NCBI GenBank assembly: GCA_016218045.1
Contig: JACRFB010000024.1
Span: 1 to 64,000, forward strand
DNA from: Ignavibacteriota bacterium
Lineage (GTDB): Bacteria; Bacteroidota; Ignavibacteria; SZUA-365
Reading direction: 5' to 3'
DNA length: 64,000 nt
Shown here: one piece after another, positions 1 to 64,000 of the stretch
How positions within the stretch are numbered: position 1 is the stretch's first letter
Layout of the letters: the number at the start of each line of letters is the position of its first letter
Position numbers and translations under genes: made by a program
Notes under the pieces: model-generated
Told to the model about the DNA's origin: nothing
What the model saw: the letters and a program-made list of their open reading frames with translations, nothing else
Database searches by the model: none

Positions 1-35
1 GGTTGATCGTCAAACGTGGGCTGTGTACGTTGCTG

Positions 36-110
36 CATAGCAAGCCTCCGCGAGGTGTGGATGTTTTTGGGCAAACAGAAATCTAAACACCACGTGCGAG
101 GCTTGCTATG
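36..110. repeat. Inverted repeat upstream of ftsX
   Basis: A perfect 13-bp inverted repeat (CATAGCAAGCCTC at 36-48, GAGGCTTGCTATG at 98-110) encloses about 50 bp. The next bases inward on both sides (GCGAGGTGTGG against ACACCACGTGC) also pair imperfectly, so the arms reach about 20 bp. No coding capacity is visible between them. It could be a structured RNA element, a strong hairpin ending an upstream gene, or a remnant of a small non-autonomous element. No T-run follows, so a simple terminator is not favoured. Confidence 0.6.
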
Positions 111-127
111 TTAAACATCGGGTCTCT

Positions 128-183
128 CCCGCTGTCCCGCTCTCCCGCTGTCCCGCTCTCCCGCTGTCCCGCTGTCCCGCTGT
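128..183. repeat. 8-bp tandem array CCCGCTGT/CCCGCTCT
   Basis: Seven head-to-tail 8-bp units (CCCGCTGT or CCCGCTCT) end about 50 bp before ftsX. The same unit in reverse complement (GGGACAGC, GGGAGAGC) makes up the linkers of the array after ftsX, so ftsX is bracketed by the same repeat in opposite orientations. Confidence 0.85.
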
Positions 184-235
184 CCACTTGTTCTCCCGGC
201 GATGAAAAGCTAACTTGGGCTGATAACAAAGGCCT

Positions 236-1117
236 ATGAGCGTCCGATACACGTTTCAGGAAAGTCTGGCCGGGTTCCGGCGCAATCGTGCCGCCACGAT
301 CATTACGATCTTCACGGTCAGCATTTCCCTATTGCTCCTGGGGGTGTTCGCGATCATTACGCTGAACTTCTCCGCAATCGTCGACCAGATACGCAACCGC
401 GTGGAAGTGGAGGCGTTCCTGCGCGAAGGGCTGTCGGCAGACCAGCACCGCGAACTTGGCGTACGCATGCGCTCGCTCCGTGGTGTCGAGGAGGTGACCT
501 ACATCTCCAAGGAAGAAGCCGCAAAAATCTTCCAGAAAGAATTCGGCGAGACGTACGCGGACTTCCTCGACGACAATCCCCTGCCCTCCTCCTTCCGCCT
601 GAAGATGTACGCGGGGTACGACAATCCCGACAGTGTGGCGGCCATCGCCGAGCGGGTCAAACGCATGCGCGGCGTGGAGGATGTCGTATACCGCAAACAA
701 TTCCTGTCGCTGATCGACACGCGGGCGCGTGCCTTCAGTTATGCGACCCTGTTTATCGGCATCGTGCTGGGGCTGTCGGCCGTGATACTCGTGGCGAACA
801 CGATCCGCCTCACCATCGAGGCCAAACGCGGCATCATCCGCACGATGAAACTGGTGGGCGCCACCTCGATGTTTATCCGCATGCCTTTTGTCATCGAGGG
901 TGTGTTGCACGGCCTCATTGGCGGGGTCCTCGCCTCGATTCTGCTGGGTCTCGTCTTTGCCTTCTTCATCAGTCCCATTTCGGAGGACCTGCTCGTTAAT
1001 ATCGCCGTTGACGCGGTGTTCTATTTTTACCTCATCGTCCTGGGCGCGATACTCGGTCTCGTCGGCAGCGTCGTGTCCATCGGACGCTTCCTCCGCGAAG
1101 CGCTCGTTATCCAATAA
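236..1117 (+). CDS. ftsX: Cell-division ABC transporter permease FtsX
   Basis: FtsX is the membrane partner of FtsE. In the divisome the FtsEX complex couples ATP hydrolysis to activation of cell-wall hydrolases. The 293-residue protein has the family layout: a cytoplasmic N-terminus, a first membrane helix at about 20-43, an extracytoplasmic domain at about 50-165 and three further helices at about 170-190, 217-245 and 260-282. The conserved stretch KLVGAT followed by FVIEG lies at 205-221. Length is normal. No ftsE lies in the visible upstream DNA, so the partner is elsewhere or beyond the edge. The gene stands alone between two repeat arrays, and no obvious ribosome binding site decides the start. 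Confidence 0.93.
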   Translation: MSVRYTFQESLAGFRRNRAATIITIFTVSISLLLLGVFAIITLNFSAIVDQIRNRVEVEAFLREGLSADQHRELGVRMRSLRGVEEVTYISKEEAAKIFQKEFGETYADFLDDNPLPSSFRLKMYAGYDNPDSVAAIAERVKRMRGVEDVVYRKQFLSLIDTRARAFSYATLFIGIVLGLSAVILVANTIRLTIEAKRGIIRTMKLVGATSMFIRMPFVIEGVLHGLIGGVLASILLGLVFAFFISPISEDLLVNIAVDAVFYFYLIVLGAILGLVGSVVSIGRFLREALVIQ

Positions 1118-1785
1118 CGATCTGCCGCTGGTCTCGAGGGTCGTAGCTCCTAACACTCGTGTGAGGATATGGGAGAGCGGGAGAGCGGGACAGCGGGAGC
1201 GGAACAACGAAATAGTGTCTCGCTGAGCGGAGTCGAAGCGCGACGGGACAGCGGGAGAGCGGGACAGCGGGAGAGCGGGACAGCGGGAGCGGAACAACGA
1301 AATAGTGTCTCGCTGAGCGGAGTCGAAGCGCGACGGGACAGCGGGAGCGGAACAACGAAATAGTGTCTCGCTGAGCGGAGTCGAAGCGCGACGGGACAGC
1401 GGGACAGCGGGACAGCGGGACAGCGGGAGCGGAACAACGAAATAGTGTCTCGCTGAGCGGAGTCGAAGCGCGACGGGACAGCGGGACAGCGGGAGCGGAA
1501 CAACGAAATAGTGTCTCGCTGAGCGGAGTCGAAGCGCGACGGGACAGCGGGACAGCGGGAGAGCGGGACAGCGGGACGGATTAGTTGGATGCAATCCGTA
1601 TTATACGCGTGTTCCTTGTGAGACATCTCGTGGTCTCCTCTTCTCCCGGTCGCATTTCTCTGCCCCTCAGCGTTCTCCTATATCCTAGCTCCTGTATCCT
1701 ACCTCCTGAAAAACGTATCCTATCTCCTTCAAGACTCGGAACCGATCCCGCGACTTTGCATCCACGAACTGACCGACACAGAAAC
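1118..1785. repeat. Intergenic array: five copies of a 52-bp core with 8-bp linkers
   Basis: After a GTGTGAGG motif near 1160, five near-identical copies of a core of about 52 bp start near 1198, 1288, 1346, 1428 and 1494. The core begins GCGGAACAACGAAATAG and contains TCTCGCTGAGCGGAGTCGAA. Copies are separated by variable numbers of GGGACAGC / GGGAGAGC 8-mers. The core half GTCTCGCT...AGCGCGAC can pair at 7 of 8 positions around a 12-nt loop, like a REP element. The array ends near 1580. From 1580 to 1785 there are pyrimidine-rich TATCCTxxCTCCT runs and no gene. Long open frames through the array on both strands are simple repeat translations. Confidence 0.85.
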
Positions 1786-2643
1786 ATGCCCAACTACCCC
1801 TTCCATCTCACACCCGGCGGACCACGCCTGGTCACCTACGCCTTCGAAAAGACGGGAGGAAAAAACTGGCGGTACGATGCCGAGATGCTGTACATCGGCA
1901 GCAGCTACGGCGAAAATGTTTTTGCCATGGCCGAGCAGTTTCCAGGATCGATAGTCGGCGCTGACGAGGACGCGGAGGCGCTGTTCTTCTGCAAATCGCG
2001 TGTCGGCGACCTGCGGCCGCGTGTCTCCTTCAGGATGATGTCGCCCGTCGCGCTCGATCCGCGCGACGGCACCGTCGACGCGGTGATTGTCGACGGGGTT
2101 CTTTCGAGCTACAACAAGCGCAAACTGCTGCGCGAGGTGCGGCGTGTGCTGAAGCCCGGGGCTCCGCTGCTTATCGCCGCACCGGTGTGGCTCGAGGACG
2201 GTGCGCCCACGGGCATACGGGGCGTGTGGGAGACACGTGAATACACAGTGCCCACACGCGCGGAACTCGCGGACCTGCTCGCCGAATGCGGATTCCGCAT
2301 CGTGCACGAGAGCGACCAGACACGCGTCCTCGAACCCTTCTACAAGCAGTTCATGACCGACGTGAAAAAATTGGCCGCTGCGGGCTTCGAGGAATTCAAG
2401 CAGCACCGCGCGCTCGTGAAACACTACAAACACGAGATCGACATGTACTTCAAACACGGCGGACGGCGCTACATGGGCTATGTCGTGATCGGCGCTCGGG
2501 CCGCGGGCGAAGAAGGCGGTGTTCAGAATCCAGAACCCGGCATACGGAGTTCGGAAGCTGAAACAACAGCGCCGGGCGAGGGGATTCAGAATATCGGATC
2601 GGATACTCCGCTATCACCGGACGCGGATTTCCCGCTCATGTAA
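1786..2643 (+). CDS. Class I SAM-dependent methyltransferase
   Basis: A 285-residue protein when read from the ATG at 1786. An in-frame start 201 bp upstream would translate repeat DNA and is rejected. The Rossmann-type methyltransferase signature is visible: MLYIGSSYGENVF (motif I, SAM binding), an acidic residue at the end of strand 2 (VGADED), VDAVIVDGVL (motif IV) and a post-motif block VRRVLKPGAPLLIAAP. The substrate is unknown. The last 45 or so residues are Glu/Pro/Ser-rich with a duplicated G[IV]QN phrase. They look like intergenic repeat that has been read into the reading frame. The gene stands alone, with repeats on both sides. Confidence 0.75.
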   Translation: MPNYPFHLTPGGPRLVTYAFEKTGGKNWRYDAEMLYIGSSYGENVFAMAEQFPGSIVGADEDAEALFFCKSRVGDLRPRVSFRMMSPVALDPRDGTVDAVIVDGVLSSYNKRKLLREVRRVLKPGAPLLIAAPVWLEDGAPTGIRGVWETREYTVPTRAELADLLAECGFRIVHESDQTRVLEPFYKQFMTDVKKLAAAGFEEFKQHRALVKHYKHEIDMYFKHGGRRYMGYVVIGARAAGEEGGVQNPEPGIRSSEAETTAPGEGIQNIGSDTPLSPDADFPLM

Positions 2644-2766
2644 ACACCCCGCTCTCCCGTCGCCCCTCGACAAGCTCGGGGTGACACAGCGTTCTGGTCC
2701 CGCTGTCCCGTCGCGCTTCGACTCCGCTCAGCGAGACACTATTTCGCTGTTCCGCTCCCGCTGTGC
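2644..2766. repeat. Inverted single copy of the 52-bp core repeat
   Basis: Positions about 2700-2763 carry the reverse complement of the core found five times at 1198-1545, again flanked by CCCGCTGT units. It has one clear change (TTTCGCTGTTCCG for TTTCGTTGTTCCG). The copy fills most of the 120 bp between the convergent methyltransferase and udk genes and ends 3-4 bp from the udk stop codon. Confidence 0.8.
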
Positions 2767-3396
2767 CTACCCCAGCATCCCTTCAATCCACGCGGCGACC
2801 ACACGCACGGCGATGGCGTTGGTGGCTTCGAAGGGAACGATAAGGTCCGCGTAGCGCTTGCTCGGTGCGACGTACTGTTCGAACATGGGCCGCACGCTCG
2901 AGAGGTATTGCTGACGCACACTTTCGACCGAACGTCCGCGTTCGGCGATGTCGCGCTCGAGACGGCGCAGCAGGCGCAGGTCGTCGGTGGCGTCGATAAA
3001 CAGGCGCAGATCCATCTCCTCGCGCAATTCGGGTTCCGACAGCACGAGGATGCCGTCGACCAGCACCACGGGGCGCGGGAGCAGCGTCACCGTCTCTGCG
3101 AGCCGCCTGTGTGTCGAGAAATCGTAGACGGGCTGCTCCACGGGAAGACCCGCCCGCAATGCGCGCAGGTGTTCGACAGCCAGTTCGGTTTCGAGCGCGT
3201 CGGGATGGTCGTAATTGATCTTTGCGGGATCCGGCACCGGCATCGCGTCGAGATCGTGATAATAGGCATCGTGCTGGAAGAGCAGGATGGATTCTTCACC
3301 AAGCCGGTCCGCCAGTTGCCGGGCAAAGGTCGTTTTTCCGGAACCGCTGCCGCCGGCGATGCCGACAATGATGGTGCGTGTAGTCTGATCGTTCAT
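2767..3396 (-). CDS. udk: Uridine kinase
   Basis: Uridine/cytidine kinase phosphorylates uridine and cytidine to UMP and CMP in pyrimidine salvage. The ATG at 3396 gives 209 residues, the usual family size; an in-frame start 81 bp upstream adds an Arg-rich tail unlike the family and was not used. The P-loop GGSGSGKTT is at about residues 15-23. FQHDAYYHDL, NYDHPDALE, PVYDFSTHRR and LVDGILVL follow in the order expected for the uridine kinase/phosphoribulokinase family. The gene is monocistronic and convergent with the methyltransferase. Only about 4 bp separate its stop codon from a dispersed repeat. Confidence 0.9.
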   Translation of the reverse strand: MNDQTTRTIIVGIAGGSGSGKTTFARQLADRLGEESILLFQHDAYYHDLDAMPVPDPAKINYDHPDALETELAVEHLRALRAGLPVEQPVYDFSTHRRLAETVTLLPRPVVLVDGILVLSEPELREEMDLRLFIDATDDLRLLRRLERDIAERGRSVESVRQQYLSSVRPMFEQYVAPSKRYADLIVPFEATNAIAVRVVAAWIEGMLG

Positions 3397-3489
3397 GATG
3401 GACACGAATCTACGACGCGCGCGGCGGTGCGGCAAACGTGCGGGGGCCGGAAGAGACACGCGTCGTACACGCCGCATGGAGAGGGTGGA

Positions 3490-4728
3490 CTACTCCCACA
3501 GTTTCCTCACCGGAACGGCATAGATGTTCTCACCGAAACTGATCGTCGCCGTTCCGTCGTAGAGGACCACTCCGGCACAGAAGCGCCCGCCCGCCGCACT
3601 GCGGAGTTTGCGCAGTCCACGCAGATCCGCACTGTTGACCGAGGCGGCGGCCTTGACGTCAACACCGCATACCACTCCCTGTCCTTCAATCACAATGTCC
3701 ACTTCAAAGTCGTCACGATCCCGGTAGTGTGAGAACTCAAGCGGATCCGGACGGAAGCTTGCCTGACGCCGCAATTCCTGGAGTACAAACGTCTCCAGCA
3801 TGGCACCCATCGTGGCTCGATCCCCCGCCAATGCGGTATCGTCCAGCCCGAGCAGCGCGCATGCCACCCCCGTGTCACACACATGGATCTTCGGCCGTTT
3901 CACAAGCCGCTTCAATTTGTTGATGTGCCAGGCCGGAAGCCTCTCGATCAAAAACACACGCTCGAGCAGGGCGACGTGCTCGTGAATAGTCTGTCGTGTC
4001 AATTCGAATGGTGCCGCAAGATCGGCGACGTTGATGAGTTGCGCCGTATACGCAGCCGCCAGGCGTAGGAGTTTCGGAAGCGTTTCGAACGACCGTAGTC
4101 GGCTCATGTCGCGCACGTCGCGCTGTATTTGCGTCTCGACGTAATCGCGGTACCACATGCGCCGGCGCGCAGGCGTCTTCCGCGCGAGGGCCGCCGGATA
4201 CCCGCCGGTGACAATGCGTCGCGCGAGTTCACGTCCGAGCGACGTTGACATGCCCGTGTTGAATCGACCACGCAACAGAGCATCGAGAAAACGGGGCCGC
4301 CGGTCTTCGATCTCGTTTTGCGCGAGAGGGTGGAGCCGGAGAATACCCATGCGTCCTGCGAGAGAGTCCGCAAGTCCGGGCAGGCGCAGGACATTGGCCG
4401 AGCCCGTGAGAATGAACCGCCCCATGACCCTGCGCGTGTCGATCGCGGCCTTGAGCGAGGTGAATATCCCGGGAACACGTTGCACCTCATCGAGTATGGT
4501 TCTCGAGGGCAACCCCGCGATAAAGCCGACGGGATCGGCGTTCGCCGCCGCCAATGCAGCGACGTCATCGAAGGAAATGTATGAGTACCCGCGGTGTTCA
4601 CCCACGATACGCGCCAGCGTTGTCTTCCCGCATTGCCGCGGCCCGTGGATGAGCACGGCAGGCGTGTCACGCAGCGCCTCATGGAGACGCGGCGCAACCA
4701 ATCGAGGGTATTGTAAGACGCGAGACAT
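3490..4728 (-). CDS. DUF4143-type AAA ATPase
   Basis: 412-residue ATPase of the AAA_14/DUF4143 family: an N-terminal P-loop domain and a C-terminal restriction-endonuclease-like fold. Walker A GPRQCGKTT lies at 29-37, Walker B TILDEVQR at 77-84 and a sensor-like LTGSAN at 107-112. A winged-helix-like stretch (ELTRQTIHEHVALLERVFLI) lies in the middle. The C-terminal DFEVDIVIEGQG...CGVDVKAA resembles the nuclease-like E/D-x-K core. The cellular role of this family is not settled; members occur in multiple copies and vary between strains. The gene is isolated, and its upstream region is a perfect 23-bp tandem array starting 21 bp before the ATG. Confidence 0.85.
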   Translation of the reverse strand: MSRVLQYPRLVAPRLHEALRDTPAVLIHGPRQCGKTTLARIVGEHRGYSYISFDDVAALAAANADPVGFIAGLPSRTILDEVQRVPGIFTSLKAAIDTRRVMGRFILTGSANVLRLPGLADSLAGRMGILRLHPLAQNEIEDRRPRFLDALLRGRFNTGMSTSLGRELARRIVTGGYPAALARKTPARRRMWYRDYVETQIQRDVRDMSRLRSFETLPKLLRLAAAYTAQLINVADLAAPFELTRQTIHEHVALLERVFLIERLPAWHINKLKRLVKRPKIHVCDTGVACALLGLDDTALAGDRATMGAMLETFVLQELRRQASFRPDPLEFSHYRDRDDFEVDIVIEGQGVVCGVDVKAAASVNSADLRGLRKLRSAAGGRFCAGVVLYDGTATISFGENIYAVPVRKLWE

Positions 4729-4749
4729 GCATAAACGTACGGAGGCGGG

Positions 4750-4887
4750 CGGCTGAATGCAAGTTTACCGGTCGGCTGAACGCTAGTTCAGGTGTCGGCT
4801 GAATGCTAGTTCATGTGTCGGCTGAATGCTAGTTCATGCGTCGGCTGAATGCTAGTTCACGCGTCGGCTGAATAAAAGTTCATGCGT
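4750..4887. repeat. 23-bp tandem array, six units
   Basis: Units start at 4750, 4773, 4796, 4819, 4842 and 4865, exactly 23 bp apart, with a partial seventh at 4888. The consensus is CGGCTGAATGCTAGTTCA followed by five variable bases (often TGTGT or TGCGT). Each unit has a small dyad, TGAA-TGCTAG-TTCA. The array lies directly upstream of the minus-strand ATPase gene and about 220 bp upstream of the plus-strand secreted-protein gene, so it could be a multi-site operator for either. There is no repeat-spacer alternation, so it is not a CRISPR. From 4888 to about 5050 nothing recognisable is seen. Confidence 0.9.
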
Positions 4888-5055
4888 CGGTGACAGACGG
4901 GCGTACAGGCCGGTTGTTGATGTATTCGGCGTCGAGCGGGTGCCGGCAACTGTCGGCATCACAGCCATAGGTCATTGATCGAGCAGCGTCGCGCACCCCG
5001 CGCACACGCGGCCCGCATACAACACGTGATACGTGGGGAACGATGAATTCCACTT

Positions 5056-5085
5056 TTTTCGGGACGCCGGGAAGTTCTATTTTCC
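5056..5085 (+). promoter_or_regulatory. Candidate Bacteroidota-type promoter
   Basis: TTTT at 5056-5059, an 18-nt spacer and TATTTTCC at 5078-5085 resemble the -33 / -7 (TAnnTTTG) promoter pattern. The ATG of the secreted-protein gene is at 5108, with a GCAGGAG ribosome binding site before it. The last three bases of the -7 box are not canonical, so this is tentative. Confidence 0.3.
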
Positions 5086-5107
5086 GCCTGACGTGCAGGA
5101 GTGCTTT

Positions 5108-8100
5108 ATGCGACGACTGGCTGTATTGGGAACCATCATTATCTGTTCCATACTGGCGGAGGCGCCCGGACAGAGCGCTGTACAATCGGCATCACCGTCT
5201 CGAACGGTCGTGATCGACGACACCGACTCGATAGGCACGGCGGCGCTGCTGATGTGGTTCGGCAACGATGGAACGCTGTCGCACAACGCCATGTACGACG
5301 GACCGGGATTCGAATGGCCGCGCGGGAGCGGCCACCATCTGATCTACGCCGAAGGGCCGGTGTTTGGCGGACTCGTACGCGGCGACACCTGCGCAACCGG
5401 AGCGTATTTCCGTTCGGCTCTGCAGCCAGGTCCGATACTGCCCGGCGGAACAGCGGCGGATCCCGCCGACCCGCGGCATCACATCTACCTCGCACGGCGC
5501 ATGCAGCGCGCGACGTTTGCGCAACTGCCGCCGGGTGTGCAGACACGGCTGCGCGCGGACTTCACCACCTGGCCCGCGGACCTCGGCGCCCCGTGGCTCG
5601 ACCGCAATAATAACGGACGTTACGATCCGAATTTCGAGGCCTGGCTCGACAACAACACCACCTCCGACGAACCGCTGTTCGCGGGCGAACACATCGCATG
5701 GTACGTCTCGAACGACCTCGACACGGCGCGCACATCCGCGCTGTTCGGATCCCGTCCGCTCGGCATCGAAGTCCATACCTACATCTGGACACGCGGCGGC
5801 CATCCCACTCTCGAGAACACCGTCTTTGTCCGGCATACCGTCATCAACAAAACTCCCGACGCCGTGACGGAATTTGTTCTCGGGCGCTGGACCGACTTCG
5901 AGATCGGTTTTGCCGGAGACGATTTTATGGGCTGCGACTCGGTCCGTGGAATGATGTACAGCTACAACAGCGAGGTGTCGGACCCCCTGTACAACGATCC
6001 ACCCGTGATCGGCACGATACTGTTGCAGGGACCGATCGAGGCCTCGCTTGGTGATACAGCTCTGTGGTCCTTCGGCCGTCGCGCCGGATATCGCAATCTC
6101 GGAGTTGGCGGCTTTACAAACGTCATCAAGGGTGTGCGGGGCTACGGCGATCCGCCCACTGCGGGCGCGTCGGCACGCGGGCACGTATACCGCTTTCTGC
6201 GCGGGCGCATGTCCACAGGACCGTATCCCATCGATCCGCTGACACACAACGCAACGGCGTTTCCGCTTTCGGGCGATCCGATACACATGCGGGGATGGGT
6301 GGACGGACGTGTACACCGCGCATCCGACCGCCGGGGTATCCTCGCGTGCAGCCCCGTGACCTTCCACAGCGGCGATACGCAGGAGGTCGTATATGCGACA
6401 GTTGTTGCGCAGGGACCCACACGCGCGGCCGATCTTCGACTGCTGCAGAAGCGGGCCGACGAACTTCATACCGTGTACAATGCGGGAGCGCTCACGTTCA
6501 CACCGCCCGACATCACAGCGACGGTATCCTATCCCGGCACATCCCAGACCCGCATCGACGTGCGCGGATTCATTCAAGGAGCACTCGCGGCAACCGCGCG
6601 TTTTGTGGATGGATTTGGCTCTCCGGTCGCATCCACGACATTGTTTGACGACGGGCTGCACGGCGATGGGCTGGCCGGTGACGGAACCTTTGCGGGCGTG
6701 TGGATCACCACACGTCAGGGCCGTGGTGTGGATTGTATCGTTGACGCGGACTATCCGCACACACACACCCTTACGTGGCCGGTCGCCTCGTGCCTCGCGC
6801 TCAACGGCCCCTTACACATCGGCGTCCGCATCGTCTCCGATCACCTGAACTTCCTCGCCGACGCGAATCCGGGCGAGGACATCCGGCTGGGCCTCGACGC
6901 GCGCAACGACGGCGCATTCCCCGTCGAAGCGCTCCGTGTGTTTCCGGGCGCCTGGGGAATGTACGGCTCGCGCCCGCTCGTTTTTCCCGCCGTCGTCGCG
7001 CCAGCATCAACACGCGCACTGCCCTACGACGCCCACGATGTGAACAGCTTCCTCTCGTACACCATTCCCGGCGATACTCCCGTGGGCAGCAGCCTCGCTT
7101 TCCCACTGTACACGGAAGACACGACGAATCAGTGCTGGTGCGACACCGCCCGCATCGCCGTCGCCGCACTGCGCGAACCCGTGGCCGATTCGCTCGCGGA
7201 ACATTTCGCGGGCTACGCAGCAGGCTCACTCGGCTGGCGCGTCGTCGATCGTGCCTCGCTCGACACACACGAGTATCGTGTCACGGTGCGGAGCGCCGAC
7301 ACCGCGATGCATGTGCGCACGGTCAGCATCGAGGACATGACCGCGGGGCGCATCGTGGTCGACGGGGTGTTCCTGCCGGACAGTTTCGCGCATGCAATGC
7401 CCTTGGTGGCAGGATGGAAACTCACGGCAGGCAGCACGGACAGAGAAGTCGGGAAAGCCTATGTGATGTACTCCGACGGCACAACGGCGGTCTGCGGCAG
7501 TTGGGGCTCGTGGTTCAACACACCCGCGGGAAGTACCACCGACGCCTCGCCGAACTTCACGAGAATACCACTGAGCATTCCGAAACGGTCGCGCAGCACC
7601 TGGAAGGAACTCGCGGTCGTGTCAATCGATTTCGATTCCACGCGCGGGCAGGATGTCGTCCGTTACCGCGGAACATCGCTGCAGAGCGCGGCACCGGATG
7701 GAAAAGTATCCCTGCCCTTCACGGTCTGGGCCATGCGCGATTCGATACGTGTGCGCCAGTTGAACGCGGGCATCGTGGAATCGACCGCGAGCGGCAGTCT
7801 GGACGGGCGCTGGGACAGCGGCGAACAATTGATCGTTTTTTCGTCGACATACTCCACGCCCATCCCGTCCGAGTACACACAGAACATGTTGTACCCGTAC
7901 AACGGCGCGCTCGACATCCTCTACATCGGATCATACAGCAGCACGGCCGCGTTCGCATCCTTCCGCGACGGCACACACCTGCTGCTCGATTCGCGCATAC
8001 CGGTCAGCGACGCCGATACGTTTCTCATTCGTCCCGGGCGCCGCGCGGCCCCCGTGCCGCCGCCGAAAAAGTTCGACGTGCGGACGCTGTACCCTCATCC

Positions 8101-8335
8101 GGCAAGGTCCGGCGCAGTGACGACACTGCTCGTGGACGTTCCTCAGCCCGCGCGCTGCTCGGTGCAGTTGCACAATTCCCTCGGGCGGGTCGTCTCACTC
8201 CTCGACACGGAGCTGGATACGGGCACACACACACTCGCGCTTCGCATCCCCGCCTCAATGGCCGCGGGCATGTATCAGCTCGTGCTCGTCAACGGGAGTG
8301 CCGTCGTACGGCGGCCCATGCTTCTGCTGCGCTGA
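5108..8335 (+). CDS. Giant secreted protein with T9SS type A sorting domain (copy 1)
   Basis: 1075 residues from the ATG at 5108, which has GCAGGAG 6-7 bp upstream; the upstream in-frame ATG at 5033 lacks one. A signal peptide (MRRLAVLGTIIICSILAEAP) is followed by a long region without catalytic motifs that I can name. Landmarks are DSIGTAALLMWFGNDG near the mature N-terminus, a DDGLHGDGLAGDGTFAG phrase at about 514-530 (like choice-of-anchor X modules), DANPGEDIRLGL and NQCWCDTAR at about 673-682. The C-terminal 80 or so residues begin LYPHPARSG and have the beta-strand spacing of a T9SS type A sorting domain. This implies export across the outer membrane and surface attachment or release. 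It is a close tandem paralogue of the next gene. Function unknown. Confidence 0.85.
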   Translation: MRRLAVLGTIIICSILAEAPGQSAVQSASPSRTVVIDDTDSIGTAALLMWFGNDGTLSHNAMYDGPGFEWPRGSGHHLIYAEGPVFGGLVRGDTCATGAYFRSALQPGPILPGGTAADPADPRHHIYLARRMQRATFAQLPPGVQTRLRADFTTWPADLGAPWLDRNNNGRYDPNFEAWLDNNTTSDEPLFAGEHIAWYVSNDLDTARTSALFGSRPLGIEVHTYIWTRGGHPTLENTVFVRHTVINKTPDAVTEFVLGRWTDFEIGFAGDDFMGCDSVRGMMYSYNSEVSDPLYNDPPVIGTILLQGPIEASLGDTALWSFGRRAGYRNLGVGGFTNVIKGVRGYGDPPTAGASARGHVYRFLRGRMSTGPYPIDPLTHNATAFPLSGDPIHMRGWVDGRVHRASDRRGILACSPVTFHSGDTQEVVYATVVAQGPTRAADLRLLQKRADELHTVYNAGALTFTPPDITATVSYPGTSQTRIDVRGFIQGALAATARFVDGFGSPVASTTLFDDGLHGDGLAGDGTFAGVWITTRQGRGVDCIVDADYPHTHTLTWPVASCLALNGPLHIGVRIVSDHLNFLADANPGEDIRLGLDARNDGAFPVEALRVFPGAWGMYGSRPLVFPAVVAPASTRALPYDAHDVNSFLSYTIPGDTPVGSSLAFPLYTEDTTNQCWCDTARIAVAALREPVADSLAEHFAGYAAGSLGWRVVDRASLDTHEYRVTVRSADTAMHVRTVSIEDMTAGRIVVDGVFLPDSFAHAMPLVAGWKLTAGSTDREVGKAYVMYSDGTTAVCGSWGSWFNTPAGSTTDASPNFTRIPLSIPKRSRSTWKELAVVSIDFDSTRGQDVVRYRGTSLQSAAPDGKVSLPFTVWAMRDSIRVRQLNAGIVESTASGSLDGRWDSGEQLIVFSSTYSTPIPSEYTQNMLYPYNGALDILYIGSYSSTAAFASFRDGTHLLLDSRIPVSDADTFLIRPGRRAAPVPPPKKFDVRTLYPHPARSGAVTTLLVDVPQPARCSVQLHNSLGRVVSLLDTELDTGTHTLALRIPASMAAGMYQLVLVNGSAVVRRPMLLLR

Positions 8336-8425
8336 GGCGGACGCGACGCTCGAATCGCAACATCAATCACGTGGACACAGGACGTTACAAATACTTCGAT
8401 CATTCCCAGCGTTACGAGGTTTCCC

Positions 8426-11400
8426 ATGCGACGTGTTTCCATCCCTATCATCGTGCTGTTACTTCTATGCGGACTGCGCGCGGCCGCGCAGGAACGGCCC
8501 TTTGTTCCGCAAAGCCCTGCCCGCGTGCTGACCAACGATGCGTACGACAGCATCGGCACGTCGGCATTCACGATGTGGTTCGGGAACAACGGATCGATGA
8601 TGCACAATCCCGCTACCGACGCCAACGGCTTCGAGTGGCCGAAGGGATCGGGGAAACACGTGGGCTTCAATGCGGGACTCGTGTACGGCTGCATGTACAA
8701 GGGCGAACTCCATGCCGGCGGATCGACGTATCGACAGGGTCTGCAGGCGGGAAATATTCAATTCCCCGGACTGCCGTCCGATCCGTCCGATCCCGTACAT
8801 CACATATATATTGCTCGGCGCATCGGCGCGGCGGAGTACGCCACGCTGACGGGTCCCGAACAACAGCGCCTGCGTGCTGATTTTATGTCGTGGCCCGCAA
8901 ATCTCGGCGCGCCATGGATCGACAGGAACAGGAACGGTATCTACGATCCCGATTTCGACAGGTGGCTCGCCGACAGCGCCTCGTCCGACGGTCCGTTGCC
9001 CCTCGGTGACCAGCTCGCCTGGTTCGTCTCGAACGACATGGAGGCGAGCCGCACCTTAAATCTGTACGGCACGGAGCCCATCGGACTCGAAATACAGACA
9101 TTGCTCTGGACGTGGTCCACCGTACCATCGCTGGTGAATATGGTGTTCGTGAAACACACCCTGATCAACAAGTCCCGGGATTCGTACGATAACATGTTCA
9201 TCGGCCGCTGGGGCGATCCCGACATCGGGAGCCCGAACGACGACCTCGCGGGGTGTGACACGACGCGCGATCTCATGTATGTGTACAACGGCAACCGCGT
9301 GGACAAGTTGTACGGCGATCCGCCGGCATTCGGCACCGTGCTGCTGCAGGGGCCCATCGTCCGCGCCTCCGAGCGGGAGGCACACTGGAACTTCGGTTTA
9401 CGCGTCAATGCGATGAACCTCCGCATGTCCGCATTCACGTATTACGTTGCGGCCGATATGCAGTATCGCGATCCGCAACTCGGTCTGGCGGCCGGCTCCT
9501 CGCAGATGTATTATTCTCTCCGAGGACGCCTGTTCGACGGGACCGCGCAGATCAATCCAACGACGGGCCGGACATCAACGTATTCACTCACGGGTGATCC
9601 CGTGACGGGACGCGGCTGGCTCGACGGACAACGGTTCCGCATGGGCGACCGGCGCATTGTGCTGGGAAGCGGACCGTTCACGATGGCACCAGGCGACACG
9701 CAGGAAGTGGTGTTTGCGGACATCGTCGCGCAGGGACCGACAACGACGCGCGACATTCTCGCCTTGCGTGACGCTGCGGATGCCGCACACATACGCCACG
9801 CTCACCCCAACATCGGGATTCCCGACATCGCGGTCAGAATGCGGTACCCGGATGCTAACACCGCCGAGGTACACATGACAGGTCGTATGCAGGGCGCGGC
9901 GGGTAGCATCCCCATCGTCTTCCGCACGGGCGACGGTGTGTTGCACAATCGGGGCGTGCTTCTGGATGACGGCCTGCACGAGGATGGCGCGGCGAATGAC
10001 GGCGTGTATGGCGGAAGCTACTCCACCACACGGGCGCCCTTCGGACTCGATTGTTTCGTGTCGGTCTCCACTGGTCAACAGAACGATCCGATGGAGTGGC
10101 CCATTGCGCGCTGTCTTCCACTCTCGGGGCCGATACACATCACCGATGTTTTTGTGCAATCGGATCACCTGAATTCCGACGGACACGCGAATCCCGGAGA
10201 GAACGTGCGCATCGGAGTAACGGTTGGGAACCAAACGTCGTTCACTCTCGATACGCTCGAGATACTCGACGACGGATTCCTGCCCGGGACGATGCCCTGG
10301 ATGCAGCTCGACACACGTCTCGAGCCCGGCCGAGCGCGCACGATCGCGTACAACATGCACGACTCAGCCACCTTCGCGACCGTCGACGTCCCGGGGACTT
10401 TCCCCGTCGGCGAACGCCTCCCGCTGCCCTTCCTGTTGCGCGACGGAGCGAATCAATGCTGGTGCGACACTGCGCGTCTGCTTGTGGAGCAGCCCGCCGA
10501 AGCGCCGGTCGATTCGCTCGCGATTCATGCGGCGGGCAATGCCGTGGGCACACTCGGCTGGCGTATCACCGACCGCGCGCTGCTTGAGGACCACACGTAC
10601 CGCATCACGATTCGTGAGAGCGATCCCCTGCTGACACGCCGCACCGTGACGATTTTCGACATGACGGCATGGCGCGATGTGGTGGTGGATGCACCGTTTC
10701 CTGATCGTTATGCACATCTGATGCCCTCGAGCGACGGCTGGAAATTACACGCAGGAACGAGCACCGAGCGTCGGTTGTACGATGACGGTAGCGGCCCGGA
10801 AGTCGAACTCGTCCGCAGAACCTCCGAACTCGACCGCTGGTTGACGCCCGCCGTTGAAATCGAAACCGGAATCACATGGGGCTGGGGGAGCAAGGTGAAA
10901 TGGTTTCAACAACGGCCCATGCGCATTGTGTTCGACCCCGCGCGAACGCAGAAAGCACATTTGTACCTGCGCGGCGGTAATCCCAATTATGCCTACAGCG
11001 GCTACCACGACGTGCCGTTTACGGTATGGGACATATCGGACACACTGCGGCCGCGACAGGCGAACGCGGCATTTGTTGAACAGAAAGGCGGGCTGCGCCA
11101 GAACAACACGTGGGATCCCATAACACAAGGCGATCGCGAATACCTGTTTCTGTTCACGTCGGACTACTCCGACACGCCACAGGACCTGTACACACGCACG
11201 CCGATTTTCCCCAATGGCGCGGCGACGTTCGATCTTCAGTACGCAACATGGCTGTGGCGTGACACCGTGGCCGGGGCGCTTCCACCGGGCTTCAGCATCA
11301 CGGTCATCCCGCTTGTCCCCGTCTCCTCCGTGGACACGTTCTACGTGAATCCAAAGGGGCGTGTCAACGGCATCGAGACGCGCACGCCGGACCGGCGACT

Positions 11401-11668
11401 CGACATCGGATCGCTGTATCCGAATCCCGCGCGGGTGGGCGCGGTCGTCCACCTGCCCGTGAACAGCAGCACACGCAGCACGCTCCGTATCAGCGTGTAC
11501 GACGCGCTCGGAAGGCGCGCGGCTGCGCCGACGGACGCGACGGCGCACCCCGGCCGGACCATACTCCCCGTTCCGCAGACCGCACATCTCCGCAGCGGCG
11601 TGTACCGGATCGTGATCGAGGATGGAGCGGGAGCGCAGCGCACCATCCCGTTACTCGTGCACCAGTAA
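8426..11668 (+). CDS. Giant secreted protein with T9SS type A sorting domain (copy 2)
   Basis: 1080 residues with a signal peptide ending near RAAAQERP. It is co-linear with the gene upstream over its whole length. The DSIGTSAFTMWFGNNG start, the DDGLHEDGAANDGVYGG phrase (about 514), HANPGENVRIGV, NQCWCDTAR (about 676) and the C-terminal sorting domain (LYPNPARVG at about 997) fall at nearly the same residue numbers. The two genes are therefore a tandem duplication that has diverged considerably. The 90-bp gap has no terminator, so co-transcription is possible. Role unknown; plausible roles are a surface-displayed adhesin or a binding protein. No protease or glycosidase active site is visible. 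Confidence 0.85.
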   Translation: MRRVSIPIIVLLLLCGLRAAAQERPFVPQSPARVLTNDAYDSIGTSAFTMWFGNNGSMMHNPATDANGFEWPKGSGKHVGFNAGLVYGCMYKGELHAGGSTYRQGLQAGNIQFPGLPSDPSDPVHHIYIARRIGAAEYATLTGPEQQRLRADFMSWPANLGAPWIDRNRNGIYDPDFDRWLADSASSDGPLPLGDQLAWFVSNDMEASRTLNLYGTEPIGLEIQTLLWTWSTVPSLVNMVFVKHTLINKSRDSYDNMFIGRWGDPDIGSPNDDLAGCDTTRDLMYVYNGNRVDKLYGDPPAFGTVLLQGPIVRASEREAHWNFGLRVNAMNLRMSAFTYYVAADMQYRDPQLGLAAGSSQMYYSLRGRLFDGTAQINPTTGRTSTYSLTGDPVTGRGWLDGQRFRMGDRRIVLGSGPFTMAPGDTQEVVFADIVAQGPTTTRDILALRDAADAAHIRHAHPNIGIPDIAVRMRYPDANTAEVHMTGRMQGAAGSIPIVFRTGDGVLHNRGVLLDDGLHEDGAANDGVYGGSYSTTRAPFGLDCFVSVSTGQQNDPMEWPIARCLPLSGPIHITDVFVQSDHLNSDGHANPGENVRIGVTVGNQTSFTLDTLEILDDGFLPGTMPWMQLDTRLEPGRARTIAYNMHDSATFATVDVPGTFPVGERLPLPFLLRDGANQCWCDTARLLVEQPAEAPVDSLAIHAAGNAVGTLGWRITDRALLEDHTYRITIRESDPLLTRRTVTIFDMTAWRDVVVDAPFPDRYAHLMPSSDGWKLHAGTSTERRLYDDGSGPEVELVRRTSELDRWLTPAVEIETGITWGWGSKVKWFQQRPMRIVFDPARTQKAHLYLRGGNPNYAYSGYHDVPFTVWDISDTLRPRQANAAFVEQKGGLRQNNTWDPITQGDREYLFLFTSDYSDTPQDLYTRTPIFPNGAATFDLQYATWLWRDTVAGALPPGFSITVIPLVPVSSVDTFYVNPKGRVNGIETRTPDRRLDIGSLYPNPARVGAVVHLPVNSSTRSTLRISVYDALGRRAAAPTDATAHPGRTILPVPQTAHLRSGVYRIVIEDGAGAQRTIPLLVHQ

Positions 11669-11673
11669 AACGT

Positions 11674-11698
11674 AACGGTCCGACAAAGTCGGACCGTT
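11674..11698. terminator. Strong hairpin between copy 2 and tRNA-Leu
   Basis: A perfect 11-bp stem (AACGGTCCGAC / GTCGGACCGTT) closes a 3-nt loop. It lies between the convergent secreted-protein gene and tRNA-Leu. On the minus strand it directly follows the tRNA and is followed by ACGTTTTAC, so it probably ends tRNA transcription and may act in both directions. Confidence 0.75.
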
Positions 11699-11699
11699 G

Positions 11700-11783
11700 T
11701 GCCTGGAACAGGAGTCGAACCTGCACGCCCTTGCGGACACTACACCCTGAATGTAGCGCGTCTGCCAATTCCGCCATCCAGGC
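11700..11783 (-). tRNA. tRNA-Leu (anticodon CAG)
   Basis: Read on the minus strand, the acceptor stem GCCTGGA pairs with TCCAGGC, followed by discriminator A. The anticodon stem CTACA/TGTAG encloses loop TTCAGGG with anticodon CAG (codon CUG). There is a long class II variable arm (TCCGCAAGGGC) and a normal T-arm (GTTCGACTC), which together fit leucine. CCA is not encoded. The start is set by the acceptor stem. A TATATTTG promoter box ends 7 nt upstream. Confidence 0.95.
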
Positions 11784-11790
11784 GCGATTC

Positions 11791-11822
11791 CAAATATAGC
11801 ACGATATGCAGGTGGAATGCAA
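11791..11822 (-). promoter_or_regulatory. Promoter of tRNA-Leu (TTGC - N20 - TATATTTG)
   Basis: On the minus strand, TTGC (11819-11822) and TATATTTG (11791-11798) are 20 nt apart, an exact match to the TAnnTTTG -7 box of Bacteroidota housekeeping promoters. The box ends 7 nt before the mature tRNA 5' end. This gives an internal ruler for where transcription starts relative to the box in this genome. Confidence 0.75.
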
Positions 11823-11847
11823 GCGATGCTTCGATGCAGATTGCGGC

Positions 11848-12228
11848 ATGAAATACATCGTGATTGCACTCGGAGGCGGAATCGGCTCGGTACTGCGTTA
11901 CACGCTCGGCGGGTGGGTGCAGACGTGGAGCGGGAGCGCGGCGTTTCCGTGGGGCACGCTGGCCGTGAATCTGCTCGGGTGTTTCATCATCGGACTCGTA
12001 TCCCAGCTTGCGGAGGGCCGCGGGGGCTTCTCCGCCGAGACACGCCTTTTCCTTGTGGTCGGACTCCTCGGAGGGTTCACCACCTTCTCCGCCTTCGGCA
12101 ACGAGACACTCAACCTGCTGCGCGACGGCGAACACGTCTACGCCGTCCTCAACGCTGCCGGAAATCTCCTCATCGGACTCGCGGCCGTTTGGCTGGGTCG
12201 CGCCGCCGCATTCGCACTCTGGAGGTGA
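11848..12228 (+). CDS. crcB: Fluoride channel CrcB/Fluc
   Basis: CrcB (Fluc) is a small dual-topology membrane channel that exports fluoride. The ATG at 11848 gives 126 residues, typical of the family; an upstream in-frame start would add 14 Cys-rich residues and is not favoured. Family signatures are GGGIGSVLRY near the start, GTLAVNLLGCFIIG in helix 2 and GLLGGFTTFSAF in helix 3, whose Phe and Thr residues line the pore. Four hydrophobic helices are visible. The stop codon lies 1 bp before the DUF190 start, and its last codons form the ribosome binding site (GGAGGTGAT) of that gene, so the two are probably translationally coupled. No fluoride riboswitch was seen upstream. Confidence 0.93.
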   Translation: MKYIVIALGGGIGSVLRYTLGGWVQTWSGSAAFPWGTLAVNLLGCFIIGLVSQLAEGRGGFSAETRLFLVVGLLGGFTTFSAFGNETLNLLRDGEHVYAVLNAAGNLLIGLAAVWLGRAAAFALWR

Positions 12229-12229
12229 T

Positions 12230-12559
12230 ATGACACTACCCGCGGAAGGCTGCCTGCTTCGTGTTTTCCTCGGTGAGACCGACCGGCACGACGGGCGCCC
12301 CCTCTACGAATGGATTGTCGCCGAGGCGCGCGCGCAAGGACTCGCCGGCGCGACCGCGCTGCGCGGCCTCATGGGTTTCGGCGCACACAGCCGCGTCATT
12401 CACACGTTCAAAATCGAGTTTCTCTCGGAAGATCTTCCCGTCGTGGTGGAGCTTGTCGACACACGCGAAAAACTCGAGGAATTTCTCGGACGTATCGAGC
12501 CCTTCCTGCACGGCGGCCTGGCCACCCTGGAAAAAGTCGAGGTGCGGTTTTATCGGTGA
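12230..12559 (+). CDS. DUF190 protein, partner of CrcB
   Basis: 109-residue soluble protein of the DUF190 family, which is commonly encoded beside crcB. Visible features are an N-terminal LLRVFLGETDRHDGRPLYEW, then ARAQGLAGATALRGLMGFG, then a ferredoxin-like beta-alpha-beta tail with VVVELVDTREKLEEFL. The family has a PII-like fold, so a regulatory or ligand-sensing role beside the channel is plausible but unproven. The ATG at 12230 has an excellent GGAGGTGAT site 1-2 nt upstream, formed by the end of crcB. In-frame sequence upstream overlaps crcB and is not used. Confidence 0.88.
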   Translation: MTLPAEGCLLRVFLGETDRHDGRPLYEWIVAEARAQGLAGATALRGLMGFGAHSRVIHTFKIEFLSEDLPVVVELVDTREKLEEFLGRIEPFLHGGLATLEKVEVRFYR

Positions 12560-12605
12560 GGATGGTGCTAATTCAATCCGTGAGCTGACAGTACTTCCTG
12601 TTTTT

Positions 12606-12718
12606 CCTCACGCTCGTGTGAGGAGGAAGGAGACAGGATTCAGGAGACACGGCTCGATCCAGTTTCTTTCTCCTGTCTCCTATTTCCTGTATCCTCACGC
12701 TCGTGTGAGGAGGAAGGC
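12606..12718. repeat. Composite intergenic repeat with two palindromic cores
   Basis: The 18-bp palindrome CCTCACGCTCGTGTGAGG occurs at 12606-12623 and again at 12693-12710. Between them are AGGAGACAGGA-type and TCCTGTCTCC-type runs in opposite orientations, so the whole unit can fold into a large branched hairpin. It fills the gap between the DUF190 gene and waaA. Confidence 0.85.
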
Positions 12719-12769
12719 ATGAATCGTCCAATAAGTCCGGTGAGATGCGTATATTGCCGTCCCGCCGCC

Positions 12770-14050
12770 ATGACCCGCTTCCTCTACCGATACATCATTT
12801 TCCCCGTCCTGTGGATAGGATTGCGCGTACTCGCGCTGCTGCATCCGAAGGCGCGGAAGGGACTCGAGGGACGGCGCCATGTGTTTGCGGACCTGGCGCG
12901 CTTCCTGGAGGAAAAGCCCTGTCCCCTGCGCGCGTGGGTGCACGTCTCGTCGATGGGCGAGTTCGAGCAGGCCAAACCCATCATCGAGGCCTTGAAGCAG
13001 GCCGTGCCCGAACTCTGCGTGGTGGTCACCTTTTTCTCGCCGTCGGGCTATGAGAACAGCAGGCGCTACCCGCATGCGGACTTCTCGACGTACATCCCGA
13101 TCGACACGGCCCGCAACGCCGCGCGTTTCCTGGATCTGCTCAAGCCCGACATCGCCTTGTTCATCCGTTACGACGTCTGGCCGAATCACCTCTGGGCATG
13201 CCACGACCGAGGCATTCCCGCGCTGCTTGCAAACGCCACGATGCGCGACAATTCCGCGCGCCTCTGGCCCGGTGCGCGCTCCTTCCATCGCGCGGTATTC
13301 GACGCCTTCGAGTCCATCGTCACGATCTCAGAACGCGACGCGCAGAACTTCGCACGTTTCGGCCTGCGGCACGCGGCCATCGAGACCGCGGGAGACACAC
13401 GTTTTGACAGGGTCTCGGGCAAGGCCGAACAGGCGCGTATCAAGCGCCTGCTGCCCGAACGCATCAAGGAAGGGCGCCGCATACTCGTGGCCGGCAGCAG
13501 TTGGCAGGAAGACGAGGACGCGCTGCTTCCCGCCGTCTTCACCCTGCTGAAATACGATCCGACCTTCCTCTGCATCATCGTCCCGCACGAACCCACGATC
13601 GAACATCTCGAGACACTCGAATACCGCCTGCGCGGCCGCGCCGAATCGATCCGCTTCTCGTACCTGCAGAATTGGGACGGTGAACGCGTCCTGCTCGTCG
13701 ACAGCATCGGCATCCTTCTCCCGCTCTACGCATCTGCCGACGCGGCCTTTGTCGGCGGCGGGTTCCGCAGCAACGTGCACAACACGCTCGAACCCGCCGT
13801 GTACGGCATCCCCGTCGTGTACGGACCAAAAATCCACAACAGCCAGGAAGCCCGCGAACTGCAGGAGGCGGGAGGCAGCTTCATCGTCTCGAACCGCCGC
13901 GACGTGTACCGCGTGCTCCGCCGCCTCTTCTCAGACGAACCCTTCCGCGCGCAGACAGGCGAGGCCGCGGGCGCCTTTGTGCGCGCGCGCTCGGGCGCGA
14001 CCGAACGCCTCGTCGTGCGTGTCCTTCCCTATCTGAACACGCAGGAATAA
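12770..14050 (+). CDS. waaA: Kdo transferase (3-deoxy-D-manno-octulosonate transferase)
   Basis: WaaA/KdtA transfers Kdo from CMP-Kdo to lipid A precursor at the inner face of the inner membrane. 426 residues from the ATG at 12770; the in-frame ATG at 12719 would start inside repeat DNA. It has an N-terminal membrane anchor (FLYRYIIFPVLWIGLRVLAL). WVHVSSMGEFEQAKPII carries the family Gly-Glu catalytic region (normally GE followed by hydrophobics). SPSGYENS, LLANATMRDNS, AGSSWQEDE, PHEP and AFVGGGF...HNTLEPAVYG follow in canonical order. The matching kdsB (CMP-Kdo synthesis) is at 55.5 kb. A TATATTGC box ends 12 nt before the ATG. Confidence 0.92.
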   Translation: MTRFLYRYIIFPVLWIGLRVLALLHPKARKGLEGRRHVFADLARFLEEKPCPLRAWVHVSSMGEFEQAKPIIEALKQAVPELCVVVTFFSPSGYENSRRYPHADFSTYIPIDTARNAARFLDLLKPDIALFIRYDVWPNHLWACHDRGIPALLANATMRDNSARLWPGARSFHRAVFDAFESIVTISERDAQNFARFGLRHAAIETAGDTRFDRVSGKAEQARIKRLLPERIKEGRRILVAGSSWQEDEDALLPAVFTLLKYDPTFLCIIVPHEPTIEHLETLEYRLRGRAESIRFSYLQNWDGERVLLVDSIGILLPLYASADAAFVGGGFRSNVHNTLEPAVYGIPVVYGPKIHNSQEARELQEAGGSFIVSNRRDVYRVLRRLFSDEPFRAQTGEAAGAFVRARSGATERLVVRVLPYLNTQE

Positions 14051-14115
14051 TCAGGACTGCGCCTCCGGGCAGCACTTTCGGCGGAACGGCACACACGCTC
14101 CTGATCCACATACGC

Positions 14116-14171
14116 ATCGGATGAACCCGTGCCAGTACCGGAGATCCGATAATAGGACGAGTTCATCCGAT
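14116..14171. repeat. Inverted repeat between waaA and the GIDE gene
   Basis: ATCGGATGAAC (14116-14126) and GTTCATCCGAT (14161-14171) form a perfect 11-bp inverted repeat with a 34-nt interior. The interior contains a further GATCCGATAATA that resembles the right arm plus its CCGATATTATT extension. It lies between convergent genes and may act as a bidirectional terminator or protein-binding dyad. Confidence 0.6.
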
Positions 14172-14221
14172 ATTATTCGACACCATGCGCGGATGGCGCA
14201 CGATGAGGTGTGCGCCTGTAT

Positions 14222-15016
14222 CTACTTGAGCGCGCCCGCGATGATGAGAGCCAGGCCCGCCACGGCCGAGACGATCACGCCGACGAACATCCATTTCACG
14301 GCGCCTTCCTTGCCGCGCGTCAGTTCCTCTTCCGACTTCACGGACACGATGAAGGGTTTGCCTTTTTCCTGCGGCAGCACCATCGCGAGTTCGCCGCCGG
14401 TATCACAGGCGTCTCCGAGGATGTAGAGCTGGCGGCCGAGAGGAATGATCGACTCGTGGTACTCGTAACCGAGCACGCGGCGTCCGCTGCCGCCGAAGCC
14501 ACCGAGCGAGAAGGTGAAGCCGCCGAACTGCAGTCCGGTCATGCCCGCGCGGTACGGCTCGTATTTGTTGACCACACTCACGGCGTCGACACTCGCGCCC
14601 GCGGTGTCGACCGTGATGCTGCCCGTGCCGTCGTCGAGCGAGAAACGCACGGCCTGCGTGTTTGAGGTGACAACCGTGGTCGAGGTGCGTGTGCGCGTGC
14701 TGCTGCGCCCCTGCGAATCCGTCTCGGTATACGTCTCCTCGTAGCGCTCGGAGACCGACATCGAATAGTACACGCAGTCCTGTCCGCTCAGTTCGCCCTT
14801 CAACGGGGTGTCGCAGCGGCAGACCCCTTTCACTTCGGCCTGTTGTCGGAAGCCGCCGGGGCCGATTTCAGCGGCGATGGATTTCTGCAGGTCTGAAAGT
14901 TCCGCGACTGTCGATGTTTTGACGAACTTGATTTCGAGCAACTGGTCCTGCTGTTTTTTCCGAAGGAAAAGCAGCAGACCGGCGAGTGCAAGAAGAACGA
15001 TTCCAACGATGATCAT
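14222..15016 (-). CDS. GIDE-domain membrane protein
   Basis: 264 residues. A membrane helix at 1-18 (MIIVGIVLLALAGLLLFL), a soluble domain at about 30-235 and a second helix at about 240-262 (MFVGVIVSAVAGLALIIAG) give an N-out/C-out or hairpin topology. The central part (VKGVCRCDTPLKGELSGQDCVYYSMSV..., then VLGYEYHESIIPLGRQLYILGDA) matches the GIDE fold known from the mitochondrial ubiquitin ligase MULAN/MAPL. As in other bacterial GIDE proteins there is no RING finger. The bacterial function is unknown. GGGAGCACCC before the ATG serves as ribosome binding site. A small acidic protein gene lies upstream on the same strand. Confidence 0.78.
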   Translation of the reverse strand: MIIVGIVLLALAGLLLFLRKKQQDQLLEIKFVKTSTVAELSDLQKSIAAEIGPGGFRQQAEVKGVCRCDTPLKGELSGQDCVYYSMSVSERYEETYTETDSQGRSSTRTRTSTTVVTSNTQAVRFSLDDGTGSITVDTAGASVDAVSVVNKYEPYRAGMTGLQFGGFTFSLGGFGGSGRRVLGYEYHESIIPLGRQLYILGDACDTGGELAMVLPQEKGKPFIVSVKSEEELTRGKEGAVKWMFVGVIVSAVAGLALIIAGALK

Positions 15017-15136
15017 GGGTGCTCCCGTTCGTGTCGGTGAAAACGCAAGTCGTATGCGACGGCGCGCGCCCGCGGAATCGATGTGTCCCGCGGGCGCGTG
15101 TGTCGAGAGTCAATACTGTAAAGTCCCGGCCGGGGA

Positions 15137-15412
15137 TCAGGATTTCTGATCGCCGTCTTCGGCTTCCTCTTCCCCTTCCTCTTCGCCTTCCTCCTCGTAG
15201 TAATCGAGTTCATCGTAGGCATCGAGGATAAGCGCGTTCAGATCCAGAACGGCGTCGATCTTGTCGTCGGCGACGAAGGTCTGCAGCAACTGCACCGCGG
15301 CACCGAGGCGCTGTTCCGCATCCTCCATGTCGAAGATGGAATCGAGAACCTGTTTGACTTCTTCTTCGCCGAGATTGAGAAATCCCTTCGCGACAGCTTC
15401 TTCAATCGTCAT
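15137..15412 (-). CDS. Small acidic protein
   Basis: 91 residues with an AGGAG ribosome binding site 6-7 bp before the ATG. The N-terminal two thirds look helical (EEAVAKGFLNLGEEEVKQVLDSIFDMEDAEQRLGAAV split across two helices). The last 20 or so residues are almost all Glu, Asp and Gly, giving an extremely acidic tail. No domain recognised. It is encoded 120 bp upstream of the GIDE-domain gene on the same strand and may be co-transcribed. Such tails can act as charged linkers or mimic nucleic acid, but nothing here decides that. Confidence 0.7.
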   Translation of the reverse strand: MTIEEAVAKGFLNLGEEEVKQVLDSIFDMEDAEQRLGAAVQLLQTFVADDKIDAVLDLNALILDAYDELDYYEEEGEEEGEEEAEDGDQKS

Positions 15413-15484
15413 GGGTCACTCCTGTTGAATGGTTGTGGCACATGTCGCAACATACCATTTTTTCCGGTTTCCGCGTCATGCGGT

Positions 15485-15514
15485 TTTGCTCGGCGGTGGC
15501 AATCGCTATATTCA
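15485..15514 (+). promoter_or_regulatory. Promoter (TTTG - N18 - TATATTCA)
   Basis: TTTG at 15485-15488 and TATATTCA at 15507-15514 are spaced 18 nt apart, close to the Bacteroidota -33/-7 pattern. The ATG of the small outer-membrane-type protein gene is at 15537. Confidence 0.5.
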
Positions 15515-15536
15515 CTGCCTTACACGTCCCATCGCA

Positions 15537-16085
15537 ATGACCCGCTCCCTCCGCCTGCCCTCCGCCCTCCTCTGTTTTCTGCTTGTCGCCGCAGCCATGC
15601 ACGGGCAGACGGTCGAGGCGCGGTCCACCGCGCGGCATGCGGGCGCCGTGAGCGCGCACCTTGCGCTGGGCACCACCAACGGCGCGCGCGCCGGCCTGCG
15701 GTATCATCTTTCGTCGTCGCTCTCCGCGGAACTCTCGTTCGGGTATGTGCGCTTCACGGTGCTGCGCACGGGGACGGTACAGGAGTTGTCACAGGACGCG
15801 TCGGCGGCGAGCGCGGGCGTGAACCTGCACACACACGCGGGCAACGACATCTCGCCCTTCTTTTCGTTCATCGTGACACAGGCATGGGCCACCAAACGCC
15901 TGAATGAATTCGTGACCCAGCGACGATTTTCCCTCACCGCTACAACCGGCGCGGAACTCGACGTGCTCCCGCGCCTCTCGTGTTTTTTCCGTGTCGGTCC
16001 CTCGGTGCATTTCCTGTCGCGCAGCGAATCGCGCAGAGGACAGGTGCACGTACATTTCGACGCGGGACTCGGCTGGACCTTCTGA
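15537..16085 (+). CDS. Small outer-membrane beta-barrel-like protein (copy A)
   Basis: 182 residues from the ATG at 15537. A signal peptide (LPSALLCFLLVAAAMHGQT) is followed by alternating hydrophobic/polar strands typical of an 8-strand barrel: ARAGLRYHLSSSLSAELSFGYVRF, SAGVNLHTH, FSLTATTGAELDVLPRLSCFFRVGPSVHFL. The C-terminus VHFDAGLGWTF ends in Phe, as barrel proteins do for BAM recognition. It is followed 68 bp downstream by a paralogue of the same plan, so the two form a tandem pair. Function unknown. Confidence 0.75.
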   Translation: MTRSLRLPSALLCFLLVAAAMHGQTVEARSTARHAGAVSAHLALGTTNGARAGLRYHLSSSLSAELSFGYVRFTVLRTGTVQELSQDASAASAGVNLHTHAGNDISPFFSFIVTQAWATKRLNEFVTQRRFSLTATTGAELDVLPRLSCFFRVGPSVHFLSRSESRRGQVHVHFDAGLGWTF

Positions 16086-16153
16086 CCCACGCGAGCATTC
16101 CCCCGCCCGCGCCGCAGATCACCGCATACTCCGTATCCTCCGCCGCTTCGACC

Positions 16154-16729
16154 ATGATTACCGGCATTCCCTTCACGACGAGTACTCTGGCGTACACCGC
16201 CGCCTTGTGTATTGCGCTCATGGCATTCGCAGTTCCGCACCTGCACGCCCAGCAGGCGGCGCCCGCGCCCTTCGTAACGGGCGCGGGCGAGGACTACCTT
16301 GTGGTCATGGGCGTGGGCATGGCAAACGGCGCCCGCCTGGGCGTGCAGTACCGTGTAGCACCCCAGCTCGAGGCCGAGGCTTCGTTCGGGTATGTGCGCA
16401 TGATCAACTACCTCGCATTTCCGAATAAACCCGCCACATCCATCGGTATCACACCCTCGCTCGGCATTTCCTTCCTCTCGACCGATGCACCGTCCACCAA
16501 GGCGCTCGCGAGTTTTCTCGTCTCGTATCAGGTCGGTTCAAAAAAGATCGTGTGGGCGCATGAGCGGCGCATCGTGTTCAGTCTCTGTATCGGATCGGAA
16601 CTCCGTCTCGTGGACAACATGGTGCTGCAACTCCGCGCCGGACCGTCCATGCACATCCTCCTTCAACCCATCCGCGGCATAGTGCAGACCTTCATGCACT
16701 ACGACGGCGGCCTGGGGTGGAGGTTTTAG
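16154..16729 (+). CDS. Small outer-membrane beta-barrel-like protein (copy B)
   Basis: 191 residues. The signal peptide (ALCIALMAFAVPHLHAQQA) precedes a barrel-like sequence that aligns with the upstream gene: ANGARLGVQYRVAPQLEAEASFGYVRM against NGARAGLRYHLSSSLSAELSFGYVRF, and a C-terminus MHYDGGLGWRF against VHFDAGLGWTF. The start is placed at the ATG before the signal peptide; earlier in-frame codons overlap the upstream gene. Product inferred to be a lipid-facing outer-membrane barrel. No substrate can be assigned. Confidence 0.75.
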   Translation: MITGIPFTTSTLAYTAALCIALMAFAVPHLHAQQAAPAPFVTGAGEDYLVVMGVGMANGARLGVQYRVAPQLEAEASFGYVRMINYLAFPNKPATSIGITPSLGISFLSTDAPSTKALASFLVSYQVGSKKIVWAHERRIVFSLCIGSELRLVDNMVLQLRAGPSMHILLQPIRGIVQTFMHYDGGLGWRF

Positions 16730-17060
16730 GTGGGCTCCGCACGCTCCCGTAAGGACACAGGAGACAGGAAACAGGAGACTGATCTTGACTGGAAGGCCTC
16801 CTGCCTCCTGTATCCTGTCTCCTCACGCTCGTGTTAGGAGACAGGAGGAAGGAGTCAGGAGACACGGCCCGAATCAGTGCCTGCCTCCTGTAGCCTGGAT
16901 CCTCACACTCCCGTAAGGACACAGGAGACAGATCCTGACTCGAAGGCCTCCTGCCTCCTGTATCCTGTCTCCTCACGCGGACAGAGTAGACCGATCTACC
17001 CAACTACCATCTACCAACTACCATCTACTCATCTACCACGAATCCACCCCCGGAATCCCC
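16730..17060. repeat. Intergenic composite repeat (GGAGACAG arrays and TACCATC array)
   Basis: From about 16752 to 16985 there are alternating GGAGACAGGA and TCCTGTCTCC runs around palindromic cores (CCTCACGCTCGTGTTAGG at 16821-16838, a variant near 16910). From 16996 to 17041 there is a CTACCATCTACCAACTACC array, the reverse complement of the GTAGATGG arrays after the DPP-IV and heptosyltransferase genes. No gene is seen. Confidence 0.85.
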
Positions 17061-17540
17061 ATGCCCAACGTAATCGTTCGTGCCGCCGAAGCCGAAGACT
17101 CCCGCACCTTCCTCCGGCTGATTGAAGCACTCGCGGAATATGAATCCCTCACCCCGCCCGACGCGGATGCGCAGGAGCGGCTGCTCCGCGACGCATTCGG
17201 CGAGAAACGAAGAATCGAAGCATGGCTTGTGGAAGTGGACGGAGTGGCCGCGGGCTACGCCATCGTTTTCGAGACCTACAGCAGCTTTCTCGCCTTGCCC
17301 ACCCTCTACCTCGAGGACATCTTCGTTCTGCCCTCCTACAGGGGCTGCGGGGCCGGAAAAGCCCTGTTCCTGGCACTGGCACGACTCGCCCGCGAACGCA
17401 ATTGCGGCCGGATGGAGTGGACCGTCCTCGACTGGAACCGCCTCGCCCTCGATTTCTACGAACGCCTCGGTGCGCGGCACATGCGCGAGTGGCTGCTGTA
17501 TCGGCTGACGGCCGAGGATCTGGCTGCGCTGGGCGAGTGA
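17061..17540 (+). CDS. GNAT-family N-acetyltransferase
   Basis: 159 residues with the complete GNAT fold. VIVRAAEAEDSRTFLRLIEAL is strand 1/helix 1, LEDIFVLPSYRGCGAGKAL contains the acetyl-CoA loop (R-x-x-G-x-G) and NRLALDFYERLGARHM is the C-terminal helix. It resembles diamine/spermidine acetyltransferases in length and in the EDIFVLP-YRGxGxGK block, so a small amine substrate is plausible. The gene is alone. A run of GGGGAAG repeats starts at its TGA stop. Confidence 0.8.
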   Translation: MPNVIVRAAEAEDSRTFLRLIEALAEYESLTPPDADAQERLLRDAFGEKRRIEAWLVEVDGVAAGYAIVFETYSSFLALPTLYLEDIFVLPSYRGCGAGKALFLALARLARERNCGRMEWTVLDWNRLALDFYERLGARHMREWLLYRLTAEDLAALGE

Positions 17541-17578
17541 ACGGGGAAGGGGGAAGGGGGAAGAGGGAAGGGAGAAGG
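17541..17578. repeat. GGGGAAG purine array after the GNAT gene
   Basis: Short purine-rich units (GGGGAAG, AGGGAAG, GGGAGAAG) begin directly after the TGA stop codon of the acetyltransferase and run for about 38 bp. Confidence 0.75.
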
Positions 17579-17580
17579 CG

Positions 17581-17612
17581 TTGCGACGATAGGAGGATCG
17601 GAGGTACATTTC
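17581..17612 (+). promoter_or_regulatory. Promoter of the DPP-IV gene (TTGC - N20 - TACATTTC)
   Basis: TTGC at 17581-17584 and TACATTTC at 17605-17612 have the same 20-nt spacing as the tRNA-Leu promoter and one mismatch to TAnnTTTG. The start codon is 33 nt further on. Confidence 0.5.
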
Positions 17613-17645
17613 TGTTTGTTTCCACTTTCGCACAAAGGATAAACC

Positions 17646-19850
17646 ATGTCCCTGTTCCGCCGTTCCCTTCTCCACACCGCGCTGCTCTGCGCGCTCCCCG
17701 CCCTGCTGCTTGTCGCGCAGAAGAAACCCGTCACCTTGTCGGACGCGTTCATGAACCGCGACCTTGCGGGTGGAGGACGCGGCGGCGGATATACCTGGCT
17801 GAAAAACGGGACGCAGTACTCGATCACCAAACGTGATTCGGGGGCGATGTCGCAGAGTATCTACGCCGTGGACGCGGAGACGGGCAAGGAGGCGAAACTC
17901 GTGGATTTGTCGGGGCTGAAAAAACCCGGCAAAGATTCACCGTTCACGTTCCAGAGTTATTCGTGGAGTCCCGACCAGACCAAACTCGTCTTCACTCTTT
18001 CGGTGAAGCGGCTCTGGCGCCGATCGACACTGGGTGAATACGCGGTGTACGATATCGCGTCGAAAAAACTCACCGTGCTGCCTAAACACGGCGACGGCCT
18101 GCGCAACGTGAAGGTGTCGCCCGACGGCGCATGGGTGGGGTACGTGGCCGCCGACAATATCTGGGTGATGAACCTCGCGAGCGGCGAGGAGACCCAGCTC
18201 ACCAACGACGCGCAGGAGAACGTGTACAACGGCCGCTTCGGCTGGGTGTACGAAGAGGAATTCAGCATCACCGACGGCTGGCAGTGGTCGCCTGATTCGA
18301 AACGTATCGCGTTCTGGCAGGAGGATGAGCGCGGGGTCCCCGAGTACAAGATGACGGATTGGACATCGCTGCATCTCGAGTTTGTGCCGATCCGCTACCC
18401 GAAACCGGGCGACGCGAATCCGATCGAAAAAATCGGCGTGATAGATGTCGCATCCCGCGCGCGCACGTGGATGGATCTCGGTTCGGAGACCGACATCTAC
18501 GTTCCGCGCATCATGTGGACGCAGGATCCCGCAACACTCTGCATCTACCGCCTCAATCGTCTGCAGAATCATCTGGAACTGCTTTTCGCGGACGCCGCCA
18601 CGGGCAAGTCCCGCGTCGTGCTCGAGGAAAAATCGGCGACGGGATGGATCGACATCGAAAACTTCGGCTACCTCAAGTTTCTCACCAAAAAGAAGCAGTT
18701 TATCTGGAATTCAGAACGCGACGGGTGGAATCACGCGTACCTGTTCAACACCGACGGCACACTTGTGAACCAGATCACCAAAGGCGCCTTCGAAATCACT
18801 CAGATCGCGGGCCTTTCGCCGGATGAAAAGGTGCTGTACTACGTGTCGACGGAAGTGTCGCCGCTGGAGCGTCACCTGTACTCGATCCGGCTTGACGGCG
18901 GAAAGAAGAAAAAACTGAGCGTCGAGGCGGGCTCGCACTCGTTCTCGATGAGTCCCACCTGCGCGCTGTACAGCGATGCATGGTCGAGCATCGACGCGCC
19001 GTCGAAGGCCGTGATGCGCAACATCGACGGCGAGGAGCTGCGCGTGATCAGCGAGGCCAAACGCGAGACCTTCGCCGCGTACCGCTGGTCGCAGAAGGAG
19101 CTGTTCACGGTGAAGACGGCCGACGGTCTCGAGCTGCAGTGCTCGATGCTGAAGCCGCCGGACTTCGATCCGGCCAAGAAGTACCCCGTGTATTTCGACG
19201 TGTACGGCGGACCCGGCACGCAGGCCGTGCGCAATGCGTGGCCCGGCGCGATGCATCAGTACATCGCAAACGAGGGTTTCATCGTGGTGCAGTGCGACAA
19301 CCGCGGCAGCAGCGGACGCGGCACGGATTTCAAACACCGCGTGTATAAACAGCTCGGCAAGTGGGAGGCGAACGATTACGTCGAGACCGCGAAGTATCTC
19401 TCGGCCCTGCCCTTCGTCGATGCGCGCAACATCGTGATCTGGGGCTGGAGCTACGGCGGTTACATGGCGGCTCTGACCATGTTGCTCGGGGCGGACCATT
19501 TCAGCGCGGGTGTGGCCGTCGCGCCTGTCACGGATTGGAAGTTCTACGACACGATCTACGCCGAGCGGTTTATGCAGCGCCCTGCCGACAATCCCGACGG
19601 TTACAAGGCGGGTTCCTGTCTCGAGCATGCGAAGCTCCTGAAGGGCAAGCTCTATCTCATTCATGGAGGCATGGACGACAATGTGCACCTGCAGAATATG
19701 ATGCAGTTTGTGGACCGCCTCCATCAGGCCAACAAGAACTATGAGTTGCGTATCTATCCCCGTGGGGATCACGGGGTCGCCGACGGCGGCACGACGATGG
19801 GGTTGTATGAGTCGTTTATGTCGTTCTTCCGGAAGGTGTTGGTGCAGTAG
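17646..19850 (+). CDS. S9B dipeptidyl peptidase IV-like serine peptidase
   Basis: 734 residues, secreted (signal peptide RSLLHTALLCALPALLLVAQ). The first 500 or so residues form a beta-propeller (DPP_IV_N), including the GWVYEEEFSITDGW segment whose Glu pair in this family binds the substrate N-terminus. The C-terminal alpha/beta hydrolase carries the nucleophile Ser602 in GWSYGGYM, the acid in the MDDNVHLQN motif (677-678) and the base His709 in RGDHGVADG. This predicts release of N-terminal Xaa-Pro or Xaa-Ala dipeptides in the periplasm. The TAG stop codon is the first unit of a GTAGTTGGTAGATGG array. Confidence 0.92.
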   Translation: MSLFRRSLLHTALLCALPALLLVAQKKPVTLSDAFMNRDLAGGGRGGGYTWLKNGTQYSITKRDSGAMSQSIYAVDAETGKEAKLVDLSGLKKPGKDSPFTFQSYSWSPDQTKLVFTLSVKRLWRRSTLGEYAVYDIASKKLTVLPKHGDGLRNVKVSPDGAWVGYVAADNIWVMNLASGEETQLTNDAQENVYNGRFGWVYEEEFSITDGWQWSPDSKRIAFWQEDERGVPEYKMTDWTSLHLEFVPIRYPKPGDANPIEKIGVIDVASRARTWMDLGSETDIYVPRIMWTQDPATLCIYRLNRLQNHLELLFADAATGKSRVVLEEKSATGWIDIENFGYLKFLTKKKQFIWNSERDGWNHAYLFNTDGTLVNQITKGAFEITQIAGLSPDEKVLYYVSTEVSPLERHLYSIRLDGGKKKKLSVEAGSHSFSMSPTCALYSDAWSSIDAPSKAVMRNIDGEELRVISEAKRETFAAYRWSQKELFTVKTADGLELQCSMLKPPDFDPAKKYPVYFDVYGGPGTQAVRNAWPGAMHQYIANEGFIVVQCDNRGSSGRGTDFKHRVYKQLGKWEANDYVETAKYLSALPFVDARNIVIWGWSYGGYMAALTMLLGADHFSAGVAVAPVTDWKFYDTIYAERFMQRPADNPDGYKAGSCLEHAKLLKGKLYLIHGGMDDNVHLQNMMQFVDRLHQANKNYELRIYPRGDHGVADGGTTMGLYESFMSFFRKVLVQ

Positions 19851-20222
19851 TTGGTAGATGGTAGTTGGGTAGGCCGATCTATTCAAATCGTGTGAGGAGA
19901 CAGGAGACAGGATACAGGAGACAGGCACTGATTCGGCCCCTGTCTCCTGACTCCTTCCTCCTGACTCCTCACGCGACTGTGAGGAGACAGGATACTGGAG
20001 ACAGGCACTGATTCGGCCCCTGTCTCCTGACTCCTTCCTCCTGACTCCTAACGCGAGTGTGAGGAGACAGGATACTGGAGACAGGAGACATGCACTGATT
20101 CGGCCCCTGTCTCCTGACTCCTTCCTCCTGACTCCTGACGCGAGTGTGAGGAGACAGGATACTGGAGACATGCACTGATTCGGCCCCTGTCTCCTGACTC
20201 CTTCCTCCTGACTCCTGACGCG
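19848..20222. repeat. Composite repeat: TAG array, core palindrome and four long units
   Basis: A GTAGTTGGTAGATGG run begins on the stop codon of the peptidase gene. After GATCTATTC, four units of about 80-87 bp start near 19892, 19979, 20059 and 20145. Each contains GTGAGGAGACAGGATAC, a CACTGATTCGGCC loop and CTGTCTCCTGACTCC. GGAGACAGG and CCTGTCTCC within a unit can pair into a hairpin. Unit junctions carry CCTCACGCGACTGTGAGG-type palindromes. The next gene is convergent. From 20223 to 20263 nothing is seen. Confidence 0.88.
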
Positions 20223-20263
20223 AATGAACAGATCCAACGATCTAGTGTTTTCCCGCAGTAGAC

Positions 20264-20294
20264 AAAAAAAAAGGGACCCGAAGGTCCCTTTTTT
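20264..20294 (-). terminator. Intrinsic terminator of the TonB receptor gene
   Basis: On the minus strand GGGACC-TTCG-GGTCCC forms a stem with the very stable UUCG tetraloop, followed by nine T residues and preceded by six A residues. It lies 14 bp after the stop of the receptor gene and is the most canonical terminator in the window. Confidence 0.93.
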
Positions 20295-20307
20295 CATGAC
20301 GGCCGGA

Positions 20308-23300
20308 TCAGAAACTGTAGCGCAGACCGAGCTGCATCTGCCAGCGCGAACCAAGCGACGAAGTGTCGTAGGGATCCATCTTCGTGGCATTGAAACTGTA
20401 GCGCGGCTTGTTGCCGTTGGCTGCATCGAGTCCTTCGAATTTCAGGAGGCGGTAGCGCTGCTGATCGACGAACTTGCTGTAGCCCCAGTCGCCGTTGAGA
20501 AGGTTGAGGAAGTTCAGCACGTCGAGCGTGACTTCGAAGCGGTGGCCTTTGAGCGAGGGAAGCGGAATCTCCTGCGCGATGCGCAGGTCGAGTCCGGCCT
20601 GGAACGGCACACGGCCGCTCATGCGTTCGAAAATCTTGCCGCGCGAACCCTTCAGGGCCTCGTCGGCTTCGATGAACTCGTTCAGCTTGTCGTAGTTGTT
20701 GGTGGTGAGAATGATGTCGTTGGCATCCTTCGGCACGTAGATGAGATCGTTCTCGGTCTGGCCGTCGGCATTGACGTCGCCGTCGTACACGTACGAGAAG
20801 GGCTGGCCCGACTGTCCGTTGAATCCGATGGAGATGGTGGTGCCCCAGTTCTCGAAGAACTCGTGACGGTACGCCGCCGCAACAAACACGCGGTGACGGA
20901 TGTCGAAAGCAGAGTACGAAAGCGGCGGATTGTTCGGATCGCCCGGCACGTGATTATAACGCCACTGCGAGAAGGCCTGGCTCGAGAGTGTCGAGTTGAG
21001 ATCCTTCGCCTCGCCGTAGGTGTACGCGCCCGACGCGCTGATGCCGTCGGCGAACTGGCGCTGCAACTGCAAGGTCACATTGTACTGGTAGCCCTGGTCC
21101 GTGTTCTTCATGAGAATCACGTTCGTGAATGCCGCATTGACCTTGCTCGACGTGAAGCGCCGTGAGGTGGCGTTGTAGGTTCCGTACACGGGGCGGTTGT
21201 CGTTGGCGAGTGTCGACTGCTGTGCGCCGAGGTTGATGTCCTGATACAGAATGTCGTTGATCGCCTTCGAATACAGGCCCTCGAGTGTGGCGACGATGCC
21301 GAAGGGAAGCTGGTAGTCGACGCCGATGTTCAGACGCATCACCTGCGGCATCTTGAAGTCCTTGTCCGTCAGGTTCACTTCCGACGTTGCGACGGGGCTG
21401 AGGCCCGGTGTCACACCCGGACGCGGCGGTGAATACGGATCGGGGTTAAAGAAACCCGCCGGGCGGTTGCTCACGTCGACACGCGCAAACTCCACACCCG
21501 TGTTGCCGTACTGGTTCGAAATCCACACGTACGCCACGCGGCCCGTGAAAATGCCCGCGCCGCCGCGCACCTGCAATGAACGGTCGCCCATCGGATCGTA
21601 GTTGAATCCGAGGCGCGGCGACCACAGCATGTTGCCGCTCGGCACGATGTCGGTGCCGATGCCCATCTGTTTGCCGAACTGCCCGAAGGTGGAATCGATC
21701 TTCAGATTGTACGCGGGTTTGTCGGGGAGATTCGGGATGTCGACACGCACACCACCCGTCAGTTTGAGCGAGGGCATGACGGTCCATTCGTCCTGCGCGT
21801 AGAAGCCGAGCTGTATGGCCGAGAATTCGGCGGCCTGTTTCGGATCACCCGTCAGCGAGTAGCTGTGCGTGTAGCGCGAGGGACGGCCCGCGACGAGATC
21901 GGTCATGTTGTTGAATTCGTAATTGCCGTACAGGTCGCGGATGAAGAGGTTGCGGAAGCTGAAGATCTCGTTGTGTGTACCGACAGTGACGGTATGGTCG
22001 CCGAGGAACATGTTGAAGTTGTCGGTGATCTCGAAGATGTCCTGATCGAGCTGGTTGGCGATCGAGAAGTTCTCGCTGCCGGCATAGAGGTCGATGTTCG
22101 ACGCGTAGCGCAGGCGGATCAAGGGGAAGGCCGCGCCCTGCGTTTCTCGATTGTCGCGGATGCGCGTGTAGCCGAGTATGAACTCGTTGGCCATGGTGTT
22201 GCCGAAGGTGGATCCGAGCTGCAGCACTGTCGAGTTGGTGCTGTTGTTGAACACGTAGTTCGAATTCTCGAGGAATACACGCGCGGTGGTGCGCGGCAGG
22301 TTGTCGTCGCCCGCGTCCACAAAATTGTGACGCAGCGTGAGGCGGTGATTCGCGGCAAGGTTCCAGTCGAGGCGCAGGAAGAGCTTCACGCTCTGGCGCT
22401 GCGTCGTGACATTGTCGAAGCTGCCGGGATCATACCCGTATTGATTGCGCAGGATGTCGACGAAGCGGCGCACGGAGTCGATCGGCACGTTGATCACGTT
22501 CGAGCCTGCAAGGCCCGGCTGCGAAAAGAGTATGTCGGTCGGCTGATTGCGGTTGGTCAATTCGCCGTTGACAAAGAAGAACAGTTCGTTCTCGATGACG
22601 GGTCCGCCCGCGCGGAAGCCGGTCTGGTATTCGGAGAACGCGCCGAACTTTGTGCGGTTGGTGTCGGGGCTGAGACCAACCAGGTCCTGGTTGCGCCAGA
22701 ATCCGAAGAGGGATCCCGTGTAGCGGTTCGTGCCGCTGCGGGTGACGGCGTTGACACCGCCGCCCGTGAAGCCGCTCTGCCGCACATCGAAGGGCGCCAC
22801 GACCACCTGGAACTCCTGCAGCGCGTCGAGGGAGATCGGCGTGGTGTTGGCCTGTCCGCCCGGGGTGCCGCTCGCGCCGAGACCGAAGAGATCGTTGTAC
22901 TGTGTGCCGTCGATCTGGATGTTGTTGAAACGGTTGTTGCGGCCCGCGGCGGAATTGCCGACGAACTGCGGCGAGAGTTTCATGAAGTCGGTGAAGCTGC
23001 GGGAGATGGTCGGCAGACGTTCGATGTCGCCCGTCGTGACACTCGTCGCGGCTCCCGTGCGATTCGCGCTGAGAATGGCGTTACGCTCGCCGGTGATGTC
23101 GACACCGCGCACTTCCACGCTGCGCTCCTCCATCTCGAACTCGAGCTTGAGGTTCTGGCTCAGCGAAAGCTGGATGTCGGTGAATTTCTTCTGCTCGAAT
23201 CCGATGAAGGTGGCGGTGACCGTGTAGGGTCCGCCCACGCGCAGATTCTGCAGGTTGAAACGTCCGTCGGGACGTGTGCTCACTCCGTACGTAGTGCCGG

Positions 23301-23472
23301 ATGGGACATGTACCGCGATGACATTCGCGGCCGGCAGGCCTTTTCCGCTCTTGTCCATGACAATGCCGTTGATGGCCGCTGTGGTGACGCCCTGGGCGCG
23401 GGCGTGTGTGCCACACACTGCGAAGACCCCGGCAAGCACGGCGAACAATAACCACGTCGCACGTCGGTGCAT
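20308..23472 (-). CDS. Oar-like TonB-dependent outer-membrane receptor
   Basis: 1054 residues. The signal peptide ends near THARAQG. A carboxypeptidase-regulatory-like beta-sandwich at about 30-115 (GIVMDKSGKGLPAANVIAV..., DGRFNLQNLRVGGPYTV) is followed by a plug domain (IERLPTISRSFTDFMKLSP, NNIQIDGTQYND) and a large TonB-dependent barrel ending LQLGLRYSF. This is the architecture of Oar from Myxococcus, linked to transport or secretion of large substrates, and of many Bacteroidota receptors. The substrate is unknown. AGGAG lies before the ATG. The gene is monocistronic with its own strong terminator. Confidence 0.9.
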   Translation of the reverse strand: MHRRATWLLFAVLAGVFAVCGTHARAQGVTTAAINGIVMDKSGKGLPAANVIAVHVPSGTTYGVSTRPDGRFNLQNLRVGGPYTVTATFIGFEQKKFTDIQLSLSQNLKLEFEMEERSVEVRGVDITGERNAILSANRTGAATSVTTGDIERLPTISRSFTDFMKLSPQFVGNSAAGRNNRFNNIQIDGTQYNDLFGLGASGTPGGQANTTPISLDALQEFQVVVAPFDVRQSGFTGGGVNAVTRSGTNRYTGSLFGFWRNQDLVGLSPDTNRTKFGAFSEYQTGFRAGGPVIENELFFFVNGELTNRNQPTDILFSQPGLAGSNVINVPIDSVRRFVDILRNQYGYDPGSFDNVTTQRQSVKLFLRLDWNLAANHRLTLRHNFVDAGDDNLPRTTARVFLENSNYVFNNSTNSTVLQLGSTFGNTMANEFILGYTRIRDNRETQGAAFPLIRLRYASNIDLYAGSENFSIANQLDQDIFEITDNFNMFLGDHTVTVGTHNEIFSFRNLFIRDLYGNYEFNNMTDLVAGRPSRYTHSYSLTGDPKQAAEFSAIQLGFYAQDEWTVMPSLKLTGGVRVDIPNLPDKPAYNLKIDSTFGQFGKQMGIGTDIVPSGNMLWSPRLGFNYDPMGDRSLQVRGGAGIFTGRVAYVWISNQYGNTGVEFARVDVSNRPAGFFNPDPYSPPRPGVTPGLSPVATSEVNLTDKDFKMPQVMRLNIGVDYQLPFGIVATLEGLYSKAINDILYQDINLGAQQSTLANDNRPVYGTYNATSRRFTSSKVNAAFTNVILMKNTDQGYQYNVTLQLQRQFADGISASGAYTYGEAKDLNSTLSSQAFSQWRYNHVPGDPNNPPLSYSAFDIRHRVFVAAAYRHEFFENWGTTISIGFNGQSGQPFSYVYDGDVNADGQTENDLIYVPKDANDIILTTNNYDKLNEFIEADEALKGSRGKIFERMSGRVPFQAGLDLRIAQEIPLPSLKGHRFEVTLDVLNFLNLLNGDWGYSKFVDQQRYRLLKFEGLDAANGNKPRYSFNATKMDPYDTSSLGSRWQMQLGLRYSF

Positions 23473-23676
23473 ACGAGCTCCTGATAAAATGGGATAGAAA
23501 ATGTGTGAAGGGAGGGAAAAACAGGATCAGAAATCGGAGGTCAAAATCGTGAATCGACGTTCGACGCGCAAGCGTCCCAGCCCCGATTTCCTCCCTCATC
23601 AAAAAAAAATGTCCAAAACAGCCCTGAAATAGCTGAGTTCCAGGGAAGCGTTGACGACATACCGGATTACAGGGTC

Positions 23677-24324
23677 TTATTCTCCTGTATGTGCCATTAT
23701 CCCGACGTCAGGACCGGGCGCGAGTACTTCACACCCCGCGCGGCTGGGATGGTCGCGCACGATAGCGGTCGCGGGCACGGCGCGGATGGCCCACAGTATG
23801 GCGATGTCGCCGCTCGCTGCGATGCTCAGAAAGAAGCTCCAGAACACGAGCCACCCCGCTCCCGTGAGCAGGCCTGCCAGGTTCGGTACAATACCGAGCA
23901 CGATAAGCGGCAGCGCGGCCGACAGCGCATAGGCGCGCGCCGTCATGGGCGCGGCGCAGTGGGCGTAGGGCGCGAGCGCCTTCCAGTTCATGCCGAAACG
24001 GATTGCCGCGCGCGGCACGCCGCCCACGTAGCGGTACCCCACCGCGTGCAGCAGTTCATGGACAACGATGGCCACAAGCAGCACGTGAATAAAGAGCCAG
24101 GGGTGTATCGCCGCGCGGAAACCGGCACCGAGCGCGTCCCATCCGTACAGCAACGCGGTGGGCGCGAGGAAGGCCACGGTCATCGCGGGGAGCAGCGCTA
24201 TCGCCACAACGTTGGCGCGCGCGAGCGACAGCGTCGCGTCGGACACCGGAACGTAGTCCGCGTACGGCACGGATCCCGCGGCCGCGTCTCCCGCGGCGGG
24301 CGGATCAGATGGTTTCGGATTCAA
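23677..24324 (-). CDS. DUF3267 membrane zincin-like metalloprotease
   Basis: 215 residues with about four to five membrane helices. HELLHAVGY at about 89-97 is an HExxH zinc motif of the DUF3267 (putative zincin peptidase) type. It follows a hydrophobic helix, as in site-2-protease-like membrane enzymes. A possible third ligand is not certain. It is the last gene of a four-gene minus-strand operon (MoxR, VWA, DUF2721, this gene) and its start overlaps the preceding gene by 20 bp, which suggests translational coupling. Substrate unknown. Confidence 0.8.
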   Translation of the reverse strand: MNPKPSDPPAAGDAAAGSVPYADYVPVSDATLSLARANVVAIALLPAMTVAFLAPTALLYGWDALGAGFRAAIHPWLFIHVLLVAIVVHELLHAVGYRYVGGVPRAAIRFGMNWKALAPYAHCAAPMTARAYALSAALPLIVLGIVPNLAGLLTGAGWLVFWSFFLSIAASGDIAILWAIRAVPATAIVRDHPSRAGCEVLAPGPDVGIMAHTGE

Positions 24325-24784
24325 GCTGCAGCACGCGGTGCGCGAGCACGATGTCGAACATGGCGTACATCACACCCAGCGCCGCCGAACCGATGCCGAC
24401 CATGAATATCCACACCGAGAACACGGCGATGGGGAGATGCAGGAACAGACTCAGGCCCAGGCACAGCGACGTGAGCAGGTAGCAGAACACGCCGCTCCAC
24501 AGCGAGATCAACGCGTGACGCAGATGTTTGGCGCGCATCTGCAGGGACGGGATCTGCCGCATCAGACTCTCGAAACGCATCGCGTCGACATACTCGCGGT
24601 CGATGGCCTCGGGGTCGGCCAGCTTGCGACGTTTTTCATCGTTCAGCACGCGGATGCGTCCCACGACGGTGGAGTACCGGTTGTTGAGTCCGAGAAGGAG
24701 CAGGCCGCAGGCCGAAATCATCAAGGCGGGAGCGAGTATCGCCTGTATCGTCTGCTGTGCCGCGGGGGTCGAGAGGATGTCCAT
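24305..24784 (-). CDS. DUF2721 membrane protein
   Basis: 159 residues from the ATG at 24784; earlier in-frame codons would run into the upstream intergenic DNA. An N-terminal helix (ILAPALMISACGLLLLGL) is followed by NRYSTVVGRIRVLNDEKR, a charged amphipathic segment typical of DUF2721, and two further helices (LISLWSGVFCYLLTSLCLGLS and AVFSVWIFMVGIGSAALGVM, each quoted in part). Function unknown. It is third in the MoxR-VWA operon. The 46-bp gap to the VWA gene has no terminator. Confidence 0.78.
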   Translation of the reverse strand: MDILSTPAAQQTIQAILAPALMISACGLLLLGLNNRYSTVVGRIRVLNDEKRRKLADPEAIDREYVDAMRFESLMRQIPSLQMRAKHLRHALISLWSGVFCYLLTSLCLGLSLFLHLPIAVFSVWIFMVGIGSAALGVMYAMFDIVLAHRVLQLESETI

Positions 24785-24830
24785 GCGCGGAATCCGTTGT
24801 GAGACGTGCTTCGGAAAGGAGACCGGTCTA

Positions 24831-25925
24831 TTAGACCTTTTTTCTCCTGTTTTGAATATAATCAACGAGCACGAACTCTCCGAGTTTGCCGAGCCCGGTA
24901 AAATACGCCCTCCCCTTGTTGGCCTTCGTGAGTTCCTCGACAAATTCCACCAGCCACGGATCCTGCGCCACCATGAAGGTGCTGATCACAATGTTGTCGC
25001 GTCTGCACGCGACCGCCTCGTCGAGGGTCTTGTTCACGATGCGCGGATCGAGTCCGAAGGAGTTCTTGTACAGGCGCCCGTCGTCCTCGAAAATGGCGCT
25101 CGGTTTGCCGTCGGTCACCATGAAGATCTGTTTGTTCGCGCTGCCCGATCGGCGGAGTATGCTCCGCGCGAGCCGTAATCCCTGCCGCGTGTTTGTGTGA
25201 TACGGCCCGACTCGCACAAAGGGCAGTTCCGAGATGCCCACCTCCACGGCATCGTCGCCGAAGAGCAGCACGCTGAGCGCATCGCGTTGATACCGCGTCG
25301 AGACGAGTTCGGCCAGGGCCAGCGCGACCTGTTTCGCGGGGGTGATACGGTCCTCGCCGTACAGGATCATCGAATGGGAAATGTCGAGCATCAGCACGGT
25401 GGCCGCCGAGGTGAGGTGCTCGGTCTCGAATACCTCGACGTCGTCCTCGGTGAGCGAGAAGTCGTCGAGACCGGCGCGCCGGTATACGTTCTGCAACGTT
25501 GTGGTGAAGTCGATGTCGGACGCGGAGTCGCCGAAACTGTACGTGCGCCTCTCGCTGGTGCGCTCGACACCGCTGCCGGTGTGCGGCACTTCGTGCGAGC
25601 CCGGACCGCCCTTTTTCAACGATGTGAACACCTCCTTCAGCGCGTCCTGCCGTATGCGGGTCTTGCCCTTCGCCGTCAGTTCAAAGCTCTCCTCGCCGTC
25701 GCTTTTGATATAGCCGCGGCGTTTGAGTTCCTCGACGAAGTCCTGCATGGTCAGGGATGCGTCAAAGATCCCGTGCTGGCGGTCGATCTCCTCCATCCAC
25801 TCGAGCGCCTCCGCGACATCACCCGCGGTGTGCATGAGCATATTGGAAAAGAGCGTGATCAGACTCTCCATGCGCTCCTGTCGCGTCTGAGGTCCGTCGA
25901 TCCAGGCCGAGTATTGTACTCTCAT
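24831..25925 (-). CDS. VWA-domain protein, partner of the MoxR-type ATPase
   Basis: 364 residues from the ATG at 25925. An N-terminal helical domain (about 15-165) is followed by a von Willebrand A domain with an intact MIDAS: DISHS at 181-185, a Thr-containing segment after ITPAKQ and TDGKP further on. No signal peptide or membrane helix, so cytoplasmic. Pairs of a MoxR/Mg-chelatase-like AAA+ ATPase and a VWA protein usually work as a metal-inserting or protein-remodelling chaperone, with the VWA part presenting the target. The gene follows the ATPase by 46 bp. No cofactor-dependent enzyme sits next to them to name the target. Confidence 0.83.
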
Positions 25926-25971
25926 GGCCGGTCCTCCGAGCGCGTCAAACGAGACTGTTCCGCGCGGCGCA

Positions 25972-27504
25972 TCAGAACGTCTCCTCTCCCTGATCCATCG
26001 TCGAGAGCAGTGTGCCGAGCATGTCCCGATACCCGACGATTCCATCGTCCTCGCTCTTCGCGAGTTTGGAATGCTGGTGCAGTCCCTCGAGAATCAGTTC
26101 CATTGCGGGTGCGAGAGATGTCTCGTCGCCGCCGAACTGTCCCTGCGCAAGCGCGCGCAGTCCGGGCACACTCGAGAGCAGCGCGACATACTCGTTCTGC
26201 GGCATGTCGTCGGTGAGCAGCAGATCGCGTCCTCCTTCGAACCACGCAATGATCGGCCTGTACACCGACTCGGGCGATCCGGCGTTCTCGCGTTTTTCGC
26301 CCTGCTGGGCGCGGCGCGACTGACGTGATTTCGGCAGCGGATCAGGAAAGTAGCGCGCGAACACGGTCCGTGCGGCCTTGCCTATCAGCGCTTTCGACAC
26401 TGTGACCAGTCCCTCCTGCTCACCTTCGTATACGAGTTCGAGTTTGCCCGTCATCGAGGGCAGGATACGTCCGAGATCGGAAATACGCGGCGCGGCGACT
26501 GATTCGCCGTTGACGATGGCACGGCGTTCGGCGTTGGAGACAAGATTCTCCATGGCCGAAATGGTGAGCCGCGCGCTCACGCCCGACCGTTGATCCACAA
26601 ACTCGCTTCCCCGCGCCTCGAAGGCGATCTGTTCGATAAGCTCGCGGAACCAGTCGGGAATGTGAATCGTCACGCCAGAGCCGCGTTCCGTCCACGCCTC
26701 CTGGCGCGTGATGTCGACGGCATGTGCAAGATCGACGGGATAATGCGTGAGGATCTGCGAATCGATGCGGTCCTTCAATGGGGTGATGATATTGCCGCGG
26801 TTCGTGTAATCCTCGGGATTTGCGGTGAAGACCATGAGCACGTCGAGCGGTATGCGCACGTTGAAGCCGCGTATCTGAATGTCCTTCTCCTGCATGATAT
26901 TGAACAGGCCCACCTGAATGCGCGGCTGGAGATCGGGTAGTTCGTTGATCGCAAAGATGCCGCGGTTCGCGCGCGGGATGAGTCCGAAGTGTATCGCGCC
27001 TTCATGCGAATAGTGCAGGCGCTGCGCGGCCGCCTTGATGGGATCGATGTCGCCGATGAGATCGGCGATGGTGACATCCGGCGTCGCGAGTTTCTCGCCG
27101 TAGCGCTGCTCGCGCGGAATCCACTCGATCTCGGTGTCGTCGCCGTATTCGGCCACGAGGTCGGCGGCGCGTTTCGAGATCGGCTGAAAGGGATTGTCGT
27201 TGAGTTCCGAACCGGCGACAATCGGTGTCCATTCGTCGAGCAGTGTGGGTAAAAGACGCACGAGGCGCGTCTTGGCCTGTCCGCGCAAGCCGAGCAGTAT
27301 GATGTCATGCCGTGAAAGGATCGCATTGATCAGCGCGGGAATGACGGTGTCGTCGTAGCCGACCACACCTTCGAAGAGGCGTTCGCGTGCCGTGATTTTT
27401 GTGATGAGGTTGCGGCGCAGTTCTTCCTTGACGGGAAGCACTTTCCAACCGGCGCGGCGCAGGCCGCCGACGGTGGTGATCGCGGGGTGTCCGTTGTGTT
27501 TCAT
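25972..27504 (-). CDS. MoxR/magnesium-chelatase-type AAA+ ATPase
   Basis: 510 residues. The P-loop GLRGQAKT is at 72-79. The Mg-chelatase family blocks follow: IPRANRGIFAINELPDL (Walker B region with Asn-Glu), GLFNIMQEKDIQIRGF, FTANPEDYTNRGNIITPLKDRID (sensor 1 and arginine-finger region) and a C-terminal lid. A roughly 100-residue acidic extension after ARYFPDPLPKSRQ is beyond the usual core. It is the first gene of the operon with the VWA partner. A candidate metal-chelation or protein-remodelling motor. Confidence 0.85.
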   Translation of the reverse strand: MKHNGHPAITTVGGLRRAGWKVLPVKEELRRNLITKITARERLFEGVVGYDDTVIPALINAILSRHDIILLGLRGQAKTRLVRLLPTLLDEWTPIVAGSELNDNPFQPISKRAADLVAEYGDDTEIEWIPREQRYGEKLATPDVTIADLIGDIDPIKAAAQRLHYSHEGAIHFGLIPRANRGIFAINELPDLQPRIQVGLFNIMQEKDIQIRGFNVRIPLDVLMVFTANPEDYTNRGNIITPLKDRIDSQILTHYPVDLAHAVDITRQEAWTERGSGVTIHIPDWFRELIEQIAFEARGSEFVDQRSGVSARLTISAMENLVSNAERRAIVNGESVAAPRISDLGRILPSMTGKLELVYEGEQEGLVTVSKALIGKAARTVFARYFPDPLPKSRQSRRAQQGEKRENAGSPESVYRPIIAWFEGGRDLLLTDDMPQNEYVALLSSVPGLRALAQGQFGGDETSLAPAMELILEGLHQHSKLAKSEDDGIVGYRDMLGTLLSTMDQGEETF

Positions 27505-27523
27505 CTATGGTTTTTCCGGGAGC

Positions 27524-27554
27524 TTTGGCGATTGCCCCGCCGTCTCTACATTTG
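27524..27554 (+). promoter_or_regulatory. Promoter (TTTG - N19 - TACATTTG) close to the start codon
   Basis: TTTG at 27524-27527, 19 nt and TACATTTG at 27547-27554 match the Bacteroidota consensus exactly. The heptosyltransferase ATG is at 27563, only 8 nt after the box. If transcription starts about 7 nt after the box, as at tRNA-Leu, the mRNA would be leaderless or nearly so. Confidence 0.65.
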
Positions 27555-27562
27555 GTGGATGA

Positions 27563-28606
27563 ATGATAAAGCGCGTGAAGTCCGACATATCTAAAACACT
27601 CGTTTTGCGCCTGAGTTCCATCGGCGATATTCTGCTCGCAACGCCCTTTTTGCGCGCATTACGCCGGTCCTATCCACACGCGCGTATCGACGTCGCCGTC
27701 CGCGCGGAATACGCCGATCTACTGCGCCACCACCCCGCTGTCTCGGTATTACACGAGATCGATGTGCGCGAGGGGCGCGCAGGTCTTGCACGATGGAGGC
27801 GCCGCTTCCGCGAGGAGCGCTACGACACGGTCTTCGACCTGCATAATGTGCTACGCACGCGCCTGCTGCGACGGGGCATCGCGCCGCGTGTGCGCGTGCT
27901 GCGGAAGTATTCGCTGCGCCGCGCCCTGCTGGTCCGCGCGGGCATCAATCTGCTCGCGGCGGCCCCGTCCGTGCCCGAGCGCTATATCGCCTGCGCCGCC
28001 GCGGATGGACTCGAGCCGGACGATCGCGGTCCCGAGATCTTTCTGCCTGCGAAACTCGAAGAGGAACTGCGGCGAAGGGTCCTGCCGGAGGATGCCGGGA
28101 ATGCCCGGCTGATCGGCATCTGTCCCGGAGCGCGGCATACGACCAAACGCTGGCCTCTCGAACACTTCGAGGAATTGTGCCGTCTGCTTCTGCATGTGCC
28201 CGGCGCGCGTATCGCCGTGTTCGGCGGTGCGGATGACAGGGATGCCGGCGAAACTCTTGCGCGGCTCGATCCCGCGTCCGTCCACAATTACTGCGGCGCG
28301 CTGACTCTGCTCGAGACCGCGGCCGCGATGCGGTCGTGCGACGTGGCCGTAACCAACGACAGCGGGTTGATGCACATGGCGTGCGCGTGCGCCGTGCCCG
28401 TGGTTGCGCTGTTCGGCAGCACCGTGCGCGAATTCGGATTTTTTCCGTATCAGAGTGCGTCCGTTGTGCTTGAGACGTCCGGCCTTCGCTGCCGGCCGTG
28501 TACACATGTTGGTCGCTCTGATTGTCCGCGCGGGCATTTCCGGTGTATGCGGGATATTCATCCGCAGGATGTGGTTTCTGCCGTTCGTGGGTTTCTGCTC
28601 GAGTAG
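27563..28606 (+). CDS. ADP-heptose:LPS heptosyltransferase (glycosyltransferase family 9)
   Basis: 347 residues. VLRLSSIGDILLATPFLRALRR at the N-terminus is the GT9 acceptor-domain signature. GICPGARHTTKRWPLEHF, the VFGGADDRD nucleotide-binding turn and the VTNDSGLMHMACACAVPVVALFG block with TVREFGF are all present, as in WaaF/WaaC/RfaQ. A Cys cluster near the end (LRCRPCTHVGRSDCPRGHFRC) is a normal feature of GT9. It transfers heptose to LPS inner core or another glycan; which step is not certain. The TAG stop starts a GTAGATGG array. Confidence 0.88.
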   Translation: MIKRVKSDISKTLVLRLSSIGDILLATPFLRALRRSYPHARIDVAVRAEYADLLRHHPAVSVLHEIDVREGRAGLARWRRRFREERYDTVFDLHNVLRTRLLRRGIAPRVRVLRKYSLRRALLVRAGINLLAAAPSVPERYIACAAADGLEPDDRGPEIFLPAKLEEELRRRVLPEDAGNARLIGICPGARHTTKRWPLEHFEELCRLLLHVPGARIAVFGGADDRDAGETLARLDPASVHNYCGALTLLETAAAMRSCDVAVTNDSGLMHMACACAVPVVALFGSTVREFGFFPYQSASVVLETSGLRCRPCTHVGRSDCPRGHFRCMRDIHPQDVVSAVRGFLLE

Positions 28607-28980
28607 GTGGTAGATGGTAGATGGGTAGATGGTAGTTGGTAGATTGTAGTTGGTAGATGGGTAGGTTGATCTGCTGTATTCGTGTGAGGAGACAGGATAC
28701 AGGAGGCAGGAGGCTGCGTTATTCTCTCGCTCCGGTTTCTGTCGGGTTCTCGTATATCCGGTCTCCTAACTCCTAGATCCTGTCTCCTGCCTCCTGCCTC
28801 CTGCCTCCTGTCTCCTGTCTCCTGACGCAAAACGTACAGGACCAGCGGCGCGTTGTTTCTGAAGAACCTCTCTTTGAAGAGGTACGTTTGTTCAGTCCCC
28901 TACTTTCGCCTAATTTAAAGACTGACAATTCCTCCATTACCCCCGAAGAAATCCCCCACCATAGCGCCGGAGTACCTGCA
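28604..28980. repeat. Composite repeat after the heptosyltransferase gene
   Basis: From the TAG stop codon, GTAGGTGGTAGATGG-type units run to about 28665. GGTTGATCTGCTGTATTC, CGTGTGAGG and GGAGACAGGA units follow, then the reverse-complement CTCCTGCCTCCTG run to about 28828. This is the same module order as at 58975. From 28829 to 28980 there is a small hairpin (ACCTCT-CTTTGA-AGAGGT, 28866-28883) and ordinary upstream DNA of maeB. Confidence 0.85.
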
Positions 28981-31245
28981 ATGAAAATCAGAAAAGAAGA
29001 TGCCCTCGAGTACCATAGCATGGGCCGAAAGGGCAAGATCGAGGTTGTGACGACAAAGCCCTGCGTGACGCAGCGCGACCTGTCGCTCGCGTACACGCCC
29101 GGCGTGGCCGAACCGTGCCGCGAGATACACAAGAACGACGACCTGGTCTTCGAATACACGGCAAAGGGGAATCTCGTCGCGGTGATCTCGAACGGCACCG
29201 CGGTGCTGGGACTGGGCGACATCGGTCCGCACGCCGGCAAGCCGGTGATGGAGGGCAAGGGCGTCCTCTTCAAAACCTTCGCCGACATCGACGTGTTCGA
29301 CATCGAACTCGACTCGAAGGACGTGCAGGAAATCATTCGTGTGTGCCAGGTGCTCGAACCGACCTTCGGCGGCATCAACCTCGAGGACATCAAGGGGCCG
29401 GAGTGTTTCTACATCGAGCAGGAATTGAAGCGCACGATGAAGATTCCGGTGTTCCACGACGATCAGCACGGCACGGCCATCATCAGCGGCGCGGCGCTGA
29501 TCAACGCGGTGGAAATCGTCGGCAAAAAACTCGACGAAGTGAAAGTGGTGTTCAACGGAGCCGGCGCCTCGGGTATCGCCTGCGCCACCTTCCACATCTC
29601 GCTCGGCGTGAAGAAGGAAAACGTGACGCTCTGCGATACAAAGGGTGTGATCTACAAGGGCCGCACCGAACACATGAACGAATTCAAGGAGGACTTCGCG
29701 ATCGAGACCTCGGCGCGCACACTGGCCGATGCGCTGGTGGGCGCCGATGTGTTCGTGGGTCTGTCGTCGGGCAACATGGTGACTCCCGACATGGTGCGTT
29801 CCATGGCCCCGAATCCGATCATCTTCGCGATGGCGAATCCCGATCCGGAAATCACCTACGAGGATGCGATCGGCGCGCGTCCCGACATCATCATGGCGAC
29901 CGGACGCTCCGACTATCCGAATCAGGTCAACAACGTGCTCGGCTTCCCCTTCATCTTCCGCGGCGCGCTCGATGTGCAGGCCACCGCGATCAACGAGGAG
30001 ATGAAGCAGGCCGCTTCGTACGCGCTCGCGTCGCTCGCGAAGGAGGACGTGCCCGAGAGTGTGAAACGCGCTTACGGCGTGACCGAAATGGCCTTCGGAC
30101 GCGAGTACATCATTCCGAAGCCCTTCGATCCGCGCGTGCTCACATACGTGGCCCCCGCGGTCGCCAAGGCGGCGATGGACACCGGCGTCGCGCGCAGGCC
30201 GATCGAGGACTTCGACGCGTACAAACATCAGCTCGACATACGCATGGGCCGTTCGCAGGTGATCATGACGCCGATCTACGACAAGGCCAGCAAATCACCC
30301 AAACGTGTCGTGCTGCCCGAGGGCGATCAGCCGCGTGTCATCAAGGCCGCGCAGCTCGCGGTGGACGAGGGCATCGCCCATCCGATCCTGCTCGGCAACG
30401 CCGACATCATCCGCGGCATCGCCGACGAACACGGGTACGATCTCACGGGCGTCGAGATTGTCGATCCGAAAAAACACGAGAAGTCCGACTCGTACATCGA
30501 GGCCTTCTACAAGCTGCGCCAGCGCAAGGGAGTGACGCGCTACTATGCGCGTCGCGACCTGCTTTCGCTCAAGAACTACTACGGCGCCATGATGCTGCAT
30601 CAGGGCGACGCCGACGGCATGCTCTCGGGCTACACCTCGCACTATCCCGACACCGTGCGTCCGGCGCTGCAGATCATCGGCCGCGATCCGCGGTACAAGG
30701 TGGTCTCGGGCCTCTACGTGCTCGCCTTCAAGAAGCAGGCCTTCCTGCTCGCCGACACGACCGTCAACATCGATCCCACGCCCGAGGCGCTGGCCGACAT
30801 CGCGTGCCAGACGGCTGAATTCGCTGCCAACTTCGACATCGTTCCGCGCGTCGCGATGTTGTCGTACAGCAACTTCGGCTCGAATCTCGAGGCCTCCCCC
30901 CGCAAGGTGCGCCAGGCCCTCGAGATCGTCCAGCAGCGCTGCCCCGACCTCATGGTCGACGGCGAGATGCAGGCCGACACCGCCGTGGTACCCGACATCA
31001 TCAACGAGACCTTCCCCTTCTCGACACTGAAGGGCGGCGCCAACGTGCTCATCTTCCCCGACCTCAACGCGGGCAACATCGCCTACAAGCTGCTCGCCCG
31101 CATCGGCGGCGCGAATCCCATCGGTCCCATCCTGCTCGGCATGGGCAAGGCGGTACACGTGCTGCAGCGGGGCTCGGACGTGAAGGAGATTCTCGACATG
31201 ATCGCCATTACCGTCGCGGATGCCATTCGTAAAGAAGGATTGTAG
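28981..31245 (+). CDS. maeB: NADP-dependent malic enzyme fused to a phosphotransacetylase-like domain
   Basis: 754 residues from the ATG at 28981; an upstream in-frame start adds 31 residues without family similarity. The malic enzyme part (about 1-400) decarboxylates malate to pyruvate: [24 protein letters not shown] with the metal-binding Asp pair, [14 protein letters not shown] as Rossmann nucleotide site and [11 protein letters not shown]. The C-terminal part (about 415-750) is a phosphotransacetylase-like domain ([36 protein letters not shown]). As in MaeB of Escherichia coli, this domain normally serves oligomerisation and acetyl-CoA sensing rather than catalysis. The TAG stop begins a GTAGACG array. 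Confidence 0.95.
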
Positions 31246-31354
31246 ACGGAAGACGTGAGACGGTAGACGGTAGACGGTAGACGTGAGACGGTAGACGTGA
31301 GACGGTAGACGTGAGACGGTAGACGTGAGACGGTAGACGTGAGACGGTAGACGT
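31243..31354. repeat. GTAGACG / GTGAGACG array starting on the maeB stop codon
   Basis: TAGACGG and TGAGACGG units alternate, giving a 14-bp higher-order period (AGACGTGAGACGGT) repeated about six times. The first TAG is the maeB stop codon, and TAG and TGA recur in shifting frames along the array. It ends directly at the maeB terminator. Confidence 0.9.
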
Positions 31355-31385
31355 GAAGGCGCGGCGAATCAGCCGCGCCTTCTTA
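31355..31385 (+). terminator. Intrinsic terminator of maeB
   Basis: A perfect 11-bp stem GAAGGCGCGGC / GCCGCGCCTTC with a 6-nt loop (31355-31382) is followed by TTACTTTC. It lies at the end of the GTAGACG array after maeB. Confidence 0.8.
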
Positions 31386-31422
31386 CTTTCACCTTGCTAC
31401 TTTGCTACCTTGCTACTTGACA

Positions 31423-31448
31423 AAGGGGCGACCGGATGATCGCCCCTT
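31423..31448 (-). terminator. Terminator of the DUF805 gene
   Basis: A 9-bp stem AAGGGGCGA / TCGCCCCTT encloses 8 nt. On the minus strand the stem ends in a T-rich stretch (TTTGTC). It lies about 30 bp after the DUF805 stop codon. Confidence 0.6.
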
Positions 31449-31477
31449 GTGTTGAAAAGCCCTACTCGGCCAGATGA

Positions 31478-31813
31478 TCAGGCCTTGGGATCCGGACCAT
31501 ATTCGTTATCGCCCGTGGTACCTGCGGTGAGTGCGAAGATAAGGTTCGCGATGGGTACCAGCAGCCACCAGCCGCTACGGCCTGTGTCATGCATGCGGCG
31601 CACACCGACCGCGATGGACGGAATCAGGACTGCGAGGTAGTAGAGAAGCTGGATGAGGGACATGACCAGCGCCATCTCGATCGACATCATCGCGATGATG
31701 CTCAGCACAACGTACACCAGGAAGTTCACGAGGAAGAACATCCAGTATTCCTTCCTGCGTGCGCGTCCCGAGAAGTCGGCGTATTTTTTCAACACGGCGA
31801 GATACCACGACAT
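31478..31813 (-). CDS. DUF805 inner-membrane protein
   Basis: 111 residues. The N-terminal WYLAVLKKYADFSGRARRKEYW is the DUF805 signature, followed by about three membrane helices and the conserved GVRRMHDTGRSGWW motif, then ANLIFALTAGTTGDNEYGPDP. Function unknown; proteins of this family are common inner-membrane proteins. It lies 62 bp after the Yip1-family gene on the same strand, so the two are probably co-transcribed. Confidence 0.88.
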   Translation of the reverse strand: MSWYLAVLKKYADFSGRARRKEYWMFFLVNFLVYVVLSIIAMMSIEMALVMSLIQLLYYLAVLIPSIAVGVRRMHDTGRSGWWLLVPIANLIFALTAGTTGDNEYGPDPKA

Positions 31814-31875
31814 AGGCTACTCCGATTTAGTGTGTGAGAGGGAATAGAGAGCGCATGACTCGAAAACAGCGCGCC

Positions 31876-32478
31876 TTACATGGCTGCACTGACCAATCCT
31901 AGACCAACAACTGCGAGGATCGCAGTGAGTATCGCGGCGATAATGAAGTAGATCACAAGTAGGACCAGGATCGTCACGATGAGATAGATGACGACTTTGT
32001 CCTTCGGCGTTTTCATCGTGTGCGGCAACCCGAGATAGATCAGGTAGAATCCATACAACCCGAAGAGCGAGCCGATCACTCCCAGCGGCGGATACACGTT
32101 AAAGATTCCTCCGAGCCACATCGGGGTGTAGGAATACGCCACGAGCTGCACGGCCCTGCCGAAGTTCTTCTCGGAAGCAAAGGAACCTGCCAGCGCATCA
32201 ACCACAAACGCGGTCAGCAGCACGCTGATGACGGAGAGAATCAGATTGAGCACCGCCTGGCTGATTCCAACCGTGATACTCGCGCTTGTGCCCCCGAAAA
32301 AGGGTATGGGAACTCCGATAATCCCGTACCCGATAAACGCCGCGATCGACGCGACCACCGCGAGCGGGAGGACGTAGGTGGTGATGATGGAGCCAACATC
32401 GGGCGACTCTTCGGCGATGACCGCCCACTCGTTTTTGGGTGAGACGATGATGTTCTTTGCTCGATCGACAAGACTCAT
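31876..32478 (-). CDS. Yip1-family integral membrane protein
   Basis: 200 residues with five predicted helices. The N-terminal MSLVDRAKNIIVSPKNEWAV resembles the family start that precedes helix 1, and VAYSYTPMWLGGIF is the conserved Yip1 motif between helices 3 and 4. Bacterial members have no assigned function; the eukaryotic relatives act in membrane trafficking. A strong GAGGAGGAAG ribosome binding site lies before the ATG. It precedes the DUF805 gene and is divergent from a bPH2-domain membrane protein, so three small membrane proteins are clustered here. Confidence 0.82.
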   Translation of the reverse strand: MSLVDRAKNIIVSPKNEWAVIAEESPDVGSIITTYVLPLAVVASIAAFIGYGIIGVPIPFFGGTSASITVGISQAVLNLILSVISVLLTAFVVDALAGSFASEKNFGRAVQLVAYSYTPMWLGGIFNVYPPLGVIGSLFGLYGFYLIYLGLPHTMKTPKDKVVIYLIVTILVLLVIYFIIAAILTAILAVVGLGLVSAAM

Positions 32479-32708
32479 ACTTCCTCCTCTTCAATGAATC
32501 ATTGATGGGTTGATGAAACGATGATGTGCACGCACGAATCGAAATCAGTCAACGGCAGCGAAGGGCAGAACCCTCGCGTGATGTTTTGTCAGAAATGGAT
32601 ATGCCGCAATATGGAATCAGAAACTCCGAAAGTCAAGCGGCCTTGCACCGCAGCGTCGTTTGCTCGATATTCCCGCGATTCCCCCATTCACCATTCCGCG
32701 GAAGAGCC

Positions 32709-33122
32709 ATGGCAGAGGAAACACCGATCTGGACCGGATCACCCTCACAGAAAACCAACATCGGTTTCTTTCTCCTCACTTTTATTCTGATCATCCCGCC
32801 CATCGTGCGGTATCTGAAGACCAAGTACACGCGCTACGAAGTCACCACACAGCGCATCATCTTTCACACGGGCGTGTTCTCGCGGCAGCGCGAGGAACTC
32901 GAGCTGTATCGCGTCAAGGACTACCGCGTGGTGGCGCCCTTCCTGTATCGGATATTCGGACTCGAAAATGTGATTCTCGAGACCTCCGACCGCACCACGC
33001 CCGAGGTCACGCTCCGCGCCGTCCCCGCGGGCGAAAACCTCTTCGAGAAAATCCGCTCACACACCGAAGCCGCCCGCGACCGCAAACGTGTCCGCGAAGT
33101 GGATTACGAACATGAGTCGTAA
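32709..33122 (+). CDS. Bacterial PH (bPH2)-domain membrane protein
   Basis: 137 residues from the ATG at 32709; an in-frame start 183 bp upstream adds a low-complexity tail and is not used. One membrane helix (IGFFLLTFILIIPPIVRYL) precedes a bPH2 domain: TRYEVTTQRIIFHTGVFSRQREELELYRVKDY (shown in parts) is its classic first half, followed by VILETSD. YdbS/YdbT-like proteins carry this domain. The charged C-terminus ends in RKRVREVDYEHES. Function unknown, possibly lipid or protein binding at the membrane face. Confidence 0.78.
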   Translation: MAEETPIWTGSPSQKTNIGFFLLTFILIIPPIVRYLKTKYTRYEVTTQRIIFHTGVFSRQREELELYRVKDYRVVAPFLYRIFGLENVILETSDRTTPEVTLRAVPAGENLFEKIRSHTEAARDRKRVREVDYEHES

Positions 33123-33159
33123 TACGCCGCCTGTGCGATAGTGTGCGGGTTCTGCGAAT

Positions 33160-33262
33160 ATTTGTGTCAGGATACAGGAGACAGCATACAGGAGCCACGA
33201 TGAGGACACTGTGTCTGCCTGACTCCTGACTCCTATCTCCTGACTCCTGACGCGCACGTGAG
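33160..33262. repeat. GGAGACAG / CTCCTGACTCC composite repeat
   Basis: GGATACAGGAGACAGCATACAGGAG runs (read in parts) on one side and CTCCTGACTCCTATCTCCTG on the other flank a GCGCACGTGAGG core near 33252. It is a short member of the same intergenic family, located between the convergent bPH2 and pruA genes. Confidence 0.8.
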
Positions 33263-33314
33263 GATACCGTACACCCTTACGACCCGACTTCGGACTTTGT
33301 TCTTGCTATTCAGC

Positions 33315-33343
33315 AGAAAGGGCGCTCATCGCGCCCTTTCTGT
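33315..33343 (-). terminator. Terminator downstream of pruA
   Basis: A 12-bp perfect stem CAGAAAGGGCGC / GCGCCCTTTCTG closes a 5-nt loop (TCATC), 8 bp after the pruA stop codon. T-rich sequence lies within the stem ends on both strands, so it may serve both convergent genes. Confidence 0.8.
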
Positions 33344-33350
33344 TGTTTGA

Positions 33351-34901
33351 TTAGTCGATTTTTTCCGACATCAATTTTGCCTGCGTAAAGAGCTGCAGGT
33401 AATCGCGGCCTCCGGCTTTGGAGTCGGTGCCGCTCATATTGAATCCGCCGAAGGGATGACCGCCCACCATGGCGCCCGTACACTTGCGGTTGAGGTACAT
33501 GTTGCCCACGAAGAAGTCACGGCGCGCCTGTTCGAGGTGTTTTTTGTTCTTCGAATACACGGCACCGGTGAGGCCGTAGATCGTGTTGTTCGCGATCTTC
33601 ATGGCGTCGTCGAAGTCCTTCGCCTTGACAACCGCGAGCACGGGTCCGAAGATTTCCTCCTGCGAGATCGTGTCCATGGGTTTCACGTTAGTCACGATGG
33701 TCGGCTGCACGTACCAGCCATTGCCCTCGGCGCGCTGACCGCCCACGGCGATAACGCCCTTCTCGTTCTTTGCGATCTCGATGTAGCCGAGTATCGAATT
33801 CATCGAACGCTCGTTCACGACGGGTCCCATGTACACGTTCTTGTCGGGTTCGCCTATCTGCAGCTTCTTGCCTTCCTCGATCAGTTTCGCGACGAAGCGG
33901 TCGTAGATGTTCTGATGCACGATGACGCGGCTGCAAGCGGAGCATTTCTGTCCCTGGAAACCGAAGGCGGAGGCGAGTGTGCCCTTCACCGCATCGGCGA
34001 CATCGACGCCCTCGTCCACGACGATCGAATCCTTGCCGCCCATTTCGGCGATGACACGTTTGATCCAGATCTGTCCCGGCGCCTTTTTTGCCGCGACCTC
34101 GTTGATGCGCAGACCCACTTCCATCGAGCCGGTGAAGGCGATGTAGCGGATCTTCGGATGCGCGACGAGATAGTCTCCCACCGAAGCGCCCGGGCCCGGG
34201 ATGAAGTTCACGACGCCTGCGGGCAGACCTGCTTCCTCGAGGATCTCCATGAGCAGCCAGGCCATCATCGGCGCGTCCGACGAGGGTTTGAGCAGCACGG
34301 TGTTGCCCGTGACCAGCGAGGCGGTGGTCATGCCTGCCATAATGGCGAAGGGGAAATTCCACGGCGGAATAACGAGACCCACACCGAGCGGGAGGTACAC
34401 GAGTTCATTCTTCTCGCCCGGAATCGGTGTGAGCGGCTGCGGCGCGGCGAGGCGCAGCATTTCGCGGCCGTAGAATTCGAGGAAGTCGATGGCCTCGGCG
34501 GTGTCGGCATCGGCCTCGGTGTAGTTCTTGCCCACTTCCTTGATCATCCACGCGTTGATCTCGTAGCGGCGGCGGCGCATGATTTTCGCGGCCTTGAAAA
34601 GGACGGCGGCGCGTTTCACCGCAGGCACATGTTTCCACGTCTCGAACGTCTTTAATGCGACGGTAAGCGCCTTCTCGGCAAGCGCCGTGTCGGCCTTGGC
34701 AAAATGGCCGATGGTTTCGGACACATTGCCGGGATTGATCGACGCGATAAAATCGGGCGTGAGAACTTTTTTGCCGTTGATGATCAGCGGATACTTTTTG
34801 CCCAGCTTCTTCTGGACAAGCGCCAGCGCGGCCTGTTGTTTGCGCGCGTTCGCCGGCTTTGTGAAATCGGTGATTGGTTCGTTGCGAAATTCTGTGGGCA
34901 T
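33351..34901 (-). CDS. pruA: L-glutamate gamma-semialdehyde dehydrogenase (1-pyrroline-5-carboxylate dehydrogenase)
   Basis: 516 residues, the length of stand-alone P5C dehydrogenases (RocA/PruA type). It oxidises glutamate semialdehyde to glutamate with NAD in proline and arginine catabolism. Catalytic Cys320 is in FGFQGQKCSACSR, the general base Glu286 in AEMGGK, the oxyanion Asn182 in PPWNFPFAI and the NAD-binding Lys205 in LLKPSSDAP. The TGAVYS and GGFNMSGTDSKAGG blocks near the end match the P5C dehydrogenase subgroup. No proline dehydrogenase gene is in the window. The gene is monocistronic, with a GAGG site before the ATG. Confidence 0.9.
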   Translation of the reverse strand: MPTEFRNEPITDFTKPANARKQQAALALVQKKLGKKYPLIINGKKVLTPDFIASINPGNVSETIGHFAKADTALAEKALTVALKTFETWKHVPAVKRAAVLFKAAKIMRRRRYEINAWMIKEVGKNYTEADADTAEAIDFLEFYGREMLRLAAPQPLTPIPGEKNELVYLPLGVGLVIPPWNFPFAIMAGMTTASLVTGNTVLLKPSSDAPMMAWLLMEILEEAGLPAGVVNFIPGPGASVGDYLVAHPKIRYIAFTGSMEVGLRINEVAAKKAPGQIWIKRVIAEMGGKDSIVVDEGVDVADAVKGTLASAFGFQGQKCSACSRVIVHQNIYDRFVAKLIEEGKKLQIGEPDKNVYMGPVVNERSMNSILGYIEIAKNEKGVIAVGGQRAEGNGWYVQPTIVTNVKPMDTISQEEIFGPVLAVVKAKDFDDAMKIANNTIYGLTGAVYSKNKKHLEQARRDFFVGNMYLNRKCTGAMVGGHPFGGFNMSGTDSKAGGRDYLQLFTQAKLMSEKID

Positions 34902-34964
34902 GAAGACCTCAGGTGTGTGTATCTGTTACGATTGTTGGTACGTGGCGATGGGGGGAGGAGCTGG

Positions 34965-35190
34965 GAGCTAGTATCGAGGAGTTAGGAGTGGGGACTTTGG
35001 CGTTGGGAGTTGGGAGTAGGGACTAGGAACTGGGAACTAGGAACTGGGGACGGGGGAGCTGGTGCGTTAGATTCGGAGCGATGTTTCTTGTACGTGTTAC
35101 GTGTTACTTGTTACGTGTTACTTTCCACTTTCCACTTTCCACTTTCCACTTTCCACCTTCTACCTTCCACTTTCCACATTCTACATTCCT
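34965..35190. repeat. Low-complexity array GGGAACTAGGAACT / CTTTCCACTTTCCACT
   Basis: From about 34965 to 35055 there are GGGAGTTGGGAGTAGGGACTAGG-like units (given in part). From 35088 there are GTTACGTGTTACTTG units, and from about 35120 to 35175 a CTTTCCACTTTCCAC run. On the minus strand this last array begins right at the TGA stop of the enoyl-CoA hydratase gene (TGACAGAGGAATGTAGAATG). No gene is seen in this gap. Confidence 0.8.
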
Positions 35191-35193
35191 CTG

Positions 35194-35967
35194 TCACCGT
35201 CCTGTCCAGCGCGGTTTGCGTTTTTCGAGAAAGGCGGCCATGCCTTCCTTGTGGTCTTCGGAGGCGAAGAGGAGATAAAAATTCTTGCGCTCGTATTCGA
35301 GACCCACTTCGATGGTTGTGTCGAAGGCCTTGAGCACGGCTTCCTTGGCGAGGCGCACCGAGAGCGGAGGACGCGCCGCAATCTCCTGCGCAAGCGCGAT
35401 CGCCTCCTGCAGATAGATTTCGACGGGCACCACCTTGAGCACGAGCCCGTATTCCTGTGCCTCGCGCGCGGTGATGAACTTGCCGGTCAGCACCATCTCC
35501 ATCGCCTTGGCCTTGCCGACCGCGCGCGTGAGCCGCTGCGTGCCGCCCGCGCCGGGCATGACTCCGATGTTGATCTCGGGCTGCCCGAACTGCGCGGTTT
35601 CACTCGCGACGATGATGTCGCAGATCATCGTGAGTTCGCACCCGCCGCCGAGGGCGAAGCCGCTGACCGCCGCGATGAGCGGAACACGCGCCTTGCGGAT
35701 CTTGTCCCACTTGGTGAACTGGTCGCGTATGAGCATGTCGATCGCGTTGGCATCGACCATCTCGGTGATGTCGGCGCCCGCCGCGAAGGCCTTCTCGCTG
35801 CCGTGAATCACAACGCAGCGCACGGTGTCGTCGGCATCGAAACTTGTCACGGCCTCGACGAGTTCGTCCATCACGCGCAGATTGAGGGCGTTGAGGACAT
35901 CGGGGCGATTGATGTGTATGAGACCGACCGCGCCGTCGCGCGAGACGAGGAGATGCCTGTATTCCAT
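35194..35967 (-). CDS. Enoyl-CoA hydratase/isomerase family protein
   Basis: 257 residues from the ATG at 35967; a longer in-frame reading would overlap the MCE gene. The crotonase fold is complete. GLIHINRPDVLNAL is at the N-terminus, GSEKAFAAGADITEM forms the oxyanion hole, and ALGGGCELTMICDIIVASETA and GQPEINIGVMPGAGGTQRL carry the catalytic Glu pair positions of hydratases (GCEL and PEINIG). It probably hydrates 2-enoyl-CoA in fatty-acid beta-oxidation. It is the last gene of a minus-strand cluster, 7 bp after the MCE-domain gene. Confidence 0.88.
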   Translation of the reverse strand: MEYRHLLVSRDGAVGLIHINRPDVLNALNLRVMDELVEAVTSFDADDTVRCVVIHGSEKAFAAGADITEMVDANAIDMLIRDQFTKWDKIRKARVPLIAAVSGFALGGGCELTMICDIIVASETAQFGQPEINIGVMPGAGGTQRLTRAVGKAKAMEMVLTGKFITAREAQEYGLVLKVVPVEIYLQEAIALAQEIAARPPLSVRLAKEAVLKAFDTTIEVGLEYERKNFYLLFASEDHKEGMAAFLEKRKPRWTGR

Positions 35968-35974
35968 GAGAAAC

Positions 35975-36868
35975 CTAGAGTCGGAGGCGGATTTTGAGCT
36001 GGCCGTCCATGATGATGTTGAGCACGCTGTCCACTCGGAGCAGCGTGTTGTCGAAGCGGCGCACGAAGGTCGTGTCGTGCAGCACAGTGTGGAGCAGGCC
36101 GCGCGAATTCCGTATTTCGCCGACGAGCGACTGCACATCGCCGAGCAGCGTGTCGGCGCGGCCGGCCAGGCGTTCGGCCGAGCCGAGGCCGCGGTCGAGG
36201 CGCGGGCTCAATTCCGCGAGCAGCGTGTCGGTGCGGCGCGAAACGCGGGCGAGTGTTGTTGCAATCTCGTTGATCTCGTCGCGGTTCGTGCCGAGCAGGG
36301 TGCGCATGTCGGAGCTGATGACGCGCAGGTGTCCCACACTCTCCTTGATGGCCGCAACCATCTCGGCGTCGCCGACGATGGCGTTGGCATTGTCGAGCAG
36401 CGTCCCGGCCTTGGTCGCGAGCGTGTCGACTTTTGTCTGCAGCGTGCCGAGCACGGCAAACGCGCCCGCGATGTCGGGATCGACGCCGCCGATCAGTTCG
36501 ACCGAAGGATCGTGCGGCGCGCCGCCGCCCTGACGGATCTCGATTTTTTTCCCGCCCATGAGTTCGAGCATCTGTATGGTCGGATACGCGCCCTGCGCGA
36601 TGACCGTGCCCTCCTCGAGTTCGGCGTGTACGAGCACACCCTCGCCGCCGTCGAGCGCTACGTCGACCACCTTGCCCGACTTGACGCCGTTGATGGACAC
36701 CGGATCGCCGACCTGCAGTCCCGCGGAACTCGGGAAGCGGAAGGCGTAGCGGGAGTTGCCTCCCGTGAGCGTCCACTCCTTGAAAATCGAGAAGCCCAGC
36801 AACAACAGGATCACACCCACGATCACCGTGATGCCGACTTTGATTTCGTTGCTTCGCTGTTCTTTCAC
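35975..36868 (-). CDS. MCE/MlaD-domain lipid-transport protein
   Basis: One N-terminal membrane helix (IKVGITVIVGVILLLLGFSI) is followed by an MCE domain (YAFRFPSSAGLQVGDPVSINGVKSGKV, given in part) and a long helical C-terminal region with heptad character (about 150-297). This is the layout of MlaD-type substrate-binding subunits that carry lipids between the membranes. A GTG start at 36868 after GGAAAGGAAG fits best and gives 297 residues; a GTG at 36895 or the ATG at 36955 are alternatives. The usual MlaE permease and MlaF ATPase genes are absent here. The enoyl-CoA hydratase gene follows directly. Confidence 0.8.
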   Translation of the reverse strand: MKEQRSNEIKVGITVIVGVILLLLGFSIFKEWTLTGGNSRYAFRFPSSAGLQVGDPVSINGVKSGKVVDVALDGGEGVLVHAELEEGTVIAQGAYPTIQMLELMGGKKIEIRQGGGAPHDPSVELIGGVDPDIAGAFAVLGTLQTKVDTLATKAGTLLDNANAIVGDAEMVAAIKESVGHLRVISSDMRTLLGTNRDEINEIATTLARVSRRTDTLLAELSPRLDRGLGSAERLAGRADTLLGDVQSLVGEIRNSRGLLHTVLHDTTFVRRFDNTLLRVDSVLNIIMDGQLKIRLRL

Positions 36869-37006
36869 CGTGTCTTCGCTTCTTCCTTTCCGCACTCGCG
36901 ACTGCCGCGGATTACACTCCGTGCTGCCGGCAGGTCGCGCACGAATTCGAAACAATCATGTAAAATTAGCGAATTCGGCAGGAATAGACAACGATGACTC
37001 AGGGCA

Positions 37007-37249
37007 TTACGAAGGTTCCTCGGGCGGGGGCGTCCGGAACAGCGCGTCGAGGGGATTTGACGCGGCGCGACGCTGTACGGCGTACTTCTCGTGCAAGGCC
37101 ACAAGGCGGCGTTTCGAGATTTCGTCCAGATCCTCGTCGTCGCGGTCGCGCTTGCGATACATCTCGAATTCATCCTGCTCGCGCTTGCTCATTCGCGCCT
37201 CGTGCTCGTGGAGCGCGGCGATCATTTTATGCTGTTCGATGCTGGTCAT
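37007..37249 (-). CDS. Small charged hypothetical protein
   Basis: 80 residues, strongly helical and charged (HEARMSKREQDEFEMYRKRD, then EDLDEISKRRLVALHEKYAV), ending in PPPEEPS. The third-position G/C preference matches the neighbouring genes, which argues for a real gene. No family recognised. It lies 72 bp downstream of the OppC-like permease gene on the same strand and 138 bp before the MCE gene, so it may be part of the same transcript. Possibly a coiled-coil accessory protein. Confidence 0.55.
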   Translation of the reverse strand: MTSIEQHKMIAALHEHEARMSKREQDEFEMYRKRDRDDEDLDEISKRRLVALHEKYAVQRRAASNPLDALFRTPPPEEPS

Positions 37250-37321
37250 GACGTCGTAGCTGGTTATGGAACATGCGGATTCCCGGCATTGGCACGGGCC
37301 GGACCACGCCGCGGCCGGCGC

Positions 37322-38812
37322 TCACGCCCTGGCATCGCGGCTGATGAGCCGCGGATCAAACGCGTCGCGCAGTCCGTCGCCCACGAGGTTGAAACTGATG
37401 ACGGTGAACACAATCGCGAGACCGGGGAACGTGGAAATCCACCACGCGCGCGCGAGCACGTCCTTGCCCTCGAGGATGATGCTGCCCCAGCTCGCGGTGG
37501 GCTGCTGCACGCCGAGATTAAGAAAGCTGAGCGCCGCCTCAATGAGAATCATGCCCCCGATGCGCAGCGTGGCGTTGATGATGACGGGCGTGATGGCGTT
37601 GGGCAGTATGTGCCGGAAGATGACGCGCGCGTGTCCGAGGCCCGCCGCGCGCGCGGCGAGCACAAAGTCCTGTTCCTTGAGCGAGAGCACCTCGCCGCGC
37701 ACCAGACGCGCGATGCCCATCCAGGAGGTGCAGCCGAGCACGATCACCACAAGCAGGATGCGTGGAAAGGTGATGGTGTCGAAGACGGCCACCACGATGA
37801 GAATGAGAAACAGCGACGGAAACGCGAGCAGCACGTCGACCGCGCGCATGAGCACGCTGTCGATGGCGCGTCCGAAATATCCGGCCGAGAGTCCGACGAC
37901 GGTGCCCAGCGTGACGGACAGCAGCACGGCGATGAAGCCGAGCGACAACGAGATGCGCGCCCCGAAGAGCAGGCGGCTCAGCACGTCGCGGCCGAAGCTG
38001 TCGGTGCCGAGCAGGAAGTCGCGCGTCGATGCAAACTCCTCGGGATTGGGCGAGACGAGGTCCGCAATCGGAATCACCACACGTTCCGTCCCGCACGTCG
38101 CGACAACGTCCGAACTTTCGATGTGCCAGGCATCCACAAAATGCAGGCGCTGAAAATCGTCGGAGAGGAGGCGCTCGTTCAACGCGTGCAGCGCGCGCGC
38201 CTCACCCTCCTGCGCCGCGGGCACAAAACGGAACGAGGGCACCAGCGGCGCGATCCGCTCGTGTTTGAGGCGCAGGGCAGTGACACTGGCCAGGGGCGGC
38301 AGGTATTGCGTCACCGCCCCGTCCTGAAACGCGTTGGGCGCGTACGGCGCGAGGAAGGGACTAAACACGGCCGCACCGTACAGCAGGAACAACACGACCA
38401 CACCCGTCCGCGCAATAGGATTGCCGCGGAACTGACTCATCGCCAGCCGCCAGTCGCTGCTCTCTTCCCTGCCCGCCCCGCGCATGGCCCTGCGCGCGGC
38501 GCGGCGCGCAAAATAGACGACGGCAAAGGGCAGTACCGTCGCGACAAGCGCCGCCAGCCAAAATTGCAGCACATCGGAGTTGAATATCAGGTGAAACTCC
38601 TCGGGTGCGGCGAGACCCAGCGCGATGGTATGGTAGAGCGAACGATAGGAGTCGCCGATGGGACCCGCATGCAGCGCGATGAAGCCGCAGGCGGCGAGAA
38701 AGGCAAGAAGATGTATCACACCCGAAAGCCGGCGTCCCAGACGCCACAGGGCAACACCGGGCACAAGAGCCGGGGCGATGCGGTCGAGGCGGAGGCGCTG
38801 TACGGTTCCCAT
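37322..38812 (-). CDS. Oligopeptide/dipeptide ABC transporter permease (OppC/DppC type)
   Basis: 496 residues, much longer than a typical 280-310-residue DppC. The C-terminal about 230 residues are a standard permease domain (LLGTDSFGRDVLSRLLFGAR, the EAA loop EQDFVLAARAAGLGHARVIF, GMILIEAALSFLNLGVQ and a DPRL tail). Before it lie extra N-terminal membrane segments and a soluble insert of about 120 residues (about 145-270) that does not match the family core. Long OppC variants with an insert between the first helix and the TMD occur in FCB bacteria. It is coupled to the OppB gene (2-bp gap). Confidence 0.87.
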   Translation of the reverse strand: MGTVQRLRLDRIAPALVPGVALWRLGRRLSGVIHLLAFLAACGFIALHAGPIGDSYRSLYHTIALGLAAPEEFHLIFNSDVLQFWLAALVATVLPFAVVYFARRAARRAMRGAGREESSDWRLAMSQFRGNPIARTGVVVLFLLYGAAVFSPFLAPYAPNAFQDGAVTQYLPPLASVTALRLKHERIAPLVPSFRFVPAAQEGEARALHALNERLLSDDFQRLHFVDAWHIESSDVVATCGTERVVIPIADLVSPNPEEFASTRDFLLGTDSFGRDVLSRLLFGARISLSLGFIAVLLSVTLGTVVGLSAGYFGRAIDSVLMRAVDVLLAFPSLFLILIVVAVFDTITFPRILLVVIVLGCTSWMGIARLVRGEVLSLKEQDFVLAARAAGLGHARVIFRHILPNAITPVIINATLRIGGMILIEAALSFLNLGVQQPTASWGSIILEGKDVLARAWWISTFPGLAIVFTVISFNLVGDGLRDAFDPRLISRDARA

Positions 38813-38814
38813 GC

Positions 38815-39777
38815 TTAGTACCTGATGCGGGGATCGGCGAGCGCGTACAGGATGTCGGCAACGAGATTGCCGAGCACCACCATGGCGCCCGACAGTAGCG
38901 TGCAGCCGATGATGAGCGGGTAGTCACGCGTGAAAATGGCGTCGACCACCACCTTGCCCATGCCCGGCCACGCAAACACGGTCTCAACAACCACCGCACC
39001 GCCGAGCAGAAACGGAATCGAAAGGCCGAACAGCGTGATGATGGGCAGCAGCGCGTTGCGCATCGCGTGTTTGCCAATAACGGCGGATTCTGGCAGGCCC
39101 TTCGCGCGCGCGGTGCGGATGTAGTCCTGCCCCAGCACGTCGAGCATGCTGCCGCGCATGTACCGTGCCGTGGCCGCGGCTGACGCGACGCCGAGCACGA
39201 ACACGGGCAGGACGAGATGGTGCAGAATATCGAGCAGATAATCCCAGGTCGCGTAGTAGTCCGCGAGCGGACTCTGAAAACCCGACGCGGGGAACACCGG
39301 TATCGCCAGCGAAAAAAGGAGAATCAACATAAGACCGAGCCAGAACTCGGGCATGGAATAGAGGAAGAGTCCGGCCGAATTCAGGACATGGTCCAGCCGC
39401 TTGCCCCGGTTCAACGCCGACAGCACGCCGATGAGAATGCCGACGGCGAAGTTGACGGCGAGCGAAAGACTCGCCAGGAGCAGTGTGCGTGGAATCGCCT
39501 CGGCCATGATCTCGGTGACGGGCGCGTGTTTGCTGAGCGAATCGCCGAAGTCGCCCGTTACCGCATTCTTGAGCCAGGTGACATACTGCACGGGCAGCGG
39601 TTCGTCGAGGCCGAGCGCTGCACGCAAACGCGCAGCCGCGCGCGGATCGGCGTCGGCGTCCACGTAGAGCTGTGTCGGGTCCCCCGGCGCGAGATGCACG
39701 ATGACAAACGTGCAGGTGGCCAGACCCAGCAGCAAAGGTATGGAGGCGAGCACGCGTCGAATTACATATCGCAGCAC
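38815..39777 (-). CDS. Oligopeptide/dipeptide ABC transporter permease (OppB/DppB type)
   Basis: 320 residues. The N-terminal MLRYVIRRVLASIPLLLGLA followed by VHLAPGDPTQL is the DppB signature. The EAA loop DYIRTARAKGLPESAVIGKHA is present, followed by the last helices and VADILYALADPRIRY. It forms the inner-membrane channel with the OppC-type protein encoded 2 bp downstream. The substrate-binding lipoprotein gene is 39 bp upstream. The ATPase genes (OppD/OppF type) are not in the window, so the system must recruit them from elsewhere. Confidence 0.92.
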   Translation of the reverse strand: MLRYVIRRVLASIPLLLGLATCTFVIVHLAPGDPTQLYVDADADPRAAARLRAALGLDEPLPVQYVTWLKNAVTGDFGDSLSKHAPVTEIMAEAIPRTLLLASLSLAVNFAVGILIGVLSALNRGKRLDHVLNSAGLFLYSMPEFWLGLMLILLFSLAIPVFPASGFQSPLADYYATWDYLLDILHHLVLPVFVLGVASAAATARYMRGSMLDVLGQDYIRTARAKGLPESAVIGKHAMRNALLPIITLFGLSIPFLLGGAVVVETVFAWPGMGKVVVDAIFTRDYPLIIGCTLLSGAMVVLGNLVADILYALADPRIRY

Positions 39778-39816
39778 GGCCCGCCTCTCACCATCATACG
39801 TCGGCCGAGCCGGGGC

Positions 39817-41496
39817 TCAGAACGTCGCGTATGCCTTGGGATCGCCGATCTTCCAGTTCTCGATTCGATCGAGTATCCCGAGGGTGTTGATCTTTGTTCC
39901 CTTCAGACGGCGGTTGATCGCCACCACGTCCTTGATCCAGTACATAAACGTGAAGGGTTGATCCTGGTGCAGGATGGACTGTATCTCGCGCCAGTAGCGG
40001 GCCGCCTCGTTTTCATTCGGCGCGCGGAGGCCAAGCGTGATGAGCTCGCTCACACGGTCACTGTGGTAGCCGGCCGAATTGTACGGGTCGGAAATATCGT
40101 TCCAGCGGTTCGAGGGATCGATCGCCAAACTCACATTAAAACCGCCGAGGAAGGCGTCGTAATCCTTCGAACTCGCCTTCTCGTACAGCACGACGGGCTC
40201 GAGCTGCGTCAGATGCACCACGATGCCGAGCTGCTTGAGGTTCTCCTGTATCACTGTCGCGGCGTAGGCGCGGCGCGCGTTTCCGATACCGTAATACAGC
40301 GAGAACTCGAACTTCACCCCACCCTTGTCGAGCACGCCATCGCCATCGCTGTCGCTCCAACCCGCGCTCTGCAACAACTGGCGTCCGCGCTGCGGATCGT
40401 AGGGATACGGACGCAGGTCGGTGTTCATCGACCAGCGGAAAATGGGCGAAAAATCACTCACGGCCAGTTCGCCGTACGGTCCGAGTTTCGCGTCGAGAAT
40501 ACCCTTGCGGTTGATGCCGTAGGTGAGCGCCTGCCGTACACGCGCGTCCCCGAAGAGGCGGTGCGGTCGCACGGTCTTTCCCCCGCTCTTCTTGTACTCC
40601 TCGAAGTCGACGTTGGCCCAGGCGATGTATTCATACACGCGCGGGGGCAGCGTCTCGAGTTTGATGTCGGCATACTGCTCCTGCAGGCCCTTCACGTCCT
40701 CGAAATAGACGGGCCACATCAGGTCGATGGTCCCCTTCTTGAGTTCAGTGAGGCGTGTTGTCGGCTCCTGAATGACGCGGAAAATCACGCGTTCAAGCAG
40801 ACCCGGCCCGGGCAGCGTACACTTCTGATTCGCGGAGACAACGATCTCCTGATGCCGCGTCCACTTCTCGAGTTTGAAGGGACCGGCGCCCACCGGCTTC
40901 GCGTTCGCGGGGTGATTCGCGAAGGCCTTTCGATCGACGTCCTTGAAGATGTGTTTCGGGATCGGCGAGACGGTGAGATGGAACAACTGCTGCGGATACA
41001 CCGACGCAAAATGGAAGATCATCGTCGTGTCGTTCACGATCTCGATGCTGCGGTCGACGTCGAAACGGCCGTTGGTGAAAATCATGTTGTCGACGTAATT
41101 GCCGAGCGGACTGGCGACATCGGGATCGCCGATCATTTCGTACGTGAACTTGATGTCCTGCGGCGAGACCAGCACGCCGTTTTCCCAGCGGACATCATTA
41201 CGGATGATGAGCTTGATATCGCGCCCGTTGTCGAGGAACTCCCAGCGTTTTACAAGTGCCGGACCGTACTCGAGGCGGCCCAGACTCAGGTTGAACGTCA
41301 ACTCGAACATCTGGGGATAAATGAGCGAATTGATCTCGGACGAGATCATCGAACGCGTGACGACGGGATTAAAACTTTCGACGTCTCCGTTCAGCGCGAC
41401 GACCGCGGTGTTGCTGAGATCGGGTCCGGACGATTTTCCGCAGGCGGCGAACAAACACGGAAGGAGGATGAGTACCGCGCGTAACCGGGGAGACAT
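39817..41496 (-). CDS. Peptide/nickel-type extracellular solute-binding lipoprotein
   Basis: 559 residues of solute-binding family 5. A lipoprotein signal (LILLPCLFAACGKSS, lipobox FAAC with the modified Cys19) tethers it to a membrane facing the periplasm. The mature protein has the family landmarks: SLIYPQMFELTF near the start, KFTYEMIGDPD, YIAWANVDFEE, VRQALTYGINRKGILDA and the C-terminal PFTFMYWIKDVVAINRR. Substrate is most likely an oligopeptide. It is the first gene of the transporter operon, with GGAGG before the ATG. Confidence 0.9.
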   Translation of the reverse strand: MSPRLRAVLILLPCLFAACGKSSGPDLSNTAVVALNGDVESFNPVVTRSMISSEINSLIYPQMFELTFNLSLGRLEYGPALVKRWEFLDNGRDIKLIIRNDVRWENGVLVSPQDIKFTYEMIGDPDVASPLGNYVDNMIFTNGRFDVDRSIEIVNDTTMIFHFASVYPQQLFHLTVSPIPKHIFKDVDRKAFANHPANAKPVGAGPFKLEKWTRHQEIVVSANQKCTLPGPGLLERVIFRVIQEPTTRLTELKKGTIDLMWPVYFEDVKGLQEQYADIKLETLPPRVYEYIAWANVDFEEYKKSGGKTVRPHRLFGDARVRQALTYGINRKGILDAKLGPYGELAVSDFSPIFRWSMNTDLRPYPYDPQRGRQLLQSAGWSDSDGDGVLDKGGVKFEFSLYYGIGNARRAYAATVIQENLKQLGIVVHLTQLEPVVLYEKASSKDYDAFLGGFNVSLAIDPSNRWNDISDPYNSAGYHSDRVSELITLGLRAPNENEAARYWREIQSILHQDQPFTFMYWIKDVVAINRRLKGTKINTLGILDRIENWKIGDPKAYATF

Positions 41497-41628
41497 GACG
41501 ACCTCCGTGGCAGGAGTGGTTGAGGTAATAGTATCGTGTGGGAATGTTGCCGTCGACCGGGATACGGGAAAATTCTTAAAAGAATCTGAAAAAGCAACAA
41601 TGCGCTCCGAAATTCCTCCGATGCCGTG

Positions 41629-42666
41629 TCACTCGAAATCGTGCTCGAGCCAGTCGATCATGGGATCCGACTGCTCCTCGGCCTCCGCTTTTTTCTCGAG
41701 AATGGTCTGCAGGCGCCGCGAGAACTCGAGGGCCGAGTCCTGGCCGTAATGTTTGAGCAGGTAATTCAGGGCGATCACTTCCGAGATGACGGTCACATTC
41801 TTGCCGGGGAAAATGGGCAGCCGCACATGCGGCACCATGACGCCGAGTATGTCGACCTCTTCCGAATCGAGTCCGGTGCGCGTGTACTCGGCCGTGTCGC
41901 TCCAGTCCTCGAGCTGCACCACCACCTCGATGCGCTTCTGGAAGCGGATGGCGCGGATGCCGAAGATGCTGCGGATGTCGATGAGGCCGAGGCCGCGCAC
42001 CTCCATGAAGTGTTTCACGAGCGACGAGCCCGCGCCCATGAGAATACCCTCGCCCTTTCGAATGGCCATGACAACATCGTCGGCCACGAGACGGTGGCCG
42101 CGTTCGACGAGGTCGAGCGCGATTTCGCTTTTCCCGATGCCCGAGCGTCCGACAAAAAGAACGCCGATGCCGTACACGTCGATAAACGCGCCGTGTATGA
42201 CCGTCTTCGGCGCAAAATGGTCGTCGAGGAAATCGCCGACAAAATACACGGCCTTGGTAGTCTCGTGCCGTGTCGTGAACACGGGCACCTCGTGTGAGGT
42301 GGCGATGGCCAGAAGCGAATCTTCGAGCATGTTCCCCGCGGTGACGATGATGCAGGGTATCTTGAACTGGAAGAGACGTTCGAACGCGACAAGCTGTTCG
42401 TCGGGCGGCAGCGTGCGTAGATAGTGGATTTCGGTGTTGCCCATCACCTGCACGCGGTGATACGTAAAAAGTTCGACGTAGCCCGCCAGGGCGAGTCCGG
42501 GCCTGTGCAGATTCTTGTCGGTGATCTCGCGCTCGCTGCGCTCGAGTCCGTTGGCCGAGACAAGGCCGAGACGTGTGCGGTTCTTCTCGAAGAGCTGCCG
42601 CACGGTGATCGGTTTTCGCGGAAGCTCCTTGAGATCCGCGAACGGATTTTCTGTGTTGTATTTCAT
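41629..42666 (-). CDS. hprK: HPr kinase/phosphorylase
   Basis: 345 residues from the ATG at 42666; further in-frame upstream sequence overlaps hpf in another frame and is spurious. HprK phosphorylates HPr on Ser in response to ATP and fructose-bisphosphate and reverses this with phosphate. The N-terminal domain (about 1-135) is followed by Walker A GRSGIGKS at 173-180, the RLVADD segment, VRGLGLIDIRSIFG (the HprK signature that binds HPr) and a C-terminal helix with many Glu. No PTS gene lies nearby. A terminator-like hairpin with a T-run lies 21-44 bp before the start codon. Confidence 0.92.
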   Translation of the reverse strand: MKYNTENPFADLKELPRKPITVRQLFEKNRTRLGLVSANGLERSEREITDKNLHRPGLALAGYVELFTYHRVQVMGNTEIHYLRTLPPDEQLVAFERLFQFKIPCIIVTAGNMLEDSLLAIATSHEVPVFTTRHETTKAVYFVGDFLDDHFAPKTVIHGAFIDVYGIGVLFVGRSGIGKSEIALDLVERGHRLVADDVVMAIRKGEGILMGAGSSLVKHFMEVRGLGLIDIRSIFGIRAIRFQKRIEVVVQLEDWSDTAEYTRTGLDSEEVDILGVMVPHVRLPIFPGKNVTVISEVIALNYLLKHYGQDSALEFSRRLQTILEKKAEAEEQSDPMIDWLEHDFE

Positions 42667-42687
42667 GGCTGCCTGGGAAAAAGAAAC

Positions 42688-42710
42688 GGGCGGACATACG
42701 CTGTCCGCCC
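42688..42710 (-). terminator. Terminator-like hairpin between hpf and hprK
   Basis: On the minus strand a perfect 9-bp stem GGGCGGACA / TGTCCGCCC with a 5-nt loop is followed by GTTTCTTTTT, an intrinsic-terminator arrangement. It lies after hpf and only 21 bp before the hprK ATG. A smaller hairpin (CTGTT-CCCAC-AACAG) precedes it. It can act as an attenuator lowering hprK expression relative to hpf. A weak TGTT-N19-TATCTTGC promoter just upstream is an alternative source of hprK mRNA. Confidence 0.72.
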
Positions 42711-42743
42711 GCAAGATACGATGTTCGCTGTTGTGGGAACAGG

Positions 42744-43040
42744 TCAGACGCGGCGGCGCTTTTCCTTGTGTTTCTGGAGCTGGCGTTCGAGTTTGATGAC
42801 CGCGCTGTCGATGGACTTGTAGAAGTCGTCGGACGTTTCGACCGCGACAAGCTGTGCTCCGTGCACGGCAAGGTTGATCTCCACGATCTTCACGGAATCC
42901 TTCTGCTTCTCGAAGCTGAGGATCACATTGCCGTTCACTATTCCGTCGTAATACTTTTTGAGAGTCGATACCTGGGCAAGGGCGTACTGCTTCAAACCTT
43001 CGTGCGCTTTGAAGTGGCGAGCGGTGAATTGGAGATTCAT
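42744..43040 (-). CDS. hpf: Short-form ribosome hibernation promoting factor
   Basis: 98 residues of the HPF/RaiA (YfiA) family: MNLQFTARHFKAHEGLKQYA, then FYKSIDSAVIKLERQLQKHK and a basic tail. It binds the 30S decoding region and stabilises inactive ribosomes in stationary phase; the short form has no dimerisation domain. Its ATG overlaps the TGA of xerC (ATGA), and the AAGGAGCGTC ribosome binding site is inside xerC, so translation is coupled. It lies in the topA-xerC-hpf-hprK gene string. Confidence 0.92.
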   Translation of the reverse strand: MNLQFTARHFKAHEGLKQYALAQVSTLKKYYDGIVNGNVILSFEKQKDSVKIVEINLAVHGAQLVAVETSDDFYKSIDSAVIKLERQLQKHKEKRRRV

Positions 43041-43978
43041 GATGACGCTCCTTCCTGGGAAACTGTGTGGATGGTTGCTCGCGGGTGCGACAATCTGTAC
43101 ACCCGCTTGAGGTGTTCGATGGAGACGTGTGTGTATATCTGCGTTGTCGACAGACTTTCGTGGCCGAGCAGTTGACGCACCGCTTCGAGATCCGCCCCGC
43201 GATCAACAAGATGCGTGGCGAAACTGTGACGCAGGACGTGCGGACTGTTTTTCCGGCGCCTTCCGTCGGAAGCGAGGTACCGGGTGACGATGGCGTGGAC
43301 CGAGCGCGCCGAGAGGCGCGAGCCCTTCATATTCACAAACACGGCATTCGTGTCGCGAAGTTTCCCGGCACTGCCGAAATGCCCCGCGGCAGCGGCGTAC
43401 CAGACCTCCAGTGCGCGCAGAGCGGGCGCGCCGACCGGCACGATACGCTCCTTGCGGCGTTTCCCCAGAACACGCGCGGTGCCCGCCCGCGCCGAGATCG
43501 CGTCGCGGTTCAGCGCAACGAGTTCGCTCAGACGCATGCCGGTGCTGTAGAACAGTTCGAGCACAGCCGCGTCACGCGCGCCGCGCACCGTGCCGGTGTC
43601 GGGCATCGCGAGAATGCCGCGCAGCGACTGCTCCTCGACGTATTCGGGAAGACGCTTGTCGAGCTTCGGCGCGTGCAGGTCCGCCGCCGGATTCGTCGGC
43701 AGCAGTCCGCGCTTCAGCGCGAAGACGTAAAACGAACGGAGCGCAGCCAGCGCGCGGGCGACGCTGCGTTTCGAGAGTCCGCGTTCATGCAGCGTCCCGA
43801 GGAAGGCGCGGACCGTCGCACGATCAACACCCTCGGGATCCACGGCAGCACTCTCCGCAATCTCGTCGAGCCACGCGGCAAAGCGTTCGAGCTCGTCGTG
43901 ATATGCGCGGATCGTGTGGGGGGACGCATTGCGCTCCACACGGAGCATGGTGATGAATTGGTCGAACAGTTTCCTCAT
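43037..43978 (-). CDS. xerC: Tyrosine recombinase XerC/XerD family
   Basis: 313 residues. The N-terminal SAM-like core-binding domain (about 1-100) is followed by the catalytic domain with the complete set Arg149 (STGMRLSE), Lys173, His247 and Arg250 (HVLRHSFATH), His273 (LLGHESL) and the nucleophile Tyr282 (IYTHV). Resolution of chromosome dimers at dif is the likely role; XerC against XerD cannot be decided from this alone. It overlaps hpf by 4 bp (ATGA) and lies 9 bp after topA, so it is in one operon. No integron, phage or dif-like site was found beside it. Confidence 0.88.
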   Translation of the reverse strand: MRKLFDQFITMLRVERNASPHTIRAYHDELERFAAWLDEIAESAAVDPEGVDRATVRAFLGTLHERGLSKRSVARALAALRSFYVFALKRGLLPTNPAADLHAPKLDKRLPEYVEEQSLRGILAMPDTGTVRGARDAAVLELFYSTGMRLSELVALNRDAISARAGTARVLGKRRKERIVPVGAPALRALEVWYAAAAGHFGSAGKLRDTNAVFVNMKGSRLSARSVHAIVTRYLASDGRRRKNSPHVLRHSFATHLVDRGADLEAVRQLLGHESLSTTQIYTHVSIEHLKRVYRLSHPRATIHTVSQEGASS

Positions 43979-43987
43979 GAAACCGTC

Positions 43988-46252
43988 TTAGGCAGCCGCC
44001 TGTACAAGGTCGATTGGATCAAGGGCAAGCGTGAACTCATCCTTGCAGTTCGGACACTTGAGAAATTCGCCTTTTTTCTGGGTGTACTTGTGTGAAAGAT
44101 ACTCATTTCCACATTGAGGGCAAGCTTTGGCGACAGGTTTGTCCCAGGTCACAAAATCGCAGTTGGGATACCGTGTGCAGCCGTAAAATGTGCGCTTGGT
44201 TTTCGACTGCCGCTCCGATATCTCGCCTTCCTTACACTTCGGGCAATGGATGCCGAGCGTGATGGGACGCGTGAAGGTGCAGTCGGGATAGTGGGAACAG
44301 CCGATGAACTTTCCGTAGCGGCTCTGTTTCAGAACGAGCGGATGCGCGCAGAGCGGGCAGTTCTCGTTGATCTTCATCCGCTCGGCATCCTCGGGCAACG
44401 GCTTCGCGTTTTTGCATTCGGGATAACCGCTGCAGGCGAGGAATTTTCCGTTGCGACCCCAGCGGATGATCATCGGCCTGCCGCATTTGTCGCAGGGCGT
44501 CTCGGTGGTTTCCGTGAGGCGCGCCTCGTCGGGCGACACACTGTTGAGCAGTTCCATGAACGGATGATAGAAATCGTCCATCACCTTCATGTATGTGGCT
44601 TCGCCGGTCGCGATGGTGTCGAGTTCCTCCTCCATGCGCGCCGTGAATTCGACATTGAAGAGCGAGTTGAAATGCGTGCGCAGAAGCTTGTTCACGTCCA
44701 TGCCCAGCGTGGTGGCGTAGAGGCGGCGCTCCTTCTGTTCCACATAGCCGCGCTCCTGCACCGTGCTCACGATGAGCGCGTAGGTGCTCGGACGTCCGAT
44801 GCCCTTCGCCTCGAGTTCCTTGACAAGACTGCTTTCGGTGTAGCGCGGGGGCGGCTTGGTAAAATGCTGATGCATGTCGTCGGCGCCGCCGTTCTTGAGA
44901 TCCACAGCGTCGCCCGCGGCCAGGCCATCGGGGATGACGGCTTCCTCTTCCTTGCTGTCGATATCCACCGACTCGGGTTCGAAGTCGTCATACACCTGCA
45001 GAAAACCGCGGAAGGTGTATATGGAGCCGACGCCGCGGAACACATAGGGACCGCCCTCGGTCAGCACGGTCGTCTGATAGATACGCGCGGCCTCCATCTG
45101 GCTCGCGACAAAACGTTTCCAGACGAGTTCGTAGAGTGCGTATTGCTCGGCGGTGAGGAAGGGGCGCACGCGTTGCGGCGTGAACTCCATCGAGGTCGGG
45201 CGTATCGCCTCGTGCGCGTCCTGGGCCGAGGCCTTCACCTTGAACAGACGCGGTTCGGACGGCAGGAACTCCGGTCCGTACACCGAGGATATATGCTCGC
45301 GCGCGGCGCCGAGCGCCTCGTTGCTGAGGCGTGTCGAATCGGTACGCATGTAGGTGATGAGACCGACGGCGCCCTCCTCGCCCAGTTCCACACCCTCGTA
45401 GAGCTGCTGCGCGACCATCATGGTGCGCTTCGCCGAGAAGCGCAGGCGCGTCGAGGCCTCCTGCTGCAGCGAACTGGTGATGAACGGCGCCGCGGGCTGG
45501 CGCGAGACCTCGCGCTTCGAGACGTCGGTGATCGCGTAGCGCTGTGCGCGCACGTCCTCGAGCAGGCGCGCCGCCGTCGCCTCATCGGGGATATCCGGAT
45601 CCGAACCTCCGATTTTTACCAGCTTCGCGTGATAGGATCCGTCGCCCGGCTTCTGGAACTCGCCGGTCAGGGACCAGTACTCGCGGATCTGAAACGCGGC
45701 GATCTCCTCCTCGCGCTCGCAGATGAAACGCAGCGCCACACTCTGCACGCGGCCCGCGCTGAGTCCCTTGTAGATGGTCTTCCACAGGAAGGGGCTCACC
45801 TTGTAGCCCACGATGCGATCCATCACGCGGCGCGCCTGCTGGGCCTGCACCATCTTCTGGTCGATGCGCCGCGGATGTTCCATAGCCGACTTGACGCCGC
45901 TTTTGGTGATCTCGTTGAAGAGCACGCGATACAGCGGCTTGCCCGCCGCCTTCTTCTCGATCTCGTCGGCGATATGCGCGGCGATGGCCTCGCCTTCGCG
46001 GTCGGGATCGGTCGCGATATAGACGGCACTCGCCTTCTGCGCCCGCGACTGCAGTTCCTTCACCACCTGGTTCTTGCCGCGGATGATCACGTAGCGCGGC
46101 ACATAGCCGTTCTCGACATCGACGCCGAGGTCGTTCGCGGGCAGATTTTTAATGTGGCCTACCGTGGCCTCGACAACATAGTCCTTGCCCAGATACTTGT
46201 TGATGGTTTTCGCCTTCGAGGGCGATTCGACGATGATAAGTGATTTTGCCAT
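43988..46252 (-). CDS. topA: DNA topoisomerase I
   Basis: 754 residues, relaxing negative supercoils by single-strand passage. The TOPRIM domain at the start has SLIIVESPSKAKTINKYLG and TDPDREGEAI with its acidic triad. The nucleophile is Tyr301 in GLITYMRTDSTRLS. The C-terminus carries four zinc-ribbon modules: CDKCGRPM...CSGYPEC, CPLCAHPL...CSHYPDC, CPKCKEGE...CTRYPNC and a final CPQC...CPNC. It is the first gene of the topA-xerC-hpf-hprK string, with no promoter identified. Confidence 0.97.
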   Translation of the reverse strand: MAKSLIIVESPSKAKTINKYLGKDYVVEATVGHIKNLPANDLGVDVENGYVPRYVIIRGKNQVVKELQSRAQKASAVYIATDPDREGEAIAAHIADEIEKKAAGKPLYRVLFNEITKSGVKSAMEHPRRIDQKMVQAQQARRVMDRIVGYKVSPFLWKTIYKGLSAGRVQSVALRFICEREEEIAAFQIREYWSLTGEFQKPGDGSYHAKLVKIGGSDPDIPDEATAARLLEDVRAQRYAITDVSKREVSRQPAAPFITSSLQQEASTRLRFSAKRTMMVAQQLYEGVELGEEGAVGLITYMRTDSTRLSNEALGAAREHISSVYGPEFLPSEPRLFKVKASAQDAHEAIRPTSMEFTPQRVRPFLTAEQYALYELVWKRFVASQMEAARIYQTTVLTEGGPYVFRGVGSIYTFRGFLQVYDDFEPESVDIDSKEEEAVIPDGLAAGDAVDLKNGGADDMHQHFTKPPPRYTESSLVKELEAKGIGRPSTYALIVSTVQERGYVEQKERRLYATTLGMDVNKLLRTHFNSLFNVEFTARMEEELDTIATGEATYMKVMDDFYHPFMELLNSVSPDEARLTETTETPCDKCGRPMIIRWGRNGKFLACSGYPECKNAKPLPEDAERMKINENCPLCAHPLVLKQSRYGKFIGCSHYPDCTFTRPITLGIHCPKCKEGEISERQSKTKRTFYGCTRYPNCDFVTWDKPVAKACPQCGNEYLSHKYTQKKGEFLKCPNCKDEFTLALDPIDLVQAAA

Positions 46253-46351
46253 TCGTGTGTGTGTTGTGCGAAGGACGAGGTCCCCGGCCGACGGCCCGCA
46301 TGATGCGGAAGCATGTGTCGAGCGCGAATCACGGGGATTCGCGGCGGAGCG

Positions 46352-46810
46352 TCAGTGAATCGTGTCCTGGCTATTGAGCATGAGCCGGCTCCCCATGCGG
46401 TTCGAATCGTCGTAGTCGAAGATGATGGACGCGACGATGGACTTCATCTCGGCGAGGCCGACGGCGGTGAATCCCGCCATCATGATTCGATCGATGGCGA
46501 GTTCCATCTCCATGTCGTCGAGCAGCCCGAGTTCGCGGAGCTGGATCAGGTAGCCGTACCCATCCGGCGTGATGACGTTGCGTTCGGCCTCGTGCAGCAC
46601 GCGGTGGGAATGAGGCGACGTGCGGGTTTCTTCGGCCAGCACGTTTTCCCCGAGAGTGATTTTATCGAACAGCCAGCTAAAGGCCGTGCTGATTTCGTTA
46701 TCGGTGTATCCCCGGTCCGACAGGATACGGAGGTCGATTTCCCCGAGACGCTTGTCGTGCCGCATCTCGTGGATCAGGTAGACGATTATTTCGATGATTT
46801 TTTCCTGCAT
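46352..46810 (-). CDS. Smg/DUF494 family protein
   Basis: 152 residues. The family start MQEKIIEIIVYLIHEMRHDK is followed by EISTAFSWLFDKI, YLIQLRELGLLDDMEMELAI and a C-terminal DSRLMLNSQDTIH-like end, matching DUF494/Smg, encoded near smf/dprA in many bacteria. The function is not established. The gene is transcribed toward topA and ends 99 bp before it, so it may lie upstream in the same transcript. It has a good sigma-70-like promoter. Confidence 0.85.
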   Translation of the reverse strand: MQEKIIEIIVYLIHEMRHDKRLGEIDLRILSDRGYTDNEISTAFSWLFDKITLGENVLAEETRTSPHSHRVLHEAERNVITPDGYGYLIQLRELGLLDDMEMELAIDRIMMAGFTAVGLAEMKSIVASIIFDYDDSNRMGSRLMLNSQDTIH

Positions 46811-46838
46811 GGCGATCTGCGCGATCTGTGTCGCGCAT

Positions 46839-46869
46839 AAAATGTATGGCCGCGGGCGAGGAATGTCAA
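46839..46869 (-). promoter_or_regulatory. Promoter of the DUF494 gene (TTGACA - N17 - TACATT)
   Basis: On the minus strand TTGACA (46864-46869), a 17-nt spacer and TACATTTT (46839-46846) fit both the classical sigma-70 pattern and the Bacteroidota -7 box TAnnTTTG with one mismatch. The start codon is about 28 nt downstream. Confidence 0.6.
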
Positions 46870-46940
46870 GTCAGCGCGGCGTCCGCCCTCTCCCGGAGCG
46901 TGCAAATTCCGCGCAATCACGCGGGATTCGCCCGATCTTT

Positions 46941-47360
46941 TCAGCGGGCGAAAAGCTGCGCCACGTATTTTTCCTGTCGGCGAAGCATACGCGAGCGCGC
47001 TGGTTCGGCGAGATCGTCGTAGCCGCAGGCGTGAAGCGTCCCGTGAATGACGAGCCGCGCAAGTTCCTCGCGGAGCGGCACACCGTAATCGCGCGCCTGC
47101 CCGCGGGCGGTGTCGCCGCTGATGTAGATCTCGGCCTCAGGGGCGGGTCCATCGCCGAGCGGGAAGGTGATCACGTCGGTTGGACCCGCATGCGACAGAA
47201 ATGTTTCGTTCAGACGGGCCATGGCGGTGTCGTCGAGCAGCACGATGCTGATCGAGGCGTCCCGTTTTTTTTCCCCCCGCAGAACGAGCAGACAGGCGTC
47301 GCGAAAAATGGCGGCGCCGATGGAACCCAGTCGCGCCGCGAAGGTGACGGTGACGGTCAT
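46941..47360 (-). CDS. ybeY: Endoribonuclease YbeY (rRNA maturation factor)
   Basis: 139 residues. YbeY is a zinc-dependent single-strand endoribonuclease for 16S rRNA 3' maturation and ribosome quality control. ISIVLLDDTAMARLNETFL and HAGPTDVITFPLGD are family blocks, and the active site HGTLHACGYDD supplies the first two His ligands. The third ligand of the HxxxHxxxxxH motif is Asp instead of His, a variation seen in other FCB-group YbeY proteins. It starts 10 bp after the unknown gene upstream on the same strand. Confidence 0.88.
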   Translation of the reverse strand: MTVTVTFAARLGSIGAAIFRDACLLVLRGEKKRDASISIVLLDDTAMARLNETFLSHAGPTDVITFPLGDGPAPEAEIYISGDTARGQARDYGVPLREELARLVIHGTLHACGYDDLAEPARSRMLRRQEKYVAQLFAR

Positions 47361-47370
47361 GCGTGCCGCC

Positions 47371-47835
47371 TCAGGCGGGATCGGTCGGAAGCGTCTCGTC
47401 GTCGTCGGGCAGCACCATTTCGGTGAGGGAGAGGGCGATGCCCGACATCATGACCTCGGGGCCGAGTGTGGTGAAGTCGCCCGAGAGCAGGGATCGGTCG
47501 ACATTCGCGTACAGGGAGCAGCCGCCCCCCTTCTCGACGATGAGGCCCGAGACCTTGCCGCCGAATTCCGCGACGAAGGTGACCTCGCCGAGCATTTCGC
47601 TCACCACAACACCCGAGCAATGCTGGAGCTGCAGATTCGCGTTGGCCGTGTACACACACACGAGCGCGCCTTCGGTCTGGCCGATCGGGATGCGCGGATA
47701 TATCTCGACGGTCACGCGGCGCGCTTCCTGCGCGGCGGGGACGTCGAAGCGTATCAGCGTGTTCTCGCGTCGCGGTTCGGCGCCCAGCACCAGGCCGATG
47801 CCGGCAATCTGTTCCTCGGAAAAAAGGTCGTTCAT
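47371..47835 (-). CDS. Conserved-looking hypothetical protein beside ybeY
   Basis: 154 residues, no signal peptide or membrane helix. It looks like an alpha/beta or all-beta protein (VTVEIYPRIPIGQTEGALVC, then VVSEMLGEVTFVAEFGGKVS) and ends in an acidic DDDETLPTDPA. I do not recognise the family. The gene lies directly upstream of ybeY (10-bp gap) and divergently from gltX. A possible TATATTGG box lies on the minus strand upstream of its start. A role linked to ribosome biogenesis is only a neighbourhood guess. Confidence 0.65.
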   Translation of the reverse strand: MNDLFSEEQIAGIGLVLGAEPRRENTLIRFDVPAAQEARRVTVEIYPRIPIGQTEGALVCVYTANANLQLQHCSGVVVSEMLGEVTFVAEFGGKVSGLIVEKGGGCSLYANVDRSLLSGDFTTLGPEVMMSGIALSLTEMVLPDDDETLPTDPA

Positions 47836-47964
47836 GGTCGCATGCGGTTTGTGTCAATCGCCAATATACTAACTTTCGGGCACGGTGTTTCACGGAACGC
47901 GCCGATGCCGCAAAATACGCCTCTCGGAGGGCCGATGCCACTGCGCCGGGCAGGCAAAAACGGA

Positions 47965-48006
47965 CCGGGCGCATTTTTTCCACGCCCGGCTTTGCCCGTA
48001 TATTCG
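47965..48006 (+). promoter_or_regulatory. Promoter of gltX with embedded inverted repeat
   Basis: TTTT at 47976-47979, 19 nt and TATATTCG at 47999-48006 fit the -33/-7 pattern. The gltX ATG at 48012 is only 5 nt after the -7 box, so the mRNA is probably leaderless. A 7-bp inverted repeat CCGGGCG (47965-47971) / CGCCCGG (47983-47989) encloses the -33 element and could be an operator. Confidence 0.5.
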
Positions 48007-48011
48007 GGGTC

Positions 48012-49484
48012 ATGACACAGACACACACATCTCCTACCGCCAACGGCGGGGCCGCGGTACGCGTACGGTTCGCTCCGAGCCCCACGGGCTATCTGCACGT
48101 GGGCGGCCTGCGCACCGCCCTCTATAACTACCTCTTCGCGCGGCATCACGGCGGCGCCTTTGTGCTGCGGATCGAAGACACCGACCGCACGCGCTTCGTG
48201 GAAGGCGCGCAGGAAAATCTGATCGACACGCTGCGCTGGGCCGGACTCGACTTCGACGAGGGTCCGGGCATCGGGGGTCCGCACGGCCCGTACATCCAAT
48301 CCGAACGACTCGAGATATACCGTACACACGTCGAACGCCTCCTCGCCGAGGGCCGGGCGTACCGCTGCTTCTGCACCGCCGAGGAACTGGAAACCCAGAG
48401 GCGCGAGCAGGCCGAAGCCAAGCGTCCGCCGATGTACGACCGTCGCTGCCGTATGCTGCGCCCTGAAGACGTCGAGGCGCGGCTCGCGGCCGGAGCGGCG
48501 CACACCGTGCGCATGAAGGTGCCGCTGGCGGGCGAGGTGGTGTTTCAGGACATCATCCGCGGCGAGATCCGCGTCTCGTGCGCGGTGGTCGACGACCAGG
48601 TGCTGCTCAAATCCGACGGCTTCCCCACCTATCATCTCGCCAACGTGGTGGACGATCACGCGATGGCGATCAGCCATGTGATACGCGGCGAGGAATGGCT
48701 GCCTTCGACGGCCAAACACGTGCTGCTCTACGAGGCCCTGGGTTGGGATCCCCCTCAGTTTGCGCATCTGCCGCTGCTGCTGAATCCCGACCGCACCAAG
48801 CTCAGCAAGCGCCAGGGCGACGTGGCGGTGGAGGACTACCGCGCCAAGGGGTACCTTGCGCCCGCACTCGTCAATTTTGTGGCGCTGCTCGGGTGGAACA
48901 CATCCGACGACACCGAGATTTTTTCGCTGGAAACACTCGCGTCCCTTTTCACCCTCGACCGCGTGGGCAAGGCGGGCGCCGTGTTCGATCCAGCCAAACT
49001 CGACTGGTTCAACGGCCAGTACCTGCGGGCTATGGCGCCCGCCGACCTGGCAGCGCTCTGCGCGCCGCATCTCGCCGCGGCGGGCGCCGACATCAGCGAC
49101 ACGGCGCGTGTCGAGGCCATCGTCGCGGCGCTCGCCACACACCTCGTGCGGCCCGCCGATATAGCGGATGAAGCGGTCTTTTTCTTTGCGGAGCGTGTCG
49201 CGCCCGAGAGCGACGAGGTGCGTGCCGCGCTCGCCGCGGACACGGCCGCGACCGTGCTCGACCTCTTCGCCGAGGCCTGCACCGGAGTGAATCCCTGGGA
49301 ACGCGGCGCGATCAAGGCCGCGATACAGGGTGTGCAGAAGGCCTCGGGAATTAAGGGCAAGGAACTGTTTCTGCCGCTGCGCGCGGCGCTGACCGGGCGC
49401 GCGCACGGACCCGAGCTTCCCGTGATCGCGGAACTCCTGGGCCGCGAGGTGTGCATCCGTCGCGCGCGTGATGCCCGCTCCTGA
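48012..49484 (+). CDS. gltX: Glutamate-tRNA ligase
   Basis: 490 residues, class I synthetase charging tRNA-Glu. The HIGH-like motif is HVGG in RFAPSPTGYLHVGGLR, and the KMSKS-like motif is KLSKR in DRTKLSKRQGDVAV. RIEDTDRTRF and the YHLANVVDDHAM...HVIRGEEWLPST blocks are typical. The C-terminal anticodon-binding domain is complete. A gatC gene occurs at 55.2 kb, so amidotransferase-dependent tRNA-Gln or tRNA-Asn charging is likely; whether this enzyme is discriminating cannot be told. It is first in a four-gene string with overlapping ends. Confidence 0.97.
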   Translation: MTQTHTSPTANGGAAVRVRFAPSPTGYLHVGGLRTALYNYLFARHHGGAFVLRIEDTDRTRFVEGAQENLIDTLRWAGLDFDEGPGIGGPHGPYIQSERLEIYRTHVERLLAEGRAYRCFCTAEELETQRREQAEAKRPPMYDRRCRMLRPEDVEARLAAGAAHTVRMKVPLAGEVVFQDIIRGEIRVSCAVVDDQVLLKSDGFPTYHLANVVDDHAMAISHVIRGEEWLPSTAKHVLLYEALGWDPPQFAHLPLLLNPDRTKLSKRQGDVAVEDYRAKGYLAPALVNFVALLGWNTSDDTEIFSLETLASLFTLDRVGKAGAVFDPAKLDWFNGQYLRAMAPADLAALCAPHLAAAGADISDTARVEAIVAALATHLVRPADIADEAVFFFAERVAPESDEVRAALAADTAATVLDLFAEACTGVNPWERGAIKAAIQGVQKASGIKGKELFLPLRAALTGRAHGPELPVIAELLGREVCIRRARDARS

Positions 49485-50400
49485 GTCCACTCCGCGGCCG
49501 CAGCCGCGCATCTCGTACATCGTCGTGCATTTCGGTCCGGCGGAGTACACACACACGTGTCTGCGCCAGCTTCGGACACACGCATGCGGCCTGCCCGCCG
49601 AGATCGTGGTGGTGGACAACGGCGCCGAGACGCCGTTCCATTCGGACGATGCCGACATCATCGTGCGTTTCGAGAGCAACCGCGGATACGGGGCCGCCTG
49701 CAACGCGGGCGCGCGCGCCGCGTCGGGCGCGCTGCTGTTCATACTGAACAACGACATCGAACTCAGCGACAACATCGCGGCGCCACTGGCCGCGCTGTTC
49801 GACGAGGATGCGGCGCTCGGCATCGCCGCTCCGCGGCTCTCGTTCCCGGACGGGCGTTTTCAGTTATCATACGGAGAGGATCCCGGACTCGTGTCGGAAT
49901 TCCGCGAGCGCCGGCGCCAGCGCGAAAGCCGGGCGGGAGGCGGGCCGCACTTCGAACGCCGCCGCGCTGAGGCCGATCATGCGCACGACGTGGACTGGGT
50001 GACCGGCGCGGCATTCATGATATCACGCGCCTGTTTCAACGCGACGGGCGGTTTCGACGAAGAGTACTTTTTTTACTTCGAAGACGCGGACCTCTGCAGG
50101 CGCGCGCGGCTCGCCGGCTACCGTGTGCGCTACGAACCACGCGCGAGCATCGTGCACCTCGGCGGGGGCTCGCAGTCCGCGGGCGATCCGCGCATCAGGC
50201 GGTGGTATCGATTGGGGCAGGTCCGGTATTATTCCCTGCACAACAGCCGCATTTCCTTTTGGCTCTTAAAGCTGTATTTTTTCGCCACACTCATTGTCGC
50301 TGTACCGCCCGGATCCGACCAGCGCACGGCAAAGCGGGCCCTGTTCCAAGAACTCCGCGCTGTTCCGTATTCTCCCCTGTCGCGCCGCGCGCGACGATGA
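49471..50400 (+). CDS. Glycosyltransferase family 2 (rhamnosyltransferase-like)
   Basis: 309 residues from the ATG at 49471; a GTG directly before it is possible. It overlaps the end of gltX by 14 bp. The GT-A fold is visible: ISYIVVHFGPAEYTHTCLRQ, IVVVDNGAE, NRGYGAACNAGARAASGALLFILNNDIEL with the DxD-equivalent NND, WVTGAAFMISRACFNATGGF and the FFYFEDADLCRRARLAGYRV block that is typical of dTDP-rhamnosyltransferases. It probably builds an envelope or LPS glycan. The C-terminal helix looks membrane-associated. Confidence 0.85.
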   Translation: MPAPESTPRPQPRISYIVVHFGPAEYTHTCLRQLRTHACGLPAEIVVVDNGAETPFHSDDADIIVRFESNRGYGAACNAGARAASGALLFILNNDIELSDNIAAPLAALFDEDAALGIAAPRLSFPDGRFQLSYGEDPGLVSEFRERRRQRESRAGGGPHFERRRAEADHAHDVDWVTGAAFMISRACFNATGGFDEEYFFYFEDADLCRRARLAGYRVRYEPRASIVHLGGGSQSAGDPRIRRWYRLGQVRYYSLHNSRISFWLLKLYFFATLIVAVPPGSDQRTAKRALFQELRAVPYSPLSRRARR

Positions 50401-50403
50401 ACC

Positions 50404-51093
50404 ATGCGATCGCCGAACTCCCTTATCCTTTTCGACACATCCCACAACGCCGCGGGAGCACGCGACGGACTTGCGCCACTCGGCGAGGACATCGCCGCGG
50501 AACTGCGCGCCGCCTACCTCGTTGATGCCGCGCGTCGCTTCAGTTCCTTGCCGCTCGCGAATCTGCGCATACTGCTGTCGGACGTCATGCTACACCCGCT
50601 GGCCGCAGCCGCCGCGCCCTCAGCCGAGATCGCCATGCAGAACGGCGACACTGCCGCCGAGCGCCTGATCGACGCCTTCGAGGACGCCTTCGACGCGGGA
50701 CACAAACACGTGCTGCTGGTGTTCGCCGACGCCCTGCATGCCCCGCTGCGCGCGATAGAGACGGCCTTCCTGCTGCTCGACACCTTCGACGACGCGCTCG
50801 TGCTGGGGCCGACAGAAAGCCAGGACGTGTACGCCATCGGGCTGCGGCATCCGAACGACACCCTGCTCGCAGGCATCGCGGGCGCCGCCGAGACTCCCCT
50901 GCTCGCGGGCCTCGGCGTGGTATCGCCGGACGAGTCCGCGGTGTATTCGCTGATGCCCTGGAAAACGCTCGGCACAAAGGATGAACTTGTCCGATTTATT
51001 GCCGAGGCCGAGAACGAGGATGCGGCAACCTACGCCGCCACCTTCACCTGCCTCGCGCGTCACGCCGAGAGCTTCGTCACATCCGTGTCATGA
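50404..51093 (+). CDS. DUF2064-like glycosyltransferase-fold protein
   Basis: 229 residues. The MQNGDTAAERLIDAFEDAF segment and the following LLVFADALHAPLR...ALVLGPTESQDVYAIGL match the DUF2064 pattern (normally GSDCP, then GPATDGGYYLIG). Here the GSD is VFAD and the DGGY is SQDVY, so it is a divergent member with uncertain activity. It starts 4 bp after the GT2 gene and overlaps nadD by 4 bp (ATGA), so all four genes of this string are tightly coupled. GT2 and DUF2064 genes are often neighbours in other genomes. Confidence 0.6.
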   Translation: MRSPNSLILFDTSHNAAGARDGLAPLGEDIAAELRAAYLVDAARRFSSLPLANLRILLSDVMLHPLAAAAAPSAEIAMQNGDTAAERLIDAFEDAFDAGHKHVLLVFADALHAPLRAIETAFLLLDTFDDALVLGPTESQDVYAIGLRHPNDTLLAGIAGAAETPLLAGLGVVSPDESAVYSLMPWKTLGTKDELVRFIAEAENEDAATYAATFTCLARHAESFVTSVS

Positions 51094-51677
51094 ACGTCGG
51101 CGTACTGGGGGGCACATTTAATCCGCCGCACAACGGGCACCTGCTTCTGGCCGAAAGTGCGCGCGTGGAGCTGGGTCTCGACCTCGTGCTTTTTGTACCG
51201 GCCTGGCGTTCGCCCTTCAAGGACGGCGGCGGAACGCCCGATGCGGAGACCCGCTGCGAAATGGTGGCGCTTGCAGTGAGCGACAATCCGTTTTTCGCCT
51301 GCGACCATTTCGAGGCCCTGCGACCGACCGTGTCGTACACCGTCGACACGTTGCGCCATCTGCGCGCGACACGTCCGGACGACACGCTGCACCTGCTGCT
51401 CGGTGCCGACGCATTCGCCGAGTTTCATCTCTGGCGGGATCCGGACGAGATCGTCCACCTCGCCACACTCGCCGTCGCGCGCCGCGGCGCCGCGGAGGCC
51501 CCGTTGCACACCTCTCCGTACGGGACACACGCGCGCAGCTTCAGGATGCCCGCGGTCGACTTCTCGTCCACCGACATCCGCGCGCGCGCACGCGAGGGCA
51601 AAAGCGTGCGCTACCTTGTGCCGTGGACTGTGGCCACCTTCATCGAGGCAACCGGTCTGTATCGCGACCCCACGTAA
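51090..51677 (+). CDS. nadD: Nicotinate-nucleotide adenylyltransferase
   Basis: 195 residues. NadD joins nicotinate mononucleotide with ATP in NAD biosynthesis. The nucleotidyltransferase signature GVLGGTFNPPHNGHLLLAE contains the HNGH motif. SYTVDTLRHLR, LLLGADAFAEFHLW and the C-terminal STDIRARAREGKSVRYLVP complete the family. Length normal. It is the last gene of the gltX string, coupled to the DUF2064-like gene by an ATGA overlap, and convergent with the epimerase gene 6 bp downstream. Confidence 0.94.
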   Translation: MNVGVLGGTFNPPHNGHLLLAESARVELGLDLVLFVPAWRSPFKDGGGTPDAETRCEMVALAVSDNPFFACDHFEALRPTVSYTVDTLRHLRATRPDDTLHLLLGADAFAEFHLWRDPDEIVHLATLAVARRGAAEAPLHTSPYGTHARSFRMPAVDFSSTDIRARAREGKSVRYLVPWTVATFIEATGLYRDPT

Positions 51678-51683
51678 CGCGGT

Positions 51684-52670
51684 TCAGCGCAGCCAGCCCT
51701 GCTCGCGGTACCAGGCGACGGTGCGCCGTATCGCCTCGTCGATGGTCGTGTTCTCGCGGAAGCCGAGGTCGCGTTCGGCCTTCGACACGTCGCAAATCCA
51801 GTATTGGCGCGTGATGTCGCGGGCCTTTTCGAGATTCAGCGTGGCTGCCCTGCCGCTGATGGCGGCCACGGCCTGTGCCACCGCCGCAAGCGCATAGACC
51901 ACGGCGTGAGGAATCCGGACCGTGAAGTATTTTTTTCCGAGCGCCCGACCGACGATCGATCCGACCTCGGGCCAGGAGTAGAAGGCCTTGCTGGCGATGA
52001 AGTAGGTCTGGTGCAGCGCGATATCGGCAGTCGCCGCACGGAAGAACCCGTCGACCAGATCCTCGACATAGATGAGATTCAGCCGTTTTTCCCCGAGGCC
52101 GATGATCGAATTCAGGCCACGCGCCACAGTCTGGAAATAGATGAAAATCTCGGTGTCGCGCGGACCAAACACGGCGGGCGGCCGGACGATGGTCCAGGGC
52201 AGAACGCCCGTGTATTCCTTCACCACTTTTTCAGCGGCGATTTTTGATTCGCCGTAGGTTGTGATCGGATTGGGAGGCGAATCCTCGGTTACGGGCGCGT
52301 CGAGCGAGGGCGCCGGGCCGCCCGCCGTCTGGCTGCTCACGTAGAGGAATCGCCGCAGGCCGGGCGCATGGAGACGCGCGGCCTCGAGGAGGCGGCGCGT
52401 GGCGCGTTCATTTGCCTCGAAGTACTCGTCGCGCGTGCGCGCCTTGACGAGGGCCGCGATATGGAAAATCAGATCGGCGTTCGCCACAAAGGCAGGCAGC
52501 GATGCCGCATCGCGTACATCGCCGTAGACAAAGTCGACGTTTTTCCCTTCGAGCCAGCGGAGATTGCTGCTCTTGCGCACGAGGGCGCGGACGGTATATC
52601 CCTCGGCGAGGAGCCGATCCACAACATGGCTTCCGATGAAACCGTTTGCTCCCGTGACACAGGCGATCAT
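51684..52670 (-). CDS. NAD-dependent epimerase/dehydratase (candidate ceramide reductase CerR-like)
   Basis: 328 residues from the ATG at 52670. Extended short-chain dehydrogenase: VTGANGFIGSHVVDRLL is the nucleotide site (GxxGxxG), LIFHIAALV follows and YGESKIAAE carries the catalytic Tyr-Lys pair. It is divergent from a serine palmitoyltransferase-like gene with 209 bp between, and an acyltransferase-like gene follows that one. In Caulobacter, a NAD-dependent epimerase-like protein (CerR), Spt and a GNAT-type ceramide synthase (bCerS) make ceramide, so this gene is a good candidate for the 3-oxo reductase. A sugar epimerase role is the alternative. Confidence 0.75.
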   Translation of the reverse strand: MIACVTGANGFIGSHVVDRLLAEGYTVRALVRKSSNLRWLEGKNVDFVYGDVRDAASLPAFVANADLIFHIAALVKARTRDEYFEANERATRRLLEAARLHAPGLRRFLYVSSQTAGGPAPSLDAPVTEDSPPNPITTYGESKIAAEKVVKEYTGVLPWTIVRPPAVFGPRDTEIFIYFQTVARGLNSIIGLGEKRLNLIYVEDLVDGFFRAATADIALHQTYFIASKAFYSWPEVGSIVGRALGKKYFTVRIPHAVVYALAAVAQAVAAISGRAATLNLEKARDITRQYWICDVSKAERDLGFRENTTIDEAIRRTVAWYREQGWLR

Positions 52671-52702
52671 AAGGTCCGAATTTGCGGAATGAGGTGCAGG
52701 AA

Positions 52703-52731
52703 GGGCGTTCTCATTGCATTTCAGAACGCCC
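52703..52731. promoter_or_regulatory. Operator-like inverted repeat at the epimerase promoter
   Basis: GGGCGTTCT (52703-52711) and AGAACGCCC (52723-52731) form a perfect 9-bp inverted repeat with 11 nt between. It abuts the -7 box of the minus-strand promoter and covers its expected start site, so a bound regulator would block transcription of the epimerase gene. It lies about 150 bp upstream of the Spt-like start on the other strand. Confidence 0.6.
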
Positions 52732-52763
52732 AAAAGTATATTCAAATTTTCCATGTGCTCAAA
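52731..52763 (-). promoter_or_regulatory. Promoter of the epimerase gene (TTTG - N21 - TACTTTTG)
   Basis: On the minus strand TTTG (52760-52763), 21 nt and TACTTTTG (52731-52738) match the -33/-7 consensus exactly. The start codon is 60 nt downstream. The inverted repeat just described begins inside the -7 box. Confidence 0.62.
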
Positions 52764-52879
52764 ACCGCACATACCTGCGATTCACGGTCATCACATCCCC
52801 GGGGAATCTCCCGCACTCGCGCCGACGCGGTGGCGCGGGCCGTGTACGTGATCGGCCACCGTAGCTGAAAGGAGTCCCT

Positions 52880-54073
52880 GTGGATTTATTCGACAAATGC
52901 CGTTCGTTTACACGCGCCGACGAAGTGAAGGCGGCCGGTGTATATCCGTATTTCCGTGCCATCGAGGAAAATGAAGGTCCCATCGTCTCGATAGAGGGCC
53001 GGAAGGTGATCATGGCGGGGTCGAACAACTACCTCGGCCTGACGGCACATCCGAAAGTGAAGCAGGCGAGTCTCGACGCGATCAACCGATACGGCACCGG
53101 CTGCTCCGGATCTCGCTACCTGACCGGCACGCTCGACCTGCACAACATCATGGAGGAGCGCCTCGCGGCGTTCCTGGGCAAAGAATCCTGCCTGCTGTTC
53201 TCGACCGGCTACCAGACCGCGCAGGGTGTCATTTTCACCCTCGTGCAGCGCGGAGAGTATGTGGTGTCGGACAAGGACAACCACGCCTGCATACAGGTCG
53301 GCAATCTGATGGCGAAGGGCGCGTACGCGACGATGCTGCGCTACAAACACAACGACATGGCCGACCTCGAGAACGTGCTCTCGACCATCCCCGAAGGCAA
53401 GGGCACACTCATCGTGTCGGACGGCGTCTTCAGCACCACGGGCGAGATCGTGGATCTGCCCGCGCTGGTTGCAGCGGCGAAGAAACACAACGCGCGCATC
53501 CTTATCGACGACGCCCATTCGGTGGGTGTGATCGGCGAAGGCGGACGCGGCACCGCGAGCCACTTCGGCCTCATCGACGACGTCGACATGACGATGGGCA
53601 CGTTCAGCAAGACCTTTGCGAGCCTGGGCGGTTTTGTTGTCGGCGACCGCTCGGTCATCAATTATCTGAAGCACCATTCGCTGGCACTGATATTCAGCGC
53701 GAGTCCCACACCCGCAAGCGTCGCGGCTGCGCTGGCGGCGCTCGACGTGCTCGAGGAGCAGCCCGATCTCGTGACCCGCGTCGTCGCCAACGCCGCGTAC
53801 ATGCGCGAGGGCTTCATCAAGCTGGGCTTCAATGTGATCCCCGGCCAGACGGGCGTGGTGCCCGTCGTGATCGGCGACGACGAGCGCACGTTCATCTTCT
53901 GGCGCAAGCTCTTCGACGCGGGCGTGTTCGTGAACGCCTTCATCAGCCCGGGCGTGCCGCAGGGCCTGCAGATGCTGCGCACGAGTTTTATGGCCTCGCA
54001 CGAAAAACATCATCTCGACCGCATCCTCGAAATCAGCGGCGACATCGGCCGCGAACTCGGCCTCATCGCTTAA
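52880..54073 (+). CDS. PLP-dependent alpha-oxoamine synthase, probable serine palmitoyltransferase
   Basis: 397 residues from a GTG start with AAGGAG 6 bp upstream. Alpha-oxoamine synthase fold: [37 protein letters not shown] (210-216) and the PLP-binding Lys244 in [13 protein letters not shown]. Family members include serine palmitoyltransferase, 2-amino-3-ketobutyrate CoA ligase and 8-amino-7-oxononanoate synthase. No biotin or threonine genes are here. A GNAT-like gene follows 16 bp downstream and an epimerase is divergent, which favours condensation of serine with an acyl thioester in sphingolipid synthesis. Soluble, no membrane anchor. Confidence 0.75.
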
Positions 54074-54089
54074 CACAAGGGTCCGCCGC

Positions 54090-55211
54090 ATGGCAGTGAC
54101 AGTCCGACCGCTCACGACCGAGGCCGAACGCCTAGTCTTCATCAAGCTCCAGTGGGCCTTTTACCGCGACGACCCGTATTGGGTGCCGCCCCTGATCTTC
54201 GACAGGAAAAAGCTTCTCGACACCAAAAAGAATCCGTTTTACAAACACGGACGCATACAGCTTTTTCTGGCCGAGCGCGACGGGGCTCCGGTGGGGCGCA
54301 TCGCTGCGATCGTGAACGACCGGCACAACGAGATTCACAACGACGAGGTCGGCTTTTTCGGTTTCTTCGAGTGTATCGACGACCAGCAGGCGGCCGACGC
54401 GTTGTTCGCCGCGGCGGCGGAGTGGCTCCGCGCGCAGGGCAAGACGCGCATGCGCGGTCCGCTGAATCCCTCGATCAACGACGAGCTCGGTCTGCTGGTG
54501 GACGGCTACGACGATCCGCCGCTGATACTGATGACCTACAATCCGCGCTATTACGCGCGTCTCATCGAGCAGGCGGGCTTCGTGAAGGAGAAGGACCTCT
54601 TCGCCTTTGCGATCACGTCCGACGGCGTGGTGACCCCGAAGCTCGACCGCGTGCAGAAGGCCGTGCGCGAGCGCCAGGGTGTGACGATACGCAACCTCGA
54701 TCTCAAAAACGTGGCGCGCGAGCTGCCGATCATCAAGAGTCTGTACAACCGCGCGTGGGAGAAGAACTGGGGCGCCGTATCGATGACCGACGAGGAATTC
54801 GACGCTCTCGCGGCGGATCTTGTGCAGGTGATGCGCAACTTCGAGGAATTCGCGTTTGTACTCGAGAAACAGGGCGAGCCGATCGGCTTCGCGCTCACAC
54901 TGCCGAACATCAACGAAGTGCTGATCCACAACAAGCGCGGCTGGCTGATACCCGGCGCGCTGCGTCTGCTCACCGGCACAAAGAAGATCACGAAGATGCG
55001 CATCCTCGTGTTGGGCGTGCTGCCGGAGCACCGTGAAAAGGGCTTCGACGCCGTGATGTACTACGAGATCGTGAACCGCGCCATGGCGCGCGGCATTCAC
55101 TTCGGCGAGGCCTCGTGGGTGTTGGAGGACAACACCATGATGGTGCGCGCGGCGAAGCTGATGAACGCGGAAGCGTACAAGACCTACCGGATCTTCGAGA
55201 AAGCCGTCTGA
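54090..55211 (+). CDS. GNAT-like N-acyltransferase, candidate bacterial ceramide synthase
   Basis: 373 residues, about twice a normal GNAT: apparently two GNAT-like halves. The N-terminal half has DDPYWVPPLIFDRKKLLD, FFGFFECIDDQQAADALFAA and the PLNPSINDELGLLVDGYDDP block. The C-terminal half has ILVLGVLPEHREKGFDAVMY, where the usual acyl-CoA loop RxxGxG is weak, and ASWVLEDNTMMVRAAKLMNA. It lies 16 bp after the serine palmitoyltransferase-like gene. In Caulobacter the ceramide synthase bCerS is a GNAT-type protein in a comparable cluster, so an N-acyl transfer onto the sphingoid base is the favoured role. Unproven. Confidence 0.65.
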   Translation: MAVTVRPLTTEAERLVFIKLQWAFYRDDPYWVPPLIFDRKKLLDTKKNPFYKHGRIQLFLAERDGAPVGRIAAIVNDRHNEIHNDEVGFFGFFECIDDQQAADALFAAAAEWLRAQGKTRMRGPLNPSINDELGLLVDGYDDPPLILMTYNPRYYARLIEQAGFVKEKDLFAFAITSDGVVTPKLDRVQKAVRERQGVTIRNLDLKNVARELPIIKSLYNRAWEKNWGAVSMTDEEFDALAADLVQVMRNFEEFAFVLEKQGEPIGFALTLPNINEVLIHNKRGWLIPGALRLLTGTKKITKMRILVLGVLPEHREKGFDAVMYYEIVNRAMARGIHFGEASWVLEDNTMMVRAAKLMNAEAYKTYRIFEKAV

Positions 55212-55221
55212 CGGCCGCCGC

Positions 55222-55527
55222 ATGAGCGTCTCGCGGGAACAGTTCGACCACATCGCGCGTCTCGCGCGGCTGTCGTTCAGCGACGCCGAGGCCGAAGCAC
55301 TGGGCGCGCAGCTCAACCGCATCATCGAATTTGTGGACGCGCTTGCGCGCGTGGACACCACGGATGTGGAGCCCTTCGACATTCCCACCGTCGACAGCGC
55401 ATCGCTGCGGCCCGACGAGGCGCACGCTCCCCTGCCCGCGGATGCGGCGTTGCGCAACGCGCCGGCGTCCGCCGAGGGATATTTCACCGTGCCCAAGGCG
55501 CTGGGCACACAGGGCGGCGGCGAATGA
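55222..55527 (+). CDS. gatC: Asp-tRNA(Asn)/Glu-tRNA(Gln) amidotransferase subunit C
   Basis: 101 residues. GatC wraps around GatA and GatB in the complex that turns misacylated Glu-tRNA-Gln or Asp-tRNA-Asn into the correct amide. HIARLARLSFSDAEAEALGAQ at the start and FDIPTVDSASLRPDE in the second half are the family blocks. gatA and gatB are not in the window. The last four bases overlap kdsB (ATGA). An acyltransferase gene lies 10 bp upstream, so gatC may be read in the same transcript. Confidence 0.88.
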   Translation: MSVSREQFDHIARLARLSFSDAEAEALGAQLNRIIEFVDALARVDTTDVEPFDIPTVDSASLRPDEAHAPLPADAALRNAPASAEGYFTVPKALGTQGGGE

Positions 55528-56276
55528 GCACGAGCGAGGCGGTGCTGATCGTCATTCCCGCGCGCTACGCATCGTCGCGTTTTCCGGGCAAGCCGCTGGC
55601 CGACATCGCGGGCCGGCCCATGATCGCGCATGTGATCGACCGTTGTCGCGCAAGCTGCGGCGGCGAGGCGCGCGTGCTCGTGGCGACCGACAATAGCGAC
55701 ATCGCGGACGTTGCGCGCGACTGCGGCGCGGAGGCGCGGTTAACGCCCCCGGAACTGCCCTCGGGCACCGAGCGCGTTGCGTATGCCGCAAGAGACGAGG
55801 CCGAGGGCATCATCGTGAACGTGCAGGGCGACGAGCCGCTGCTCGATCCGCGCGGCATCGACACCGTGGTCGGCATGCTGCGATCGGATCCCTCGTTCGA
55901 CATCGCAACACTCGCCTCCCCCATCAGCGCGGAGGAGGCGGCGGATCCCAACATCGTCAAAGCCGTCGTGGCACTCGACGGGCACGCGCTGTACTTCTCC
56001 CGCGCGCGCATTCCGCACGCCCGCGACGAGGCGGCCCTGGCCGTGTATCTCGGACACATCGGCCTGTACGGCTTCAGGCGCGACGCACTGCTGCGATTCG
56101 CGTCGCTGCCGCCGAGCACGCTCGAGGACACGGAAAAACTCGAACAGCTCCGCGCGCTCGACCACGGCATGCGGATCGGGGTGGGACGCGCGGCGCGGCG
56201 CTCGCCCGCGGTGGACGTTCCATCCGACATCGCGCGCGTGCTCGAGGCCCTGCACGCGGACGCGTCGCAGGCCTGA
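55524..56276 (+). CDS. kdsB: 3-deoxy-manno-octulosonate cytidylyltransferase (CMP-Kdo synthetase)
   Basis: 250 residues, activating Kdo with CTP for LPS. The N-terminal VIPARYASSRFPGKPLADIAGRP is the nucleotidyltransferase signature. GTERVAYAA and VNVQGDEPLLDP contain the metal/CTP-binding residues, and LYFSRARIPHARDEA and GLYGFRRDALL follow. Its product feeds waaA at 12.8 kb. Its ATG overlaps the gatC stop, and rimO follows 27 bp downstream. Confidence 0.95.
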   Translation: MSTSEAVLIVIPARYASSRFPGKPLADIAGRPMIAHVIDRCRASCGGEARVLVATDNSDIADVARDCGAEARLTPPELPSGTERVAYAARDEAEGIIVNVQGDEPLLDPRGIDTVVGMLRSDPSFDIATLASPISAEEAADPNIVKAVVALDGHALYFSRARIPHARDEAALAVYLGHIGLYGFRRDALLRFASLPPSTLEDTEKLEQLRALDHGMRIGVGRAARRSPAVDVPSDIARVLEALHADASQA

Positions 56277-56303
56277 CGGCCGATACATCACGAAAGGACA
56301 CCC

Positions 56304-57611
56304 ATGAAAACCCGGCCGCATACACGCGTCGCGCTCATCACGCTCGGCTGCTCAAAAAATACCGTCGACTCCGAAATTCTGCTCCGCCAGCTCGAGGTCA
56401 ACGGCCTCGAGCTCGCCGACGATCCCAACAACGCCGACGCCGTCATCATCAATACGTGCGGATTCATCGACGCGGCCAAGGAGGAATCGATTCACACCAT
56501 CCTCACCGCCGCGGAGCGCAAGAAACAGGGCGCCCTCGAGCGGCTGTACGTGGCCGGCTGCCTGTCGGAGCGGTACAAGGACGATCTGTCGCGCGACATC
56601 CCGGAAGTGGACGCGTTTTTCGGCGTCACCGATTTTCAGCGCATCATTGAGACGCTCGGCGGGCGCTACCGCCGCGAGCTGCTCGGCGAGCGGCATCTGA
56701 CCACACCCGCGCATTTTGCGTACCTCAAAATCTCGGAGGGCTGCGACAACCCGTGTTCGTTCTGCGCCATCCCGCTCATGCGCGGCGGACACGTGTCGAA
56801 ACCCATCGAGGAAGTCGTGCACGAAGCGAAGCTGCTGGCGCTGCACGGCGTGCGCGAGCTGGTGGTGATCGCACAGGACACGACGTACTACGGCCTGGAC
56901 CTCTACGGCGAACGGCGTCTCGCCGCCCTGCTGCGCGAACTCGCGCACATCGACGGCATACGCTGGGTGCGCCTCATGTACGCCTTTCCGACGCGCTTCC
57001 CGCGCGATGTGCTCGACGTGCTGCGCGACGAGCCGTCGGTATGCGCCTACGTCGACATCCCCGTGCAGCACGCGGCCGACGATGTGCTCAAGTCGATGCG
57101 TCGCGGCATCACGCGCCGCGCGACACGCGAGCTGATCGACGAGATGCGCGCCCGCGTGCCCGGCATCACCATCCGCAGCACGATGATCGTGGGATATCCG
57201 ACCGAAACCGAGGAGTCGTTCGACGAGCTTCTGCGGTTTGTGGAGGAGACACGCTTCGACCGCCTCGGGGTTTTCACCTATTCGCAGGAGGACGACACCG
57301 CGGCCTTCGCGCTGGGCGATCCCGTGCCGCAGGAGGAAAAGGAACGGCGGCGCGCCGCGGTGATGGAATTGCAGGCCGGCATCTCTCTCGAGAAGAATCT
57401 CGCGAAGGTTGGAAGCGCATGCGAGATACTCATCGACCGTGTCGAGGGCGGCTATGCCGTGGGACGCACCGAGCACGACGCGCCGGAGGTGGACAACGAA
57501 GTGCTTGTTCCCTTGCAGGCATTTCCGGTCCCCCCGTTGATCGGGACCTTTGTTCCTGTTAGAATTGTCGAAGCGAACGAATTCGATCTCATCGCCACCA
57601 TCGCCGGGTGA
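56304..57611 (+). CDS. rimO: Ribosomal protein S12 methylthiotransferase RimO
   Basis: 435 residues, radical-SAM enzyme that adds a methylthio group to an Asp of ribosomal protein S12. The N-terminal domain has its auxiliary iron-sulfur cluster ligands Cys16, Cys52 and Cys86 (TLGCSKN, NTCGF, VAGCLSE). The radical-SAM cluster is Cys147, Cys151 and Cys154 in SEGCDNPCSFCAIPLMRG. A TRAM domain (CEILIDRVEGGYAVGRTEHD onward) closes the protein. This pattern separates RimO from MiaB by the context of the SEGC block. The GWxTD gene begins 4 bp downstream. Confidence 0.95.
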   Translation: MKTRPHTRVALITLGCSKNTVDSEILLRQLEVNGLELADDPNNADAVIINTCGFIDAAKEESIHTILTAAERKKQGALERLYVAGCLSERYKDDLSRDIPEVDAFFGVTDFQRIIETLGGRYRRELLGERHLTTPAHFAYLKISEGCDNPCSFCAIPLMRGGHVSKPIEEVVHEAKLLALHGVRELVVIAQDTTYYGLDLYGERRLAALLRELAHIDGIRWVRLMYAFPTRFPRDVLDVLRDEPSVCAYVDIPVQHAADDVLKSMRRGITRRATRELIDEMRARVPGITIRSTMIVGYPTETEESFDELLRFVEETRFDRLGVFTYSQEDDTAAFALGDPVPQEEKERRRAAVMELQAGISLEKNLAKVGSACEILIDRVEGGYAVGRTEHDAPEVDNEVLVPLQAFPVPPLIGTFVPVRIVEANEFDLIATIAG

Positions 57612-57615
57612 CCCC

Positions 57616-58920
57616 ATGCGCGTTTCCGTCCACCACGCGTTCCTTGTGCTCCTTCTCGCCGCGGCAGCGCCGCGCGCCCTCTCGCAGGTCGAAAGCCAGC
57701 AGCCCGCCCGCATCGGCCGGCCGCAGGCCTTCTACTTCGACGCGTTGAACTTCGCGCAGTCCGACGCGTTCGGCCTCGCGAGCCGCGTGGACATCTACGT
57801 GCAGATCCCCTTCGACATCATCACCTTCATTCGAAAGTCCGACGGCTATACCGGCGCGTACACTCTCAGCGCAATCATCAACGACGAGGACGGCGCGCGC
57901 ATCAAGGAGGAGAGCTGGACGCGCAAAGTGGAACGCACCTCGCTGGAGGGCACCACCGATCCACAGACATCGGACGTGACACAGAAGTCGATTCCCCTCG
58001 AGCCGGGATCGTACATCATCGAGATCCTGTTCGAGGACAAGGAGTCGTCGACGGAATTCCGCAGCACAAAAAAGATCGACGTCCGTAAATTTGATCCGAA
58101 CATCTTCGCCATGAGCGACATGATGCTGGTGGGTTCGGTGGACGAATCGGGTTTGAAGCGCCGCATCGCGCCGCATCTGAATCCCAACATCGCCGCGCTC
58201 AGTGACGGCTTCACGCTGTTCTACGAAGTGTACAATCCCTTCACCATCGCGTCCGTCGGCATCGAGTACAAAATCACCCGCCGTAAAACGACGGTCACTT
58301 CCGCGAGGATGCGGCAGGCCGTGCGGCAGGGCGTCAACACATTCCTCACACGTGTGGCCGGACCCGTGCTTGGTGTGGGGGCCTACGAACTCGAACTGAT
58401 TGTGACACGCTCCGACGACAGCACCGTTGTGCTGGCCCGTTCGTCTCGCTCCTTTGTCGTCGAATGGCTCAGCGGCGGCACCCCGCTCACGATCACGGAC
58501 CTCGACGAGGCGGTGGAACAACTGCGCTATTTTGCGAAGGGTGACGAGCTGGACAACATCAAGGACGCGCCCGACGACGCGGAGCGGCGCAAGCGCTTCG
58601 ACGCGTTCTGGGAGCGGAACAATCCGACGCCCGGCTCGCCGACCAATCGCGCCATGATCGAATACTACACACGTGTCTCGTACGCCAACGAGCGCTTCGG
58701 CCATTACATCCCCGGCTGGAAAACCGACCGCGGCATGGTGTACATCATCTACGGTCCGCCCAGCGCCGTCGACCGGCATCCTCTCGATGTGGAAACGAAA
58801 CCCTACGAGGTCTGGGAATACTACGACATCAACCGGCGCTTCGTCTTCATCGATGAGAGCGGCTTCGGTGATTACCGGCTGTTGTATCCGATCTGGGACG
58901 AGCGGAATCGAATGCGGTAG
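57616..58920 (+). CDS. GWxTD-domain secreted protein
   Basis: 434 residues from the ATG at 57616. A signal peptide (HHAFLVLLLAAAAPRALSQ) is followed by a beta-rich region and a C-terminal GWxTD domain, with GWKTDRGMVYIIYGPPSAVD at about 371-390 as the naming motif. GWxTD proteins are common in Bacteroidota, Ignavibacteriota and related phyla and have no assigned function. The gene starts 4 bp after rimO, so the two are probably co-transcribed. Its TAG stop lies at the edge of a large repeat zone. Confidence 0.83.
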   Translation: MRVSVHHAFLVLLLAAAAPRALSQVESQQPARIGRPQAFYFDALNFAQSDAFGLASRVDIYVQIPFDIITFIRKSDGYTGAYTLSAIINDEDGARIKEESWTRKVERTSLEGTTDPQTSDVTQKSIPLEPGSYIIEILFEDKESSTEFRSTKKIDVRKFDPNIFAMSDMMLVGSVDESGLKRRIAPHLNPNIAALSDGFTLFYEVYNPFTIASVGIEYKITRRKTTVTSARMRQAVRQGVNTFLTRVAGPVLGVGAYELELIVTRSDDSTVVLARSSRSFVVEWLSGGTPLTITDLDEAVEQLRYFAKGDELDNIKDAPDDAERRKRFDAFWERNNPTPGSPTNRAMIEYYTRVSYANERFGHYIPGWKTDRGMVYIIYGPPSAVDRHPLDVETKPYEVWEYYDINRRFVFIDESGFGDYRLLYPIWDERNRMR

Positions 58921-59768
58921 TCGAATGTATCGCCAGGGCTGGGAGTGGAGGTGGTAGCGGGTTAGAGAGTAGATGGGTAGAGGGTAGATTGATCAACTCT
59001 ATCCGTGTGAGGAGACAGGAGACAGGATGCGGGAGACGAGAGACGGGAGACGGGAGACGAGAGACGGGAGACGAGAGACGGGAGACGAGAGGCGACTGAA
59101 CACCCATAAAATCGGATTACCCCCTCTTTTTAAGAGGGCGAAGGGGGAGTGGGCTGCAGGATGAGCATTGAATGCGACGTGATCCTCCCGTTGCCGATCC
59201 CCACGCCTCACGGCGTGGGTTGATGAATGCCGCCCGCTTCGCGGGCTCTGCGGACTCTTAAGGCGATGAGACGATCAGACGATCAGACGATTAGACGATC
59301 AGACGATCAGACGATCAGACGATCAGACGATCAGACGATCAGACGATTGGACGATTAGACGATTAGACGATCAGACGATCAGACGATCAGACGATTAGAC
59401 GATTGGACGATTAGACGATAAAGCGACACAGCGGTCCGATTCTCTCCGCGATCCATGCGGCGTGTGCGTGAGTCGCGAATCACATCCGACAGGGGCGACC
59501 GGCGGTCGCCCTACACCACCACGGAACACGCACAAAACACAGCCCGGAACAGATCAGTCACCCTTTCCCGGAACGGGGAGTGGGACGGGGTGAGGGTGCG
59601 TATGCCGCCCGCTTCGCGGGCTCTCTGCGATTTGGGGCCGCGCCGATACACCGCGCGCCCCAGCCCGATATTCCTCCTGTCTCCTCTATCCTGTCTCCTC
59701 ACACCGAATAGAATAGACCACACTCCCCCAGCCCCCAACTCCCACATCTAGATCCTAACCCCTAACTC
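58921..59768. repeat. Repeat zone holding several distinct repeat families
   Basis: No gene is supported in these 848 bp. Contents in order: GTAGATGGGTAGAGG run, TTGATCAACTCTATC, CGTGTGAGG core and GGGAGACGAGAGAC array (58960-59098); a CCCCCTCTTTTTAAGAGGGC element (59119-59150); a CCCACGCC-TCAC-GGCGTGGG hairpin (59200-59219); GCCCGC-TTC-GCGGGC (59232-59246); the AGACGATC array (59269-59420); GGGCGACC-GGC-GGTCGCCC (59493-59511); a CCCGGAACGGGGAGTGGGACGG-like element (59570-59597); a second GCCGCCCGCTTCGCGGGCTCT (59605-59625); and TCCTGTCTCCTC with AACTCCTAGCTCCT runs to 59768. Several of these look like REP-type elements. Confidence 0.8.
59269..59420. repeat. 8-bp tandem array AGACGATC, 19 units
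   Basis: Nineteen consecutive 8-bp units (AGACGATC, AGACGATT or GGACGATT, ending AGACGATA) run without a gap in phase. Most units carry a GATC site. The length is likely to vary between strains. No open reading frame of interest crosses it. Confidence 0.92.
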
Positions 59769-61547
59769 CTAGCTCCTCGTAACCAGCTCCTGATCCTTGT
59801 ACTGCAGCATATACAGCCGCTTGTAGATTCCGTCGGCGGCGAGGAGTTCCTGATGTGTTCCCTTCTCGCGGAGCTGCCCCTTGTGCATCACGATGATCTT
59901 ATCGGCGTTCTGAATAGTGGAGAGCCGGTGCGCGATAACGATGGATGTGCGGCCCGAAAGCAGCCGCGATATGGCCTCCTGAATCAACTGCTCCGATTCG
60001 GTGTCGACGCTCGAGGTGGCCTCGTCGAGAATGAGGATCGACGGATCGTAGGCCAGCGCGCGCGCAAAGGCCAGCAGTTGCTTCTGGCCGACCGACAGTG
60101 TCGCTCCACGCTCCTTCACCTCGGTGGCATAGCCGTCGGGCAGCCGCTCGATGAAGCGGTCGATGCCGACGAGCCGGGCCACCTCGCGGACGCGTTCGTC
60201 GCTGATGCGCTCGTCGCCCAGTGTGATGTTGCCGCGTATGTCGCCCGAGAAAAGGAACACGTCCTGCAGCACCACGCCTATCGCACGGCGCAATTGCCGC
60301 GACGACACCGACCGTATGTCCACACCGCCGATGAGAATGCTTCCGTGCTGAATGTCGTAGAGGCGTCCGAGGAGATTGATGATGGTGGATTTTCCCGCGC
60401 CCGTCGCGCCCACGATGGCCACGGTTTTGCCCGCCGGAATCGTGAAGGAGACGTCGCGCAGGACCCAGTCCTCGCCGTTGTACGCAAAACGCACATTGCG
60501 GAATTCTATGCCGGCGCGCGGATCAAATCCGGCGGCCTCCTCGGGCGGTTCGGGGATGACGGAATCGTCGTCGAGCAGCGTGAAGATGCGTTCGGACGAG
60601 GCCATCGCGGTCTGCATGATGTTGTATTTCTCCGACAGATCACGCACGGGCCGGAAGAACATTTCGGTGTACTGGATGAAGGAGATCAGCGTGCCGAGTG
60701 TCATCACGCCGCCGATCACTCCCCCGCCCGCGTACCAGACGATGAGCGCCACCGCGAGCGAACTGAGGAAATCCACCGCCGGGAAAAACACGGCGTAATA
60801 AAAAACCGACTTCACGTGTGAATGCGTGTGCGCGGCGTTGATCGCCTCGTGTTTCTTGTACGCGTCGTTCTCGCGCCCGAAGAGCTGCACCGTGGCCATG
60901 CCCGACACGTGCTCCTGCGTGAAGCTGTTGAGCCGCGCCACCTGGAAACGGATGTCGCGATACGAGTCGCGCACCTTGCGCCGGAAGAGCAGCGTGGCAT
61001 ACATCAGCAGAGGCAGCACGCTGAGTGTCACGAGCGAGAGGCCCCAGTCGATGGTGAACATAAACACCATGATCCAGATGATGATGAACACGTCGGCGAA
61101 CACGGTCACGAGTCCCGACGAGAACATCTCGTTCAACACCTCGACGTCGCCGGTGACACGCGTGACGAGACGGCCGACCGGATTCTTGTCGAAAAAGGAC
61201 AGGGACATCCGCTGAAGCTTGCGGTACACCTGCATGCGTATGTCGAGGATGGTCCGTTGCCCGATCCACTGCGTGAAGTAGGTCATGACATACTGCACGA
61301 GACCCTGGAAGATCAGCGTCGCGAGCAGGAGCAGCGCGATGCGCAGCAGTCCCGCCGCGTCCTTGTTCGCGATATAGTCGTCGACGGCGATTTTTGTGAG
61401 CCAGGGGCGGACGGGTCCGAGCGCGGAGATGAGGATGGTGAGCAGGATCGCGCCCGCGATGTGCCACCGATAGGGACGCACGTATATCAGCAGCCGCTTC
61501 ATCAGCCGGCTGTCGTATGCTTTGCCGAGTATTTCGTCTTCTTGCAT
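59769..61547 (-). CDS. ABC exporter, fused TMD-NBD (MsbA/multidrug type)
   Basis: 592 residues from the ATG at 61547 (a GTG 42 bp upstream gives a longer form). It is a half-transporter with six helices (about 20-310) and a nucleotide-binding domain: Walker A GATGAGKST, Q-loop GVVLQDVFLFSGDI, ABC signature LSVGQKQLLAFAR (Val replaces the usual second Gly of LSGGQ), Walker B ILILDEATSS and a switch His in AHRLS. It probably acts as a homodimer, or as a heterodimer with another half. Substrate unknown; lipid A or drugs are typical. Its TAG stop codon begins a GAGTTAGGGGTTAGG run. Divergent from the activator gene. Confidence 0.88.
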   Translation of the reverse strand: MQEDEILGKAYDSRLMKRLLIYVRPYRWHIAGAILLTILISALGPVRPWLTKIAVDDYIANKDAAGLLRIALLLLATLIFQGLVQYVMTYFTQWIGQRTILDIRMQVYRKLQRMSLSFFDKNPVGRLVTRVTGDVEVLNEMFSSGLVTVFADVFIIIWIMVFMFTIDWGLSLVTLSVLPLLMYATLLFRRKVRDSYRDIRFQVARLNSFTQEHVSGMATVQLFGRENDAYKKHEAINAAHTHSHVKSVFYYAVFFPAVDFLSSLAVALIVWYAGGGVIGGVMTLGTLISFIQYTEMFFRPVRDLSEKYNIMQTAMASSERIFTLLDDDSVIPEPPEEAAGFDPRAGIEFRNVRFAYNGEDWVLRDVSFTIPAGKTVAIVGATGAGKSTIINLLGRLYDIQHGSILIGGVDIRSVSSRQLRRAIGVVLQDVFLFSGDIRGNITLGDERISDERVREVARLVGIDRFIERLPDGYATEVKERGATLSVGQKQLLAFARALAYDPSILILDEATSSVDTESEQLIQEAISRLLSGRTSIVIAHRLSTIQNADKIIVMHKGQLREKGTHQELLAADGIYKRLYMLQYKDQELVTRS

Positions 61548-61747
61548 GTCTGTATAATCGAATGAGGATAGTGCGTTCCAACATGGCACACGACGGGTTC
61601 ATTTCCCAGCGAATGGGGCGGAAAATGCGCCCGTTGTGAGATTGATGAAAGAAATCCGATGCCATAATTGACATTGATTTCACGATTGTTGATTTTTACT
61701 ACGATTCGTGTCCCATATGTATTGTACTTTCACAAGCTGGTGCGTCC

Positions 61748-62716
61748 GTGCCGTTGACGACCCATACGTTTCTCGCGCGCAGTGCGACGATGCTCGGCGT
61801 TTTCGAACGATTGAGTACGATCGCACCATCCAGCAGCGCCGTGCTGCTGGTCGGTGAAACGGGTGTGGGCAAGGAGGTGGTGGCGGAGTACATACACCGG
61901 CACAGCAACAGAAATAACCGGCCGTTCGTCAAAGTCGGTCTCGCGACACTTCCGCCGGAGTTGCTCGAGAGTGAGATTTTCGGGCATGAAAAGGGCGCCT
62001 ACACCAACGCCATCGCCGACAAGAAGGGGCTGTTCGAATTGGCGAATCATGGCACAATGTTCCTCGACGACATCGACGATTTTCCGTTACATCTGCAGCC
62101 GAAACTCCTGCGTGTGTTGGAGACGGGCGAAGTGATGCGTGTCGGATCCGTCAGATCCGTTTCGATCGACATCCGTCTCATTTGTGCAACGAAGGTGGAT
62201 CTGCAGAATCTGGTGCACCGGGGTTTCTTCCGATCCGATCTTTTTTATCGCATCAATGTTGTGCCGATATACATCCCTCCGCTCCGCGACCGCCGTGATG
62301 ATGTGCCACTTCTGATCGAACACTTTCTGCAGCGGTACGCCTCCGACAGGGAGATCCACGTCCATCCCGACGCACTCGCGCGTCTCTGTGCTTACTCGTG
62401 GCCGGGCAACGTGCGCGAACTCCGCAACGTGGCGCAACGTCTGAGCCTCTTTGCTGGCGACACCGTGCAGATCGCGGACCTCCCCGACGAAATCCGGCAG
62501 GACAAACACGTACCGCACGGATTCGAAGAGTGCGTGCGCTGCGCCATGGACGAGCACCGCGGACTTGACGATATACTCTCGTGTATTGAGTTCACACTTC
62601 TGAAGCGCGCCTTGCGAACGTCCCACGGAAACCGCTCGCAAGCCGCTCGTCGGCTCGGTCTCCGCCTCTCGACGTTCCGCGACCGCCTTCACCGCCACGG
62701 ACTCGATACAGAGTAG
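61748..62716 (+). CDS. Sigma-54-type AAA+ activator with degenerate signature motifs
   Basis: 322 residues: an AAA+ domain followed by a Fis-type helix-turn-helix (RSQAARRLGLRLSTFRDRL). There is no receiver, GAF or PAS sensor domain. Walker A GETGVGKE (36-43) and the arginine-finger region FRSDLFYRINVVPIYIPPLR are normal. The sigma-54-contacting loop reads GAYTNA (83-88) instead of GAFTGA, and Walker B reads FLDDID instead of FLDEI. Start is a GTG at 61748 without a clear ribosome binding site. Regulation of nearby genes, including etfBA downstream, is possible but not shown. Confidence 0.82.
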   Translation: MPLTTHTFLARSATMLGVFERLSTIAPSSSAVLLVGETGVGKEVVAEYIHRHSNRNNRPFVKVGLATLPPELLESEIFGHEKGAYTNAIADKKGLFELANHGTMFLDDIDDFPLHLQPKLLRVLETGEVMRVGSVRSVSIDIRLICATKVDLQNLVHRGFFRSDLFYRINVVPIYIPPLRDRRDDVPLLIEHFLQRYASDREIHVHPDALARLCAYSWPGNVRELRNVAQRLSLFAGDTVQIADLPDEIRQDKHVPHGFEECVRCAMDEHRGLDDILSCIEFTLLKRALRTSHGNRSQAARRLGLRLSTFRDRLHRHGLDTE

Positions 62717-62903
62717 GCACAGACCCCGCCAGTCGATTCCGGGACATACGATTTTATTGACGGAGAACCGCAGGGGATAACGGATTTCCGCCACTTTTGT
62801 TCTCGACATCGCGTTTATTCGGGAGTTTTTTCACATTCCGTCAGGCATGGGAATTGCAACATATAACGGATATTATTTCCCTTTTTCCCCCATTCCCCGC
62901 CGC

Positions 62904-63164
62904 ATGAAAAAACTCCCGCGACCCGGACGAGTGAGTCTCGTCGGAGAGATTGTAGAATTACGCGAGCGTGGCGACGCGCGTACTGCGCGGGTGCTCCTGA
63001 CCGCAATCTGTTTCGACATCCCCATCTCCGATCGCACGACGCTGAAGCTTGGCGACAGCGTCTTACTCGAGGCGACAGTCGCGCTGCCGTCATTTTTATC
63101 CGTGTCTCCGCCCGGCGTTGCAACAACACCCGGCGACAGCAGCTCACCAGACGAAGGAGCGTAA
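62904..63164 (+). CDS. Small hypothetical protein upstream of etfB
   Basis: 86 residues from the ATG at 62904; an in-frame ATG at 62847 gives 105 residues. MKKLPRPGRVSLVGEIVELR and TARVLLTAICFDIPISDRTT suggest a small beta-barrel or PilZ/OB-like fold, but I recognise no family. The last 20 or so residues are Ser/Pro-rich. It ends 4 bp before the etfB start codon, and the etfB ribosome binding site (AAGGAG) is inside its last codons, so it is probably translated and coupled to etfB. Confidence 0.5.
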   Translation: MKKLPRPGRVSLVGEIVELRERGDARTARVLLTAICFDIPISDRTTLKLGDSVLLEATVALPSFLSVSPPGVATTPGDSSSPDEGA

Positions 63165-63168
63165 ACAG

Positions 63169-63942
63169 ATGGACATTCTCGTTTTTCTCAAGCAGGTGCC
63201 GGACCTCGTCGAAGAGCTCGAAATCGACGCCGGAGGTACCACACTCGACAGCACATGGCTGCGATATATCCCGAGCGAGTACGATGAACACGCGCTCGAA
63301 CAGGCACTGCTGCTGAAGGAAAGGCACGGCGGTACCGTACACGTCGTCACCATCGACATCGGCGAAGCCGACGACATGTTGTACTCCGCGCTGGCGAAGG
63401 GCGCCGACAGCGCCGGGAAAATCACGGCGGATTTTTCCGACGGCGCCTCCTCCACGCGGCTCGCGACGGCGCTGCAAGACACGGTATGTACACATCCGTA
63501 CGATGTGATTCTGACCGGCGTGCAGAGCATAGACGACGTGGAAGGTCCGACAGGCGCCTTCCTCGCCCGCGGACTCGGCATTCCCTACGTCGGCAGCGTC
63601 AACGGCGTGTCGGTCAACGGCGACGCGGGACGCGCACTCGTCCGAAAGGAATATCCCGGAGGGGCGTTCTCGGAGATCGAGGTACACCTGCCGGCGTTGA
63701 TTGGCATACAGGCGGCGGAACAGCCCCCGCGCTATGTGCCCATATCGCGCATCCGCCAGACCAAGGCGCAGGCGCATATCTCGGAATATGCAGCGCCCGA
63801 GACCGCGCATCCTACATGGGGGCGCGTGCTCTCAATGCGTAAAGTGGAGTCAACCGGTTCGGCGGTGATGCTGGACGGAGATCCCGGGGCGGTGGCACAA
63901 CAACTCGTCGACATACTCCAAGAACACAATGTCCTGAGGTGA
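63169..63942 (+). CDS. etfB: Electron transfer flavoprotein subunit beta
   Basis: 257 residues from the ATG at 63169, with AAGGAG upstream inside the preceding gene. MDILVFLKQVPDLVEELEID and the LRYIPSEYDEHALEQALLLK block are typical of EtfB. GVQSIDDVEGPTGAFLARGL is the AMP/flavin-region motif, and PRYVPISRIRQTKA follows. With EtfA it accepts electrons from acyl-CoA dehydrogenases and passes them to a quinone oxidoreductase or, in the bifurcating type, to ferredoxin. It is followed 3 bp later by etfA. Confidence 0.93.
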   Translation: MDILVFLKQVPDLVEELEIDAGGTTLDSTWLRYIPSEYDEHALEQALLLKERHGGTVHVVTIDIGEADDMLYSALAKGADSAGKITADFSDGASSTRLATALQDTVCTHPYDVILTGVQSIDDVEGPTGAFLARGLGIPYVGSVNGVSVNGDAGRALVRKEYPGGAFSEIEVHLPALIGIQAAEQPPRYVPISRIRQTKAQAHISEYAAPETAHPTWGRVLSMRKVESTGSAVMLDGDPGAVAQQLVDILQEHNVLR

Positions 63943-63945
63943 TCA

Positions 63946-64000
63946 ATGAACACGAACATTCTCGTGTACGCGGAACGTCTGCGCAGCGGCATCCCCGGGA
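63946..64000 (+). CDS. etfA: Electron transfer flavoprotein subunit alpha (start only, cut by window)
   Basis: Only the first 18 codons are inside the window (MNTNILVYAERLRSGIPG). The position 3 bp after etfB and the NILVYAE start are what EtfA genes show. The rest of the gene lies beyond the right edge, so nothing can be said about its FAD-binding domain. Confidence 0.85.
   Translation, partial: MNTNILVYAERLRSGIPG

Follow-up and report, generated by a model that had tools for sequence, protein, structure and literature searches.

Known systems related to the locus

Plasmid iterons are direct repeats associated with an autorepressing winged-helix Rep initiator. The array described here resembles them in that direct repeats, contiguous and spaced by about two helical turns, precede a gene whose product has a winged helix, but it has no known or expected origin function. 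The protein also differs, being a STAND-like ATPase with a nuclease-like domain, and some clades of its family use palindromes and one a three-turn period. BldC, a small MerR-like protein that is unrelated to the DUF4143 ATPase and has no ATPase, is comparable in forming cooperative multimer rows on direct repeats at promoters. Type II toxin-antitoxin loci likewise place a locus-specific operator just before their own gene, whereas the DUF4143 locus is without an antitoxin partner and the regulator would be the ATPase itself. SSO1545, PABY2304 and Cdc6/Orc1 (2qby) combine an ATPase with a winged helix, as does the protein studied here. To our knowledge, no cis array is known for SSO1545 or PABY2304; the 2qby structure is titled as Cdc6/Orc1 bound to origin DNA.

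The ATPase belongs to PDC-S01, for which 9,986 archaeal and 29,494 bacterial cases were counted in a survey in which it ranks as the fourth commonest prokaryotic defence and is unvalidated (PMC12988326). The accessible sections of that survey assign it a PD-(D/E)-X-K domain, treat it as an unvalidated single gene without mention of a cis element, and describe validation as pending for most such candidate defences (PMC12988326). A published report of such arrays was not found in our literature search, the coverage of which excluded most subscription papers and all preprints.

A 23-bp array upstream of a DUF4143 ATPase gene

The window, that is, the whole 64,000-nucleotide stretch of DNA analysed, contains the following array (motif positions are given for each unit).

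4729–4749, minus strand: 21-bp gap between array and start codon
4750–4887, minus strand: six-unit 23-bp array; gene-strand unit approximately ACRCATGAACTAGCATTCAGCCG
4750–4772, minus strand: unit nearest the gene; motif TTGCATTCAGCCG at 4750–4762
4773–4795, minus strand: unit 2; motif TAGCGTTCAGCCG at 4773–4785
4796–4818, minus strand: unit 3; motif TAGCATTCAGCCG at 4796–4808
4819–4841, minus strand: unit 4; motif TAGCATTCAGCCG at 4819–4831
4842–4864, minus strand: unit 5; motif TAGCATTCAGCCG at 4842–4854
4865–4887, minus strand: distal unit; motif TTTTATTCAGCCG at 4865–4877

The first-pass annotation had described six units at an exact spacing of 23 bp, beginning 21 bp upstream of the ATPase start and unlike the other repeats of the window, and this description was confirmed. 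The units are contiguous and all five intervals are exactly 23 bp; the lag-23 self-match score of the region 4400–5200 was 89, far above the maximum of 15.2 in 1000 dinucleotide shuffles. Read on the minus strand, the array runs into the 412-aa gene (3490–4728, minus strand), and the measured gap to its ATG (4726–4728) is 21 bp. No other 23-bp array in the window was listed by Tandem Repeats Finder. The window units are contiguous at 23 bp, and hence do not have the CRISPR-type layout of repeats and unique spacers.

The dyad that had been claimed for each unit fared less well. The exact TGAA-TGCTAG-TTCA string occurs in only three of the six units, although five carry the TGAA and TTCA arms when other middles are counted too; the gene-proximal unit ends in TTTA. 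The part invariant in all six units is CGGCTGAA (gene strand TTCAGCCG). As a recognised feature the dyad is weak, and it was rejected for the clade of the window ATPase because what its relatives conserve is the asymmetric CAATTGGMCG, which lies on the sense strand in nearly all cases; palindromes do serve in other clades.

Predicted domains and fold of the ATPase

The gene and its domains are as follows.

3490–4728, minus strand: gene for the 412-aa ATPase; Pfam AAA_14 and DUF4143, PADLOC PDC-S01
4309–4662, minus strand: AAA_14 domain, residues 23–140; Walker A GPRQCGKT at 29–36, Walker B D80 E81
3649–4125, minus strand: Pfam DUF4143, residues 202–360
3877–4035, minus strand: winged-helix region, residues 232–284, inside DUF4143 (AlphaFold2 model)
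3958–3996, minus strand: recognition helix, residues 245–257 (AlphaFold2 model)

The protein was identified as a PDC-S01 member by PADLOC (PDLC04790, E 6.9e-159) and as a DUF4143 protein by Pfam (E 3.8e-41). Residues G29, R31, G34, K35, D80 and E81 are invariant. E342, D344, E357 and K359 are nearly invariant (the window protein has D357) and resemble a PD-(D/E)XK site. The AlphaFold2 model (mean pLDDT 94.4, pTM 0.93) contains a helix-turn-helix and a wing, and the ATPase core, helical domain and winged helix all lie in one chain. Among the solved structural matches listed, the best were PABY2304 (2qen; Z 15.8 over 257 residues) and SSO1545 (2fna; Z 15.2 over 254 residues), after which NLR and CED-4 modules ranked. 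Because the best matches are archaeal ATPases followed by NLR and CED-4 modules, the modelled ATPase has the architecture of a STAND switch, to which belong a winged helix and, in this protein, a nuclease-like tail.

Upstream repeats in related loci

DUF4143 was found in 53 of 100 relatives. The first sample consisted of 91 near-full-length loci (the two of the source genome, 29 fetched by search and 60 hand-chosen from the search list), with fragments and weaker matches left out. Upstream DNA was usable at 87 loci, and the best lag reached p ≤ 0.02 at 44 of them; at 41 of the 44 this lag was 22, 23, 32, 33 or 34 bp. The second sample was obtained by a profile scan of one-genome-per-species contigs, from which the best 80 of 549 relatives were taken together with ten plasmid loci; archaea were not among the sampled loci. 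According to their record titles, the best 80 of 549 came from Acidobacteria, Planctomycetes, Proteobacteria, Chloroflexi, Nitrospirae, Actinobacteria, Verrucomicrobia, Spirochaetes and others. In this sample 86 of 90 loci were usable and 52 reached p ≤ 0.02, with a lag of 22 bp in 25, 23 in 20, 44 in five, 45 in one and 29 in one.

These periods are concentrated directly upstream of the genes. Lags of 22, 23, 44 or 45 at p ≤ 0.02 were detected in 47 of 83 upstream regions, compared with none of 85 gene bodies, 1 of 84 downstream regions and 2 of 157 regions further upstream; for any lag, the downstream and further-upstream controls gave 5 of 84 and 10 of 157. The check proposed in the first-pass annotation asked whether related DUF4143 ATPase loci carry upstream direct repeats of their own; many do, with periods close to two or three helical turns. 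Among other ATPase families of the relatives, AAA_15 loci gave 0 of 22 and ATPase_2 loci 2 of 10, at lags of 39 and 27, with a 22/23-bp array in none of the 10; the loci used (22 of 30 fetched for AAA_15, 10 of 30 for ATPase_2) were those with a match near the protein start or passing the cut-off.

A held-out set comprised 37 new loci, namely 26 of 30 fetched loci (four already used were left out), ten plasmids and one virus, of which one locus was unusable. Lags of 22, 23, 44 or 45 at p ≤ 0.02 were found in 23 of the 36, and the matrix described below, applied without refitting, detected 16 of 36 in sense and 1 of 36 in antisense. Virus-borne copies of the ATPase had 22/23-bp arrays in 3 of 13 cases. 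The two DUF4143-type genes on Thermus thermophilus pTT27 showed no direct-repeat array (p 0.184 and 0.403); one of them has GAATGACTATCATTC just before its ATG. In a published expression study, TT_P0211 (AAA 14, DUF4143) is reported to be 6.6-fold up in the wild type with plasmid relative to that without, and to show no such change in the ago mutant (PMC4406477); TT_P0211 may be the same gene as TT_RS11170.

Arrays away from such ATPases, and related loci without repeats, had been named in advance as findings that would speak against the association. Both occur in a minor way, as orphan arrays and as a clade with inverted repeats. Upstream iterated or palindromic elements are generally a trait of DUF4143 ATPase genes.

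As a separate observation, on a Sulfitobacter plasmid (L184, 1513–4227) the ATPase gene, which has a 22-bp array, adjoins genes for a restriction endonuclease and QatA; these surroundings are defence-like.

Motif and period across ATPase clades

In a FastTree tree of 172 proteins, the clade of the window ATPase (A) has arrays of the asymmetric core CAATTGGMCG, the period being 22 or 23 bp and the unit approximately TTNCAATTGGCCG. Other clades carry TGAGTA...TACTCA at 22 bp, GTGGAT...ATCCAC at 22 bp, or AT-rich dyads at 32–34 bp. With motif patterns that were set after seeing the same loci, the clade A motif was found in 66 of 75 members versus 2 of 96 elsewhere, the clade B motif in 9 of 13 versus 2 of 158, and the clade C motif in 8 of 17 versus 0 of 154. 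The two-turn and three-turn periods require a single change on the tree, compared with at least 9 in 500 shuffles; the three-turn clade is AT-rich (mean GC 0.29), and chance matches are therefore likelier there. One further clade (L049, L029, L072, L187, L027, L012 and others) instead has long inverted repeats directly upstream, in 18 of 28 loci at p ≤ 0.02 (40 shuffles); their arms of 11–26 bp lie within about 110 bp of the start, without direct repeats.

Five genomes (G000, G004, G005, G008 and G089) contain A and B paralogues together, each keeping its own motif. The elements sort by clade and same-genome paralogues differ; thus, the motif goes with the ATPase and not with the host. Among held-out clade B loci, judged by eye, three of four plasmid relatives (two Bacteroides and one Collinsella) show 22-bp repeats of the GAGTA, GAACA or TACTCA type, and the Thermus oshimai locus has no clear 22-bp repeats.

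The arrays of clade A are also oriented. Using a 13-bp matrix with chained spacing, fitted on the same 75 loci, 66 of 75 exceeded the 99% shuffle limit in sense and 1 of 75 in antisense, with a chain above the limit absent in nine members. The last unit mostly ends 0–60 bp before the start codon.

Covariation between the recognition helix and the motif

Among 11,660 residue-base pairs in 64 clade members, residue 246 and motif base 3 ranked first (phi 0.93), and residue 246 and base 2 ranked second (phi 0.88); this covariation rests on few evolutionary events, with 3 to 5 independent pairs, and a sign test therefore cannot reach 0.05. For base 3, K occurs with C in 18 members and non-K without C in 44, with two cases of non-K with C and none of K without C. 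Residues 250, 244 and 245 also appear in the top ten, as do 332, 283 and 271 outside the recognition helix. Overall, residues 244–246 and 250 covary with motif bases 2–4: at 244–246, SRP pairs with TTTC, TTGC or TTAC, DGK-type residues with TCCG, and SHK with TNCC. Of the 16 held-out loci with K246, 15 have C as base 3 when judged by eye, 11 of these belonging to a single genus, and the exception is L352, which has an unlike motif; none of 13 held-out non-K loci with a clade A chain reads C there.

Taken together, we consider it probable, at roughly 0.75, that the array is an autoregulatory operator of the ATPase gene, bound by the winged helix of the ATPase itself. The earlier proposals of a cooperative protein-binding array and of a self-recognition site, taken as one, are well supported at the level of sequence by the arrays of the relatives, the clade-tracking motif and the helix covariation. 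In STAND proteins the winged helix frequently has no DNA-binding role, which counts against self-binding. Binding, cooperativity, repression rather than activation and a defence trigger are each steps that we infer. In such a mechanism, each 13-bp core (approximately TTNCAATTGGCCG; TAGCATTCAGCCG in the window) would take one winged helix, and the two-turn pitch would align the copies along a single face of the DNA, where adjacent STAND-like ATPase modules could make contact and bind cooperatively. The bound row would cover the promoter and keep expression low (autorepression), and the gene would be released when the ATPase is drawn away or its nucleotide state changes, for example during invasion. 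A clade-specific operator array would be a first handle on the binding targets of PDC-S01 proteins and on the way their activity is restrained. The arrays also provide DNA that can go directly into biochemical and reporter assays, and together with their ATPases they form natural protein-DNA pairs from which winged-helix specificity could be learned.

A more far-reaching proposal, which we regard as speculative and rather unlikely, goes beyond mere expression control. The family would be a superfamily of single-gene STAND-like ATPase-nucleases with their own diversifying DNA-recognition code, each lineage having a private oriented array with a row or filament of the ATPase on it. The array would then serve as a defence switch, either by keeping the ATPase in an inactive on-DNA assembly until invasion frees it or by marking self.

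That the array is instead an operator for a host regulator appears improbable. At some loci the array may overlap the promoter region, which would be expected of an operator for any regulator, and some arrays stand without an ATPase. However, motif and period track the ATPase clade across phyla, same-genome paralogues have different arrays, and of all ATPase residues the one that covaries best is part of the recognition helix.

Arrays apart from DUF4143 genes

Unit pairs were searched in the 100 relatives and the source genome. At a pitch of 23 bp with ≤ 2 mismatches, 14 places were found, seven before a DUF4143 gene, one just after such a gene (G010), and six without DUF4143 within 1.5 kb (contig C14 of the source genome, G089 C19, G027 C10, two duplicated in G006 C9 and one in G023, the last inside a reading frame); the reversed pattern gave 10 single hits at ≤ 3 mismatches. 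At a pitch of 22 bp there were 10 places, six at a DUF4143 gene or its pieces, one at a truncated copy (G007 C117) and three without (G002 C3, with four units, G097 and G059), and the reversed pattern gave none. The two G006 arrays (C9:45118 and 36818; L205 and L218) are 8.3 kb apart and have flanking DNA in common on their downstream side, which includes the palindrome TTGCATCGCATTTGATGCAA; in a search of four genomes, one piece of this flanking DNA was found only there.

The source assembly (4.77 Mb, 72 contigs) has one other DUF4143 gene, on C37, with a different element consisting of TACTCA/TGAGTA half-sites at a 22-bp pitch. The window motif recurs, at the 23-bp pitch of the window array, as the orphan pair on C14 (22489–22524; L009 3990–4025). 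On one side of this pair a divergent oxidoreductase-like gene starts at a distance of about 290 bp; on the other, about 200 bp away, comes a small gene and then a PIN-like gene (names assigned by eye). A DUF4143 remnant was absent from the 8-kb locus around it. Because the pair carries the idiosyncratic CATTCAGCCG core of the window array, it fits a second site of the same protein and may be a second target of the window ATPase. Single sites in the source genome (TTNCATTCAGCCG, ≤ 2 mismatches; 169 and 204, versus 54 and 67 for the reversed pattern) were set aside, since a reversed pattern controls poorly for coding bias.

Recombination had been the third suggestion of the first-pass annotation, and a recombination or homing site, at which the ATPase-nuclease would cut or join DNA and by which the gene would spread, now seems quite improbable. 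The PD-(D/E)XK-like domain of the ATPase would suit such a role and orphan arrays could be empty sites. In G010, a second array (C33:6700–6735; L204, 1501–1536) follows the ATPase stop by about 63 bp in the same orientation, so that the gene is flanked on both sides. In G007, at an end of contig C117 (L228, 1501–1679), no more than about 45 bp separate an array from a DUF4143 frame that sets in midway, from residue 213 on; this is either a 5'-truncated copy or an assembly join. Despite these two cases, downstream arrays at lags of 22, 23, 44 or 45 occurred at only 1 of 84 loci, and among relatives the arrays have varying numbers of units and varying spacings and are oriented towards the gene.

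Promoter register and leader

The 22/23-bp pitch is the usual start-to-start distance of −35 and −10 elements. In clade A, a TTGAC-like hexamer stands 5 bp ahead of where the penultimate unit starts at 10 of 64 loci, which are all from Alphaproteobacteria or titled only Proteobacteria and therefore not independent; the strongest other offset or unit reached 11% (of 44). A −10-like hexamer occurs at the same offset of the last unit in 8%. No sigma-70-type promoter was recognised by consensus at the window array.

An action of the array in the mRNA leader rather than in DNA would agree with its location near the start codon and with the sense orientation that nearly all loci of the clade share, but we judge it very improbable. 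The pitch is fixed at 22/23 or 32–34 bp, several clades have gapless palindromes that are unable to fold as hairpins, and the −10-like hexamer lies at the last unit in Alphaproteobacteria, so that most units would not be transcribed. The window array itself gave no stable fold (z −0.38) and no Rfam match up to E 1. A replication or partition site (iteron- or parS-like) standing beside the gene by chance is scarcely credible: pitch and winged-helix partner recall iterons, but the window copy lies next to a kinase gene in a chromosome-sized 4.77-Mb assembly, copies in many phyla each precede an ATPase gene of this family, and promoter hexamers stand in register at some loci.

With respect to the surroundings of the window array, two long similar proteins in tandem (5033–8335 and 8426–11668) begin across the array from the ATPase. 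Unrelated tandem repeats with periods of 8, 14, 80 and 148 bp occur elsewhere in the window, at 1171–1580, 19890–20223, 31244–31356 and 59264–59419.

Follow-up and report, generated by a model that had tools for sequence, protein, structure and literature searches.

Tandem heptanucleotide repeats of the STRR type occur in the cyanobacterium Calothrix, and we know of no nested palindrome formed by them. Intergenic heptamer repeats of the GGGNATC type have been described in Xanthomonas and Nostoc (Rehm et al. 2015, PMC4692102), and the G-rich heptamers of these genera form G-quadruplexes in vitro (PMC4692102). Repeats of the heptamer TAACTGA are distributed among the Beggiatoaceae, the Cyanobacteria, and some Bacteroidetes (MacGregor 2015, PMC4679880). 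REP sequences, in turn, are palindromes of 20 to 40 bp with stems of 6 to 13 bp and an unpaired GTAG/CGTC foot (PMC3733652, PMC6006769, PMC2817692). Accounts of heptamer arrays and of intergenic palindromes are usually separate; in the genome analyzed here the two make up one object with a fixed, mirror-image order.

The sequence under study, referred to as the window, is a 64,000-nt stretch (positions 1 to 64,000 of JACRFB010000024.1, forward strand) from the genome of an Ignavibacteriota bacterium (GCA_016218045.1), which has a size of 4.77 Mb in 72 contigs and was used for genome-wide motif counts. Totals of units and clusters were obtained from regions retrieved around matches, so that these totals are minima. 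Gap and stop-codon counts rely on genes called with a hexamer-based caller. A match to the T9SS sorting domain, weak and just below the cut-off, hints at the Bacteroidota or a closely related group.

Hairpin units, junctions, and module order

Folding and alignment of copies identified the basic unit as an imperfect hairpin of 82 or 85 nt with GYGTGAGG feet and arms of AGGANNC heptamers. From 5' to 3', it consists of GYGTGAGG, AGGAGAC or AGGATAC heptamers, a loop, heptamers of the opposite strand, and a CCTCACRC end; its arms are imperfect and at least about 28 nt long. In the aligned copies, the loop sequences are related between loci, around TTGATTCGAA, and the two arms differ at fixed positions, the left arm reading GTGTGAGGAGACAGGATACAGGAGACAG and the reverse-complemented right arm GCGTGAGGATACAGGAGGAAGGAGACAG; loops and fixed mismatches shared between copies indicate common descent. 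Unit length varies by steps of seven and is 1 or 5 modulo 7 in 112 of 135 units, mostly 85, 82, or 78 nt. Period 7 and its multiple 14 lead the periodicity of the window, in which period 8 is also high. The covariance model (CM) contained only 9 base pairs, because the heptamer registers defeat RNAalifold, and served mainly as a sequence profile.

Adjacent hairpins are separated by exactly 2 nt in 57 of 75 neighboring pairs. The 18-bp palindrome CCTCACGCTCGTGTGAGG, which the first-pass annotation had taken for the constant core of a repeat family, is formed at such hairpin-hairpin junctions by a right foot, 2 nt, and a left foot. A self-standing 18-bp palindrome was therefore rejected; the family is real and far above chance, but its core had been read at the wrong register, at the junction of two abutting hairpins and not at the unit. 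In the window, CGTGTGAGG occurs 8 times, compared with a mean of 0.62 and a maximum of 3 in shuffled sequences; six of these copies belong to elements, and the remaining two, at 42291 and 58344, fall within called genes. When up to 3 mismatches were allowed, CCTCACGCTCGTGTGAGG gave 10 matches in the window (0.09 expected), and with up to 2 mismatches GTGAGGAGACAGGA gave 34 (0.38 expected). The elements of the window are as follows.

19848..19873, + strand: TAG-heptamer array (TAGTTGG/TAGATGG), read from the sequence
19874..19888, + strand: link from TAG array to hairpin foot, CCGATCTATTCAAAT; family form YGGTCTACTCTRTCC
19890..19974, + strand: hairpin unit 1, 85 nt, with foot GTGTGAGG and AGGANNC arms (CM, 93.4 bits)
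19967..19984, no strand: junction palindrome of units 1 and 2, the first-pass form of the core with 3 mismatches
19977..20054, + strand: hairpin unit 2, 78 nt (CM, 84.3 bits)
20057..20141, + strand: hairpin unit 3, 85 nt (CM, 93 bits)
20144..20221, + strand: hairpin unit 4, 78 nt (CM, 84.3 bits)
12616..12700, - strand: single hairpin unit without TAG array (CM), with junction palindromes at 12606-12623 and 12693-12710
16747..16978, - strand: three tandem hairpin units, 16747-16828, 16831-16908, and 16911-16978 (CM)
16979..17038, - strand: mirror-image link (GGACAGAGTAGACC) and CTAC array, the reverse complement of the TAG array
28604..28680, + strand: TAG array and link, the array starting at the stop codon of the GT9 gene (27563-28606)
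28682..28828, + strand: hairpin unit whose loop is enlarged and whose right arm is extended (CM), in a gap whose ortholog lacks the element in 10 family genomes
33164..33253, + strand: single hairpin unit, 90 nt, without TAG array (CM)
58968..59098, + strand: half element with TAG array, link, foot (59004-59012), and left-arm heptamers only
59675..59768, - strand: mirror half element with TCCTGTCTCC heptamers, CCTCACAC foot, and link, its TAG heptamers ending at the stop codon of the gene at 59769-61547 (-)
1149..1166, + strand: isolated foot/junction (CCTAACACTCGTGTGAGG) beside a different octamer array

These members had initially been listed as equals. Those at 19848-20222 and 28604-28828 show TAG array, link, and hairpin, and the others are partial or mirrored: the member at 16752-17041 is the mirror form of the composite, that at 33160-33262 has no TAG array, and that at 1140-1580 has a foot only, followed by an unrelated CGGGACAG octamer array.

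Further repeats are present in the window. The CGGGACAG octamers are interleaved with a 58-bp repeat (GGAGCGGAACAACGAAATAGTGTCTCGCTGAGCGGAGTCGAAGCGCGAC) at 1171-1580 and 124-185, and a 23-bp tandem repeat in six copies lies in a divergent-gene gap at 4750-4890. A AGACGGTAGACGTG array at 31243-31356, with period 14 and another heptamer (TAGACGG), runs from the TAG stop of the malic enzyme gene. An octamer array of CGATCAGA/CGATTAGA is found at 59264-59419, in region L138 from 10323, and on contig C46 near 31050, and these loci adjoin elements or REP-like hairpins.

Across the genome, a TAGATGG/TAGTTGG array adjoins the hairpins in 40 of 58 clusters, the chance of a TAG array in a random 110-bp window being 0.9%. 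In 39 of the 40 clusters with arrays, TAG (top strand) stands only on the left and CTAC only on the right; the sole exception has TAG arrays on both sides, and the reversed order was found in no cluster. The link between TAG array and hairpin foot is GGTCTACTCTRTCC. All 10 genome copies of the link sequence GGTCTACTCTRTYC adjoin hairpin units, and the same holds for at least 15 of the 17 copies of GTAGAYCRATCTAC. With TAG arrays in sense orientation at its left flank and as reverse complements at its right, the complete composite forms a single nested palindrome. One such composite, on contig C22 (L144), spans the interval from stop codon to stop codon of two convergent genes, and the fold of this whole gap has a z of -9.5. 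The fixed module order that had been proposed from the window is confirmed, and is stronger than claimed, but it is mirror-symmetric; neither a core at chance level nor unordered modules were found, and the family is not refuted. A polarity this regular could have a specific process or function behind it.

Gene ends, stop codons, and a possible role in RNA or DNA structure

The clusters occupy 20 convergent, 22 tandem, and 12 divergent gaps, whereas the remaining gaps of 50 bp or longer in these regions number 12, 60, and 33, respectively; because the regions were chosen around elements, only the comparison of gap types is informative. The median gap measures 361, 409, and 605 bp with an element and 203, 99, and 210 bp without one (convergent, tandem, and divergent). 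The median distance from an element is about 60 nt to a gene 3' end and about 130 nt to a 5' end, which would fit DNA that is tolerated at a distance from promoters. The suggested location at gene 3' ends is thus a preference, and the distribution over the three gap types shows that it is not a rule.

Gene ends that face a TAG array have a TAG stop in 20 of 27 cases, compared with 39 of 179 other genes (22%; P = 2e-7) and with 7 of 30 element-facing ends that lack an array (P = 2e-4). At window 19848, the S9 peptidase gene (17646-19850) terminates with the first TAG of the array, and in a wider array scan 10 of 40 arrays facing a 3' end likewise start with the stop codon itself. As 7 modulo 3 is 1, three TAG heptamers (21 nt) provide a stop in each frame, and because period 7 puts a stop in every frame, TAG arrays can reach up to or into a gene end. 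The excess of TAG stops could arise either from arrays that invade gene ends and supply the stop or from arrays seeded at TAG stops. The arrays are about equally common facing 5' ends (28 of 65 versus 17 of 46; P = 0.56), and the idea that they mark 3' ends only was rejected. The stop-codon register offers a concrete route by which non-coding repeats could reshape gene ends.

Hairpins in such positions could act in RNA, as bidirectional terminators or 3'-end stabilizers, and both the very stable fold (z of -10) and the overrepresentation of convergent gaps (20 of 54, versus 12 of the 105 remaining gaps of 50 bp or longer) are in line with such a role. However, 12 clusters lie in divergent gaps, no T-tract stands beside the focal hairpins, and at six sides the T-runs of ordinary GC-hairpin terminators are located between gene and element. 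Complementarity of the arms was 0.704 within an element and 0.720 for arms swapped between elements, with the same result when the test was rerun with oriented units, and RNAalifold yielded no compensatory pair. A terminator or other RNA element was rejected on the lack of co-variation, the missing focal T-tract, and the divergent gaps, and we consider it very unlikely, although the same evidence leaves room for a weak effect on neighboring transcripts. A terminator scan of the focal gap reported no terminator-like site, but the scan was not exhaustive, since a visible GGGACC..GGTCCC hairpin with a T-run at about 20264-20296 went unreported. No Rfam family except a tRNA was matched in the window.

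Selection of the elements as DNA-structure or protein-binding sites (nucleoid, gyrase, or triplex/quadruplex-like) would accord with their purine-rich strand asymmetry, with their hairpin potential, and with the in vitro G-quadruplexes of the Xanthomonas and Nostoc heptamers (PMC4692102). The heptamers here, in contrast, have GG and not GGG runs: AGGAGAC, TAGATGG, and TAGTTGG contain GG runs only and do not provide four or more G-tracts of at least three G. The elements are also spread strongly unevenly along the genome, and the element is missing from one orthologous gap in ten related genomes, so that it is not a conserved site there. Such a selected role appears highly improbable.

Spread of the family and a proposed mode of copying

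At minimum, about 135 units in 58 clusters are present in the retrieved regions of this genome; region L167, with one more full composite, exemplifies why the number is a lower bound. In the whole genome, there are 21 copies of CGTGTGAGGAGACAGGA and 35 of CGYGTGAGGAGACAGGA, the reversed control pattern of the latter being absent. The exact core and CGYGTGAGGAGACAGGA were missing from 118 relatives, including 11 members of the same family. A search of 84,980 species genomes returned 7 matches to the core, and viral contigs a further 5, none of them being this composite; plasmids and phages gave no match. Relatives have the same hairpin design with other heptamers (AGGAAGC, AGGACAT, and AGTACGC); the AGGANNN hairpin pattern was detected in 15 of 119 class genomes, with 192 instances here and at most 10 elsewhere, and genome G006 has one hairpin with unrelated heptamers. 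Near a core match in a member of another phylum (Anaerolineae, L043), there is a different heptamer hairpin, GGAGATTGGAGATT..AATCTCCAATCTC. The repeat family is real and highly ordered, and so far it is found in one genome.

Unit comparisons show tandem multiplication of copies, with the closest copies nearby. For 69 of the 108 units in multi-unit clusters, the nearest relative lies in the same cluster, and the nearest relative outside the own cluster is within 20 kb for 29 of 125 units, compared with 2.3 expected. On contig C24, a composite of about 436 bp recurs three times between 97.9 and 98.9 kb. This 436-bp composite (L140 3530-4310; C24 near 98.0-98.8 kb) also contains an inverted repeat, CTTCTTTCTTTTGTC..GACACAAAAGAAAGAAG, that belongs to a separate repeat family. 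Five contigs (C20, C44, C60, C41, and C46) have ends in or near hairpin arrays, and arrays at several contig ends are good candidate strain markers.

In 10 family genomes, the GT9 and malic enzyme genes are separated by an orthologous gap of 94 to 229 bp without the element, compared with 281 bp with an element here. The empty gaps, all in other genera, do not align, and no target duplication could be defined. A "mobile or templated repeat," as first proposed, is therefore supported as a dispersed family by its copy number, its homologous loops, and the orthologous site that is empty in relatives; mobility in the sense of a transposon is not supported, given the ragged array ends and the lack of a definable target duplication. 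Neither a transposon with the same ends nor a transposase with the link as its end was found, as all 10 copies of the link adjoin hairpin units.

The composite might instead be a REP/REPIN-like non-autonomous element mobilized by its own RAYT (TnpA-REP, HUH-Y1), for example, the one encoded at C46:36065-36400. Whether a RAYT-type transposase is encoded elsewhere in the genome had been raised as a question, and four Y1_Tnp genes are above the cut-off. Two of these (alignment A3) have DHLH/DHVH and YxxxQxxHH motifs, which are the published hallmark of TnpA-Y1 subclass 1.2, a subclass without known REPs (PMC6006769). The C46 gene, which has HUH and Y motifs, is the one of the four that stands between two element clusters, its immediate flanks being other hairpins; a cassette 5 kb away (C46:30101) has these elements and flanking hairpins but lacks the gene, the cassette repeats have GCGTGAGGAGA in common with the element foot, and the TAG arrays resemble the GTAG foot of REPs. 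Nevertheless, in this genome and several others of the class, Y1 genes are directly flanked mostly by a different type of repeat, short GC-rich hairpins, and the density of heptamer arrays is not raised near these genes (0.97 versus 2.67 per 1000 bases). Y1 genes occur in 9 of 15 hairpin-positive and 57 of 104 hairpin-negative class genomes (P = 0.79), nearly all family genomes have Y1 genes yet few or no such hairpins, and unit size and foot are unlike those of REPs. A RAYT-type gene is thus present, with one copy among the elements, but without association across the 119 class genomes; a RAYT as driver was rejected on this ground, and we regard it as unlikely. What the RAYT mobilizes is probably the GC-rich hairpins, and its location amid the elements probably reflects a shared tolerance of the region.

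Within C46:35445-37047 (L022/L139 of genome G000), the RAYT-type gene is flanked by CCCACGCCGTGAGGCGTGGG and GCCCCGGAGGGGC hairpins and by heptamer elements, and the second copy of the cassette, without this gene, extends over C46:30101-31060. REP-like hairpins of the same kind (CCCACGCCTCACGGCGTGGG and GCCCGCTTCGCGGGC) are located at window 59196-59257. In class relatives (L185-L189), Y1 genes stand among GC-rich palindromes such as CCCAGGGCGTTGCCCTGGG, although subclass 1.2 has been published as REP-free. The RAYT protein had no sequence match among solved structures.

The elements probably represent DNA that spreads itself or has grown by slippage, and not an RNA device. We give about an even chance to lineage-specific intergenic repeat DNA that is grown by slippage and copied locally via host replication and recombination. 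Homologous loops and links at unlinked loci require a real copying process, for which slippage alone is insufficient. In the copying mechanism that we infer, single-stranded DNA at the replication fork would allow the palindromes to form hairpins, at which heptamers and units would be gained or lost by slippage and template switching; elements would be copied into neighboring gaps by ectopic recombination or template switching, and selection would only exclude them from coding sequence and promoters. Neither a dedicated enzyme nor an RNA function would be required.

A broader and rather improbable extension is that the heptamer arrays of many bacteria are the arms of gap-filling palindromes produced by one general, enzyme-independent process of fold-back and slippage. 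Symmetrical growth from the gap center toward the gene edges would explain the inward-reading strand rule, also in Xanthomonas and Nostoc, and TAG heptamers would be favored because their arrays can enter gene ends while supplying a stop in any frame. The strand rule of heptamer arrays elsewhere might thus stem from a palindromic origin.

Comparison with heptamer repeats and REP elements

The elements have tandem heptanucleotides in a bacterial genome in common with the Calothrix STRR sequences, and as 7-nt tandem repeats in intergenic positions at many loci they are intergenic heptamer repeats of the SSR/STRR type. Like REPs, REPINs, and BIMEs, they are clustered intergenic palindromes in many convergent and tandem gaps of a genome with RAYT-type genes. 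In contrast to REPs, however, their units measure 82 to 85 nt, with imperfect heptamer arms and a GYGTGAGG foot; GTAG occurs only in the outer array, in 40 of 58 clusters, and not as a REP foot. Dispersal and the lack of coding sequence are shared with MITEs; the nested palindrome may correspond to their inverted repeat ends, but it ends in variable arrays without sharp limits, and no target duplication could be defined from empty sites in other genera.

The TAACTGA repeats are likewise intergenic heptamer direct repeats with a patchy distribution and, in some genomes, a mixture of heptamers. They are found mostly just upstream of start codons in forward orientation, essentially without inverted repeats (PMC4679880), whereas the elements here have other heptamers and lie at a median of about 130 nt from gene starts. 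The repeats of Xanthomonas and Nostoc have the period of 7, the intergenic position, the high copy number, and the variable copy number in common with the elements, and their class also shares with the TAG arrays the inward-reading strand rule near gene edges and the overlap with stop codons (PMC4692102). Those repeats are single arrays of one G-quadruplex-capable heptamer (PMC4692102), whereas here several heptamers in a set order form the arms of a nested palindrome, with GG runs only and with homologous loops and links. On the best reading, the element belongs with the intergenic heptamer repeats of Xanthomonas, Nostoc, and the Beggiatoaceae rather than with REPs and is of a kind only partly described before.
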